From Candidatus Brocadia sp. WS118 (GTDB taxonomy: Bacteria > Planctomycetota > Brocadiia > Brocadiales > Brocadiaceae): a stretch of 37,951 bases of DNA. Within the stretch, counting starts at the first letter, position 1, and every line of letters starts with the position of its first letter. Positions 1 through 37,951 of this stretch are shown piece after piece. Made by a program: the position numbers and the translations under genes. The stretch is from positions 1 to 37,951 of the forward strand of contig PHFX01000017.1 in assembly GCA_007618135.1 (NCBI GenBank), read 5' to 3'. The notes beneath the pieces were generated by a model. That model worked only from the letters and a program-made list of their open reading frames with translations. It was not told the origin of the DNA and searched no databases.

Positions 1-49
1 CTCTTTTTTTATGGTTCCCTTATTTACACGTTAACGTTAAGGACTTTCA

Positions 50-130
50 ATCACCCCCCATAATCCCCCAGTTTACGGGGGGAAACAGGGGGGAAAATCA
101 CCGAAAGCCTATTTAAATGTATAGGAATTT
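50..130. repeat. C/G-run hairpin repeat, copy 1
   Basis: A C-rich arm (CACCCCCCATAATCCCCC) is followed by GTTTACGGGGGG and further G runs, then a tail with TTTAAATGTATAGGAATTTCAA. The same arrangement, with a better-preserved hairpin, occurs at 34240-34350, so this is a dispersed intergenic repeat. No coding capacity is seen. Its function is unknown; it could act as a structured spacer or a transcription attenuator. Confidence 0.7.
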
Positions 131-142
131 CAAACCGATCTT

Positions 143-196
143 GTAGTGCGGGGGTTTATCCCCCGCCGTTGGCTGACCACAAGAGATCGGCGCTAC
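143..196 (-). repeat. 54-bp dispersed palindromic repeat, copy 1
   Basis: The reverse complement starts GTAGCGCCGATC and ends CCCGCACTAC. It matches the 54-bp segment at 8961-9014, which has the same ends, the same length and the internal motifs TTGTGGTC and GCGGGGGATAAAC. The ends (GTAGCGC / GCACTAC) are near-inverted repeats, typical of REP/MITE-like intergenic elements. It lies immediately beyond the terminator of the small peptide gene. Confidence 0.75.
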
Positions 197-211
197 GTCT
201 CAAAAGATGCA

Positions 212-254
212 TTCAAAGAAAAAGTCGTTGGGGTTCTGTCTTTTAAAACCCAAC
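212..254 (-). terminator. rho-independent terminator of the small peptide gene
   Basis: On the minus strand GTTGGGTTT and AACCCCAAC form a stem with one mismatch, followed by GACTTTTTCTTTG. It sits about 10 bases past the stop codon of the peptide gene and would make that gene a short monocistronic transcript. Confidence 0.65.
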
Positions 255-263
255 CTAATTTAA

Positions 264-440
264 CTACGGTACAAAAGCACTAAAGAACCCATTGCCAGTA
301 ATCCTGGTTGCATCGCCGTGTTTTGTAAGCTTCGGTTCAATGAAGGTTAACTTAGGCTCTGCAAAAGGCTTCCTGGTTTGGGAAGCAGGTAAGTCATGAA
401 CCTCATGACCAATGTGTTCTGCTGAAATCTTTTCTGACAT
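264..440 (-). CDS. RiPP (lasso-family-leader) precursor-like peptide
   Basis: A 58-residue peptide with no transmembrane segment or signal peptide. ATG at 440 is chosen because AAAGGAGGTGA lies just upstream; the in-frame GTG at 449 would overlap that ribosome site. The C-terminal half has P-x-L-x3-G-x5-T spacing (EPKLTKHGDATRIT), the leader signature of lasso-type RiPP precursors recognised by RRE (PqqD-like) proteins. The leader element is duplicated (AEPKLTF then IEPKLTK). The presumed core after the conserved Thr is short and hydrophobic, about GNGFFSAFVP, with no Asp or Glu for a lasso macrolactam, so a classical lasso peptide is unlikely. It is preceded by a c-di-GMP-I riboswitch and followed by a terminator. 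No modifying enzyme is visible in the window. It could instead be a small unmodified secreted or signalling peptide. Confidence 0.7.
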   Translation of the reverse strand: MSEKISAEHIGHEVHDLPASQTRKPFAEPKLTFIEPKLTKHGDATRITGNGFFSAFVP

Positions 441-473
441 TTTTCTCACCTCCTTTATAGTTTAAATATTCCC

Positions 474-531
474 AAAATAAAAAAAGCCTTACTGCAAAAA
501 TGTTTACTAACACATTTTCGGCAGTAAGGCT
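474..531 (-). terminator. riboswitch expression-platform terminator (copy 1)
   Basis: Minus-strand AGCCTTACTGC (531 to 521) pairs perfectly over 11 bp with GCAGTAAGGCT (495 to 485). There is an inner AAAATGT/ACATTTT stem, and the hairpin is followed by TTTTTTATTTT. The 5' arm is also the 3' end of the c-di-GMP-I aptamer, so the two folds are mutually exclusive. Confidence 0.9.
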
Positions 532-607
532 ATCTTACGCAACATCCTTGTGTATTTAAAGACCCTTTACTTTGCGTCCCCTGATCACTCAGGGTTTGCC
601 TTTATCG
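517..607 (-). promoter_or_regulatory. cyclic di-GMP-I (GEMM-I) riboswitch aptamer, copy 1
   Basis: Read on the minus strand: AAAGGCAAACC, a CCTGA/TCAGG hairpin, GGGGACGCAAAG, a second stem, then ATAGCCTTACTGCCGAA. These are the conserved blocks of the GEMM-I class: GGCAAACC, GACGCAAAG, and the 3' TAGCC..CCGAA. The G of GGCAAACC is retained, which favours c-di-GMP over the cGAMP-sensing variants. It lies between a promoter (638-666) and the small RiPP-like gene. Because the aptamer's 3' strand is the terminator 5' arm, ligand binding should prevent termination (ON switch; inference). Confidence 0.92.
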
Positions 608-637
608 TGACACCGCAGAACTTCTCTATATTAGATC

Positions 638-666
638 ATCGTAAATGCAGAATATCCTTGTGTCAA
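638..666 (-). promoter_or_regulatory. sigma70-type promoter for riboswitch copy 1
   Basis: On the minus strand TTGACA (666-661), a 17-base spacer and TACGAT (643-638). It is placed about 30 bases before the aptamer, so the whole riboswitch would be in the leader. Confidence 0.7.
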
Positions 667-723
667 GCAAAATATACGGCAATTTTACTGGTTCACATCC
701 CCGACTGAATCAGCCTTGAAGAT

Positions 724-769
724 TAAACCACAGGATGCGCGGGGTAATAGTCTGCGCATCCTGTGGTTT
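724..769 (-). terminator. long perfect hairpin downstream of the beta-helix gene
   Basis: AAACCACAGGATGCGC at 725-740 pairs with GCGCATCCTGTGGTTT at 753-768. The hairpin is T-poor on the minus strand (GGTTTAATC) and has TTTT on the plus strand. It lies about 35 bases beyond the stop codon of the 768-residue gene and is its likely terminator; it would also block plus-strand read-through. Confidence 0.75.
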
Positions 770-803
770 TCTATAATCCATATCCAAATCTGTTTCTCGT
801 CTC

Positions 804-3110
804 TTATTGTGGACGGAACCTGCCGAAGAAACCTTTTCTGGTAACCTTTGATCTCTTCTTGAATTTTGCACGATTTGGTTCAGTAGTGGTTTTTTTGAGT
901 GCCGTAGAAGATACATCGTTCTCAACTCCCAACACATCCACAATGAACTTGAACGACTTTTTCTCCTTTAAACAAATGACGAAGGGGACATTTACAAATT
1001 CTCCAGGACTCAGTACGCCATCTGCATAAGCGCCTGTCAAGGGAATGGTCATTATTGACCCTTCCCCACCATTCCCTCCGTCTGCATTATGGAGAAGATT
1101 CCCATTTGTTAGCGTTTTCACCTGAACCGCAAGGTTTAAAAGAGACGGACTACTGCCCTTGTTTGTGAGTTTGGCATCGAAACTGAATTTCCCGACAAAT
1201 CCTGGCGGACAGCCCGTAGTATCAGAAGTAGTCGCATACGTTAATTTTATAGGTTCAAAGAGGACGAGGTCATTAATAATTTCCGGTGTCGGGACAGGCG
1301 TTGGCGCCGGCGACGGTGTCGGAGTCGGCGTTACTTCCGGACTTGGCGTTGGTGTTACCGTCGCTGTAGCCGTTGGTGTTGGCGTTGTCTCCGGTGACGG
1401 ACTTGGTGAAGGCGTTGGTAGTGGCGTAGCAGGCGCTTCCCACGTCTTTGTCACAGAATTTGATGTTGTCGTCCTGCCGTAGAAATCACTAAAGCTTGCC
1501 TCGATCGTGTCGGTGCCTTCCGTCGTACCCGTATAGGTAAACGTTGCCTGTCCATTTGCATCCGTTGTGTCATTGCCATTTACTCCTGCGTGTGGGCCAG
1601 AGGTAATGTAGAAAAATAACACTATACCCTCAATTGGCTCTGTAGATTCACCTTCCACGGTCTCCACGGTAGCAGTAACGGTATGTTGCGAGCCTATGAA
1701 ATTTGTCTCAGAGTACGGGGTCAAAACAATCGTATCGAGACAAGAGTCAAATGCCGTCCGCCATGGGCTGAAATCCACATAGGCGCTGACCGCAGCACCC
1801 GTTCCAGGCCCAACGCCGGAAGGTCCACTGGCGTTGCCCCACCAGTTGTTTTCCGCGTCAAGTGTAATTGCACTGGAGGTATTGGTAACTCCCGAACTCG
1901 TATTGCCGGCAATGCTGCAATCCGTTACGGTTGGATTCGAATTGCTCTCTGCATAGACACCATTGACATTATCCGTTATTTTTGAACAAGATATCGAAGG
2001 AAGGGAATTACTTTCCGTTGTGTAAATTCCATGTCCATCGGAATTCCGAATAACGCACCGTTGAATGGTAGGCGAGGCGTTGAGACAATAGATGTTCGAA
2101 TCGTAACTGTTAAATCCGCCGTATTCCACGGTGCAATAGTCCAGAATCGTAGTGCTATCATCGGTGTGCTCGAAAAAAACAATCCCTTCCCAGTCACCGG
2201 GCGCAGGGGTTGATGCACTTGAGGTGAAGGTGATAGGACTGCCGCTTGTCCCGTCGGCAATCAGAGTAGCCTTGCTGTAATAGCCGATGAAAAGTGCTGC
2301 CCCATTATCAAATTTCACCAGACACCCCGGATTTATCGTTAATGTTGCGCTGCTATATACGTGGATGTCGTCGCCGGTCACTTGAAAGTAAAAGTCCTGC
2401 GACACCCAGGTACGGTCTACCGTTATAACCCCGCCCCGCACCTCAATGGCATCTGTCCCATTTCCGCTCCCGGTATTTCCCGTTACATTGCTGTCTAACA
2501 AGCCACAGAACAAAGTTACGGGGTAAATGGCATTGTTGCTCATGGTGTTATTTGTTAACGTGGGTGCTGAGTCATTATCACAATAGATTCCATATCCATC
2601 GGAATACCGTATGGTGCAATTTTGAATGGTAGGCGAGGCATTATTGCAATTAATATTGGAATCATAACTATCAAACCCGCCGTATTCTACCGTACAATAG
2701 TCCATAACCGTTGAACCATCCACGGTGCTATTGAAAAAGACGATTCCCCGCCAGTCAGCAGGCGCAGGGGAACCAGCATTTGAGGTGAAGGTGATAGGAG
2801 CATCTTCTGTCCCTACCGCTTTCAAAGCAGCCGCGCTGTAATACCCGATGAAAAGGGCCGCCGTGCTATCAAACTTAACTACACACCCTTTTTCTATCGT
2901 TAATGTTGCTTCGTCATACACATGTATGTAAGTCGTAACGATATGGGGATTATCAGCGGCATACCACGTCTCATCTTTGGTAATATTATTACTGCTATGG
3001 TTCAGCGCATAAGAAACACCATTCCTGGACAACGTTAACATACAGACCGCAAGCAAGAGCAGTCCTGTGCTCAACAAAAACGACTTTGCTCTCCGTTTGA
3101 CACTATTCAT
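804..3110 (-). CDS. exported right-handed beta-helix surface protein with Ig-like domain and Thr/Pro linker
   Basis: A 768-residue exported protein. Residues 1-36 form a Sec signal peptide (KRR, then a Leu-rich core). Residues about 60-430 are parallel beta-helix repeats of the pectate-lyase/NosD type (ASPTIQNCTIRYSDGYGIYC). They include an internal duplication of about 187 residues, with GCVVKFD near 75 and GCLVKFD near 262 and DYCTVEYGGF in both halves. Residues about 455-560 resemble an Ig-like/invasin (Big_1-type) domain (DTTDANGQATFTYTGTTEGT). A linker at 561-610 is almost only Thr, Pro and Ser. A CARDB-like beta domain follows, then a basic tail ending GFFGRFRPQ. The start has GAGGAGG about 8 bases upstream. 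It is controlled by its own c-di-GMP-I riboswitch, so an adhesin or matrix role is likely; no catalytic residues are evident. Confidence 0.85.
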   Translation of the reverse strand: MNSVKRRAKSFLLSTGLLLLAVCMLTLSRNGVSYALNHSSNNITKDETWYAADNPHIVTTYIHVYDEATLTIEKGCVVKFDSTAALFIGYYSAAALKAVGTEDAPITFTSNAGSPAPADWRGIVFFNSTVDGSTVMDYCTVEYGGFDSYDSNINCNNASPTIQNCTIRYSDGYGIYCDNDSAPTLTNNTMSNNAIYPVTLFCGLLDSNVTGNTGSGNGTDAIEVRGGVITVDRTWVSQDFYFQVTGDDIHVYSSATLTINPGCLVKFDNGAALFIGYYSKATLIADGTSGSPITFTSSASTPAPGDWEGIVFFEHTDDSTTILDYCTVEYGGFNSYDSNIYCLNASPTIQRCVIRNSDGHGIYTTESNSLPSISCSKITDNVNGVYAESNSNPTVTDCSIAGNTSSGVTNTSSAITLDAENNWWGNASGPSGVGPGTGAAVSAYVDFSPWRTAFDSCLDTIVLTPYSETNFIGSQHTVTATVETVEGESTEPIEGIVLFFYITSGPHAGVNGNDTTDANGQATFTYTGTTEGTDTIEASFSDFYGRTTTSNSVTKTWEAPATPLPTPSPSPSPETTPTPTATATVTPTPSPEVTPTPTPSPAPTPVPTPEIINDLVLFEPIKLTYATTSDTTGCPPGFVGKFSFDAKLTNKGSSPSLLNLAVQVKTLTNGNLLHNADGGNGGEGSIMTIPLTGAYADGVLSPGEFVNVPFVICLKEKKSFKFIVDVLGVENDVSSTALKKTTTEPNRAKFKKRSKVTRKGFFGRFRPQ

Positions 3111-3172
3111 AAAATTTTTCCTCCTCTTCCTCCGCCAATAAAATTGATATAAAGCGGCTTCATAGTGCTATA

Positions 3173-3227
3173 AAAACAAAAAAGCCTTACTGCAAAGATT
3201 TTTCCAAACATCTTCGGCAGTAAGGCT
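3173..3227 (-). terminator. riboswitch expression-platform terminator (copy 2)
   Basis: AGCCTTACTGC (3227-3217) and GCAGTAAGGCT (3193-3183) pair over 11 bp with an inner AAGAT/ATCTT stem, followed by TTTTTTGTTTTT. The arms are identical to those of copies 1 and 3. Confidence 0.9.
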
Positions 3228-3303
3228 GTCTTTTTCTACGTCCGTATATCCTGAAGACCCTTTTACTTTGCGCCCCCTGATTACTCAGGGTTTACCTTTA
3301 TCG
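3214..3303 (-). promoter_or_regulatory. cyclic di-GMP-I riboswitch aptamer, copy 2
   Basis: Minus-strand blocks are AAAGGTAAACC, CCTGAGTAATCAGG, GGGGGCGCAAAG and CAGCCTTACTGCCGAA. Compared with copies 1 and 3 it has GGTAAACC for GGCAAACC and GGCGCAAAG for GACGCAAAG, two changes in otherwise conserved positions. It precedes the 768-residue surface protein gene. Confidence 0.88.
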
Positions 3304-3352
3304 GATATTTTATTACGTTACTTTATAACGAACTTTTGATGTTTGATGGGCA

Positions 3353-3381
3353 AAATAACATGGAAACCAACAAGGTGTCAA
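3353..3381 (-). promoter_or_regulatory. probable promoter for riboswitch copy 2
   Basis: TTGACA (3381-3376) is followed after 17 bases by TTATTT (or TATTTT at 18). The -10 is weak but the position matches that of the other two riboswitch promoters. Confidence 0.55.
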
Positions 3382-3730
3382 GAATAAAATAATATTATTA
3401 AACCGTTGCAAGTATTTCTGTCTGATTAAGCCGGCTGAGCGTCTCTGAACCAAAGAGTTCTTTTATACAAGACATAAAATCATCTGTTACAGCGGAATAC
3501 TGACTGGCGGCTTTGGTGTGAACGTTATCTTGATTAGGCTTTGCTTTAGTGACAGTTTCTGTATATAGATGCTAACCAACAAGTTGAAGATCGGAAGCAA
3601 TGATTTTTCTCGGAAAATAAAGTTTCTCAATTGTTGCATTTCCAAAATGAGTTTGGAAATGAGATGAATCGCAGGCATTTTCAAGGAAAATCAGTGAAAT
3701 TTTTCAAAAAAACTAAATTGTTACAAACTT
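3382..3730. other. intergenic region without a recognisable gene
   Basis: About 350 bases between the riboswitch promoter and murJ. A 65-codon minus-strand frame (3487-3684) has no recognisable domain and no good ribosome site, and I do not call it. Near 3693-3728, TTTTTCAAAAAAACTAAATTGTTACAAA resembles the terminal motif of the repeat at 8944-9068. Confidence 0.5.
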
Positions 3731-5350
3731 TTAAACTTTTCTCAAAGTGAGTCTGGCCAGGTATCCAAACTCTTCTAATTTAAGCAGGAAAGAGCTCGCT
3801 GCAAATGCTGCAAAGGCTGAAAGCATGGGGATGAAAAGCCGAAGTCCTTTAAAATAAAGACTCCCCCCACCGTTCATATCAGGAAACATTCTGAGGACGA
3901 ACCAGCCGGCGCCTGCCATTGCTAATGAGGCAACGACCGTTTTCTGCAATGAGATAAAAACTTCGTTTTTTATCTTTATACAAAGCCTTTTTTGTAAGAT
4001 CAGGGTTAGGATAACAATCTGTGCCATGGAACTGATGGCAGTCGAGAGTGCAAGGCCGCCTTCCTGCAATACCCAGATAAGCGACAGATTCAACACGAGG
4101 TTTAACCCGACGCAGGCTGCTCCGACCTTTACCGGGGTAACGGTGTCTTTTACTGAGTAAAATGCCCGGATTAAGACATGCAAGCCGCAATACGCCCATA
4201 TTCCAGAGGCATAAAAGAGAATGACGCGCGATGTCCGGTAAGCCGATTCTGCATTAAACTGATTCCTCCGGTAAAGGAGATCGATGATCGGTTCCCGCAG
4301 GACAATGATAGCCAGCGACGCAGGAATTCCAATGAAAAGGATAAATTTTAACGCCTTATTAAAGGCAATCGAAAAATTGCCCCAGTCTTCCCGGACTGCA
4401 TGGGTGGAAAAGAGCGGGAACACTGCGGTAGCCATGGCGATGCCGAATACCCCCAAAGGGAACTGGATCAGCCTGTCGCTGTAATAGAGCACCGATGCGG
4501 CGCCGGCCTTCATGGGGAAAGGTACGGTCATCCCTGCAAAGGTGAAATGGGCCGGCCCTCCTTGCGGGGATGAAAACCCAACAGCAATAATGCTGTCCAG
4601 CAACACATTGACCTGCACAATGCCGAGACCGAAGACAATGGGAGCCATGCGGGTCAATACCAGTTTCAAGCCCGGATGGGAAAACCTGGGGATAAACCGG
4701 TAGTACAACTCTTTTCTCCGTAACGTAGGGAAATGGATAACCACCTGGACAAGACCTGAAAGAAAGGTAGAGATAGCAACAGCATAAATCATGGTATCCA
4801 AGGTCTTTCCGGTAAAGGGCGCCGCAACGGCCCCTACGATCCAGCATATATTCATAACAACCGGCGCAAAGGCGGGCATAAAAAAATGACGAAGGGTATT
4901 CAGTACTGCACCCATGAAAGCAACAAGGCAGATGAAGAAAACGTAGGGAAACATGATAATGAGCAGCTTCAGGATGAGTTGCCACTTTTCCTGTATCTGA
5001 AATACCCGTGGAATAAGGAAAAAAGACCCTTCTCCCAGCAAGACAATACCGCCGAGAATGATAACGAGCGCAGTAGCTACGACGTTAAAAAAGACGAAGG
5101 CCTCTTCTCTGCCGCGCTTTTCGATATGTTCGGTAAAGATAGGGATGAAGGCGGCGCTGAGAGCGCCCTCACCAAAGAGCCGGCGAAACAAATTCGGGAT
5201 TTTAAAGGCAACGGCAAAGGCGTCCCACACCATGCTTGTGCCAAAGATACTGGCGCAGATCATGTCCCTTGCAAGACCCAGGATGCGGCTTAAAAAGGTA
5301 CAGACACTGATTATCCTTACGGAGCGGAATAGATTTTTTGATTCAGACAT
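3731..5350 (-). CDS. murJ: lipid II flippase MurJ
   Basis: A 539-residue polytopic membrane protein of the MviN/MurJ branch of the MOP superfamily, which flips lipid II across the inner membrane for peptidoglycan synthesis. Family signatures are visible: the N-terminal SRILGLARDMICASIFG, then WDAFAVAFKIPNLFRRLFGEGALSAAFIP, and about 13-14 hydrophobic segments across the full length. Length is normal for the family. The start ATG has AAAAGGAATTT upstream. It stands alone on the minus strand, divergent from gap. Nothing suggests loss of function. Presence of murJ supports a peptidoglycan-containing envelope. Confidence 0.95.
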   Translation of the reverse strand: MSESKNLFRSVRIISVCTFLSRILGLARDMICASIFGTSMVWDAFAVAFKIPNLFRRLFGEGALSAAFIPIFTEHIEKRGREEAFVFFNVVATALVIILGGIVLLGEGSFFLIPRVFQIQEKWQLILKLLIIMFPYVFFICLVAFMGAVLNTLRHFFMPAFAPVVMNICWIVGAVAAPFTGKTLDTMIYAVAISTFLSGLVQVVIHFPTLRRKELYYRFIPRFSHPGLKLVLTRMAPIVFGLGIVQVNVLLDSIIAVGFSSPQGGPAHFTFAGMTVPFPMKAGAASVLYYSDRLIQFPLGVFGIAMATAVFPLFSTHAVREDWGNFSIAFNKALKFILFIGIPASLAIIVLREPIIDLLYRRNQFNAESAYRTSRVILFYASGIWAYCGLHVLIRAFYSVKDTVTPVKVGAACVGLNLVLNLSLIWVLQEGGLALSTAISSMAQIVILTLILQKRLCIKIKNEVFISLQKTVVASLAMAGAGWFVLRMFPDMNGGGSLYFKGLRLFIPMLSAFAAFAASSFLLKLEEFGYLARLTLRKV

Positions 5351-5665
5351 AAATTCCTTTTGGCATTTTTCAAAAATTTATCTTGTTAGCCTTTTTATCT
5401 GTATCAGATTTTAATCGTATTTTTACTATTTGCAAAGCAATTTGCATTTTTCTTAACAACGTGTAACAATTTACTTTTTTGACCCCCATATTGTAAGGCG
5501 ACCAGACTGGTTGCTCTGCATGGGCCGGAGGATAAACCGGTTTGAAATTCCTTGTGAAATAATGTACCCGAAAGGCTGCGGCTGCATGTTGTTGAACGTT
5601 ACACGGGCAATCACCGGTATCAGAACGTTTTTTTTCGTGAGGAAATCATCCCGTCATGAAATTCC
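5351..5665. other. divergent intergenic region between murJ and gap
   Basis: Contains no gene I can support. A TTTTTCAAAAATTTATCTTGTTA stretch just upstream of murJ resembles repeat ends seen elsewhere in the window. The promoter region for gap lies at its right edge. Confidence 0.5.
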
Positions 5666-5693
5666 TTGACAAATTCTACCCACCTGCTAAAAT
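5666..5693 (+). promoter_or_regulatory. sigma70-type promoter of gap-pgk-rpe
   Basis: TTGACA (5666-5671), a 16-base spacer and TAAAAT (5688-5693), about 100 bases before the gap start codon. Confidence 0.65.
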
Positions 5694-5766
5694 ATTTCGT
5701 CTTTTATTCATCATTTCCCGATCACAGATACTTCGGCGGGATTCAGGTTTAATTCCCTTATATTAA

Positions 5767-6792
<1,026 letters not shown>

Positions 6793-6839
6793 TTCTGTAA
6801 AACAGTATCCATCATCCATCATAAACGAACCAATATTTT

Positions 6840-8084
6840 ATGCATAAATTATTCATTAAAGACATCGAAGTGCGAAGAAAAAGGGTAATGGTCAGGACGG
6901 ACTATAACGTACCCTTGGACGAAGAAGGAAATATTACCGACGATACCAGGATACGGGCAACCTTACCAACGATCAACTATCTGCTGGATGAAGAGGCAAA
7001 GGTAATTATCGCCTCACATCTGGGCAGGCCTGAGGGAAAAGCGAATCCTAAATACAGCCTGAAACCCGTGGCGAGAAGGCTGCAACGCTTTCTCGGTGAA
7101 AAGGTAAAGGTAATCCTGGCAGACGATTGTATCGGTGCGTCAGTAAAAAAACAAATCGGGGAAATGCACAGCGGTGACGTGATCGTGCTTGAAAATTTAC
7201 GGTTTCACCCTGGTGAAGAAAAAAACGATCCGTCATTTGCAAAAGAGCTGGCCAGTTTATGTGATGTATTTATTCAAGACGCCTTTGGGAACTGTCACCG
7301 AAAGCATGCCTCCATGGTCGGTGTCGATAGTTATGTACCATCAGCAGCCGGGTTCCTGCTTAAAAAAGAGATGGACTATTTTGAGAAGGCCGTCAACAAC
7401 CCGATGCGTCCGGTGGTAGCGCTGTTAGGCGGCGCAAAGGTTTCTGACAAGATAAAGATCGTAGAAAATCTGTCCAAAAAGATGGACAAGGTGCTTATTG
7501 GAGGCGCAATGGCCTTCACCTTCCTCAAGGCACAGGGGTTTTGCGTTGGAAAATCCCTCGTTGAGGATAGCATGCTCGACGTGGTAAAGAATTTGATGGA
7601 CATCTCCAGAAAAAATGGCACCAAGCTGTATTTGCCGGTTGACTTTGTTGTTGCCGAGAAATTTGATGGCCAGGCAGAAACGAAGGTCGTTCCCTATCAG
7701 GAAATTCCTGATAAATGGATTGCCCTTGACATCGGCCCTGCCACGACAAAGTTATTCATCGAAGCACTCCAGGATGCAAAGACGATTGTCTGGAACGGTC
7801 CGATGGGTGCATTTGAATTTGATGCCTTCAGCCGGGGAACGTATGCCATGGTCGATGCCGTAACAAGCTCTCATGCCTCAACAATCGTAGGTGGTGGTGA
7901 CACCGATATGGCATTTCATAAATCAGGAAAGACGCACGAAGTATCGTTTATCTCCACGGGAGGAGGGGCATTTCTGAAATTATTAGAAGGAGGCGAACTC
8001 CCCGGAATTGCATCTTTATCAGACCGGAGAAGGAGCCCAAGAGACATCCCGTCTTCATCATCCGGATCAGAAAAAACCACATGA
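6840..8084 (+). CDS. pgk: phosphoglycerate kinase with Ser-rich C-terminal tail
   Basis: A 414-residue enzyme that transfers phosphate from 1,3-bisphosphoglycerate to ADP. Signatures: RTDYNVPLDEEGNITDDTRI, SHLGRPEGK, LLGGAKVSDKI, VWNGPMGAFEFDAFSRGT and the nucleotide loop GGGDTDMAF, where many homologs have GGGDSAAA. The family normally stops shortly after LPGVAALSD. Here LPGIASLSD is followed by about 20 extra residues rich in Arg and Ser (RRRSPRDIPSSSSGSEKTT). The tail may be a neutral read-on or lineage-specific. The stop is TGA. It is second in gap-pgk-rpe. Confidence 0.96.
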   Translation: MHKLFIKDIEVRRKRVMVRTDYNVPLDEEGNITDDTRIRATLPTINYLLDEEAKVIIASHLGRPEGKANPKYSLKPVARRLQRFLGEKVKVILADDCIGASVKKQIGEMHSGDVIVLENLRFHPGEEKNDPSFAKELASLCDVFIQDAFGNCHRKHASMVGVDSYVPSAAGFLLKKEMDYFEKAVNNPMRPVVALLGGAKVSDKIKIVENLSKKMDKVLIGGAMAFTFLKAQGFCVGKSLVEDSMLDVVKNLMDISRKNGTKLYLPVDFVVAEKFDGQAETKVVPYQEIPDKWIALDIGPATTKLFIEALQDAKTIVWNGPMGAFEFDAFSRGTYAMVDAVTSSHASTIVGGGDTDMAFHKSGKTHEVSFISTGGGAFLKLLEGGELPGIASLSDRRRSPRDIPSSSSGSEKTT

Positions 8085-8135
8085 ACTACTTCTCTGTATT
8101 CTTGAATAGTGGAAAAGGCTAAGGCACAAAGGAAT

Positions 8136-8834
8136 ATGCAACCAGCAATTAAAATTGCAGCATCAATTCTTGGCGCTAATCCTGTCCGATTGGAAGAAGA
8201 AATCAAAAAGATAGAACTGGCGGGCATTGATTTAATACATATCGACGTAATGGATGGCCATTTTGTCCCCAACATTACGATGGGACCTTTCATCGTTGAG
8301 GGGATCCGGCGTATTACCAACGTGCCTCTGGACATTCACCTGATGATTGAACACCCAGAACGCTATGTGAATGCCTTTGCTGCAGCAGCACGGGCCGGTG
8401 ACCTGATAACCTTTCATAGAGAGACAACAAAAGAGCCCAAAGAGATTATTGCACTCATTAAAAAGACAGGGTTAAAAGCAGGCGTGTCGCTGAATCCGGA
8501 TACCCCGACCGGGACGGTTGAAGACCTTTTGGATGCGCTTGATATGGTGCTTGTTATGTCCGTGAATCCAGGTTTTGCCGGGCAACGGTTCATCCCAAAA
8601 GTCTTGCCAAAGATTGCGAGGTTGCGCAGTATAGCGCCTGATGAAATGGATATTGAAGTGGACGGCGGCATTACAACGGAAACCGTTTCTCAGGCTGCTC
8701 AACAAGGCGCAAATGTGATTGTTGCAGCCTCTGCAATTTTCAAAACTGACGATCCCTGCGGCGCAATCAAGACCCTCAGGCAAACGGCAGAACAAGCAGT
8801 GAAAATGAGATGCACTCAGAAAGCAAATGCATAG
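8136..8834 (+). CDS. rpe: ribulose-phosphate 3-epimerase
   Basis: A 232-residue TIM-barrel enzyme that interconverts ribulose 5-phosphate and xylulose 5-phosphate (pentose-phosphate or Calvin routes). Seen: KIAASILGAN at the N-terminus, HIDVMDGHFVPNITMGP with metal-binding His and Asp, the HLMIEHPE block, MSVNPGFAGQRFIP and the phosphate-binding DGGI. An in-frame GTG at 8109 would add nine residues, but the ATG at 8136, preceded by AAAGGA, gives the N-terminus typical of the family. It lies about 50 bases after pgk and is probably in the same operon. Confidence 0.95.
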   Translation: MQPAIKIAASILGANPVRLEEEIKKIELAGIDLIHIDVMDGHFVPNITMGPFIVEGIRRITNVPLDIHLMIEHPERYVNAFAAAARAGDLITFHRETTKEPKEIIALIKKTGLKAGVSLNPDTPTGTVEDLLDALDMVLVMSVNPGFAGQRFIPKVLPKIARLRSIAPDEMDIEVDGGITTETVSQAAQQGANVIVAASAIFKTDDPCGAIKTLRQTAEQAVKMRCTQKANA

Positions 8835-8943
8835 GTTTTGTATCTGTATGTGAAACGGGATTTATTTTGATGAACCGGTACCTTCGGTAAAAAACAACTT
8901 GTTTTTTTTCAAAAAGCTTTTAAACTAAGGTAATCGAAACACG

Positions 8944-9068
8944 TTAGCTTTTTGAAAAAGGTAGCGCCGATCCCTTGTGGTCGGCTTGTGCGGGGGATAA
9001 ACCACCCGCGCTACGTTTTCCGTTTCATGTGAATTACTTATAAATGTACGGATTTTTCAAAGAGCTAA
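8944..9068. mobile_element. MITE-like element with 16-bp terminal inverted repeats
   Basis: The left end TTAGCTTTTTGAAAAA (8944-8959) and right end TTTTTCAAAGAGCTAA (9053-9068) are inverted repeats with one mismatch in 16. The interior carries the 54-bp repeat (8961-9014) that is also found inverted at 143-196. No coding capacity. It resembles a miniature inverted-repeat element that may be mobilised in trans by an unidentified transposase. Confidence 0.7.
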
Positions 9069-9100
9069 ATTGTTACGGGTAATCTATTTTGCCGTATCAG

Positions 9101-9146
9101 TACTACTGGAGAAAACCGTTCTTTACTACTGGAGAAAACCGTTCTT
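9101..9146 (+). repeat. two tandem 23-bp copies upstream of accD
   Basis: TACTACTGGAGAAAACCGTTC plus two T bases is repeated twice head to tail with period 23 and no mismatch, in the leader of accD. It looks like a recent slippage duplication and might change spacing of regulatory sites. Confidence 0.8.
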
Positions 9147-9189
9147 TCAGGATTTTATCATGCTTTTATAACAGGCAAGAGGCTTCCTT

Positions 9190-10002
9190 ATGGTGTTTTT
9201 TAGAAAAAAGAAGGACATGCCCAATGGTTTGTGGATACGATGCGACGGTTGCAATAGTATGCTATTTAAAAAAACCGTTGAAGACGGGATGTTCGTCTGC
9301 CCTGAATGCAACTACCACTTCCGGATATTTAGCAGAGACCGGCTGAATCTCCTGGTTGATGAAAACAGTTTTGAGGAAATGTGGCCGAATATGGCGCCGT
9401 GCGACCCGCTCAACTTTAAGGACAGGATAACGTATCCTGAACGGGTAACTGAAGAACAACAAAAAACGGGACTAAAAGAGGCTGCAATTGTCGGAAAAGG
9501 GAAAATCAGCGGCAGGGAAGTAATGATTGGAATCACCGATCCTGGCTTTATTATGGGAAGCATGGGTTCGGTAGTGGGAGAAAAAATAGCCCGCATCACG
9601 GAAAAAGCGATGGAATTGAGGTTGCCGCTCATTATTATTTCAGGCTCTGGCGGCGGCGCCCGGATGCAGGAAGGGGTATTTTCCCTCATGCAAATGGCGA
9701 AAACCAGCGCTGCTATTGCCCGGTTTCAGGATGCCGGCGGATTATATATATCGATCCTGACAGACCCGTCTCTGGGTGGCGTTATGGCCAGCTTTGCATC
9801 GCTGGCTGATATTACAATAGCCGAGCCAAAGGCGCTGATTGGTTTTGCAGGGCCAAGGGTTATTCAGGAAACGATCAAACGCTCACTTCCGAAAGGTTTT
9901 CAGACCGCGGAATTTTTGTTAGAGCATGGTTTCCTGGATATGATTGTCCCTCGCCAGGACATGAAAAAGGAATTGTTCAGACTGATCGCTTATTTGCAAT
10001 AA
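9190..10002 (+). CDS. accD: acetyl-CoA carboxylase carboxyltransferase subunit beta
   Basis: A 270-residue beta subunit of the carboxyltransferase, which with AccA transfers CO2 from biotin to acetyl-CoA to make malonyl-CoA for fatty acids. The N-terminal zinc ribbon has Cys18, Cys21, Cys37 and Cys40 (CDGC, CPEC). The crotonase-fold domain shows ITDPGFIMGSMGSVVGEK, SGSGGGARMQEG, and IAEPKALIGFAGPRVI with oxyanion-hole glycines. Length and order are normal. accA is not in the window. The tRNA-Asn gene follows after 22 bases and may be co-transcribed. Confidence 0.96.
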   Translation: MVFFRKKKDMPNGLWIRCDGCNSMLFKKTVEDGMFVCPECNYHFRIFSRDRLNLLVDENSFEEMWPNMAPCDPLNFKDRITYPERVTEEQQKTGLKEAAIVGKGKISGREVMIGITDPGFIMGSMGSVVGEKIARITEKAMELRLPLIIISGSGGGARMQEGVFSLMQMAKTSAAIARFQDAGGLYISILTDPSLGGVMASFASLADITIAEPKALIGFAGPRVIQETIKRSLPKGFQTAEFLLEHGFLDMIVPRQDMKKELFRLIAYLQ

Positions 10003-10024
10003 TCTTACAAGAGAAATAAAAGGT

Positions 10025-10099
10025 TCCCCTGTAGCTCAATGGTAGAGTAGCCGGCTGTTAACCGGTTGGTTGTAGGTTCGAATCCTACCGGGGGAGCCA
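10025..10099 (+). tRNA. tRNA-Asn (anticodon GTT), CCA encoded
   Basis: The acceptor arms TCCCCTG and CGGGGGA pair (one T-G). The D arm is GCTC..GAG, the anticodon stem GCCGG/CCGGT carries the loop CTGTTAA with anticodon GTT, and the T arm is GTAGG-TTCGAAT-CCTAC. The discriminator G is followed by genomic CCA. No intron and no variable-arm expansion. Confidence 0.96.
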
Positions 10100-10140
10100 A
10101 TTTTATAATAAGCATAGTAAATAAGCATCCATGCAAAGGC

Positions 10141-10962
10141 ATGCAGAATTTCTTACTTACCCGCAAAGACAGCGCACATACCTTACTGAGTTTTATAGCG
10201 CAGAAACTACGGTTATCCAACAAAAAGACAAAACAACTCCTCGACAACCGGCATGTCTTTGTGAATAAAAAGCGGATATGGATTGCTTCCTACCAGCTCA
10301 AAGAAGGAGATTCCGTAGAGATCCACACAGAAGAGGTAAGATCATCATTTCAAAAAACCGCCATCCTGTTTCAGGATAACCACTACCTGATTGTTGCAAA
10401 ACCAGCTCATATGGTAACAAATGGTCCCGAAAGCCTTGAAGACGAGCTGAGGACATTTTTCCAGAACAACCATATTCAGGCCGTCCATCGGCTGGATAAA
10501 GACACCTCCGGCGCAATTATCTTCACCCTGAATAAAGATGCCTTTGAACAGATGAAGACTTTGTTTAAAAAAAATCTTATTAAAAAGATTTACAGGGTTA
10601 TCGTAAGGGGCGGTATAAGTAAAAAAACTTTTACTATAGATACACCAATCCATGGACAAAAGGCCGTGACTCACGTAAAGCTCTTAAAGAGCGGCAGGGG
10701 CGCCTCCTATCTGGAAGTGAGTACTGAGACCGGCAGGACACATCAGATCAGAATACATCTCGCCTCGACGGGATATCCTGTTCTTGGAGAAATGGAATAT
10801 GATCGCAGGCCAATAGAACGCCAGCTATTGAGGCAAGTCCCAAGACAGATGCTCCATGCGTATCAATTATCGTTTACGCACCCCTATACGCGGAAGACGG
10901 TTTCTATTACAGCGCCTGTCCCCCCGGATTTCGATCGGTGTCTTAAGCTTCTGTGGGTATGA
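10141..10962 (+). CDS. RluA-family 23S rRNA pseudouridine synthase
   Basis: A 273-residue RNA-modifying enzyme. Residues about 1-75 form an S4 RNA-binding domain (LRLSNKKTKQLLDNRHVFVN). The catalytic domain has the signature AVHRLDKDTSGAIIF with the catalytic Asp. Next comes the substrate-channel KIYRVIVRG block, then ETGRTHQIRIHLA and LHAYQLSFTHP. These place it in the RluA/RluC/RluD branch; the exact uridine target cannot be told. The frame is open back into the tRNA, but the ATG at 10141, preceded by AAAGGC, is the first sensible start. It lies 41 bases past tRNA-Asn. Confidence 0.9.
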   Translation: MQNFLLTRKDSAHTLLSFIAQKLRLSNKKTKQLLDNRHVFVNKKRIWIASYQLKEGDSVEIHTEEVRSSFQKTAILFQDNHYLIVAKPAHMVTNGPESLEDELRTFFQNNHIQAVHRLDKDTSGAIIFTLNKDAFEQMKTLFKKNLIKKIYRVIVRGGISKKTFTIDTPIHGQKAVTHVKLLKSGRGASYLEVSTETGRTHQIRIHLASTGYPVLGEMEYDRRPIERQLLRQVPRQMLHAYQLSFTHPYTRKTVSITAPVPPDFDRCLKLLWV

Positions 10963-11106
10963 AGAATGATACACCGTAACCGTTTGTTCTTCCGGATTGA
11001 CTACCCACGCCAGCTTTGTGTCGTTTCCAAAAGATTCCACAATTTTTCCATGCACACCTTCTACGGTATCGGACGGGGAAAAGCATTTCAACATTTCATA
11101 CCGCTA
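10963..11106 (-). pseudogene. remnant of a Uma2-family gene
   Basis: A short minus-strand frame reads RYEMLKCFSPSDTVEG, then LAWVVNPEEQTVTVYHSS. This matches the end of Uma2 (DUF820, PD-(D/E)XK nuclease fold) proteins: SPSDT, then a Tyr/Gly-Val segment, then WVVDPEERTVTVY. The N-terminal half, including the catalytic Asp and the first half of the fold, is absent, with an in-frame stop just before the fragment. It converges on and abuts the end of the pseudouridine synthase gene. A full-length relative lies at 16355-16906. Confidence 0.6.
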
Positions 11107-11473
11107 TTTCTAATAGAATTTTATCATTCCCAATAGAAGGAGAATTTTCCCTTCTTTGTATTTTCTTATATCCCTATAAAAATCCTCTACCAACACAATG
11201 GAGACGACTACGGCAACAAGCACACCTGTCCCGCTTGCCATCGATTTCCTGATAGACTATTGGTTTTATGAACTTTACATGTATACTCAATTCGTAAACA
11301 ATATCGTGCAAGTTTAACACGGACAAACGGATTTTGTCCGTGCCACCCTGTTATCAATTTAAAATTCACGCTTTATGAGCATCACGAGTATGTCTCTTCA
11401 TATTATCGTAGGCGTTGTATTTGGCTGGTCATTTATTAATTCAATAGGTAATTTCGTCTTTAGCAAACAAATT
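11107..11473. other. intergenic region with one hairpin downstream of pncB
   Basis: No gene is supported. CACGGACAAA (11318-11327) and TTTGTCCGTG (11333-11342) form a perfect 10-bp stem. On the minus strand it is followed by TTAAACTT, so it may serve as a weak terminator for pncB. Short plus-strand frames here (11016-11252, 11375-11572) have no domain and no ribosome site. Confidence 0.5.
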
Positions 11474-12856
11474 TTACGGTATATTCATGTCCCTCAGTAT
11501 CTTTTCTGCCTCGTGTCTCTTTGCCTCGAGTCCCTGTCTTTTGGTGACAGGATAGGTTTTGGCACCAGTTAAACGTTTGAAGGGTTCTGGCAGGTGTGCA
11601 AGGTTGTTTGATGCGGCACGTTGAATTTCATGGATCGTTGGCAGGTCGTAACATATCTTGCCGTCTTTTATAACCGGTATTAAAAGGGGGATACCTCCTA
11701 TCTTTTCACCTTCAAGCCCAATCACATCTTCCACAAAATTGCCTGCTTTATCAATGGTTCGATATACCTGCTTTTTGCATGGGTACGTAAGTTTATCTTC
11801 GCTGAATTTCATCTTCGGGATAGTCCTCCCATCATGTTTCTGCTCAACCAGCTTATAGACGCCTCCCAGCGCCGGGGCATCTTTGGATGTCACCATCTCT
11901 GTACCCACGCCAAAGGAGTCAATGGGCGCACCATTTTTTAATAAATCATCAATGCGGTCCTCATTCAAGTCACCACTGGCGACGATCTTGACATGCGGTA
12001 GCCCTTCGTTGTCTAAAATTCTTCGCACTTCCTTGCTGAGTTCCAGTAAGTTCCCGCTATCAATACGGACACCCTTCAGCTTCTTCCCAATCGTGGCTGC
12101 ATGCCGTGCCCCGACTAAGGTATCATAGGTATCGATGAGCAGGATCGTATCATCAGGAAATGTCTCGTGGAATTTATTGAATGAGTCTTGTTCGTTTTCA
12201 AATGCCATAACCCATGAATGGGCAATAGTTCCGACTGGTGGTATACCCAGTGCATAGGCTGCGAATACATTGGAGGTACCCTTGCATCCGCCAATAGCAC
12301 ATGACCTGGCGGCAAGGACACCTGCCTGTGGGCCATGAGCACGACGTGTACCAAAGTCAATTACCTCACGCCCCTGAGCAGCATAGACGACCCGCGATGC
12401 CTTTGTTGCTATTGAGGTCTGAAAGTTAATCATTGAAAGAAGGTAAGTCTCTACAATTTGTGTCTCAATGATAGGCGCCGTAACCCGAAGCAAGGGCTCA
12501 CCTGCAAAGGCGATCGTTCCTTCAGCCATTGCATGGACGTTACCGCTGAAAGTAAAATTTTTTAAGTATTCAAAGAATTTCTGACTTACGTTATTAAAGA
12601 TTGGTAATTGCCCTAAAAATTTAATCGTTTCTGCTGAAAATTTCAGGTGGGTAAGATAGTGCAGCGCTTGTTCAAGCCCGGCAATGACCAGATAAGAACG
12701 ATTTTCCGGCAGGTGGCGAACAGATAATTCAAAAGTTGCAATGTCCTGCATGCTCTGTTCAAAATATCCGGCAGCCATCGTAAGCTGGTAGAGATCGGTA
12801 ACAATACCGAGCGAATCTTCATGCAGGAATAGAGATTTTGGTACGTCCATTTTCAT
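11474..12856 (-). CDS. pncB: nicotinate phosphoribosyltransferase
   Basis: A 460-residue enzyme of NAD salvage that joins nicotinate and PRPP, with ATP hydrolysis, to give nicotinate mononucleotide. Seen: the N-terminal TDLYQLTMAAGYF signature, the FGTRRAHGPQAG loop with the catalytic/phosphorylated-His neighbourhood, GVRIDSGNL, and FGVGTEMVTSKDAPALGGVYKLVE at the phosphate-binding site. Length is normal for the long bacterial form. An alternative start at 12850 is equally possible. It is transcribed alone, with a promoter at 12895-12923. Confidence 0.94.
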   Translation of the reverse strand: MKMDVPKSLFLHEDSLGIVTDLYQLTMAAGYFEQSMQDIATFELSVRHLPENRSYLVIAGLEQALHYLTHLKFSAETIKFLGQLPIFNNVSQKFFEYLKNFTFSGNVHAMAEGTIAFAGEPLLRVTAPIIETQIVETYLLSMINFQTSIATKASRVVYAAQGREVIDFGTRRAHGPQAGVLAARSCAIGGCKGTSNVFAAYALGIPPVGTIAHSWVMAFENEQDSFNKFHETFPDDTILLIDTYDTLVGARHAATIGKKLKGVRIDSGNLLELSKEVRRILDNEGLPHVKIVASGDLNEDRIDDLLKNGAPIDSFGVGTEMVTSKDAPALGGVYKLVEQKHDGRTIPKMKFSEDKLTYPCKKQVYRTIDKAGNFVEDVIGLEGEKIGGIPLLIPVIKDGKICYDLPTIHEIQRAASNNLAHLPEPFKRLTGAKTYPVTKRQGLEAKRHEAEKILRDMNIP

Positions 12857-12894
12857 ATATTTCGTCAGGCTTTTATCTCAAAATATAAAGCGCC

Positions 12895-12923
12895 ATGTTA
12901 CTGCGGCATCGGTTTAGGGTCAA
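12895..12923 (-). promoter_or_regulatory. probable promoter of pncB
   Basis: Minus-strand TTGACC (12923-12918), a 17-base spacer and TAACAT (12900-12895). It lies about 40 bases before the pncB start. Confidence 0.55.
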
Positions 12924-13025
12924 GAAAAAGTTGCGTTCAACGAGATTCGTAATCTTTATACTCCTTTTCTCGTTGACCTTAATGCTTTCTATCACCTTGT
13001 TTTAGCAGTGTTTGCATAGGGACTC

Positions 13026-13053
13026 TTGCACATTACAAATAATGTGGTATAGT
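13026..13053 (+). promoter_or_regulatory. promoter with embedded palindrome upstream of the Cache sensor gene
   Basis: TTGCAC (13026-13031), 16 bases, TATAGT (13048-13053). A perfect inverted repeat, CACATTA-CAAA-TAATGTG (13029-13046), fills the spacer. That is a typical position for a repressor operator, so this gene is probably regulated by a dimeric DNA-binding protein. The regulator is not identifiable here. Confidence 0.5.
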
Positions 13054-13166
13054 ATTAATATTCTCTTGTTAAAAGGCAATCATTTTTTAAAGAAACCCGT
13101 CTTGAGCATAGCTATAAAAAGTAACTATCAAGGAAGCCGTGGGATTATCTTAAGGAGTCTTGTGCC

Positions 13167-14678
13167 GTGAATCCCTTCCTCTCAATTAAGGGTAGATTAC
13201 TTACCGTAATCCTCTGTATCTCTTTCATACCTATTACGGTAATTACTCTGGTATACTACTTCAATGCCAGGAGTTCCCTCAAGAGCCAGGTTTTAGACCA
13301 ATTAAAAGCAGTTGCGGAATCAAAAAGACTCCATGTCCGGACTTTTATGGAGATTAAAAAGGTACAAACTGTGGATTTCAGTTCTGACGGGTTCATTCGA
13401 AATAACCTTGAGGCAATCATTCGAGGAAATACCTTAACCCGGAGGCGGACAAGTAACTTAAACGAATATCTTTCAGAGAAAAAGCTGACGACGGACAGGG
13501 ATCTTGTTGCAATTGCTCTTGTGGGCAGGGATGGTAAGGTTGTTTCATCTACCAATGAAAAGTTACTTGGCAAGGATATGTCTGACCAGGAGGTATTTAT
13601 CCATGGGAAAAGTATGAAATACGGTGAAACATTTATAAAACCACGGTACGCTTCTTCCTTCGCTGCAAATTGCATATTATGTGCTTCCCCAATTATTTCC
13701 CAACATAGCGTCGAATTCCTTGGAGTGATTATCAACGTTTATCACCTTACAGGCCTGAATGAGATAACGACCAACCGTGTCGGAATGGGAGAGACCGGTG
13801 AAGTATATTTAGTTAACAGAGACAAAATAATAATTACTGATTCGCGTTTCATCAACCGCGCTTCACTTCATTTGGTTGTGAATACAGAACCCACGCGCAA
13901 GATTGTTGAAAGCAACGAAGAAATGGTCGGTATCTATCCCGATTACAGGGGTATACCTGTTATTGGCGCCTCAATGGATATCCCTGAATATGGGTGGGTG
14001 CTTTTGGCAGAAATCGATGAAGCAGAGGCCTTTGTTTCAGTGAAGAAGTTAGGTATTGTTGCATTAATTTTTGGGATTGTTAGCGCCGCTGTGGCGATTG
14101 GTGTGGGAACTACTTTTGCCATTTCACTATCAAGGACTATTAAGGATTTTACACATTTAACCAAGAGTTTTGCGAGCGGAGCATTGGATTACCGGCTAAT
14201 GGCTAACCGCAAAGACGAGATTGGCATCCTTGCCAGCAGCTTTAATACTATGGCTGATAAACTCGCAAAAGAAATCACGGAACACAAACGCATCGCAGAA
14301 GTATTGCGAAAAAATAAAGAACAGTCGCAGGCAATTCTGGACAACACGACAGCGGTTATTTATCTCAAAGATACCGAATATCGCTACATCCTCATAAATC
14401 AGCAATTCGAAAGACTTTTCCACGTGACGAAAGAACAGGTCGTAGGGAAAACGGACTATGATCTTTTCCCAAAAGAAAATGCAGATGCCTTCCGGCTGAA
14501 TGACCGTAAGGTGCTCGATACAAGACGGTCTCTTGTGATTGACGAGGTCGCCCCTCACGATGACGGACTGCATACCTATATTTCATTGAAATTTCCCATG
14601 TATGACTCGGTTGACGGTCTTTACGGCGTGTGTGGTATCTCTACAGACATTACGGAACGATTACAGAAAAAAATGTGA
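13167..14678 (+). CDS. membrane Cache-HAMP-PAS sensor protein lacking an output domain
   Basis: A 503-residue inner-membrane sensor. GTG start with AAGGAG nine bases upstream. Residues about 9-30 form TM1 and about 35-275 a periplasmic double-Cache-type ligand-binding domain (MGETGEVYLVNRD, then IPVIGASMDIPEYGWVLLAEID). TM2 spans about 287-312 and HAMP about 313-365 (RLMANRKDEIGILASSFNTMADKL). A PAS domain follows at about 378-500 (ILDNTTAVIYLKDTEYRYILIN, VVGKTDYDLFPKE) with a PAC-like end GISTDITERLQ. The gene stops four residues later: no histidine kinase, GGDEF or methyl-accepting domain follows in any frame. It may be a truncated kinase or may signal through a partner. Confidence 0.85.
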   Translation: MNPFLSIKGRLLTVILCISFIPITVITLVYYFNARSSLKSQVLDQLKAVAESKRLHVRTFMEIKKVQTVDFSSDGFIRNNLEAIIRGNTLTRRRTSNLNEYLSEKKLTTDRDLVAIALVGRDGKVVSSTNEKLLGKDMSDQEVFIHGKSMKYGETFIKPRYASSFAANCILCASPIISQHSVEFLGVIINVYHLTGLNEITTNRVGMGETGEVYLVNRDKIIITDSRFINRASLHLVVNTEPTRKIVESNEEMVGIYPDYRGIPVIGASMDIPEYGWVLLAEIDEAEAFVSVKKLGIVALIFGIVSAAVAIGVGTTFAISLSRTIKDFTHLTKSFASGALDYRLMANRKDEIGILASSFNTMADKLAKEITEHKRIAEVLRKNKEQSQAILDNTTAVIYLKDTEYRYILINQQFERLFHVTKEQVVGKTDYDLFPKENADAFRLNDRKVLDTRRSLVIDEVAPHDDGLHTYISLKFPMYDSVDGLYGVCGISTDITERLQKKM

Positions 14679-14743
14679 GAAAAATACTGCTTAAGGAAAT
14701 GGCCTTACCAGTGTGTCCCCGTAAACTATGTACTCTTTATTTT

Positions 14744-15478
14744 CTAATCAGAATACGCATAAAGGAGCATGGAGGAAATTGCAATGGCGGCTGTTTCAAC
14801 CCTGAGGATTGAATTCCCGATGCCGACGGGCTTACAACCCGCTTTCTCTGCCATTTCAATTTCACTCCGGTCAAAACCACCTTCCGGCCCTATGATGCAA
14901 ACGATCGTTTTCGCTGAGGGATGTTCAATTACAAAATGCTTCAGCGTCCTGGCATTGGGTTCGGTGCATGCAATGAGGGGGAGGTCGTAACAACGAATAT
15001 TCTTTACGAAATCAGAGAATGGTATCTGATTTTCGATGTGAGTGACAAAATTTCGCCTGCATTGTTTGGATGCACCGATTGCAATCTTGTTCCATCTTTC
15101 AATCTTCTCACCTGATGTATTGCGAATATTCACGACACTTCGTTTGCAAAAGATGGGAATAAGCGTCTTTACACCCAACTCAGCGCATTTTTGAATTAAG
15201 AAGGCAGCCAATTTCCCTTTGGGGACAGAAAATGCTATGGTAATATCAACACAAGATTCCCTATCAACCGCCCTGGATTGTTCAATAAATACCTTTAATT
15301 TATCATGCAAAATTTCAGTAACACGCGCCCGGTATTCAGACCCCTTTCCGTCAAAAAGGGTGATCGTGCTCCCAAGTTTTGCCCGTTTTACATGCAGAAT
15401 ATGATGTGCCTCGCCGCTATCTAGCCAAATTTCCGGCGCTTCAGGGGTATACGGCAGGTAAAAACGATCTTGATGCAT
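14744..15478 (-). CDS. rsmE: 16S rRNA (uracil1498-N3)-methyltransferase
   Basis: A 244-residue SPOUT-class methyltransferase that methylates U1498 of 16S rRNA. The N-terminal PUA-like part includes HHILHVKRAKLGSTITLFDGKG. The SAM-binding knot has IVCIIGPEGGFDRSE and then GNSILRVETAAIA, matching the family's GPEGG and LGxRILRxETA blocks, though the first residues of the latter read GNS rather than LGP. Its ATG abuts the rnfB stop codon with no gap, so the two genes are co-transcribed and probably translationally coupled. Confidence 0.92.
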   Translation of the reverse strand: MHQDRFYLPYTPEAPEIWLDSGEAHHILHVKRAKLGSTITLFDGKGSEYRARVTEILHDKLKVFIEQSRAVDRESCVDITIAFSVPKGKLAAFLIQKCAELGVKTLIPIFCKRSVVNIRNTSGEKIERWNKIAIGASKQCRRNFVTHIENQIPFSDFVKNIRCYDLPLIACTEPNARTLKHFVIEHPSAKTIVCIIGPEGGFDRSEIEMAEKAGCKPVGIGNSILRVETAAIAISSMLLYAYSD

Positions 15479-16303
15479 CTATACGTTCAGGGTGTGCTTT
15501 GCAAGACTTCGTTCCCTGGCAAAATTGATGATCGTATGGTTGGGACAAACCTCTACACATTTGCCGCAGGAAGTACATTTATGATAATCAATTACCGCAA
15601 GATTGTTTTGTACGTGGACGGCATCATATGGGCATATCTTCTCACACTGTTTACAAGCAATACAGGAATCCTGGCATATCTTTTTTGCCACAGCCCCCTT
15701 ATCGAGAGATTTACAGCGCACGTGAACCATCTTTGATACCGGCACGATACTAATCAGTTTTCTTGGACACACTGCTGCACACTTTCCGCACGCCGTGCAT
15801 CGCTCTTCAATTACCTTTGGGAGGCCGTCTTCTCCCATATACATAGCTTCAAATTTACACGCCTCCACACAGGTGCCTAAGCCTAAGCAGCCATAATCAC
15901 AACCAAGAAAACCGCCGCCAACAATATGTGCTGCACGGCAGTCTTTTACCCCGGTATAGGCAAATTTATTTTTCACCCCTCTCGCATGACACATGACAAC
16001 GGCAACCGTCCGCTCCCTGCCTTCAAACTTGACACCCATAATGTTTGCCACAAGCTCCGCCACGGCGGATTGTCCTACGGTGCAACCAGATACCGGGGCC
16101 TTACCTTCTACCACAGCCTGAGCAAAACCGCTACAACCCGGTTGACCACATGCGCCACAATTTACACCAGGAAGCGCCTCGTTAATACGCTCAATGCGAG
16201 GGTCGACTTTCACCGCAAACTTATCAGAAGCAATGGCCAAACCTATCCCAAAGACCATGCCTAAGATACCGAGGGTAATTGCCGCTCCTAAAAGTAAATC
16301 CAT
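15479..16303 (-). CDS. rnfB: RnfB-like electron transport complex subunit, polyferredoxin
   Basis: A 274-residue membrane-anchored iron-sulfur protein. Residues 1-25 form a transmembrane anchor. Then comes the RnfB-type [4Fe-4S] motif GVNCGACGQPGCSGFAQAV with a later partner Cys, a long cysteine-containing spacer (GFLGCDYGCLGLGTCVEACKFEAM), and ferredoxin CxxCxxCxxxCP clusters (CTACGKCAAVCP, CIACKQCEKICP, CTSCGKCVEVCP). In Rnf complexes RnfB passes electrons between ferredoxin and NAD(H) coupled to ion pumping. The partners rnfA, C, D, E and G are not adjacent; the only neighbour is rsmE, so this copy may sit apart from its complex or work with another partner. Confidence 0.88.
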   Translation of the reverse strand: MDLLLGAAITLGILGMVFGIGLAIASDKFAVKVDPRIERINEALPGVNCGACGQPGCSGFAQAVVEGKAPVSGCTVGQSAVAELVANIMGVKFEGRERTVAVVMCHARGVKNKFAYTGVKDCRAAHIVGGGFLGCDYGCLGLGTCVEACKFEAMYMGEDGLPKVIEERCTACGKCAAVCPRKLISIVPVSKMVHVRCKSLDKGAVAKKICQDSCIACKQCEKICPYDAVHVQNNLAVIDYHKCTSCGKCVEVCPNHTIINFARERSLAKHTLNV

Positions 16304-16354
16304 ATACTCTGTCTCTAAAAATTACTCTTTAAAAAATTTCCGTATCACGATTCT

Positions 16355-16906
16355 TTAATCAAATACATCCTTAGAATTTATTTCTAACCCTTCCAATAAT
16401 TTAGATTTCACCACGCCTTCTTTTTTGGATTTACAAAACTCCAGGTATTCACCACTTTCTAAAGTTAAAATCTCGATAACTTTTTCCTCCGGAAATATGA
16501 GCCAGTATTCCTTCACCCCATATTTCCTATAGATATCCTTCTTTTCCACCGTATCATAATAAGTGGACGAAGGTGATACTATTTCAACAATAAGGTCAGG
16601 AATGCCGTGGATTGCAGCCTTGTGTATGATGCCTTGATTTTCACTTTTAATAAAAACGATATCCGGCTGGAATACTTCATCCTCATCGAAAACAACATCA
16701 ATGGGGGCATAGAAAACTTTCCCAAGTCCCTTTTCTTTAACAAAATTCCAGATAAGAAATTCTAAATTCCTTGACACACCCTGATGATCTGTTGATGGCG
16801 CTGGAACCATACATAATTCCCCGTTTAAAATTTCGTAGCGATTATTATCATCAATCTTCAAATAATCCGCATAGGTTATTTTTTTTCTCTCTTTTATAGA
16901 TACCAT
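16355..16906 (-). CDS. Uma2-family (DUF820) putative endonuclease
   Basis: A 183-residue protein of the Uma2 family, which adopts a PD-(D/E)XK restriction-endonuclease-like fold; biological role unknown. Seen: the N-terminal YADYLKIDDNNRYEILNGELCMVPAPSTDHQ with the conserved Glu, then VFQPDIVFI and PDLIVEIVSPSSTYYDT carrying the catalytic Asp and Glu-x-Val-Ser, and YGVKEYWLIFPEEKVIEI at the end. All expected catalytic positions are present. It lies between rnfB and ilvB on the same strand. The family is often present in many copies in cyanobacteria and planctomycetes; a decayed relative lies at 10963-11106. Confidence 0.88.
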   Translation of the reverse strand: MVSIKERKKITYADYLKIDDNNRYEILNGELCMVPAPSTDHQGVSRNLEFLIWNFVKEKGLGKVFYAPIDVVFDEDEVFQPDIVFIKSENQGIIHKAAIHGIPDLIVEIVSPSSTYYDTVEKKDIYRKYGVKEYWLIFPEEKVIEILTLESGEYLEFCKSKKEGVVKSKLLEGLEINSKDVFD

Positions 16907-16978
16907 CGTTTATCCATCCTCTTTGGTTACAGCAACCTTATCAGCTGTTTTAACATAAATTTGGTATGATTAGTTCCG

Positions 16979-18655
16979 TTATGCCATGGTTCCAATCATC
17001 ATTCGGTGAATCGCCTGTCCGGCAGGCACCATCGGAAAGACATTTTCGTTTGGGTCAATCCTGAAATCCATAATAACCGGACCTTTTATGGAAAACGCCT
17101 TTTCTATCGTTGGCCGCACATCTTCCTTCTTTTCTACCAAAAAGCCGCTCGCACCATATGCCTCTGCCAGCTTGACAAAATCAGGATTACCATTCAAAAA
17201 CACACTAGAATACCGTTTACTATAAAAGAGTTCCTGCCACTGCCGCACCATCCCCAGATAACCGTTATTGAGTATGACTATTTTTACCGGGATATTCAAA
17301 CGAACGGCGGTGCTCAGTTCCTGAATGTTCATTTGGATACTGCCATCACCGGCAATATCCACGACAATTTTATCCGGACACCCTAATTGTGCGCCGATTG
17401 CCGCCGGAAAACCGTAACCCATCGTGCCCAGTCCGCCCGAAGACAGAAAGGTACGCGGTTTTGTATAGGTAAAAAATTGGGCAGCCCACATCTGATTTTG
17501 CCCTACCTCAGTGGTGATAATCGCGTTTCCCTTTGCCACATCACAAATTTGCTCAATCACATACTGGGGTTTAATAACACCTTCAGCATTGTTATAGGAT
17601 AATGGGTTTTTTTCCTTCCAGGAATTAATTTTTTGAAACCATTCCTTTCTCTCAGCAAAACGAATGTGCTTTATGAGTTCTTGCAAGATATTGGTTGCAT
17701 CACCCACAATGGGGATATCAACCTTAATACTCTTGCTGATGGATGCCGGGTCAATATCTATATGAATAATTTTCGCGCGGGGGGCAAATTCATCGATCTT
17801 TCCGGTAATACGGTCATCAAACCGTGCCCCAATTGCCAGCAACACATCAGATTCAGTTACGGAAAAATTCGCATATGCAGTGCCATGCATCCCCAGCATC
17901 CCCAGGGATAACTGATGGTCTTCAGGAAACCCTCCGAGACCCATAAGGGTGGTAGTTACGGGAAGATTTCCCTTTTCTGCAAGCTCAAGCAATTCTCCTG
18001 AACATCCGGAGGCAATGATACCTCCGCCGGTATAGACAACAGGTTGCTGCGCGTTATTAATAACTTCCGCGGCAATATTGATTTGACGAATATTACCCTC
18101 GTACCTGGGTTTATACCCCGGTAAATCAACTTCGGGTGGTATTACTTCTTCATACTTTTCCATGGTAATATCAACCGGCAGGTCAATGAGCACGGGGCCT
18201 CGTCTTCCGGTATTTGCTATATAAAATGCCTCTTTTACCGTCCTTGCAAGGTCTTTGATGTCTTTTACGAGATAGCTGTGTTTTGTTACAGGACGCGTGA
18301 TACCAACCGTATCGGCTTCCTGAAAGGCGTCATTCCCAATGAGAAATGTTTTCACTTGTCCTGTTATAGCCACCATAGGAATAGAATCCATATAAGCGGT
18401 AGCAATTGCAGTAACCAGGTTCGTTGCACCAGGACCTGATGTGGCAAGGCAAACGCCAACCTTCCCTGTAGCCCTTGCGTATCCATCCGCTGCATGTCCC
18501 GCTCCCTGCTCATGCCTGGTTAAGATAAACTTTATTGGAGAATCGAATAATACATCAAATAAGGGCAAAACAGCGCCACCTGGGATTCCAAAGACATATT
18601 CAACCCCTTCCCTTATTAATGCGTCTACTAAAATCTGTGAACCTGTTTTAATCAT
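16979..18655 (-). CDS. ilvB: acetolactate synthase large subunit
   Basis: A 558-residue thiamine-diphosphate enzyme that condenses two pyruvates, or pyruvate and 2-oxobutyrate, in the first common step of branched-chain amino acid synthesis. Seen: GIPGGAVLPLFD, the catalytic Glu in TRHEQGAGHAADGYARATG, FAD-site SGPGATNLVTAIATAYMDS, and the ThDP motif VVDIAGDGSIQMNIQEL through ILNNGYLGMVRQWQELFY. Length is normal. The ATG at 18655 (MIKTGSQ) is preferred over an in-frame TTG 15 bases upstream. The regulatory subunit ilvN is not beside it, unusual but not rare. Confidence 0.95.
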   Translation of the reverse strand: MIKTGSQILVDALIREGVEYVFGIPGGAVLPLFDVLFDSPIKFILTRHEQGAGHAADGYARATGKVGVCLATSGPGATNLVTAIATAYMDSIPMVAITGQVKTFLIGNDAFQEADTVGITRPVTKHSYLVKDIKDLARTVKEAFYIANTGRRGPVLIDLPVDITMEKYEEVIPPEVDLPGYKPRYEGNIRQINIAAEVINNAQQPVVYTGGGIIASGCSGELLELAEKGNLPVTTTLMGLGGFPEDHQLSLGMLGMHGTAYANFSVTESDVLLAIGARFDDRITGKIDEFAPRAKIIHIDIDPASISKSIKVDIPIVGDATNILQELIKHIRFAERKEWFQKINSWKEKNPLSYNNAEGVIKPQYVIEQICDVAKGNAIITTEVGQNQMWAAQFFTYTKPRTFLSSGGLGTMGYGFPAAIGAQLGCPDKIVVDIAGDGSIQMNIQELSTAVRLNIPVKIVILNNGYLGMVRQWQELFYSKRYSSVFLNGNPDFVKLAEAYGASGFLVEKKEDVRPTIEKAFSIKGPVIMDFRIDPNENVFPMVPAGQAIHRMMIGTMA

Positions 18656-18857
18656 GGATTTACCATACAATAAACATAATTATTATCTTATAAAAATATG
18701 GAAAAAGAGAAACCGCAATACTACGTGAACAGCACCTTCTTAAAGGTATGTTTAAAGGGAAAAGGAGTGCAAATTTTGACTAACAAGTACTATCCTTGAT
18801 TAAACAAAAATCAGGTATGAAAACCGAGAGAGCCAATTTCGTTAGGAACGATATCCT

Positions 18858-19325
18858 TTAGGTATCACTTTTTTCCGATTCTAAGTCATCGCCGATATCA
18901 TCATAATCAACGTCCTCGATATCCTCATATTTTGGAGGCTTATACCCAGGCACTTTAGATTTTTCTACCTCTTCTTTAAAAGCGGTAAGCACCTTTTCCT
19001 GGATCAGCTCTCTGCAGCTTGAATTTATTGGATGGGCTGTATCTGCGTGGAGTTTTAATCTGCCGGCCCCCCTGGATGCACGTTTTTCATTCAATTTTGT
19101 ACCACAATCATTGCAGTACTGGGCCATTAAATGATTTTTACCGCCACATTTGGGGCACCTGTCCGTAAGCTTTCTGCTGGGCATTGCTACAAATGCCCCC
19201 TTGTGCCCTTCGATAACCTTGAGATCCCTTACGACAAAATCATCATCAATCGTAATGCTACAAAATGCCTGCAGTCTGTTTTTCTTGCCTTCCGTTAACT
19301 TCACCCTGACTTCGGTAATATTCAC
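18858..19325 (-). CDS. spoVG: SpoVG-family protein with inserted zinc ribbon and acidic tail
   Basis: A 155-residue protein. GTG at 19325 follows AGGGGGAG and gives the canonical N-terminus MNITEVRVKL; an upstream GTG at 19349 is possible. Residues 1-51 match SpoVG (ITIDDDFVVRDLKVIEG, GAFVAMPSRK) and about 95-120 match its second half (DTAHPINSSCRELIQEKVLTAF). Between them lies an insertion of about 44 residues with Cys57, Cys60, Cys71 and Cys74 (CPKCGG, CNDCGTK), a zinc ribbon not found in Bacillus SpoVG. The C-terminal 35 residues are very acidic. SpoVG is a small nucleic-acid-binding regulator. It follows ispE, the same order as in Bacillus, with 20 bases between them. Confidence 0.9.
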   Translation of the reverse strand: MNITEVRVKLTEGKKNRLQAFCSITIDDDFVVRDLKVIEGHKGAFVAMPSRKLTDRCPKCGGKNHLMAQYCNDCGTKLNEKRASRGAGRLKLHADTAHPINSSCRELIQEKVLTAFKEEVEKSKVPGYKPPKYEDIEDVDYDDIGDDLESEKSDT

Positions 19326-19345
19326 CGTTTTCTCCCCCTTCCTCT

Positions 19346-20236
19346 TCACTTAGCATTATCAGTGAAATCGCTGGTTACCATAAACACATCGCCAATTCCA
19401 AGCATCTTTATCTGTTGTTCAATTTCTTTCGAATCTTTTTCCCCCCTACACAAACCATATAAAGACGAACCACTTCCTGACAAAAGTATGCCACAAAAAT
19501 CAAACTTTGCCAACGTTTTTTTTATTTTCTCAATCTCTGGATACAGCTTAAAGACGACCTCTTCCAATCGGTTATATAAACAAGACCCCAATCTCTCCGG
19601 ATTTCCTGAAGCTAATGATTGCAGAAAAAAGCTAACATCTTTCAAATTTTTTGTCAAGATAATTTTAAAATTTTTGTACACGGTTGCGGTGCTTACCTCA
19701 AACTTTGGGTAAATAACGATGTAATGATAATTTACCGGTAAATTATATGGCGTAACCACCTCCCCCCGCCCTCTACAAATTGCCGTGTTTCCAAAGACAA
19801 AAAAGGGGGTGTCGGAACCTAATTTTTCAGCCAGTGACATTAATTTTGTTTCATCGTATCCAACCTGCCATAGTTTGTTTAATCCAGACAAGGTGGCAAC
19901 GGCATCACTACTTCCGCCGCCAAGTCCTGCGCCAACAGGGATTCTCTTGTCCAGGTGGATTTTCACCCCCCGGAAAATCCCTGATGCTTTCTGGAAGAGA
20001 CGGGCAGCTTTTAGAACAAGATTGTCTTCCCCAGCGGTAAGTTTGGGATTTGAACAGGTAAATTCAATGTCCTTGTCATGGTTCTCCATATGAATGTAGT
20101 CATAGAGACTAATTCCCTGCATGACCGTTTCAATCTCGTGATAACCGTCCGGACGTTTTCCCAGGATCTCAAGAAAAAGATTAATCTTTGCCGGCGCTGC
20201 AATTGTTATTTTCCCTCGTTCTTCCCAGTATTTCAT
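19346..20236 (-). CDS. ispE: 4-diphosphocytidyl-2-C-methyl-D-erythritol kinase
   Basis: A 296-residue GHMP kinase of the MEP isoprenoid pathway that phosphorylates CDP-ME at O2. Seen: the N-terminal APAKINLFLEILGKRPDGYHEIETVM signature, the ATP loop PVGAGLGGGSSDAVATL, and the third GHMP motif GILLSGSGSSLYGL. Length is normal. Its start overlaps the rsmD stop by four bases (ATGA), so the two are translationally coupled, and spoVG follows. Confidence 0.95.
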   Translation of the reverse strand: MKYWEERGKITIAAPAKINLFLEILGKRPDGYHEIETVMQGISLYDYIHMENHDKDIEFTCSNPKLTAGEDNLVLKAARLFQKASGIFRGVKIHLDKRIPVGAGLGGGSSDAVATLSGLNKLWQVGYDETKLMSLAEKLGSDTPFFVFGNTAICRGRGEVVTPYNLPVNYHYIVIYPKFEVSTATVYKNFKIILTKNLKDVSFFLQSLASGNPERLGSCLYNRLEEVVFKLYPEIEKIKKTLAKFDFCGILLSGSGSSLYGLCRGEKDSKEIEQQIKMLGIGDVFMVTSDFTDNAK

Positions 20237-20829
20237 AATAAATGGTCCCGCTGTATTGTATTTTTAAAAAAAGAAAGTTGTGTATCACCATACGTTCTGG
20301 TATCGAATAATTCTATAGCAAGGGTTTTTGGTGCCATCGCAAAATCCGTTTTTCTGTGCTGCAACATGATCAGACCGTCCAAGAGTAGGATGTGCTTGGT
20401 GCATAAAGAAGAAAATACGGCCAGGAGATCGTCTCTATATGAATTTTTTTCAAGAAGTGGATATGGCGGACTGGCAAATATTATATCAACGACGACGTTA
20501 TTTTCCTCAAGATATGAAGCAATTTCAAATACATCGTATGATAAAACTCGTGCATCCGTTTGAAGTTTCGCCAGTTCAAGGTTTTTCTTAATAATTTGAA
20601 TAGCCGATCGGTCGTTCTCTACAAAGATACAGGATTTTGCCCCCCGGCTTAATGCCTCTATTCCAATCGCACCTGTCCCTGCATACAGATCAATAACCCG
20701 GCTGTCCGGAATAACACCAGCAAGTATATTGAACAAAGACCCTTTTATCCTGTCGGGTATAGGTCTTGTTGTGCTTCCTTTTACGGAGCTGAGATGAACA
20801 CCCTTTGCACTGCCTGCAATCACCCGCAC
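20233..20829 (-). CDS. rsmD: 16S rRNA (guanine966-N2)-methyltransferase
   Basis: A 198-residue Rossmann-fold methyltransferase that makes m2G966 in 16S rRNA. Seen: MRVIAGSAKG, TRPIPDRIKGSLFNIL, the SAM loop VIDLYAGTGAIGIEALSRGA, and VENDRSAIQIIKKN. The catalytic N4/N2-type motif, usually DPPY or NPPY, reads SPPY here (IIFASPPYPL), an unusual first residue. It is the first gene of rsmD-ispE-spoVG. Confidence 0.92.
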   Translation of the reverse strand: MRVIAGSAKGVHLSSVKGSTTRPIPDRIKGSLFNILAGVIPDSRVIDLYAGTGAIGIEALSRGAKSCIFVENDRSAIQIIKKNLELAKLQTDARVLSYDVFEIASYLEENNVVVDIIFASPPYPLLEKNSYRDDLLAVFSSLCTKHILLLDGLIMLQHRKTDFAMAPKTLAIELFDTRTYGDTQLSFFKNTIQRDHLL

Positions 20830-20919
20830 AATCGTGTAGTATTAGTTTTTCCTGGTACCTATAGTAATCGTAGTAAAGTAAGTATGCATGCAACTGTCAT
20901 TGCACGGGCGAGTGCCCGA

Positions 20920-21075
20920 TGCAAACTCTCTGTGACTGTCATTCCTGGCAAGGCGAGGAATCTCATGGGTTTGCTTCGCTTGAACTCGCAACTTTGGTTT
21001 CGCGGAGTTTATCCTGAGCACATTCGCTTTGCTCAGGGTGAACTCCGCGGAAGTGCTCGCAATGAGAACTTTTTT
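20920..21075. repeat. long palindromic dispersed repeat
   Basis: CGCGGAGTTTATCCTGAGC (21001-21019) and GCTCAGGGTGAACTCCGCG (21031-21049) form a 19-bp arm pair with two G-T wobbles around CATTCGCTTT. Flanking text (GTCATTCCTGGCAAGGCGAGGAAT, CTCGCAATGAGAAC) is close to the MITE interiors at 33385-33533 and 35387-35542 (ATTGCGAGCACATTCGCTTTGC, CTCCGCGAAGCAATCC). No coding capacity. The rest of the gap between rsmD and prfB holds only the prfB promoter. Confidence 0.75.
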
Positions 21076-21234
21076 TCGTTCATGACAACTTTAATCGCGA
21101 GATGATTCACCGGACAGACGTGTCAAGATTTAGTCGTCAAATATTGACGGTATAAAGGACTACGCGCCATTCCCTCTGCAAACACGTAACCATGATAAGG
21201 ATATTTCCTGTTCAAGTCAATTCCAAATTCTATG

Positions 21235-21264
21235 TTGACATATCCATATTTTATAATTTATAAT
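21235..21264 (+). promoter_or_regulatory. near-consensus promoter of prfB
   Basis: TTGACA (21235-21240), an 18-base spacer and TATAAT (21259-21264). Both hexamers are perfect. It lies about 130 bases before the prfB start. Confidence 0.75.
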
Positions 21265-21391
21265 GCCGTCTTTCGATAGAAATTTTGGTTTGTTTCAAAT
21301 GTTGCAGATAATCCTGCGTTTGACATACCGGAACAATTGAAAAAATACCCAGAGAGATATCAGATAGACTTTAACACAAGGTAACGTAATT

Positions 21392-22499
21392 ATGATTGGC
21401 AATATGGCAAAGGAATTAACCCCCCTTCGAGAACGGTTACTCCACCTGAGGGACTCTCTTTGACTTGGCAAATAAAGAGAAGGAACGATCCGTTTTAGAG
21501 GAACAATTCGCTTCGCCAACCTTTTGGGAAAACAAGGAAAAGGCACAGCAAACTATCGGGAAACTAAAGTCGCTCAAAGGAATTATCTTACCCCTTCAGG
21601 AATTGCAAAAGACACTGGACGATATTGAGTGTTTGTCTGTGCTTGCCGAGGAAGAACACGATGAACAAGCAGAAGCCGAAGTTATCAGAGATATAAAGTC
21701 TTTTACCCAAAAACTTGAAAAGTTTGAATTGCGAACCCTGCTTGGCGAACCCCATGACCACTGTAATGCTTATTTGAGTATTTATGCGGGAGCGGGCGGA
21801 ACAGAGTCATGCGATTGGGTATCCATGCTGTTTCGCATGTACAGCCGGTGGGTTGAAAAGAGCGGGTACACACTCTCTCCTATCGACATATTACCCGGCG
21901 AAGAAGCCGGAATTAAAAGAATTGCCGTTCTCATAAAAGGCGATTATGTTTACGGATATCTGAAATCAGAAATCGGGGTGCATCGTTTGGTGCGCATTTC
22001 CCCCTTCGATGCAAATGCGAGGAGGCACACATCATTTGCAGCGATTGATGTACTGCCGGAGATTGAAGAGGAAGAAGAGATTGAAATTAATGAAAATGAG
22101 TTGCGGGTAGATACCTACCGCGCATCCGGCGCTGGTGGCCAGCATGTGAATAAAACTTCGTCAGCCGTCCGGTTAACCCATATCCCCACGGGGATTGTCG
22201 TTCAATGCCAGAGCGAACGTTCACAGCACCAGAATCGGCGAATGGCCTTAAGTATGTTAAAGGCAAAGATGTATCAGATAAAAGAAAAGGAGCGAGAAAA
22301 GGAACTTTCTGCTGCGTATGATGAAAAGGGAGAAATTGCCTGGGGTCATCAGATTCGTTCCTATGTATTGCAACCCTATTCCCTCGTAAAGGATTTGCGC
22401 ACAGACAAAGAAACAGGGAATACCCAGGCTGTACTGGATGGAGAAATTGACGAGTTTATGGAAGCCTATTTGAAATGGAGAATGGCAAAAGGACATTAA
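21392..22499 (+). CDS. prfB: peptide chain release factor 2 with programmed +1 frameshift
   Basis: Release factor for UAA and UGA codons. A first short frame begins at ATG 21392 (or 21404, MAKELTPLRERL) and ends at TGA 21461-21463 in the context CTGAGGGACTCTCTTTGAC. This is the classic RF2 slip site CTT-TGA-C with a Shine-Dalgarno-like AGGG upstream. Reading +1 at GAC continues to 22499 and gives about 368 residues. The codon-recognition tripeptide SPF (VRISPFDANARRHTSFA) and the catalytic GGQ (ASGAGGQHVNKTSSAVRL) are intact. Low RF2 favours the shift, so the gene autoregulates. It shows that UGA is a working stop in this organism. glyA lies 114 bases downstream. Confidence 0.96.
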
Positions 22500-22612
22500 A
22501 CTTTCCTCATGATTTTAAGAGAAAGCCCATGAGCAGGTATTAATTCCCTGCTCAACGCCGACACAGAATCGGTGCAACGGAAAACATATTTTAAAGGATA
22601 AGGCAATAATTT

Positions 22613-23851
22613 ATGATTACATTAAAAAACGACGACCCGGAAGTTTGGCAAGCCATACAGAAAGAATCGGAAAGACAACAAAATACCATTGACCTGATTG
22701 CGTCCGAAAACATTTGCAGTCCTGCAGTCCAGGAAGCCCAGGGCTCTTCTATGACCAATAAATATGCCGAGGGTTATTCCGGAAGACGATGGTATGCCGG
22801 TTGTGGAAATGTAGACACGGTAGAATTACTGGCAATTGAAAGGGCAAAGAAAATTTTTGGTGCAGAACATGCCAACGTCCAGCCAAACGCAGGTTCACAG
22901 GCAAATATGGCAGTTTGCTTTTCAGTCCTGAAACCAGGAGACCGTATTCTCGGCATGGATTTGTCCCACGGCGGACACCTTACCCACGGGTTTAAAAAGA
23001 ATTTCTCGGGCATGATGTATGAGATTACCCATTATGGGGTAAAGAAGGAAACGGGATATATTGATTATGATGAAGTACGCGCCATTGCCCTGAAAACGAA
23101 ACCCCATATGATCATTGCTGGTGCAAGTGCATACCCGCGAATACTTGACTTTCCCCGATTCAGAAAGATAGCGGATGAGGTTGGAGCATACTTTATGGCC
23201 GATATTGCCCATATCGCCGGACTCATTGCCGGTGGCGTACACCCCAGCCCCGTTCCTTATGCAGATTTTGTTACCACGACAACCCACAAGACGTTGCGGG
23301 GACCCAGAGGAGGTATGATCTTATGCAAACAAAAATTTGCTAAACAGATAGACTCCATGGTTTTCCCCGGAATTCAGGGTGGCCCTTTCATGCACATCAT
23401 CGCCGCAAAGGCAGTTGGCTTTAAAGAAGCGATGACGGAAGAATTCAAACAATGCCAGCGGCAGACGGTAAAGAACGCACAGGCCATGGCTCAGGAATTT
23501 GTAAAGCGGGGGTATACCATTGTATCCGGCGGAACGGACAACCACCTCTTCCTCATTGATTTGCGCAACAAGAATATTACCGGAAAAGAAGCCCAGCTAT
23601 TACTGGAATCTGTTGACATTATTCTGAACAGGAATACGATCCCCTTTGATGAAAAAGGTGCAAGTGCAAACGAACCAAACGGAATTCGTATCGGAACACC
23701 TACGGTCACATCACGGGGTATGAAAGAAGCAGAGGTCATTAAAATAGCGGAGTGTATTGACAAAGCCCTTTCTCATCCAAACGATTCCAAAGTTAAAGAC
23801 ACTATTCGTAAAACGGTGAAAGAACTCTGCTCTGCGCACCCATTATATTGA
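22613..23851 (+). CDS. glyA: serine hydroxymethyltransferase
   Basis: A 412-residue PLP enzyme that converts serine and tetrahydrofolate to glycine and 5,10-methylene-THF, feeding one-carbon metabolism. Seen: [49 protein letters not shown], the PLP-lysine block [18 protein letters not shown], and [12 protein letters not shown] with [18 protein letters not shown]. Full length. A strong terminator follows at 23918-23946. Confidence 0.97.
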
Positions 23852-23917
23852 AGCAGAGGCGTATCAGGTTGCAAAATAAAAGGATTCGTTTCCTTTCGGT
23901 ATTTATCAGACATTTCA

Positions 23918-23946
23918 AGGGCTGGAGTAATCCAGCCCTGTTTTTT
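23918..23946 (+). terminator. rho-independent terminator after glyA
   Basis: AGGGCTGGA (23918-23926) and TCCAGCCCT (23931-23939) form a perfect 9-bp stem with a GTAA loop, followed by GTTTTTT. gpsA begins only 17 bases later, so gpsA may depend on read-through or on an internal promoter. Confidence 0.9.
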
Positions 23947-23962
23947 CTCTCTTCAGGTAAAA

Positions 23963-24985
23963 ATGGACTCGAATTACATCGTTAAAAAAATAGGGGTTAT
24001 TGGCAATGGAGGATGGGGCACCACGCTTGCCCTTCTTTTACATAAAAAAGGTTACGAAGTGATCTTGTGGGGTGCGAATGCATCATACGTGGATTATTTG
24101 AAAGAAAAAAGAGAAAATATCAAATTTTTAAAAGGCTTCCCCATACCTTCCGGCATATCCCTTACTTCAGATATTTCACCTGAGTTAAAAGACAGTCAGC
24201 TTGTGGTATCTGCAACGCCCACCCCTTACCTGCGCGCGGTACTTACAAAATTTAAAGATGTCTTTTCTCATGAGATACCAATCGTCAGCGTTACCAAAGG
24301 GATTGAAAACGAAACACTCATGACACCCAGTCAGATCATTGCCAATGTGCTGGGCAAACGACCCATTTCTTTGCTCCTGGGACCAAGCCATGCTCAAGAG
24401 GTTGCTCATGGTTTGCCAACGACTGTTGTTGCATCATCAAAAGATGATACCCTGGCTCGGATTGTTCAGGGGGTTTTTACCACTGACCGGTTCCGGGTCT
24501 ATACCAACCCCGATATGACCGGCGTTGAGTTGGGTGCAGCCATGAAAAATGTGATTGCTATAGCCGCAGGCATATGTGACGGCCTGAAGTTTGGAGATAA
24601 TTCGAAGGCCGCCCTTATTTCGCGGGGGTTGGCAGAGATTAGCCGTCTCGGTATTGCTATGGGGGCACAGAAAAGCACCTTTTCAGGACTTACGGGTTTG
24701 GGCGATCTGATAACGACATGCATCAGTCCTTACGGGAGAAACCGCTGGGTAGGCGAACAGATTGGGAGAGGGAAGAAATTACAGGAAATTCTGGAGACGA
24801 TGGAACAGATTGCTGAAGGCGTATGGACTACCAAATCCGTTGTAGCGCTTTCCCATAAATTTTCCGTAGAAATGCCCATCACAAAAGAAATCTACTCCGT
24901 GCTCTTCTCAAACAAAAATCCTTTAGAAGCAGTGAGTAATCTCATGATGCGCGCCCCCAGGTCCGAGATGGAGGAACTCATTTGA
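23963..24985 (+). CDS. gpsA: glycerol-3-phosphate dehydrogenase [NAD(P)+]
   Basis: A 340-residue cytosolic enzyme that reduces dihydroxyacetone phosphate to sn-glycerol 3-phosphate for phospholipid synthesis. Seen: the nucleotide-binding GVIGNGGWGTTLALLLHKKGYEV, SVTKGIENETLMTPSQII, LLLGPSHAQEVAHGLPTTVV, the catalytic Lys region GVELGAAMKNVIAIAAGICDGLKFGDNSKAALISRGL, and SGLTGLGDLITTC. In many homologs GPSFA replaces GPSHA. Length is normal. The stop is TGA. Confidence 0.96.
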   Translation: MDSNYIVKKIGVIGNGGWGTTLALLLHKKGYEVILWGANASYVDYLKEKRENIKFLKGFPIPSGISLTSDISPELKDSQLVVSATPTPYLRAVLTKFKDVFSHEIPIVSVTKGIENETLMTPSQIIANVLGKRPISLLLGPSHAQEVAHGLPTTVVASSKDDTLARIVQGVFTTDRFRVYTNPDMTGVELGAAMKNVIAIAAGICDGLKFGDNSKAALISRGLAEISRLGIAMGAQKSTFSGLTGLGDLITTCISPYGRNRWVGEQIGRGKKLQEILETMEQIAEGVWTTKSVVALSHKFSVEMPITKEIYSVLFSNKNPLEAVSNLMMRAPRSEMEELI

Positions 24986-25076
24986 AAATAGCCTATTTTA
25001 AAAAGATCTACACTTCCCTTAACAGTTTACATCTCCTCTGGGGTTCATGCGCAAAAGAAAGACAGGAGGTCTCAAA

Positions 25077-25562
25077 ATGAATATCTATGATTTTGCCATG
25101 CAGATGGAAAAAGACGGTGAGCAGTATTATCGTAATTCAGCTCAAAAGACTCAAAATGCCGGACTGAAAAAAATACTGGGTATGTTGGCAGATGCCGAGG
25201 TAAAGCATTACGATATTTTGCAGAAGATGAAAAAGAATGAAACCACTCAATTGCCTGATAGTGAGATATTATCACAGGTGAAAAATATCTTCATGCAGAT
25301 GAAGGAAGGGAAAGATACCCTTGATATGAACGTCGGGCAAAAAGAATTATACAAAAAGGCGCAGGAAATAGAGAAAAAGAGCCAGGAATTTTATACTGGA
25401 AAAGCCGCTGAAGTAACGAATCCATCGCAAAGAGAGATATTTTTAAAGATCGCAGACGAAGAGAAAAGACACTATGTCATCCTGGAAAACATCATCAATT
25501 TCATTTCACAACCCTATAATTGGCTTGAAAATGCGGAGTGGTATCATTTGGATGAATATTAG
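25077..25562 (+). CDS. ferritin-like (rubrerythrin-type) diiron protein
   Basis: A 161-residue four-helix-bundle protein. ATG at 25077 is chosen because AGGAGGTCTCAAA lies directly upstream; the frame is open ten codons further. Two sets of ferritin-like metal ligands are visible: EKDGEQYYRNSA with ADAEVKHYDIL (Glu and E-x2-H), and EIEKKSQEFY with IADEEKRHYVIL (Glu and E-x-x-x-H). There is no C-terminal rubredoxin domain, so it is not a full rubrerythrin. The family reduces peroxide or handles iron; the exact role is not determined. It lies 91 bases after gpsA. Confidence 0.85.
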   Translation: MNIYDFAMQMEKDGEQYYRNSAQKTQNAGLKKILGMLADAEVKHYDILQKMKKNETTQLPDSEILSQVKNIFMQMKEGKDTLDMNVGQKELYKKAQEIEKKSQEFYTGKAAEVTNPSQREIFLKIADEEKRHYVILENIINFISQPYNWLENAEWYHLDEY

Positions 25563-25609
25563 TTTGATTGATTTATAGAAGCGGTTGGCCTATTCGGTAT
25601 TGCTTACCA

Positions 25610-26665
25610 TTACCGATCGGATATAGTTTTAGATTCCTCCGGGACAATCTCAAGAATGAGTTTTTCGGAACGCCGGATAATGGTTAGCAGCGATTTCAAC
25701 CCGATCCGATGCTCAGAGAGGAGCTTGTGCAAGTCATCTACGCTTTCAACCGGTTGGTCGTCAAGACTGATAATTATATCCCCTTCAAGCAAGCCGGCCC
25801 TTTTGGCAGGGCTGTTGTTCTCAACGGCAATGGCGAGTACGCCGCTCTCGACCGGTAATTTGTGAAAAAGCACAAGGCGCCGGTGGAGAAAGATACTTTG
25901 CCCTGCCACACCAATGTAGCCCCGGCGTATCTTCCCTTCTTTGATAAGCCGTGTCGTAACGAACTTAGCGGTGTCAACCGCAATAGCAAAACAAAGGCCT
26001 TGCGCACCCTGGATGATAGCGGTATTGACGCCAATTACTTCCCCGCGGGAATTGATGAGCGGGCCGCCTGAATTGCCCGGATTGAGTGCCGCATCAGTCT
26101 GGATGATACTATCTATCAATCTTCCCGATCGTGACCTGAGTGAACGCCCGAGTGCGCTTACCACACCTGCAGTTACGGTACATTGGAAGCCATAGGGATT
26201 ACCAATGGCAATTACGAGTTGCCCTACTCGAATAGACTGCGAATCACCTAACCGTGCATATGCCAGGTCAGGGGCTTGAATTCTGATGACTGCTAAATCC
26301 GTATCGGGATCGTCACCGATCATATCTGCAGAAAAACGGCGGCCATCCGATAGTGTTACTTCAATTTGACCGGCATTATGCACAACGTGACTGTTCGTGA
26401 GGATAAAGCCATCCGGTGTGAAGATGAACCCCGAGCCACTACCCGTCATTTGTTGCGACATACGCGGATGGACTGGTTGCCTGCCATTCATCAACTGACG
26501 GACATGAATATTCACCACGGCAGGAATAACCCTCTCTGACGCATTAACGACTGCCTTCGAATAGGCATCGAGAAGCTCTCCATCCGCAGGGGCAACTACT
26601 TCAGATACCCGCGAACCATCCGGTCCAATTCCATTGGTTGACACAGCTCGAAAAAGAGGCTCCAC
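25610..26665 (-). CDS. DegP/HtrA-like trypsin-fold serine protease with PDZ domain
   Basis: A 351-residue S1C-family protease. The GTG at 26665 follows AGGGAGAAG; a TTG at 26683 would add six residues. The catalytic triad is complete: His in ILTNSHVV (about 93), Asp in DPDTDLAVIRI (about 123) and Ser in NPGNSGGPLI (about 199). A PDZ domain occupies the last 80 residues or so (SPAKRAGLLEGDIIISLDDQPV). Most HtrA proteins are exported, but no signal peptide or transmembrane anchor is visible in either start version. The protein is therefore predicted cytoplasmic or mis-started. It ends facing the ferritin-like gene. Confidence 0.88.
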   Translation of the reverse strand: MEPLFRAVSTNGIGPDGSRVSEVVAPADGELLDAYSKAVVNASERVIPAVVNIHVRQLMNGRQPVHPRMSQQMTGSGSGFIFTPDGFILTNSHVVHNAGQIEVTLSDGRRFSADMIGDDPDTDLAVIRIQAPDLAYARLGDSQSIRVGQLVIAIGNPYGFQCTVTAGVVSALGRSLRSRSGRLIDSIIQTDAALNPGNSGGPLINSRGEVIGVNTAIIQGAQGLCFAIAVDTAKFVTTRLIKEGKIRRGYIGVAGQSIFLHRRLVLFHKLPVESGVLAIAVENNSPAKRAGLLEGDIIISLDDQPVESVDDLHKLLSEHRIGLKSLLTIIRRSEKLILEIVPEESKTISDR

Positions 26666-26778
26666 AACAACTTCTCCCTGCAAGATTTTTGGTCATTGGT
26701 TTAAACTCAGGACACCCAATTCAAATTGTATGGCAAAAGTCTTGTTTGTCAAATTTCTTTCCTTATTTACCGCGCAGT

Positions 26779-26875
26779 GTAGGGACGAAGCATTTGCTAA
26801 AATGTCATATAGGTATTCATGCCCAACATGGCAGATGCTTCACCCCTCCTCTTTCAAGGAACTACATTGTTACAA
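26779..26875. repeat. GCGAAGCATTTGC hairpin repeat, diverged copy
   Basis: GTAGGGACGAAGCATTTGC (26779-26797) and GCAGATGCTTCACCCCTCC (26831-26849) are imperfect inverted arms. They are followed by CTTTCAAGGAACTACATTGTTACAA, a version of the TTTTTCAAAGAGCTAAATTGTTAC end seen at 9053-9075. A better-preserved copy lies at 27911-28036. No gene is present in this gap. Confidence 0.65.
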
Positions 26876-26967
26876 CAAATCTAATTCTCATATTTTTGAT
26901 TTTGTGTTGTGAACAAACCGCTATAAGTTGAGAACGATCAGTCTTTTAACCTTGTGCTGCCTGAGGA

Positions 26968-27882
26968 TTAGACTCTCTTGTGCTTAATAAACGTGCCATT
27001 ACGGTACTCTTCAAAAGCGACCCGTAGTTCATCTTCCGTATTCATTACAATAGGGCCGTACCAGGCGACCGGTTCACCAATGGGCTTGCCCGATATAAGC
27101 AGGAACCTGACTGAGTCGTCTTCCGTTGAGACCATCATCTGATCGCCCTCATCAAATAGGACGAGAGTCTCGTTACTTACAAAGGGATCTCTTTGAATAT
27201 CGAAATAGTTGACTCCTTCTATCTCATAAGAAAATGGTAACTTTTCCTTGCAAAAGTATCCCTTGCCTTCGATGATGTATGCAAAAACGGTGTGTCCTCG
27301 CTTTGTCGGGTGAATAAATTCTGACCGGGCGGGAACTGTTACATCGAGGTATTCAGGATCAGTGATGATGTCACGAACGGGTCCCTGCTTGCCACCTGCT
27401 TTACCGCATATAACGCGTACTCTTGCGCCGTTTGCCAGCATTACCTCCGGGATTTGTCCGCTTTTTACATCCTGATAACGAGGCTCCATCATTTTATGGG
27501 ATTTGGGGAGATTGGCCCAGAGTTGAAATCCAAACATTATACCCTTTGGATCACCTTTGGGCATTTCCTGATGTATGATCCCGTTACCGGCGGTCATCCA
27601 TTGTATATCGCCAGACGATATAACACCCTTATTCCCCATGCTGTCGCCATGTTCAACATCTCCTTGAAGAACATAGGTGATTGTCTCGATCCCACGGTGT
27701 GGATGCCATGGAAAACCCTTGATATAGTGCTCCGGATTGTTTGAGCGGAAATCGTCCAGGAGTAAAAATGGGTCAAACGTAGGAACCTGGCTATGTCCCA
27801 ATGCACGTTTTAGGTGGACGCCAGCTCCTTCGAGCGTAGGTTTACTTTTCAGGACCTTGCGGATTTTTCTCGTTTCAGTCAT
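26968..27882 (-). CDS. pirin-family bicupin protein
   Basis: A 304-residue two-cupin protein. The N-terminal cupin has the pirin signature FPWHPHRGIETITYVLQGDVEHGDSMGNKG, giving the metal ligands His-x-His and downstream His and Glu (GIIHQEMP). The second cupin includes IIEGKGYF and VLFDEGDQMMVS. Bacterial pirins have been reported as quercetin dioxygenases or as regulators of metabolic enzymes; the substrate here is unknown. AGGAGG precedes the ATG. It ends the minus-strand series amidohydrolase-pirin, separated by a hairpin repeat. Confidence 0.92.
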   Translation of the reverse strand: MTETRKIRKVLKSKPTLEGAGVHLKRALGHSQVPTFDPFLLLDDFRSNNPEHYIKGFPWHPHRGIETITYVLQGDVEHGDSMGNKGVISSGDIQWMTAGNGIIHQEMPKGDPKGIMFGFQLWANLPKSHKMMEPRYQDVKSGQIPEVMLANGARVRVICGKAGGKQGPVRDIITDPEYLDVTVPARSEFIHPTKRGHTVFAYIIEGKGYFCKEKLPFSYEIEGVNYFDIQRDPFVSNETLVLFDEGDQMMVSTEDDSVRFLLISGKPIGEPVAWYGPIVMNTEDELRVAFEEYRNGTFIKHKRV

Positions 27883-27910
27883 TGATTTTTTTCCTCCTAT
27901 TTGATTTCTG

Positions 27911-28036
27911 ATAACAACTTAGCTTTTTGAAAAATTCCCATAATGGTGATATTTGCCACGCAGGGTAGGGGCGAAGCATTTGCTATCGCTGGTATACATG
28001 CATTCATACACAAGCCAGCAAATGCTTCGCCCCTAC
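27911..28036. repeat. hairpin repeat with 20-bp perfect arms
   Basis: GTAGGGGCGAAGCATTTGCT (27965-27984) is perfectly inverted at 28017-28036. To the left is ATAACAACTTAGCTTTTTGAAAAA, the same terminal motif as the MITE at 8944. The structure is therefore modular: a shared end motif attached to a different hairpin. It lies between the pirin and amidohydrolase genes. Confidence 0.75.
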
Positions 28037-28083
28037 TTTTAACTACAGTACTATTCTGATTTCTTGTAGCACCTGTTGCAATG

Positions 28084-30012
28084 TCAGAAAGCGAAACAAT
28101 CACAACCAAGTCTCCAAAATCCCGACATACCATACACCCATTTATGAGCATGCGGATAATTAAGATGAGCATCTGCGACTGCCTGACGAGGCATAGACGT
28201 TTGAGCGTGGGAACGGTGGTATCCGTCATATACTTTAACCGGCGACCAATCAGGACTTACTGGTAATGGCGGCGGATCAAGATGTTTAAACTCATCCCTG
28301 CCGTACACAACTTTGCCCCCTACAATTGTTAAGACAGATTCCAGACCTTTGATTTCTTCATCTGGAACTGAGAAGTAATCAGCAGAGAGGACAGCGAGAT
28401 CGGCATACTTCCCAACTTCGACAGAACCTTTCTTATCATGCTCATGAGAAAACCAGGCGCTGCCAACTGTATAAAGCCTGAGCGCCTCCATACGGCCGAG
28501 GCGATTTGACTCCGGATGGATCAAGGTCTGCCCTATTGTTTTGCCAGGGACAAGCCAGTAAAGTGCAACCCACGGATTGTAGCTTGCCACGCGGGTTGCG
28601 TCTGTTCCCGCTCCAACCGGTACTCCCATTTCCAGCATCTTTACAACGGGAGGCGACTGTTCGGCAGCCTCTTTTCCGTAACGGTTCAGAAAATGCTCCC
28701 CCTGGAATGCCATTCGGTCCTGGATAGCGATGCCTCCGCCAAGTGCCCGCACCCGCTCAATGTTTCGAGAGGAAATCGTCTCGGCGTGGTCAAAGAACCA
28801 TCGAAGATCGTTGAAAGGAATCTCCCGGTTGATATCCTCAAAGACGTTGAGAAAACGGGTGATCGATTCGTTGTAAGTAGCATGGAGGCGAAATGGCCAG
28901 CGGTTCTGCACTAATAACCTGATAACTGCCTTCAACTCATCCTCCATAATCGGCAAGAGATCAGGGCGAGGTTCCAGCCAGTCCTCGAAGTCGGCAGCCG
29001 AGAATACGAGCATCTCGCCTGCACCGTTCATACGATAGAAATCATTCCCTATTCCAGGACGGGTCATTTTGATCCATTTTGAGAAATCTTCCAGTTCTTG
29101 TTTTGGACGCTGAGTAAAGAGATTGTATGCAATACGCAGGGTAAGCTGTCCATTTTTGGAAAGTTCTTCGATAACCTGATAGTCCTCAGGGTAGTTTTGA
29201 AATCCGCCTCCCGCGTCAATGACACTCGTGACCCCGAGACGATTTAACTCCCGCATAAACTGGCGTGTGGAATTGACCTGGTCGCCATAAGAAAGTTTTG
29301 GCCCTTTTGCAAGGGTTGCATAGAGGATGGAGGCATTCGGTTTCGCAATGAGCATGCCTGTTGGATTGCCATTCTTATCACGTTGAATTTCACCCCCCGG
29401 AGGGTCCGGAGTATCTTTCGTATAACCCACAGCGCGTAACGCTGCACGATTGAGAAGTGCACGTGCATACAGGTGCAGGATAAAGACAGGCGTATCAGGA
29501 GCAGCCTCATTAATCTCATCAATCGTTGGCATGCGGCGTTCTTTAAACTGAAATTCCGACCATCCGCCAACGACCCGAACCCATTGTGGTGGAGGGGTGC
29601 GTCTCGCCTGATCGCGGAGCATCTCCAGGGCGTCAGCGAGAGACGGCACGCCGTCCCAACGCAATTCCATATTATAGTTGAGGCCTCCGCGAATAACATG
29701 GATATGGGAATCGTTGAGGCCAGGGATTACCATACGGCCATGCAAATCAATGACATTCGTGTTATTTCCCCTGTATGCCATCACTTCTTTTTCCGTTCCA
29801 ACTGCTAAAAAGCAGCCATCCTTTATGGCAATGGCAGATACATGGGGACGAAGTTTGTCCAGGGTGGTAATATGACCATTGGTGAGAATCATATCTGCAT
29901 GGATGTCCTGTCCTGATTTAATGCCATCAAGCGTACTGCATCTTCCCAATAAAGAAAAGCCAGAAGCTGCGCTTATTTTCAAAAAATCCCTTCTCGTGAA
30001 CTGGTTGTTCAT
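28084..30012 (-). CDS. Tat-exported amidohydrolase, YtcJ-like
   Basis: A 642-residue metal-dependent hydrolase of the amidohydrolase superfamily. The N-terminus FTRRDFLKISAASGFSLLG is a twin-arginine signal, so the folded enzyme goes to the periplasm. Then ADMILTNGHITTLD and IPGLNDSHIHV with the His-x-His metal site follow. Further ligands lie in the DHAETIS region and GVPVGAGTDATRVASYNPW with the late Asp. These features match the YtcJ/N-substituted formamide deformylase group; the substrate cannot be inferred. It is 46 bases downstream of the VOC gene on the same strand. Confidence 0.88.
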   Translation of the reverse strand: MNNQFTRRDFLKISAASGFSLLGRCSTLDGIKSGQDIHADMILTNGHITTLDKLRPHVSAIAIKDGCFLAVGTEKEVMAYRGNNTNVIDLHGRMVIPGLNDSHIHVIRGGLNYNMELRWDGVPSLADALEMLRDQARRTPPPQWVRVVGGWSEFQFKERRMPTIDEINEAAPDTPVFILHLYARALLNRAALRAVGYTKDTPDPPGGEIQRDKNGNPTGMLIAKPNASILYATLAKGPKLSYGDQVNSTRQFMRELNRLGVTSVIDAGGGFQNYPEDYQVIEELSKNGQLTLRIAYNLFTQRPKQELEDFSKWIKMTRPGIGNDFYRMNGAGEMLVFSAADFEDWLEPRPDLLPIMEDELKAVIRLLVQNRWPFRLHATYNESITRFLNVFEDINREIPFNDLRWFFDHAETISSRNIERVRALGGGIAIQDRMAFQGEHFLNRYGKEAAEQSPPVVKMLEMGVPVGAGTDATRVASYNPWVALYWLVPGKTIGQTLIHPESNRLGRMEALRLYTVGSAWFSHEHDKKGSVEVGKYADLAVLSADYFSVPDEEIKGLESVLTIVGGKVVYGRDEFKHLDPPPLPVSPDWSPVKVYDGYHRSHAQTSMPRQAVADAHLNYPHAHKWVYGMSGFWRLGCDCFAF

Positions 30013-30058
30013 GGCACAAATTCCTTATATAAAGGTTTATTCAATCCCGCGAGTCTGT

Positions 30059-30538
30059 TTATTTTTCCGCCTTCGCAAAAAACGACTTTGCGCCTTCCAT
30101 GATTTCCTCACCGGTCAGGTCGCGGTTATGCGTGGCGATCATCCACGCATAACCGAACGGATCCTTCAATGACCCGCAGCGGTCTCCCCAGAACATGTCC
30201 GTCACCGCCATCGTTACCGTGGCTCCGGCAGCGACCGCTTGCCTGAACGCCGCATCCACGTTCGGCACATAAAGGTAGAGACCGACCGGAGAAGCGCCCT
30301 GAGATTCGGCGCCCTTACAGCCCTGGCCGGGCATTTCATCCCCCATCATCAGGATCGAATCGCCTATCTGTATCACGGCATGCATCGTGCTCTTGCCGTC
30401 AGGCGCAGGGTACACCCCCAACTCTTTAGCGCCAAATGCCTTTTTGTAAAACTCAATAGCCTTCAGCGAATTCTTCAGGGTCAGACAGGGCGTGACCGTG
30501 TGGAATCCCTCAGGAATCGCTTTTACTTTGGTGTTCAT
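30059..30538 (-). CDS. VOC-superfamily (PhnB-like) protein
   Basis: A 159-residue protein of the vicinal oxygen chelate fold. Seen: HTVTPCLTLKNSLKAIEFYKKAFGAKEL, MHAVIQIGDSILMMGDE, VDAAFRQAVAAGATVTMAVTDMFWGDRCGSLKDPFGYAWMIATHNRDL. These match the PhnB/YdcJ-like 'glyoxalase/bleomycin-resistance' group, most members of which have no proven reaction. RBS AAAGGAG precedes the ATG. It is probably co-transcribed with the amidohydrolase. Confidence 0.9.
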   Translation of the reverse strand: MNTKVKAIPEGFHTVTPCLTLKNSLKAIEFYKKAFGAKELGVYPAPDGKSTMHAVIQIGDSILMMGDEMPGQGCKGAESQGASPVGLYLYVPNVDAAFRQAVAAGATVTMAVTDMFWGDRCGSLKDPFGYAWMIATHNRDLTGEEIMEGAKSFFAKAEK

Positions 30539-30740
30539 AGTTTCGCTCCTTTATTTAAGAGATCGACAAATAATAGTTCTGTATCATTAATCGCAGTCAG
30601 GTCAAATTTTTTTTATCGTTTATCCTGGCCGCTCCCAGACGTGGAATAAAGTTGTCGTTCAATTTGACAGGCTATTACCATTTTTGTCGTACTTTGAGGC
30701 GCGAGCCGTTTTGAGACGATTCTTTGGCATCACAGGTTAC

Positions 30741-31529
30741 TTATTTCTGTGAGCCGCCTTCTTTTGCATGCTCTCCAAGCATCGTTTTTGCATAGATCAG
30801 TCCAAGTCCATAGCCACCGCCATGTTGTTTTGCAATATCTACGACTGCATTGTAAGTCTCCTGTCGCGCCCAATCGCGCTGATACTCCAGTAACACCTGA
30901 AGCCACGTCACTGGCTGGGCGCCTGCCTGAATCATGCGTTGCACAGCCATAGCATGCGCCTCCTTGCTGACCCCGCCTGACGCAGCGGTCACAATATAGA
31001 CTTCATATCCTTCATCGATTGCAGACAAAGTGGGTTCCAATAAACACACTTCTGTCCATAATGCAGCCATGACAAGTTTCCGGCGGCCTGTTTTTTTGAC
31101 GGCGTCTATGACGTTTTTATCTTCCCAGGCATTCATAGTTGTGCGGTCAATCGGTTGTTGATTGGGAAACACTGCCTGCACTTCAGGGAAAAGGGGCCCG
31201 CTAAAACTCCTTTCAGCAACCGTAGTCAGGATCGTTGGTACATTGAAGATTTTTGCCGCTTTGGCAAGCCCTGTCACATTATTCCGCAGTTCCATAATAT
31301 CCATAGACCGCGTCGCGAAGGCCATCTGAGGCTGATGATCAATCAGAATGAGCGCAGAGTTCTGCGGTGTAAGAAGACGAGGGCTTGGCTTGCCTGCAGG
31401 CGCTTGTGCAGTGCTTTGTGACGGAGGAACGACGGCGCCTGGCTTGGTTGCTGGTTTTTGTGCATATGCATTCGTAAGCACGCAACTGAGAATCGCTAAT
31501 GGAACGAGTTTCATATATATCGTTTTCAT
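30741..31529 (-). CDS. exported isochorismatase-fold hydrolase
   Basis: A 262-residue hydrolase. The ATG at 31529 follows AAAAAGGAG and begins a Sec signal peptide ending near ANA (LAILSCVLTNAYAQ); the frame is open 16 codons upstream. After a Pro/Ala-rich spacer, the isochorismatase fold shows the triad Asp (ALILIDHQ), Lys (KTGRRKLVMA) and Cys (WTEVCLL). It resembles the YcaC group. It is a paralog of the gene at 33547-34179, which has no signal peptide. The two flank the porin gene, so one may work in the periplasm and the other in the cytoplasm. Confidence 0.88.
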   Translation of the reverse strand: MKTIYMKLVPLAILSCVLTNAYAQKPATKPGAVVPPSQSTAQAPAGKPSPRLLTPQNSALILIDHQPQMAFATRSMDIMELRNNVTGLAKAAKIFNVPTILTTVAERSFSGPLFPEVQAVFPNQQPIDRTTMNAWEDKNVIDAVKKTGRRKLVMAALWTEVCLLEPTLSAIDEGYEVYIVTAASGGVSKEAHAMAVQRMIQAGAQPVTWLQVLLEYQRDWARQETYNAVVDIAKQHGGGYGLGLIYAKTMLGEHAKEGGSQK

Positions 31530-31761
31530 TATAAACTCCTTTTTGTGTAAATGGTTATTTAGATACACACATAACATCGAATACTACCTCATTTTGCCAG
31601 AACGATTTCACCTCCTTTCCCAATTAAATATCTTTAAGACAGTAAAAAAACAATTAACTAACAAGTTGGTTTTTGAAATAATATCCACACATATGTTGAG
31701 CCATAGAAGGATGAATTAAGCCGTTGTCTTTCACGCCGAATCCACCAACGATATTGATGCG

Positions 31762-33225
31762 TTAAAATTTGTAAGTCATCCATGTTGAAAAGTAATCCAC
31801 GTCTTTACCGGGACCGCTCTCCTCCAGAAATTGGCCTGCGAAGAAATGTGCGTATACAGTTGTCAGCGTCACGTGGCGATCGATGCGCCATTCCACCTGC
31901 GCCAATGGCTGATTGCCGATATATCTGGCATCACTAGTCTGTCCGGTCCGCACGAGATTAACTGCGTTTCCGTACAGGCCGTCTCTTGTGCTCTCACGCC
32001 AAAAGAAATCCCAGTCCATGGTGAAAGTAATTTTCTCGGTTACCTGCAACTCGACAGATGGATGCACGTCGATGTGGTTGGCAGGGCCGATCAAGGCGAT
32101 TTCTCCGAAGTAGGCACCACGGGGAAAAAGTGGATTAAATGTTTGCAGTCCCTGATCTGACGGATTACGATCACCGCTCGTGATATCAGCCTTCAGACTG
32201 AACCGCGGTTGATACCGAGCTTGGCGAATCGTGTAGCCTGTATACGAGGCTGCTGTCCATGCCTGAATATTACCTTCACCAAAGCTACCGAACTGATAAA
32301 CGAACTCAAAATTGTAATCCCATGCCTCCTTTTGTCCCCAAAGCCTTGTTCCCAGAGAGTGACGCAATTCATTAGCTATTCCCTGATCGAATTGCGCATT
32401 TTCACGATCAAGGCCAAGATAGTAGAGATCAATATTTCCCTTCGGAATGATCGAAAGGGGTCGCACTGCGTATATCCCCCAAAAAACCCGCGAGTAGTCG
32501 GTCCCGTCTTCGAAAATCCCAGAGTTGGTCTCGACGGGCCTGGTTACAAAACCGTCCACACGCCATGTGCCTGCATGCAAAATCGAACGCAGTCCATCAA
32601 AGCTCTGACGTACATTTGGCCCCTCACGGGTAGAGACAAGACGTGACGATCCATAAGCAAGTTCCTGCCGCCCGGCACGCAGAGTGAACGAGTCATTATT
32701 GCCGAGTCCTAATACAGCATCCAGAAATATCTGATGCAAGTCAAGCTTGTCTTCGTCTGTTGGACGTGGACCGCCAGTCCGTCCGTTTTCCAACCCGCTC
32801 TTGAGCTGGCTGAAGAGACGCAAGTATGGGCTTACATGCAGATCGGCATGAAGCATATATCGTTGAAGCAGGTAGCCATTATCATCCTGAGGTTCCTGTC
32901 CCCAGGTTGGATTGTGGTAGTACTCATAGCGCTCACGCGCTTCACCGCCAATCGAAAGGTATCTATCGCCCTTATCGTTGAGATGTATATATTTGATAAC
33001 ATCCAACGGTTCAGTACGGCGAGTTATGTCATACAGATAGCTGTAATCCTCTTCATATCTAAGATGCTGATAAGGCGGAGGTGAAGGAGAATCCAGCGTT
33101 TGCCCGAATACTATAGGATACGCTGAAATTGCTTGAGCCGGGAAGACAATCGCAGAAAGAACGATACTGACAAAGTTTTCTCTGCCAGATTGTGCTAACG
33201 GTTGAAGGCACCTCAAATAAATCAA
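31762..33225 (-). CDS. alginate-export-type outer-membrane porin
   Basis: An outer-membrane beta-barrel of about 487 residues. TTG at 33225 follows GGGAGAG and begins a plausible signal peptide (FVSIVLSAIVFPAQAISA); the frame is open back to 33384, but that part looks non-coding. The body has many aromatic, alternating strands: YLSIGGEARERYEYYHNP, LLQRYMLHADLHVSPYLRLFSQLKSG, RAGRQELAYGSSRLVSTREGPNVRQSFDGLR, and a C-terminal strand ending WMTYKF. These match alginate_exp (AlgE-like) porins. The substrate may be an anionic compound or sugar, not necessarily alginate. Start uncertain, family confident. Confidence 0.85.
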   Translation of the reverse strand: MIYLRCLQPLAQSGRENFVSIVLSAIVFPAQAISAYPIVFGQTLDSPSPPPYQHLRYEEDYSYLYDITRRTEPLDVIKYIHLNDKGDRYLSIGGEARERYEYYHNPTWGQEPQDDNGYLLQRYMLHADLHVSPYLRLFSQLKSGLENGRTGGPRPTDEDKLDLHQIFLDAVLGLGNNDSFTLRAGRQELAYGSSRLVSTREGPNVRQSFDGLRSILHAGTWRVDGFVTRPVETNSGIFEDGTDYSRVFWGIYAVRPLSIIPKGNIDLYYLGLDRENAQFDQGIANELRHSLGTRLWGQKEAWDYNFEFVYQFGSFGEGNIQAWTAASYTGYTIRQARYQPRFSLKADITSGDRNPSDQGLQTFNPLFPRGAYFGEIALIGPANHIDVHPSVELQVTEKITFTMDWDFFWRESTRDGLYGNAVNLVRTGQTSDARYIGNQPLAQVEWRIDRHVTLTTVYAHFFAGQFLEESGPGKDVDYFSTWMTYKF

Positions 33226-33384
33226 CGATATCTCTCCCTCTTTCTGCACACAGAAAAACAAAACAGGTACAGCACCAGAAATGTAATTCTGTCTAACGAG
33301 AACAAGATTTGCTATCGGCTGAACACGGCGCACCTCCTGCACGGCTGGTCTGTAAGAAGCAGGAGCAATAATGTGCGGAGTCAA

Positions 33385-33533
33385 CTATAGTGAACGTCTT
33401 AAATAAGTATACATGTAAATGTCATTGCAAGCAGAGCAAAGCAGAACAAAGCAGAACAAAGCAATCCATACCTTAGAGATTGCTTCGGGCTATCACCCTC
33501 GCAATGACTACTTTCTTTTGTCGTTCACTATAG
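33385..33533. mobile_element. MITE-like element with perfect 12-bp terminal inverted repeats
   Basis: CTATAGTGAACG (33385-33396) is perfectly inverted at 33522-33533 (CGTTCACTATAG). The interior has a 10-bp tandem run (AGAGCAAAGCAGAACAAAGC) and TTGCTTCGGGCTATCACCCTCGCAATGAC, shared with the element at 35387-35542. Non-coding. It sits just upstream of the porin gene, between it and the second isochorismatase. Confidence 0.8.
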
Positions 33534-33546
33534 CTGCCTCTCATGA

Positions 33547-34179
33547 TTACGACACTGGTTTCTTTGCCGAGTAGCTCGTAATCAAGTTTCTGTAAGCGGG
33601 CAAGTGACTGGAGAGTAGTTTGCCCAATCCCTCGATGTCGTTGCGCCAGTCACGATGCAGTTCGCTTGCAACGGCCATCCAGTTCATCAGTTGCACACCC
33701 GCAGCCACCATGCGCGTCCACGCGGCGTGGCGGGTGACCTCGTTGAATGTACCGGAAGCGTCAGTAACGACAAAGACCTCGAAGCCTTCCTCCAGTGCGG
33801 AGAGCGCGGGGAAGGCTACGCAAACTTCGGTCAGGACGCCGGCGATAAGCAACTGTTTTCGACCGGTCGTCCTTACCGCCTTCACGAAGTCCTCATTATC
33901 CCAGGCATTGATCTGGCCGGGACGCGGAATATAGGCGGCTTCCGGGTGGATTTCCTTAAGTTCCGGTACGATTGGACCGTTGGGACCATCTTCAAAGCTG
34001 GTCGTCAGGATGGTCGGTAGTTTGAAGTATTTGGCGAGGTCGGCCAGCGCAAGGACGTTGTTCATGAACTCGTCCGGTGAGTAGTCCTGCACAAGGTTGA
34101 CGAGGCCTGATTGATGGTCAATGAGAAGGACAGCAGCGTTGTCCTTAGAGAGGCGGCGGTATGTGTATTTTGTGTTCAT
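33547..34179 (-). CDS. isochorismatase-fold hydrolase, YcaC-like
   Basis: A 210-residue cytosolic hydrolase. AAAGGAG lies about 7 bases before the ATG. The catalytic triad is Asp (AVLLIDHQSG), Lys (RTTGRKQLLIAG) and Cys (LTEVCVAFP), and the cis-peptide region is intact. Close to YcaC-type proteins of unknown substrate. It is related to the exported gene at 30741-31529 (shared PTILTT, INAW/MNAW, TEVC, and RM-AG blocks). It has no operon partner other than a MITE downstream. Confidence 0.92.
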   Translation of the reverse strand: MNTKYTYRRLSKDNAAVLLIDHQSGLVNLVQDYSPDEFMNNVLALADLAKYFKLPTILTTSFEDGPNGPIVPELKEIHPEAAYIPRPGQINAWDNEDFVKAVRTTGRKQLLIAGVLTEVCVAFPALSALEEGFEVFVVTDASGTFNEVTRHAAWTRMVAAGVQLMNWMAVASELHRDWRNDIEGLGKLLSSHLPAYRNLITSYSAKKPVS

Positions 34180-34239
34180 CGGTAACTCCTTTACGTTTGA
34201 CTTAGGGATGATAGCATTTCTTCAGTGCTGCGCGAAGTA

Positions 34240-34350
34240 GCCTAATTAAATGTACAGGAATTTCAATCACCCCCCCCCATAATCCCCCCGTTTACGGGGG
34301 GATTATGGGGGGGAAAGTAGCCGAAGGCCTAATTTAATTGTATAAGAATT
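34240..34350. repeat. C/G-run hairpin repeat, copy 2
   Basis: CCCCCCATAATCCCCCC, then GTTTAC, then GGGGGGATTATGGGGGG form a nearly perfect hairpin. It is flanked by direct repeats CCTAATTAAATGTACAGGAATTTCA and CCTAATTTAATTGTATAAGAATTTTCA. A decayed copy lies at 50-130. Confidence 0.8.
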
Positions 34351-34375
34351 TTCATTTTGTTTAAACGGTTTTGCG

Positions 34376-34466
34376 ATAAGGTGGATGAAGCGCGGCGAAT
34401 CCACCAATATTAAAAAATAGTGAAGGTGGATACGGCGTAAAAACCAACACCTTTGTCCACCCTACT
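34376..34466. repeat. GGTGGAT inverted repeat pair
   Basis: AAGGTGGATGAAGCGCGGCGAATCCACC and, further on, GGTGGATACGGCGTAAAAACC...GTCCACCCTAC form imperfect inverted repeats typical of dispersed intergenic sequences. No gene. Completes the gene-free stretch 34180-34490. Confidence 0.55.
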
Positions 34467-34490
34467 TACAACTTGTTACAGGGCACACAA

Positions 34491-35060
34491 CTACAAAAGC
34501 CGATAGGGATAGGCACGCTTTGTCCATTCGCTCTCAGGATACCTGGCTTGGAGTTGTTCGTAAGCCTCTTTCAGTCCTTTGGGATTTTTCGTATCCTTGT
34601 ATAAACATACCCCTTTCAGGTAAATTGCCTCCGGCGCCGAGCTACTTTTGGGAAAATCAGACAAAATCTTCTCCAACCTTGAGAGCGCTTCTTTGAATGC
34701 ATTCAGATCAAAATAAACCTTTGCAATACCCAGCATTAACACAGGAATTAATTCTTCAGGGGAAAGAAAACCGACAGTCCTGTGATGTTCTTTGCCTTCT
34801 GTATCAAGGATTACTAAGGTTGGCGTCCACTTTATACTAAAATCCGTGGCAAGGGGCTGTGCATCAGAGCGCACACGCACGGGAATGAAAGAATTCTTGA
34901 TAAATTCGATAACTTTTTTATCGGGATACGAAACTGTATCCATCTGTTGGCATCCGATTCAGCCGGGGTTAAAGAAGTCAAGTAACACCGGCTTTTTCTC
35001 AGAACGCGCCCTTGGCAGAGCCACGTCCATCACTTCTTCCCATGTAATTTTACTTTCCAT
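34491..35060 (-). CDS. thioredoxin-like/TPR selenoprotein candidate (UxxC active site)
   Basis: Read with UGA as selenocysteine this is a 189-residue protein. The ATG at 35060 has AAGGAGG seven bases upstream. Residues 1-33 (WEEVMDVALPRARSEKKPVLLDFFNPG) are the first strand and helix of a thioredoxin fold. TGA at 34959-34961 is codon 34 and is followed by I-G-C, so the motif is UIGC, where relatives have CxxC. The frame then continues unbroken through the cis-Pro segment WTPTLVILDTEGKE to a C-terminal helical TPR-like region (AKVYFDLNAFKEALSRLEKILSDFP). A hairpin at 34924-34941 lies at the bacterial SECIS distance. It lies 23 bases after the rhodanese remnant. If UGA is not recoded, a short N-terminal fragment results. 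Confidence 0.75.
34924..34961 (-). promoter_or_regulatory. candidate bacterial SECIS element of the thioredoxin-like gene
   Basis: Following the UGA (34961-34959), after 17 bases, GGATAC-AGTTTC-GTATCC forms a perfect 6-bp stem with loop AGUUUC. A further AUCG/CGAU pairing closes next to the UGA. The distance from UGA to the loop (23 bases) lies within the range known for bSECIS (about 16-37), and a G is the second loop base. Confidence 0.55.
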
Positions 35061-35083
35061 AATCTTGCCTCCTTATAGTAAAG

Positions 35084-35299
35084 TTAAGGTTCGATAGGAT
35101 AACCCGCCTTTTTCCATCCATTAACGCCACCACCGAGGGCCTTTGCATTCTTGTAGCCTTTTTTCAAGTATACCACTGCCTGACCGGCAGTGCTTGCCTC
35201 TTTGGGTCAGCCGCAATAGAAGACGATCTCCTGATCCTTCGTCAAGGATGGAAGCTTTGATTTGAATGCTTGCAGTGAAATCGCTCCTTCCAGTTGCAT
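35084..35299 (-). pseudogene. 5'-truncated rhodanese-like selenoprotein gene (YCGUP)
   Basis: The frame from ATG 35299 gives MQLEGAISLQAFKSKL, then EIVFYCG-UGA-PKEASTAGQAVVYLKKGYKNAKAL, GGGVNGWKKAGYPIEP and stop TAA. This is the second half of a rhodanese domain. The UGA (35207-35209) stands where CxCP-type rhodaneses (YCxCPxEATS) have their second cysteine. The hairpin at 35174-35192 has a GGUCA loop. The N-terminal half of the domain (through the DVR segment) is missing: upstream there is a stop and repeat-like sequence next to a MITE, and no good ribosome site. It is either a decayed gene or a minimal form. Same strand and unit as the thioredoxin-like gene. Confidence 0.65.
35174..35209 (-). 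promoter_or_regulatory. candidate bacterial SECIS element of the rhodanese gene
   Basis: After UGA and 14 bases, CACTGCC-GGTCA-GGCAGTG forms a perfect 7-bp stem with loop GGUCA. A GGU-containing apical loop at this distance is the hallmark of the SECIS of E. coli fdhF and other bacterial selenoprotein mRNAs. Confidence 0.7.
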
Positions 35300-35386
35300 C
35301 TGTCTAAACGTGTCTTAGAGAATATAAAAGCAAATCAGCTTTTCTAAATCACGGATAGGGGCGTATTGCAATACACCTCTTGCAGA

Positions 35387-35542
35387 ATATATAGTAAACG
35401 TATTAAATAAGCTGACATGTGCTGGTTATTGCGAGCACATTCGCTTTGCTCAGTGTAAACTCCGCGAAGCAATCCCACTATAGAGATTGCTTCGGGTTAG
35501 CGCCCTCGCGATGACAACTTTCTTTATGCGCTTACTATATAT
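35387..35542. mobile_element. MITE-like element with 14-bp terminal inverted repeats
   Basis: ATATATAGTAAACG (35387-35400) and CGCTTACTATATAT (35529-35542) are inverted with one mismatch. The ends resemble those of the element at 33385 (TATAGTGAACG). The interior has GAGCACATTCGCTTTGCTCAG and ATTGCTTCGGGTTAGCGCCCTCGCGATGAC. It lies directly before the truncated end of the rhodanese gene and after the NHL protein gene. Confidence 0.8.
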
Positions 35543-35622
35543 CTCATTTTTGAATGAAATTACACTTTACTTTCAATTTTTCATCTCTATTGTAATCTCT
35601 TCATATTCCCCTTCTTCAAGCT

Positions 35623-36246
35623 TTACCGTCTCTTTGGCTTTCTTATACCTCTTTTTTTTACCGTGATTTTATACAAATCCGCCTCTAAATCTGCAAATTC
35701 AAAAAAACCTCCTGCATCGGAGAGCGTATTCTCTTTAATCTTCGTTTTTACTCCATTGGTCTTTACCTTTGCAGATTTAATAGGACTTCCTCCGGTGTCT
35801 ACTACAAAGCCCGATATCTTACCCTTTGCACCTGGAGTGGGTGTTGGGGTTGGTGTAGGTAGTGTTACAAGTCCAAATACCTGGATGCGGTTGTTGCCGG
35901 CATCACTAACAACGATACGGTCGGTACTGTCAACTGCTACGTAGAGTGGATAATTAAACTGTCCATCTCCAGCGCCATGAGAGCCGAACTTGCGGAGGAA
36001 ATTGCCAGACGAGTCGAATACCTGGATACGATTATTGTATTTATCAGCACCGATGATATTATTCGCACTGTCAACTGCTACACCACATAGACCAACAAAC
36101 TGTCCGTCTCCAGTACCGCTCGAACCGAACTCGAACAGGAATTGATACTCCTGATCGTTAGCCGTCATAGTATTTGCCACCGTTTCTGATAATACGACCG
36201 TTATCAAAACCATCATATATGGAACTAAGGTCTTTATCCTCAACAT
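35623..36246 (-). CDS. exported NHL-repeat protein with carboxypeptidase-regulatory-like domain, possibly frameshifted
   Basis: A 207-residue exported protein. Residues 1-24 are a signal peptide; two NHL beta-propeller repeats follow (about 36-78 and 84-124; GVAVDSANNIIGADKYNNRIQVFDSSGNFLRKFGS). There is a TPTPTPTP linker (131-138) and a Ca2+/carboxypeptidase-regulatory-like beta-sandwich (GKISGFVVDTGGSPIKSAKVKTNG, DAGGFFEFADL). The stop comes just after ITVKKRG at a run of eight A. With one more A the frame would continue as VKKKRYKKAKETVKLEEGEYEEITIEMKN to a stop at 35573, completing the domain. It has its own promoter and c-di-GMP-I riboswitch, so it is likely a surface or matrix protein. 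Confidence 0.8.
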   Translation of the reverse strand: MLRIKTLVPYMMVLITVVLSETVANTMTANDQEYQFLFEFGSSGTGDGQFVGLCGVAVDSANNIIGADKYNNRIQVFDSSGNFLRKFGSHGAGDGQFNYPLYVAVDSTDRIVVSDAGNNRIQVFGLVTLPTPTPTPTPGAKGKISGFVVDTGGSPIKSAKVKTNGVKTKIKENTLSDAGGFFEFADLEADLYKITVKKRGIRKPKRR

Positions 36247-36357
36247 GGCAATGCATCCATTCTTTGTTTATATTTTTGGCCAGAAACAATACAAGATATG
36301 CTACCCACCCTGGACAGGTTAGAATCAAACAAGAGGTGAGTTAACATCCGGAAAACC

Positions 36358-36413
36358 AAACAAAAAAGCCTTACTGCAAAGATATTCTGGTAAACATCTT
36401 CGGCAGTAAGGCT
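36358..36413 (-). terminator. riboswitch expression-platform terminator (copy 3)
   Basis: AGCCTTACTGC (36413-36403) pairs with GCAGTAAGGCT (36377-36367) over 11 bp, with TTTTTTGTTT following. Arms identical to copies 1 and 2. Confidence 0.9.
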
Positions 36414-36519
36414 GTCTTTTTATAAGCCGTTTGAACGGTTTAAGCGGTTTAAACTGTTTAATCGGCTCGCAAGATCCTTTACTTTGCGTCCCCTGATTAC
36501 TCAGGGTTTGCCTTTATCG
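36400..36519 (-). promoter_or_regulatory. cyclic di-GMP-I riboswitch aptamer, copy 3, with extended stem
   Basis: Minus-strand blocks AAAGGCAAACC, CCTGAGTAATCAGG, GGGGACGCAAAG and CAGCCTTACTGCCGAA. The stem between the second and third block is extended by about 30 bases made of imperfect repeats of GTTTAAACNG, giving an aptamer of 120 bases against about 90 in copies 1 and 2. It controls the NHL protein. Confidence 0.88.
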
Positions 36520-36578
36520 TAATGTTTTTGCTATTACAACATTACCTGTAAAAAACCATTCTTTTAAACCTGTTATTT

Positions 36579-36607
36579 TTTATAGCATGCATTGTAACTT
36601 ATCTCAA
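36579..36607 (-). promoter_or_regulatory. promoter for riboswitch copy 3
   Basis: TTGAGA (36607-36602), 17 bases and TATAAA (36584-36579) on the minus strand. Confidence 0.65.
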
Positions 36608-36792
36608 GTAAAAAATACAAAAGAAGTAAAAATTATTATTGCACTTTTCCATCGTTATTGGTCAAATAACACATTTAGTGAAATCTAAAGGTCTGACCGG
36701 TCCTTCTGTCCTTGATTGTTAAAAGGGCTCACTTTAATGAAAGATAATTTATTGGAAACCGTAGAGACTTTTCACCCAATCAAAACTGTGCA

Positions 36793-37155
36793 ATGCGCTG
36801 GATACTATGTTTGCTTTCATATAGTATCTTTCTTTTGATTGTGATGATTGTATGTTTCTTTGATAATGATCCAAGGTATATTTCAGGTTTAGTAACTGCC
36901 GCGTTGGGTCTTTTAGCGTTTCAATTTGGAGTTTTGCTAAAGTTTATAATTTCACAAACAATACCATTACTAAGGAGTATATCATGCAAAAGGAACAATA
37001 TGTCTGTACCGTGTGTGGCTTTAATATGGTGGGTTACTATCCGGACTTTTGCCTCTTCTGCGGGGCACCAAAGGGAAAATTCATTACTTCGGCGGAATGC
37101 TCTGCCAGGTACAAAGTCATGGGCACGCCGGTTAATAAAAAGGTTACTCGCTTAA
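36793..37155 (+). CDS. small membrane protein, uncertain
   Basis: About the first 60 residues are strongly hydrophobic with two likely membrane segments (WILCLLSYSIFLLIVMIVCFF and ISGLVTAALGLLAFQFGVLLKFI). The rest runs out of frame through the start of the next gene and is rich in Arg/Ser, which looks non-coding. An upstream ATG at 36737 (MKDNLLETVETF) is in another frame and would join this one only through a frameshift. I cannot recognise a family; the gene may be broken. Confidence 0.35.
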   Translation: MRWILCLLSYSIFLLIVMIVCFFDNDPRYISGLVTAALGLLAFQFGVLLKFIISQTIPLLRSISCKRNNMSVPCVALIWWVTIRTFASSAGHQRENSLLRRNALPGTKSWARRLIKRLLA

Positions 37156-37694
37156 ACTCCGTCCCACCTCTTGGTTTTGAGCATGCAGCTTACCGTATCG
37201 AGACAGGCGGGAAGGCATTCTGGGTAGATTGTCCTTCATGCTTCGACAAGAGCCTTCAACCGGCGGATGTCATCACGTTTACCCATCACCATTTCCTCGG
37301 CGCGAGCAATCAATACCGTGACTTATTTCATGCCCCGGTACGGATCCACAAGCTGGACTCTGCCCACAGCATCTGCCTTGCCTTTACCTTTGATGCGACC
37401 TTTACAGAGAATTTCGTTGAGCTTGGCATAGAGGCCTTCCACGCCGGGGGTCATACTCCAGGCTTCACCTTCTACCTCTTCGAGGACGTCTTACTTATCT
37501 GCGACTACGTATTTCCCGAAGGGAATGGCATGCGATTCAATCCCTTTGGCCCTCAGAAAGAAACCAGAGAATGTGCAGCTACGATCAATACGGTACTGCA
37601 AGGCAGAGGATTAAGCAAGGTGTGTGGCTGGAATTACGTGGTCGATTACAAAGACTGGAAAGAGAGATTTGATAATCTGTTAAGTAAGGGTTAA
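36984..37694 (+). CDS. metallo-beta-lactamase-fold hydrolase with N-terminal zinc ribbon
   Basis: A 236-residue protein. AAGGAG lies six bases before the ATG. Residues 1-28 have CTVCGFN and CLFCGAP, a rubredoxin-like/zinc-ribbon pair (Cys-x2-Cys and Cys-x2-Cys). The remainder is a metallo-beta-lactamase fold: FTHHHFLGASNQY (the first metal-binding His cluster, with FLGA where many members have the DH) and AFHAGGHTPGFTFYLFEDVLLICDYVF (second His and the Asp). The zinc ribbon suggests a redox-linked or RNA-related substrate; unknown. It overlaps the small membrane frame before it. Confidence 0.82.
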   Translation: MQKEQYVCTVCGFNMVGYYPDFCLFCGAPKGKFITSAECSARYKVMGTPVNKKVTRLNSVPPLGFEHAAYRIETGGKAFWVDCPSCFDKSLQPADVITFTHHHFLGASNQYRDLFHAPVRIHKLDSAHSICLAFTFDATFTENFVELGIEAFHAGGHTPGFTFYLFEDVLLICDYVFPEGNGMRFNPFGPQKETRECAATINTVLQGRGLSKVCGWNYVVDYKDWKERFDNLLSKG

Positions 37695-37846
37695 ATCGTA
37701 CCACATGTTTCGGTTCAATCTTCAACGTGAAGGGGTCAAATCTTTACAGGCTGTCCGAGAATGCGGCGTCCTGGGTTTCGTCATTGAGCAATAAAAATCG
37801 GGTAAATCGGTTGCGAAGGTGAAATTGAGTGATATAATAAAGCGAA

Positions 37847-37951
37847 ATGAAATCTTCAGAGCACAACCACACGAAGCAGTTAAAACTTTTCTTTGAGCCG
37901 ATCCTTTTACCGAGCAAACCGACCGTATCATTCTTTTCCTTACCAGAAGAT
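37847..37951 (+). CDS. partial ORF at the window end
   Basis: An open frame begins at ATG 37847 (MKSSEHNHTKQLKLFF) and runs to the last base without a stop. No domain is recognisable in 35 residues. It could be the start of a transposase or another gene; the preceding 150 bases hold nothing else I can identify. Confidence 0.25.
   Translation, partial: MKSSEHNHTKQLKLFFEPILLPSKPTVSFFSLPED

Follow-up and report, generated by a model that had tools for sequence, protein, structure and literature searches.

A GEMM-I riboswitch ahead of a gene for a putative lasso-like RiPP precursor in the anammox bacterium Candidatus Brocadia sp. WS118

We computationally analyzed a stretch of 37,951 nucleotides (the window) from Candidatus Brocadia sp. 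WS118. It makes up contig C229 in full, one of the 299 contigs of a 5.04 Mb assembly with a completeness of 96%. The minus strand carries a compact unit at positions 666-264, comprising a promoter-like site, a GEMM-I aptamer, an overlapping terminator with a U tail, a ribosome-binding site and a 58-aa open reading frame (ORF); the contig ends 263 bp past the stop codon of this frame. The initial annotation had described a promoter-aptamer-terminator cassette in front of a 58-residue peptide, and all of its parts were located with their coordinates correct. The features are as follows.

1..263, minus strand: dispersed repeat (most of the segment) between the precursor gene and the contig end, with 57 matches in the genome
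within 1..263, minus strand: last 26 bp of the window, resembling the beginning of the gene that encodes the HprK-like kinase in Ca. Brocadia pituitae
264..440, minus strand: gene for the 58-aa precursor peptide, with its ATG at position 440 and its stop codon at 264; the leader reads ...EPKLTFIEPKLTKHGDATRIT-G, and NGFFSAFVP is the predicted core
449..454, minus strand: Shine-Dalgarno sequence AGGAGG, read from the sequence
476..531, minus strand: intrinsic terminator (stem ~531-485, U tract 485-478)
516..609, minus strand: GEMM-I (c-di-GMP-I clan) aptamer (RF03167, 70 bits, E 9.6e-15)
638..666, minus strand: sigma-70-like promoter TTGACA-17-TACGAT (consensus scan, 10/12 matches; by chance alone, the stretch scanned should hold ~1.3 such sites)
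804..3110, minus strand: exported beta-helix protein of 768 aa with tail KGFFGRFRPQ, the partner protein, encoded just upstream of the peptide
807..1283, minus strand: part of the 768-aa protein comprising its C-terminal domain and the tail FFGRFRP
3212..3305, minus strand: second GEMM-I riboswitch, before the 804-3110 gene (RF03167, 61.2 bits), followed by a terminator

Conservation ruled out a chance ORF and marks the 58-aa frame as a real gene. Relatives are encoded by 11 further anammox genomes, one Nitrospiraceae and one Desulfosarcina MAG (14 genomes including its own), a family that spans Nitrospirota and Desulfobacterota besides the anammox bacteria. Nearly all relatives contain EPKLTFIEPKLTKHGDATKIT and then a short end with FFGxFxP, and the 21-residue leader motif has a pN/pS of 0.048 (13 sequences, three phyla). 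The proposed P-x-L-x3-G-x5-T leader motif is indeed present, as PKLTKHGDATRIT; with its T placed at -2, the leader register reads F(-17)xxP(-14)xL(-12)xxxG(-8). The predicted cores are 6-14 aa long and each contains Ser or Thr. Cys, the thioether donor, is absent from all of them, and a sactipeptide or ranthipeptide was rejected on this ground. A DNA pattern search for FFGxFxP in the genome returned mostly one recurring sequence resembling a dispersed repeat. The repeat at 1-263 consists of several separable segments at the contig end.

The 120 residues ahead of the tail region of the 768-aa protein form a domain with no Pfam or NCBIfam match. Its structural model is a beta sandwich (pLDDT 73.5) with a disordered tail, and a fold search with this domain gave weak matches to beta-sandwich proteins only, none below E 0.001. 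Of 61 order-level genomes, 12 carry the peptide, and the domain was found in 10 of these 12 and in no other (hypergeometric ~7e-10, calculated by hand and ignoring shared ancestry); B. pituitae and genome G006 have the peptide and lack the domain. Proteins with the domain are exported, and in Brocadiaceae, Scalindua, Anammoxibacter and Nitrospiraceae their genes lie upstream of the peptide gene; the domain sits at the C-terminus except in Jettenia. The second copy of the domain in this genome (contig C25) lies behind a GEMM-I riboswitch, and among relatives a GEMM-I aptamer precedes the tail protein in locus L133 and stands farther away in L050 and L131. A small exported protein resembling the secretin/TonB short N-terminal domain, with Pfam and NCBIfam matches at noise level only, is encoded upstream of tail or domain proteins in three loci (L130 863-1351, L051 1708-2232, L058 8251-8826).

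In twelve Brocadiaceae proteins, a variable linker leads to a terminal FF(G/R)RFxP in which F, F, R, F and P are invariant. It is possible, if rather unlikely, that the likeness between this tail and the FFGxFxP core of the peptide is coincidental or of independent origin. The tails do not contain the PKLxxxG motif, are confined to Brocadiaceae, and only one of them is significant with the precursor profile (E 0.0012; others 0.6 to 7.5; best shuffled control 0.37). Nevertheless, five tails rank first among the non-precursor matches of the precursor HMM in a search of 5815 ORFs, both motifs terminate their proteins, and the genes are adjacent. The tail in genome G021 (ATRISGNGFFGRFRP) also resembles the peptide sequence ATRITGNGFFSAFVP.

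The aptamer at 609-516 on the minus strand belongs to the GEMM-I/c-di-GMP-I clan (CL00126), as its covariance-model score of 70 bits exceeds the gathering cut-off of 59 bits for its best Rfam match, RF03167 (c-di-GMP-I-GGC). A match to RF01051 at 517-607 had been anticipated; the clan was matched, with RF03167 (the GGC variant) outscoring RF01051. The 211-nt leader folds 4 SD below shuffles. The 5' arm of the terminator (AGCCUUACUGC) is the P3 3' strand of the aptamer, and because the aptamer uses this arm, ligand binding is predicted to prevent termination, giving the window aptamer the predicted architecture of an ON switch. The same terminator type, under a strict pattern, follows 25 of the 30 aptamers of this genome that were read. 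GEMM-I aptamers number 38 in this genome (G000) and 22 to 58 in each congeneric genome; the riboswitch itself is common in the genus Brocadia, and the unusual part is its target. Across relatives, most peptide genes have no riboswitch directly upstream, and one recurs only in some.

Further aptamers of the window lie at 3212-3305 and 36398-36521. The third riboswitch lies in front of the gene for an NHL-repeat protein (35623-36246), which aligns with part of NF052345, the model for the anammox S-layer glycoprotein, at E 1.8e-7 and a score far below the cut-off. With 38 aptamers, the GEMM-I regulon of this genome is unusually large, and many of its targets look exported; read by eye, they include peptidases, NHL and beta-helix proteins, a pilin-like protein and a response-regulator-like protein.

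At the selectivity position of GEMM-I aptamers, G corresponds to c-di-GMP and A to c-AMP-GMP (PMC9481103). Since the window aptamer has G at this position (GAUAAAGGCAAACC), c-di-GMP is predicted as its ligand and is most likely what it senses. A different ligand, either c-AMP-GMP or that of the GGC variant, appears unlikely. RF03167 is the top Rfam match, and the selectivity position is occupied by A, the letter of c-AMP-GMP aptamers, in a related aptamer that precedes a tail-protein gene in Brocadia (L133, 5348-5469; GACAAAAGCAAACC). The window aptamer, however, carries the c-di-GMP letter there (PMC9481103). Moreover, where the RF03167 consensus shows G in GACGC(G)AA, a letter that is variant-defining by our own reading of the model, the window has A, within GACGCAAAG, as do all 30 aptamers of this genome that were read (30/30) and the RF01051 consensus. 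Given the A in the L133 aptamer, the same gene family may therefore answer two signals in related species.

In relatives, the peptide is followed by a previously undescribed, putative peptide-modifying gene cluster. Its order is HprK-like kinase, radical SAM, PqqD RRE, B2 peptidase and NTP_transf_5, and it is present in Brocadia, Jettenia, Loosdrechtia, Scalindua and Desulfosarcina and in part in Anammoxibacter. A GNAT gene stands between kinase and radical SAM in Scalindua and Anammoxibacter. The kinase (P0004) contains H, G, G, G, K, S and DD spaced as in BsfK. The radical SAM protein has CX3CX2C and further cysteines, with a sub-threshold SPASM match; it falls far below every NCBIfam equivalog, and among proteins of solved structure SkfB, a cytosylglucuronate decarboxylase and PqqE come closest to it. 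The RRE is a PF05402 protein whose closest solved relative is the lasso B1 protein TbiB1, and the B2 peptidase scores above the NF033537 cut-off. Relatives thus have the discrete RRE and CX3CX2C radical SAM protein beside the precursor that characterize a RiPP system of this kind, an arrangement not assembled in this genome. No exporter was recognised for the peptide system. Transposase-like genes occur in or beside the cluster (L132 9229-10281, L131 5223-6727, L053 7505-8515) and, together with its patchy distribution, suggest that it moves horizontally.

Searches of the WS118 assembly for kinase, radical SAM and PqqD orthologues found none. A genome with no RRE or modification enzyme had been named as the finding that would speak against a modified peptide; the RRE and radical SAM are missing from the assembly, but the B2 peptidase is present at two contig starts, which weakens the idea that the enzymes are absent from the genome. 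These contigs, C292 and C250, share the same starting base inside B2 and stay 96.3% identical over 244 bp before they diverge, each carrying its own NTP_transf_5-type gene after B2 (the C250 gene identified by eye). Because both break at one base inside B2, the kinase-radical SAM-PqqD-B2 block probably exists as two near-identical copies that were collapsed and lost in assembly. On the minus strand, the final 26 bases of the window align with the kinase start of Ca. B. pituitae (score 35, against 24 for the best of 300 shuffles); apart from this match at the contig end, comparison of the dispersed repeat with the precursor-kinase gap of relatives gave short matches only. The window peptide would then continue into one of the two copies, and the genome would hold a full cluster.

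Alternatively, the enzymes could have been lost, leaving the peptide as an orphan in a decaying riboswitch-peptide unit. We regard this as quite improbable. The failure to find kinase, radical SAM and PqqD in an assembly that is 96% complete agrees with it, as does G006, which likewise has the peptide and no kinase match. Yet the window end matches a kinase start, the leader is fully intact, and two B2-NTP_transf_5 contig starts broken at one base are typical of a collapsed repeat.

The designation of the peptide as a RiPP/lasso-like precursor held for its lasso-type leader and for the RRE, B2 and kinase genes beside the precursor in relatives, but not for a lasso product. The lasso leader pattern YxxPxL...T(-2) is present as FIEPKLTKHGDATRIT, with F replacing Y, and NCBIfam lasso leader models stay below cut-off (16.6/33 and 13.7/19 bits). 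In related clusters, the radical SAM protein occupies the place expected for a lasso cyclase. That this is a normal lasso peptide whose leader is unusual, a reading favored by the leader motif, by the lasso-type PqqD and B2 models and by the presence, in common with phosphorylated lasso clusters, of an HprK-like kinase and NTP_transf_5 (PMC10368454), is barely tenable and was largely refuted on core and cyclase, as the cores are 6-14 aa long with Asp/Glu at positions 7-9 in 0 of the 16 canonical predicted cores covered by the core tests, and no asparagine-synthetase-like cyclase gene lies between precursor and NTP_transf_5 in any intact related cluster.

Our main reading, to which we assign a probability of about 70%, is that a GEMM-I ON riboswitch, most likely responding to c-di-GMP, controls a lasso-like but non-lasso RiPP precursor that acts with exported proteins. 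We infer the following order of processing. As predicted from the sequence, binding of c-di-GMP would keep the P3 strand within the aptamer, so that no terminator forms and the gene is read. Judging by the protein families involved, the PqqD-type RRE would hold the F(-17)xxP(-14)xL(-12) leader of the precursor, and the HprK-like kinase and the radical-SAM/SPASM-like protein would modify the FFGxFxP core of 6-14 residues by something other than a macrolactam or a Cys thioether. The B2 peptidase would then cleave after T-x. The product may act with the exported proteins encoded upstream, which share the C-terminal domain and, in Brocadiaceae, the FFGRFxP tail; in this genome these partners are likewise under GEMM-I riboswitches. 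As a role we prefer, speculatively, a surface or aggregation (matrix) system that is on at high c-di-GMP. A bolder extension, which we consider doubtful, is that one RiPP machine serves two substrates: besides the short peptide in its free form, it would act on the FFGRFxP tails at the C-termini of large exported proteins, and would thereby provide a c-di-GMP-switched, radical-SAM-based C-terminal processing or attachment of surface proteins.

If the main reading is true, the second messenger of the attached, aggregated lifestyle would be tied directly to a modified peptide. In the literature examined, of which coverage was partial, no paper joins a c-di-GMP riboswitch and a RiPP. The system offers a defined, cross-phylum candidate RiPP class that combines lasso-type leader handling with a radical-SAM maturase, together with a co-occurring, conserved domain of exported proteins. 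It may also point to a surface system of a new, peptide-based kind in this anammox bacterium, and anammox granule formation matters in wastewater treatment.

Compared with the c-di-GMP-I riboswitches of RF01051 and the GGC variant RF03167, the window riboswitch is alike in aptamer sequence, structure and terminator overlap. It differs in that the GGC model scores best although A replaces its consensus G, and in having a RiPP-type precursor as its target. Among modification systems, the SynChlorMet cassette (ScmC, ScmD, ScmE/F) also brings together HprK-like, PqqD-like and radical-SAM/SPASM proteins, and its family models match ours weakly. Here, however, there is one radical SAM protein instead of two, B2 and NTP_transf_5 are present, and scores lie far below the equivalog cut-offs (ScmC 15/125, ScmD 34/100, ScmE 82/400 and ScmF 75/400 bits). 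RRE-Finder listed ~300 lasso-type RREs adjoining radical SAM enzymes and left them undescribed, in the available parts of that report (PMC7470986). In these cases, as in our system, an RRE of this type is paired with a radical SAM enzyme, whereas a precursor, a riboswitch or a link to exported proteins is not reported in those parts (PMC7470986). The closest comparison is offered by the phosphorylated lasso systems of the Bsf and paeninodin type, of which the Bsf system of Bradymonas sediminis, with the lasso precursor BsfA and the kinase BsfK, has been studied experimentally (PMC10368454). The leader register (aromatic residue at -17, P at -14, L at -12), the discrete PqqD RRE, the B2 peptidase and the HprK-like kinase with equal H/G/G/G/K/S/DD spacing are common to both (PMC10368454), and T at -2 is found here as in most lasso leaders. 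By contrast, our system has F instead of Y at -17, a core of only 6-14 aa that lacks the ring Asp/Glu, and a radical SAM protein instead of the lasso cyclase. Lasso-type leader handling is the known part of this system, and its putative joining to a radical-SAM maturase would be the new one.

Follow-up and report, generated by a model that had tools for sequence, protein, structure and literature searches.

Genes and features at the locus

The window analysed in this study was the whole stretch of 37,951 nucleotides from Candidatus Brocadia sp. WS118, contig 229 of a 5.0 Mb assembly. A gene for a thioredoxin-like domain followed by TPR helices was located on its minus strand (35060-34491), and a rhodanese-like ORF lay directly upstream. 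An earlier note on this DNA had placed the thioredoxin gene correctly at 34491-35060 but had given no strand; the plus-strand frame of the interval was ruled out by its many stops. When UGA was read as a residue, the gene gave one open frame of 189 amino acids, MESKITWEEVMDVALPRARSEKKPVLLDFFNPG-U-IGCQQMD..., with the motif NPG-U-IGC. As the earlier note had described, a single TGA took the place of the first cysteine of a CxxC motif, the frame was intact on both sides of it, and the start codon was preceded by a strong Shine-Dalgarno sequence. The coordinates are listed in Table 1.

Table 1. Features of the thioredoxin-TPR locus and related riboswitches (window positions unless a locus is named)
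Feature	Position	Strand	Basis or remark
Thioredoxin-like (UIGC) + TPR gene, predicted selenoprotein, 189 aa, one in-frame UGA	34491..35060	-	Frame open with TGA=U
Predicted Sec-encoding UGA, codon 34, first position of UxxC motif	34959..34961	-	Direct reading; ortholog alignment
Shine-Dalgarno AGGAGG of thioredoxin-TPR gene	35068..35073	-	Direct reading; 7 nt 5' of ATG
Bacterial SECIS-like hairpin, stem GGATAC/GTATCC, hexaloop AGTTTC	34924..34941	-	Starts exactly 17 nt after UGA
Rhodanese-like ORF, CGU motif (UGA 35209-35207), 71 aa, directly upstream of thioredoxin-TPR gene	35084..35299	-	ORF with TGA=U
SECIS-like hairpin of rhodanese ORF, 7-bp stem CACTGCC/GGCAGTG, loop GGTCA	35174..35192	-	14 nt after its UGA; -13.2 kcal/mol
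Nearest c-di-GMP-I-GGC riboswitch in the window, before NHL-repeat-like gene rather than the pair	36398-36521	-
c-di-GMP-I-GGC riboswitch upstream of the pair in other loci	L026:2485-2596; L027:2491-2596; L028:2442-2555; L052:3453-3576; L074:3330-3453

The protein matched Pfam Thioredoxin_2 (PF13098) over residues 18-108 with 50 bits against a cut-off of 27, and TPR_6 with 36 bits, over its cut-off, in the best stretch 144-177. The earlier note, whose selenoprotein reading itself was supported, had not mentioned the TPR domain at the C-terminus, the rhodanese ORF upstream or how widespread the family is. No NCBIfam model reached its cut-off for this protein, and an Rfam search at relaxed threshold gave nothing meaningful near the gene. 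Standard annotation would most likely report only a 150-residue ORF from 34943. A long near-perfect palindrome, CCCCCC...TTTAC...GGGGGG, was observed at 34268-34318, between the thioredoxin-TPR gene and an isochorismatase-like gene.

Conservation of the UGA and exchange with cysteine

Position 34 was UGA in all 19 aligned close orthologs, which ranged from Brocadia and Jettenia to Deltaproteobacteria and Desulfobulbaceae, and the flanking NP-U-IGC was nearly unchanged. The closest named loci belonged to 'Candidatus Brocadia' species, followed by Jettenia and two Planctomycetota MAGs, which identifies the host as an anammox planctomycete. Most of the Brocadia and Jettenia genomes examined carried the UGA gene. 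When 392 Planctomycetota genomes were searched with a profile and the results pooled with previously collected loci, 69 distinct UGA regions were obtained, mostly from Planctomycetota, and all had the form U..C. In a second phylum, that of a Deltaproteobacteria MAG, 395 genomes were sampled and 90 matches were obtained at E <= 1e-40; 79 had exactly one UGA and 11 had none. The earlier note had considered a chance mutation of the exact cysteine codon improbable, and the invariance of the UGA in every close ortholog goes far beyond chance.

Homologs lacking the UGA were inspected for cysteine at codon 34, as the earlier note had proposed. Cysteine occupied this site in 10 of the 12 examined, while the other two had neither redox residue. 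One such homolog, from Planctomycetota (G048), had cysteine at the site in a genome without selA and selB.

A paralog (L069, G000:C3:40594-41136) shared the UGA and the hairpin, seemed to carry a signal peptide, and lay about 4 kb from selD. It is probably an exported version of the thioredoxin-TPR selenoprotein.

Hairpin downstream of the UGA

The 6-bp hairpin that the earlier note had reported 17 bases after the UGA was confirmed there, although it was weak in isolation. All six pairs could form in 64 of the 69 UGA regions, and a G was present within the first two loop positions in 68. Covariation placed pairs 20-33 and 21-32 of the hairpin at ranks 1 and 2 of 741 column pairs (MI-APC). The pair types included A-T, G-C, T-A, C-G and A-T reversed, and one locus (L098) paired a wholly different stem. 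In an independent set, the stem was kept in 26 of 28 UGA genes, compared with none of 12 non-UGA homologs. The minimum of synonymous variation across 18 orthologs began at codon 39, over the hairpin.

The published bSECIS model has a loop of 3-9 nt, a stem of 4-16 bp, a G in the first two loop positions, a UGA-to-loop distance of 16-37 nt and a free energy of -7.5 kcal/mol or lower (PMC13188914). With a 6-nt loop, a 6-bp stem, G at loop position 2 and a distance of 23 nt, the geometry lay within these rules. The bSECIS comparison proposed in the earlier note thus agreed in loop, stem and spacing, and was marginal in energy for this member: the isolated hairpin, when forced, had -7.2 kcal/mol, narrowly short of the threshold. 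Over the first 45 nt, an alternative structure that used the first nucleotides after the UGA was lowest in energy (-8.3 kcal/mol). With the first 6 nt after the UGA excluded, the hairpin folded best, and several orthologs folded to it at -7.9 to -8.8.

Selenocysteine machinery and UGA usage

The earlier note had proposed a search for selA, selB, selC and selD, and all four were present in the genome. The tRNA-Sec scored 67.8 bits and was called tRNA-SeC with anticodon TCA by ARAGORN; the matches to selA, selB and selD were each over their cut-offs. Since selD itself had one in-frame UGA (motif CGGUAGK), its product is probably also a selenoprotein.

UGA was the terminator in 8 of the 31 candidate genes of the window, so it is not generally reassigned, in agreement with the earlier note. 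The RF2 gene (prfB) named there lay at 21465-22499 and was preceded by a CTTTGAC programmed-frameshift (+1) site at 21458; the TTG-started ORF at 21465 is therefore only the second part of the gene.

The presence of the UGA gene was compared with that of selA in 59 relatives. Both were found in 29 genomes, the UGA gene only in 3, selA only in 6 and neither in 21 (Fisher p = 7e-8, an optimistic value because the genomes share ancestry). The three genomes with the UGA gene and no selA match (G003, G016 and G047) were all fragmented assemblies, and selB was found in G003. In the second phylum, selA was detected in all 21 of the UGA-gene genomes tested, once as a fragment only, and was absent from 4 of 9 genomes with non-UGA forms. 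It was also detected in the genomes of four of five further named loci carrying the UGA gene. The selA search gave no match in the g11 genomes and several others of the same family as Brocadia and Jettenia.

Evaluation of alternative explanations

The frame is interrupted by a UGA and the adjoining rhodanese gene is truncated in this genome, as would be expected if the UGA were an ordinary nonsense mutation or a sequencing error and the thioredoxin locus a pseudogene. The same UGA was, however, found in all independent assemblies of the ortholog. Pairwise dN/dS for 11 Brocadiaceae sequences was 0.087 before the UGA and 0.093 after it, with dS of about 1, so the codons 3' of the UGA are under strong purifying selection. 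Because dN/dS stays at this level (0.09) downstream, a stop-interrupted pseudogene was ruled out, and the probability left to this explanation, refuted by conservation and selection, is negligible. The UGA could also be a true stop, followed by separate translation of the 150-aa ORF from the ATG at 34943, with the hairpin as a translational coupling signal. This ORF begins 16 nt after the UGA, and close orthologs share its Met. More distant UGA homologs do not retain that Met, and a product started there would miss strand 1 and the two active-site residues, where the family is most strongly conserved. The replacement of UGA by a cysteine codon in genes without the hairpin, and the tracking of selA by the UGA gene, also argue against a restart, which is very improbable.

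The amino acid inserted at a UGA is not nameable from the sequence alone, and misinsertion of cysteine at selenocysteine codons is known from other systems. A suppressor tRNA might accordingly read the codon as Trp, Gly or Cys. Such a tRNA would have to coexist with the 8 candidate genes that UGA still terminates, and the genome has the full selenocysteine machinery. The UGA occurs only at a redox cysteine site and is accompanied by a SECIS-like hairpin. Suppression by such a tRNA is hence given hardly any weight. With the machinery, the cysteine homologs and the conserved, covarying hairpin in its favour, the earlier note's description of the gene as a likely selenoprotein could be strengthened: the internal UGA almost certainly encodes an active-site selenocysteine. 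Both outcomes that the earlier note had named as refuting, a genome lacking selB/selC and homologs with no conserved Cys at codon 34, were checked and ruled out. Judged from sequence, we are highly confident that the gene encodes a selenoprotein in which UGA is read as Sec34 via the hairpin, the product being a proposed Sec/Cys37 reductase with putative TPR docking.

Structure and likely function

The three-dimensional structure was predicted by AlphaFold2 with a mean pLDDT of 97 from an input of 25 diverse sequences; an input of the 19 close orthologs gave low confidence at the active site. In the model, a thioredoxin fold, in which residue 34 sits at the N-terminal end of helix 35-44, is followed by five TPR-like tail helices. 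Sec34, Cys37, Trp78 and Pro80 were invariant in the 25 diverse members, and the redox pair was found heading helix 1 with the Pro loop facing it. The best fold matches were DsbD-gamma, DsbH and related disulfide reductases, which point to a likely function as a Sec-based disulfide or selenenylsulfide reductase with a docking tail. The protein had no N-terminal hydrophobic segment, from which a cytosolic location is predicted.

In the proposed mechanism, the hairpin just 3' of the UGA would recruit SelB and selenocysteyl-tRNA-Sec to the reading ribosome, and the 189-residue, cytosolic product would receive selenocysteine at position 34. Sec34 would be the attacking nucleophile and Cys37 the resolving thiol, with U-I-G-C opening the first helix and the conserved Trp-Thr-Pro loop opposite. 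Disulfides, sulfenic acids or persulfides of partner proteins may be the groups that the thioredoxin domain reduces, and the C-terminal TPR helices would dock these partners.

In two Desulfobulbaceae loci (L062 and L064), the UGA gene was followed by sequences that read, by eye, as Hsp20-like and Lon-like proteins. These neighbours give a faint hint of a role in protein quality control, as for CnoX.

Upstream rhodanese ORF and riboswitches

The rhodanese-like ORF matched Pfam Rhodanese with 33 bits, over the cut-off, and had the motif YC-G-U-PKEAS and a strong hairpin (Table 1). From its sequence, it is a candidate second selenoprotein. The ORF lacked its N-terminal half in the window and was full length (106 aa) in sister species (L025, L027 and L031). 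The CGU ORF was intact in other Brocadia, including loci L026 and L032, and had an in-frame TAA in B. pituitae (L023/L052). The missing half and the in-frame TAA indicate that the ORF is decaying in places. The full-length form scored 67 bits against NF041203 (rhodanese-related selenoprotein), the cut-off of which is 115.

A c-di-GMP-I-GGC riboswitch (RF03167) was found upstream of the rhodanese/thioredoxin pair in five Brocadia loci (Table 1). Elsewhere in the window, riboswitches of this class at 516-609 and 3212-3305, both on the minus strand, flanked a repeat-rich, secreted-looking protein of 768 aa (804-3110).

Relation to known families

UxxC thiol:disulfide interchange selenoproteins of PF13098 from Geobacter and Syntrophus were included in the 2006 and 2026 lists (PMC13188914, PMC1794560). 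They share the UxxC and the Pfam domain that was the best Pfam match here, Thioredoxin_2. These papers mention no TPR extension for such proteins (reference sequence WP_011366075.1, from Geobacter), which may belong to one family with the present protein. Thioredoxin-fold UxxC selenoproteins are already well known, and the thioredoxin-TPR protein adds a member.

TsoB (NF045694) is a rhodanese/DsbD fusion-like selenoprotein whose C-terminal part matches the thioredoxin protein and whose rhodanese part matches the neighbouring ORF. Assignment to TsoB was rejected at 53.7 against a cut-off of 805; here there are two genes and a TPR domain, but no DsbD membrane part. The VPGUxxT selenoproteins (NF041383, NF041382) are thioredoxin-like and have U at the same place of the fold. 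Membership was likewise rejected, with 30.8 bits against a cut-off of 275 for NF041383 and a UIGC motif that is UxxC, not UxxT.

The DsbD C-terminal (gamma) domain was the best sequence and fold match of the thioredoxin domain. DsbD-gamma is the periplasmic part of a membrane protein, whereas the present protein stands alone, with a TPR tail and no signal peptide. CnoX/YbbN chaperedoxins also have a thioredoxin domain followed by TPR helices, but are longer (282 aa versus 189) and have Cys or Ser in place of Sec. E. coli YbbN (3qou) was a Foldseek match with E 1.3e-6, but with an rmsd of 12 over 202 columns, and YbbN was neither among the sequence matches listed nor among the further fold matches listed.

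No description of a thioredoxin-TPR selenoprotein was found in the literature search, and the Scalindua genome paper named selenocysteine in a reference only. Because two bacterial phyla commonly carry this UGA gene, it was regarded as a real but fairly conventional selenoprotein. A bolder view makes it the type member of a large family of cytosolic thioredoxin-TPR 'seleno-chaperedoxins', most of them with Sec, that is shared by anammox planctomycetes and Deltaproteobacteria. In several Brocadia it would form a functional pair with a rhodanese selenoprotein, controlled by a riboswitch of the c-di-GMP-I class, and signalling by a second messenger would thereby adjust a relay of sulfur or selenium through the two selenoproteins. 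This view is speculative and, on balance, improbable.

Annotation routinely splits selenoprotein genes, and this one is widespread yet has no NCBIfam model at cut-off. The anammox genera Brocadia and Jettenia carry the selenocysteine trait. The family offers a clean natural test set, in which a single enzyme occurs in Sec and Cys forms and the hairpin is present or absent.
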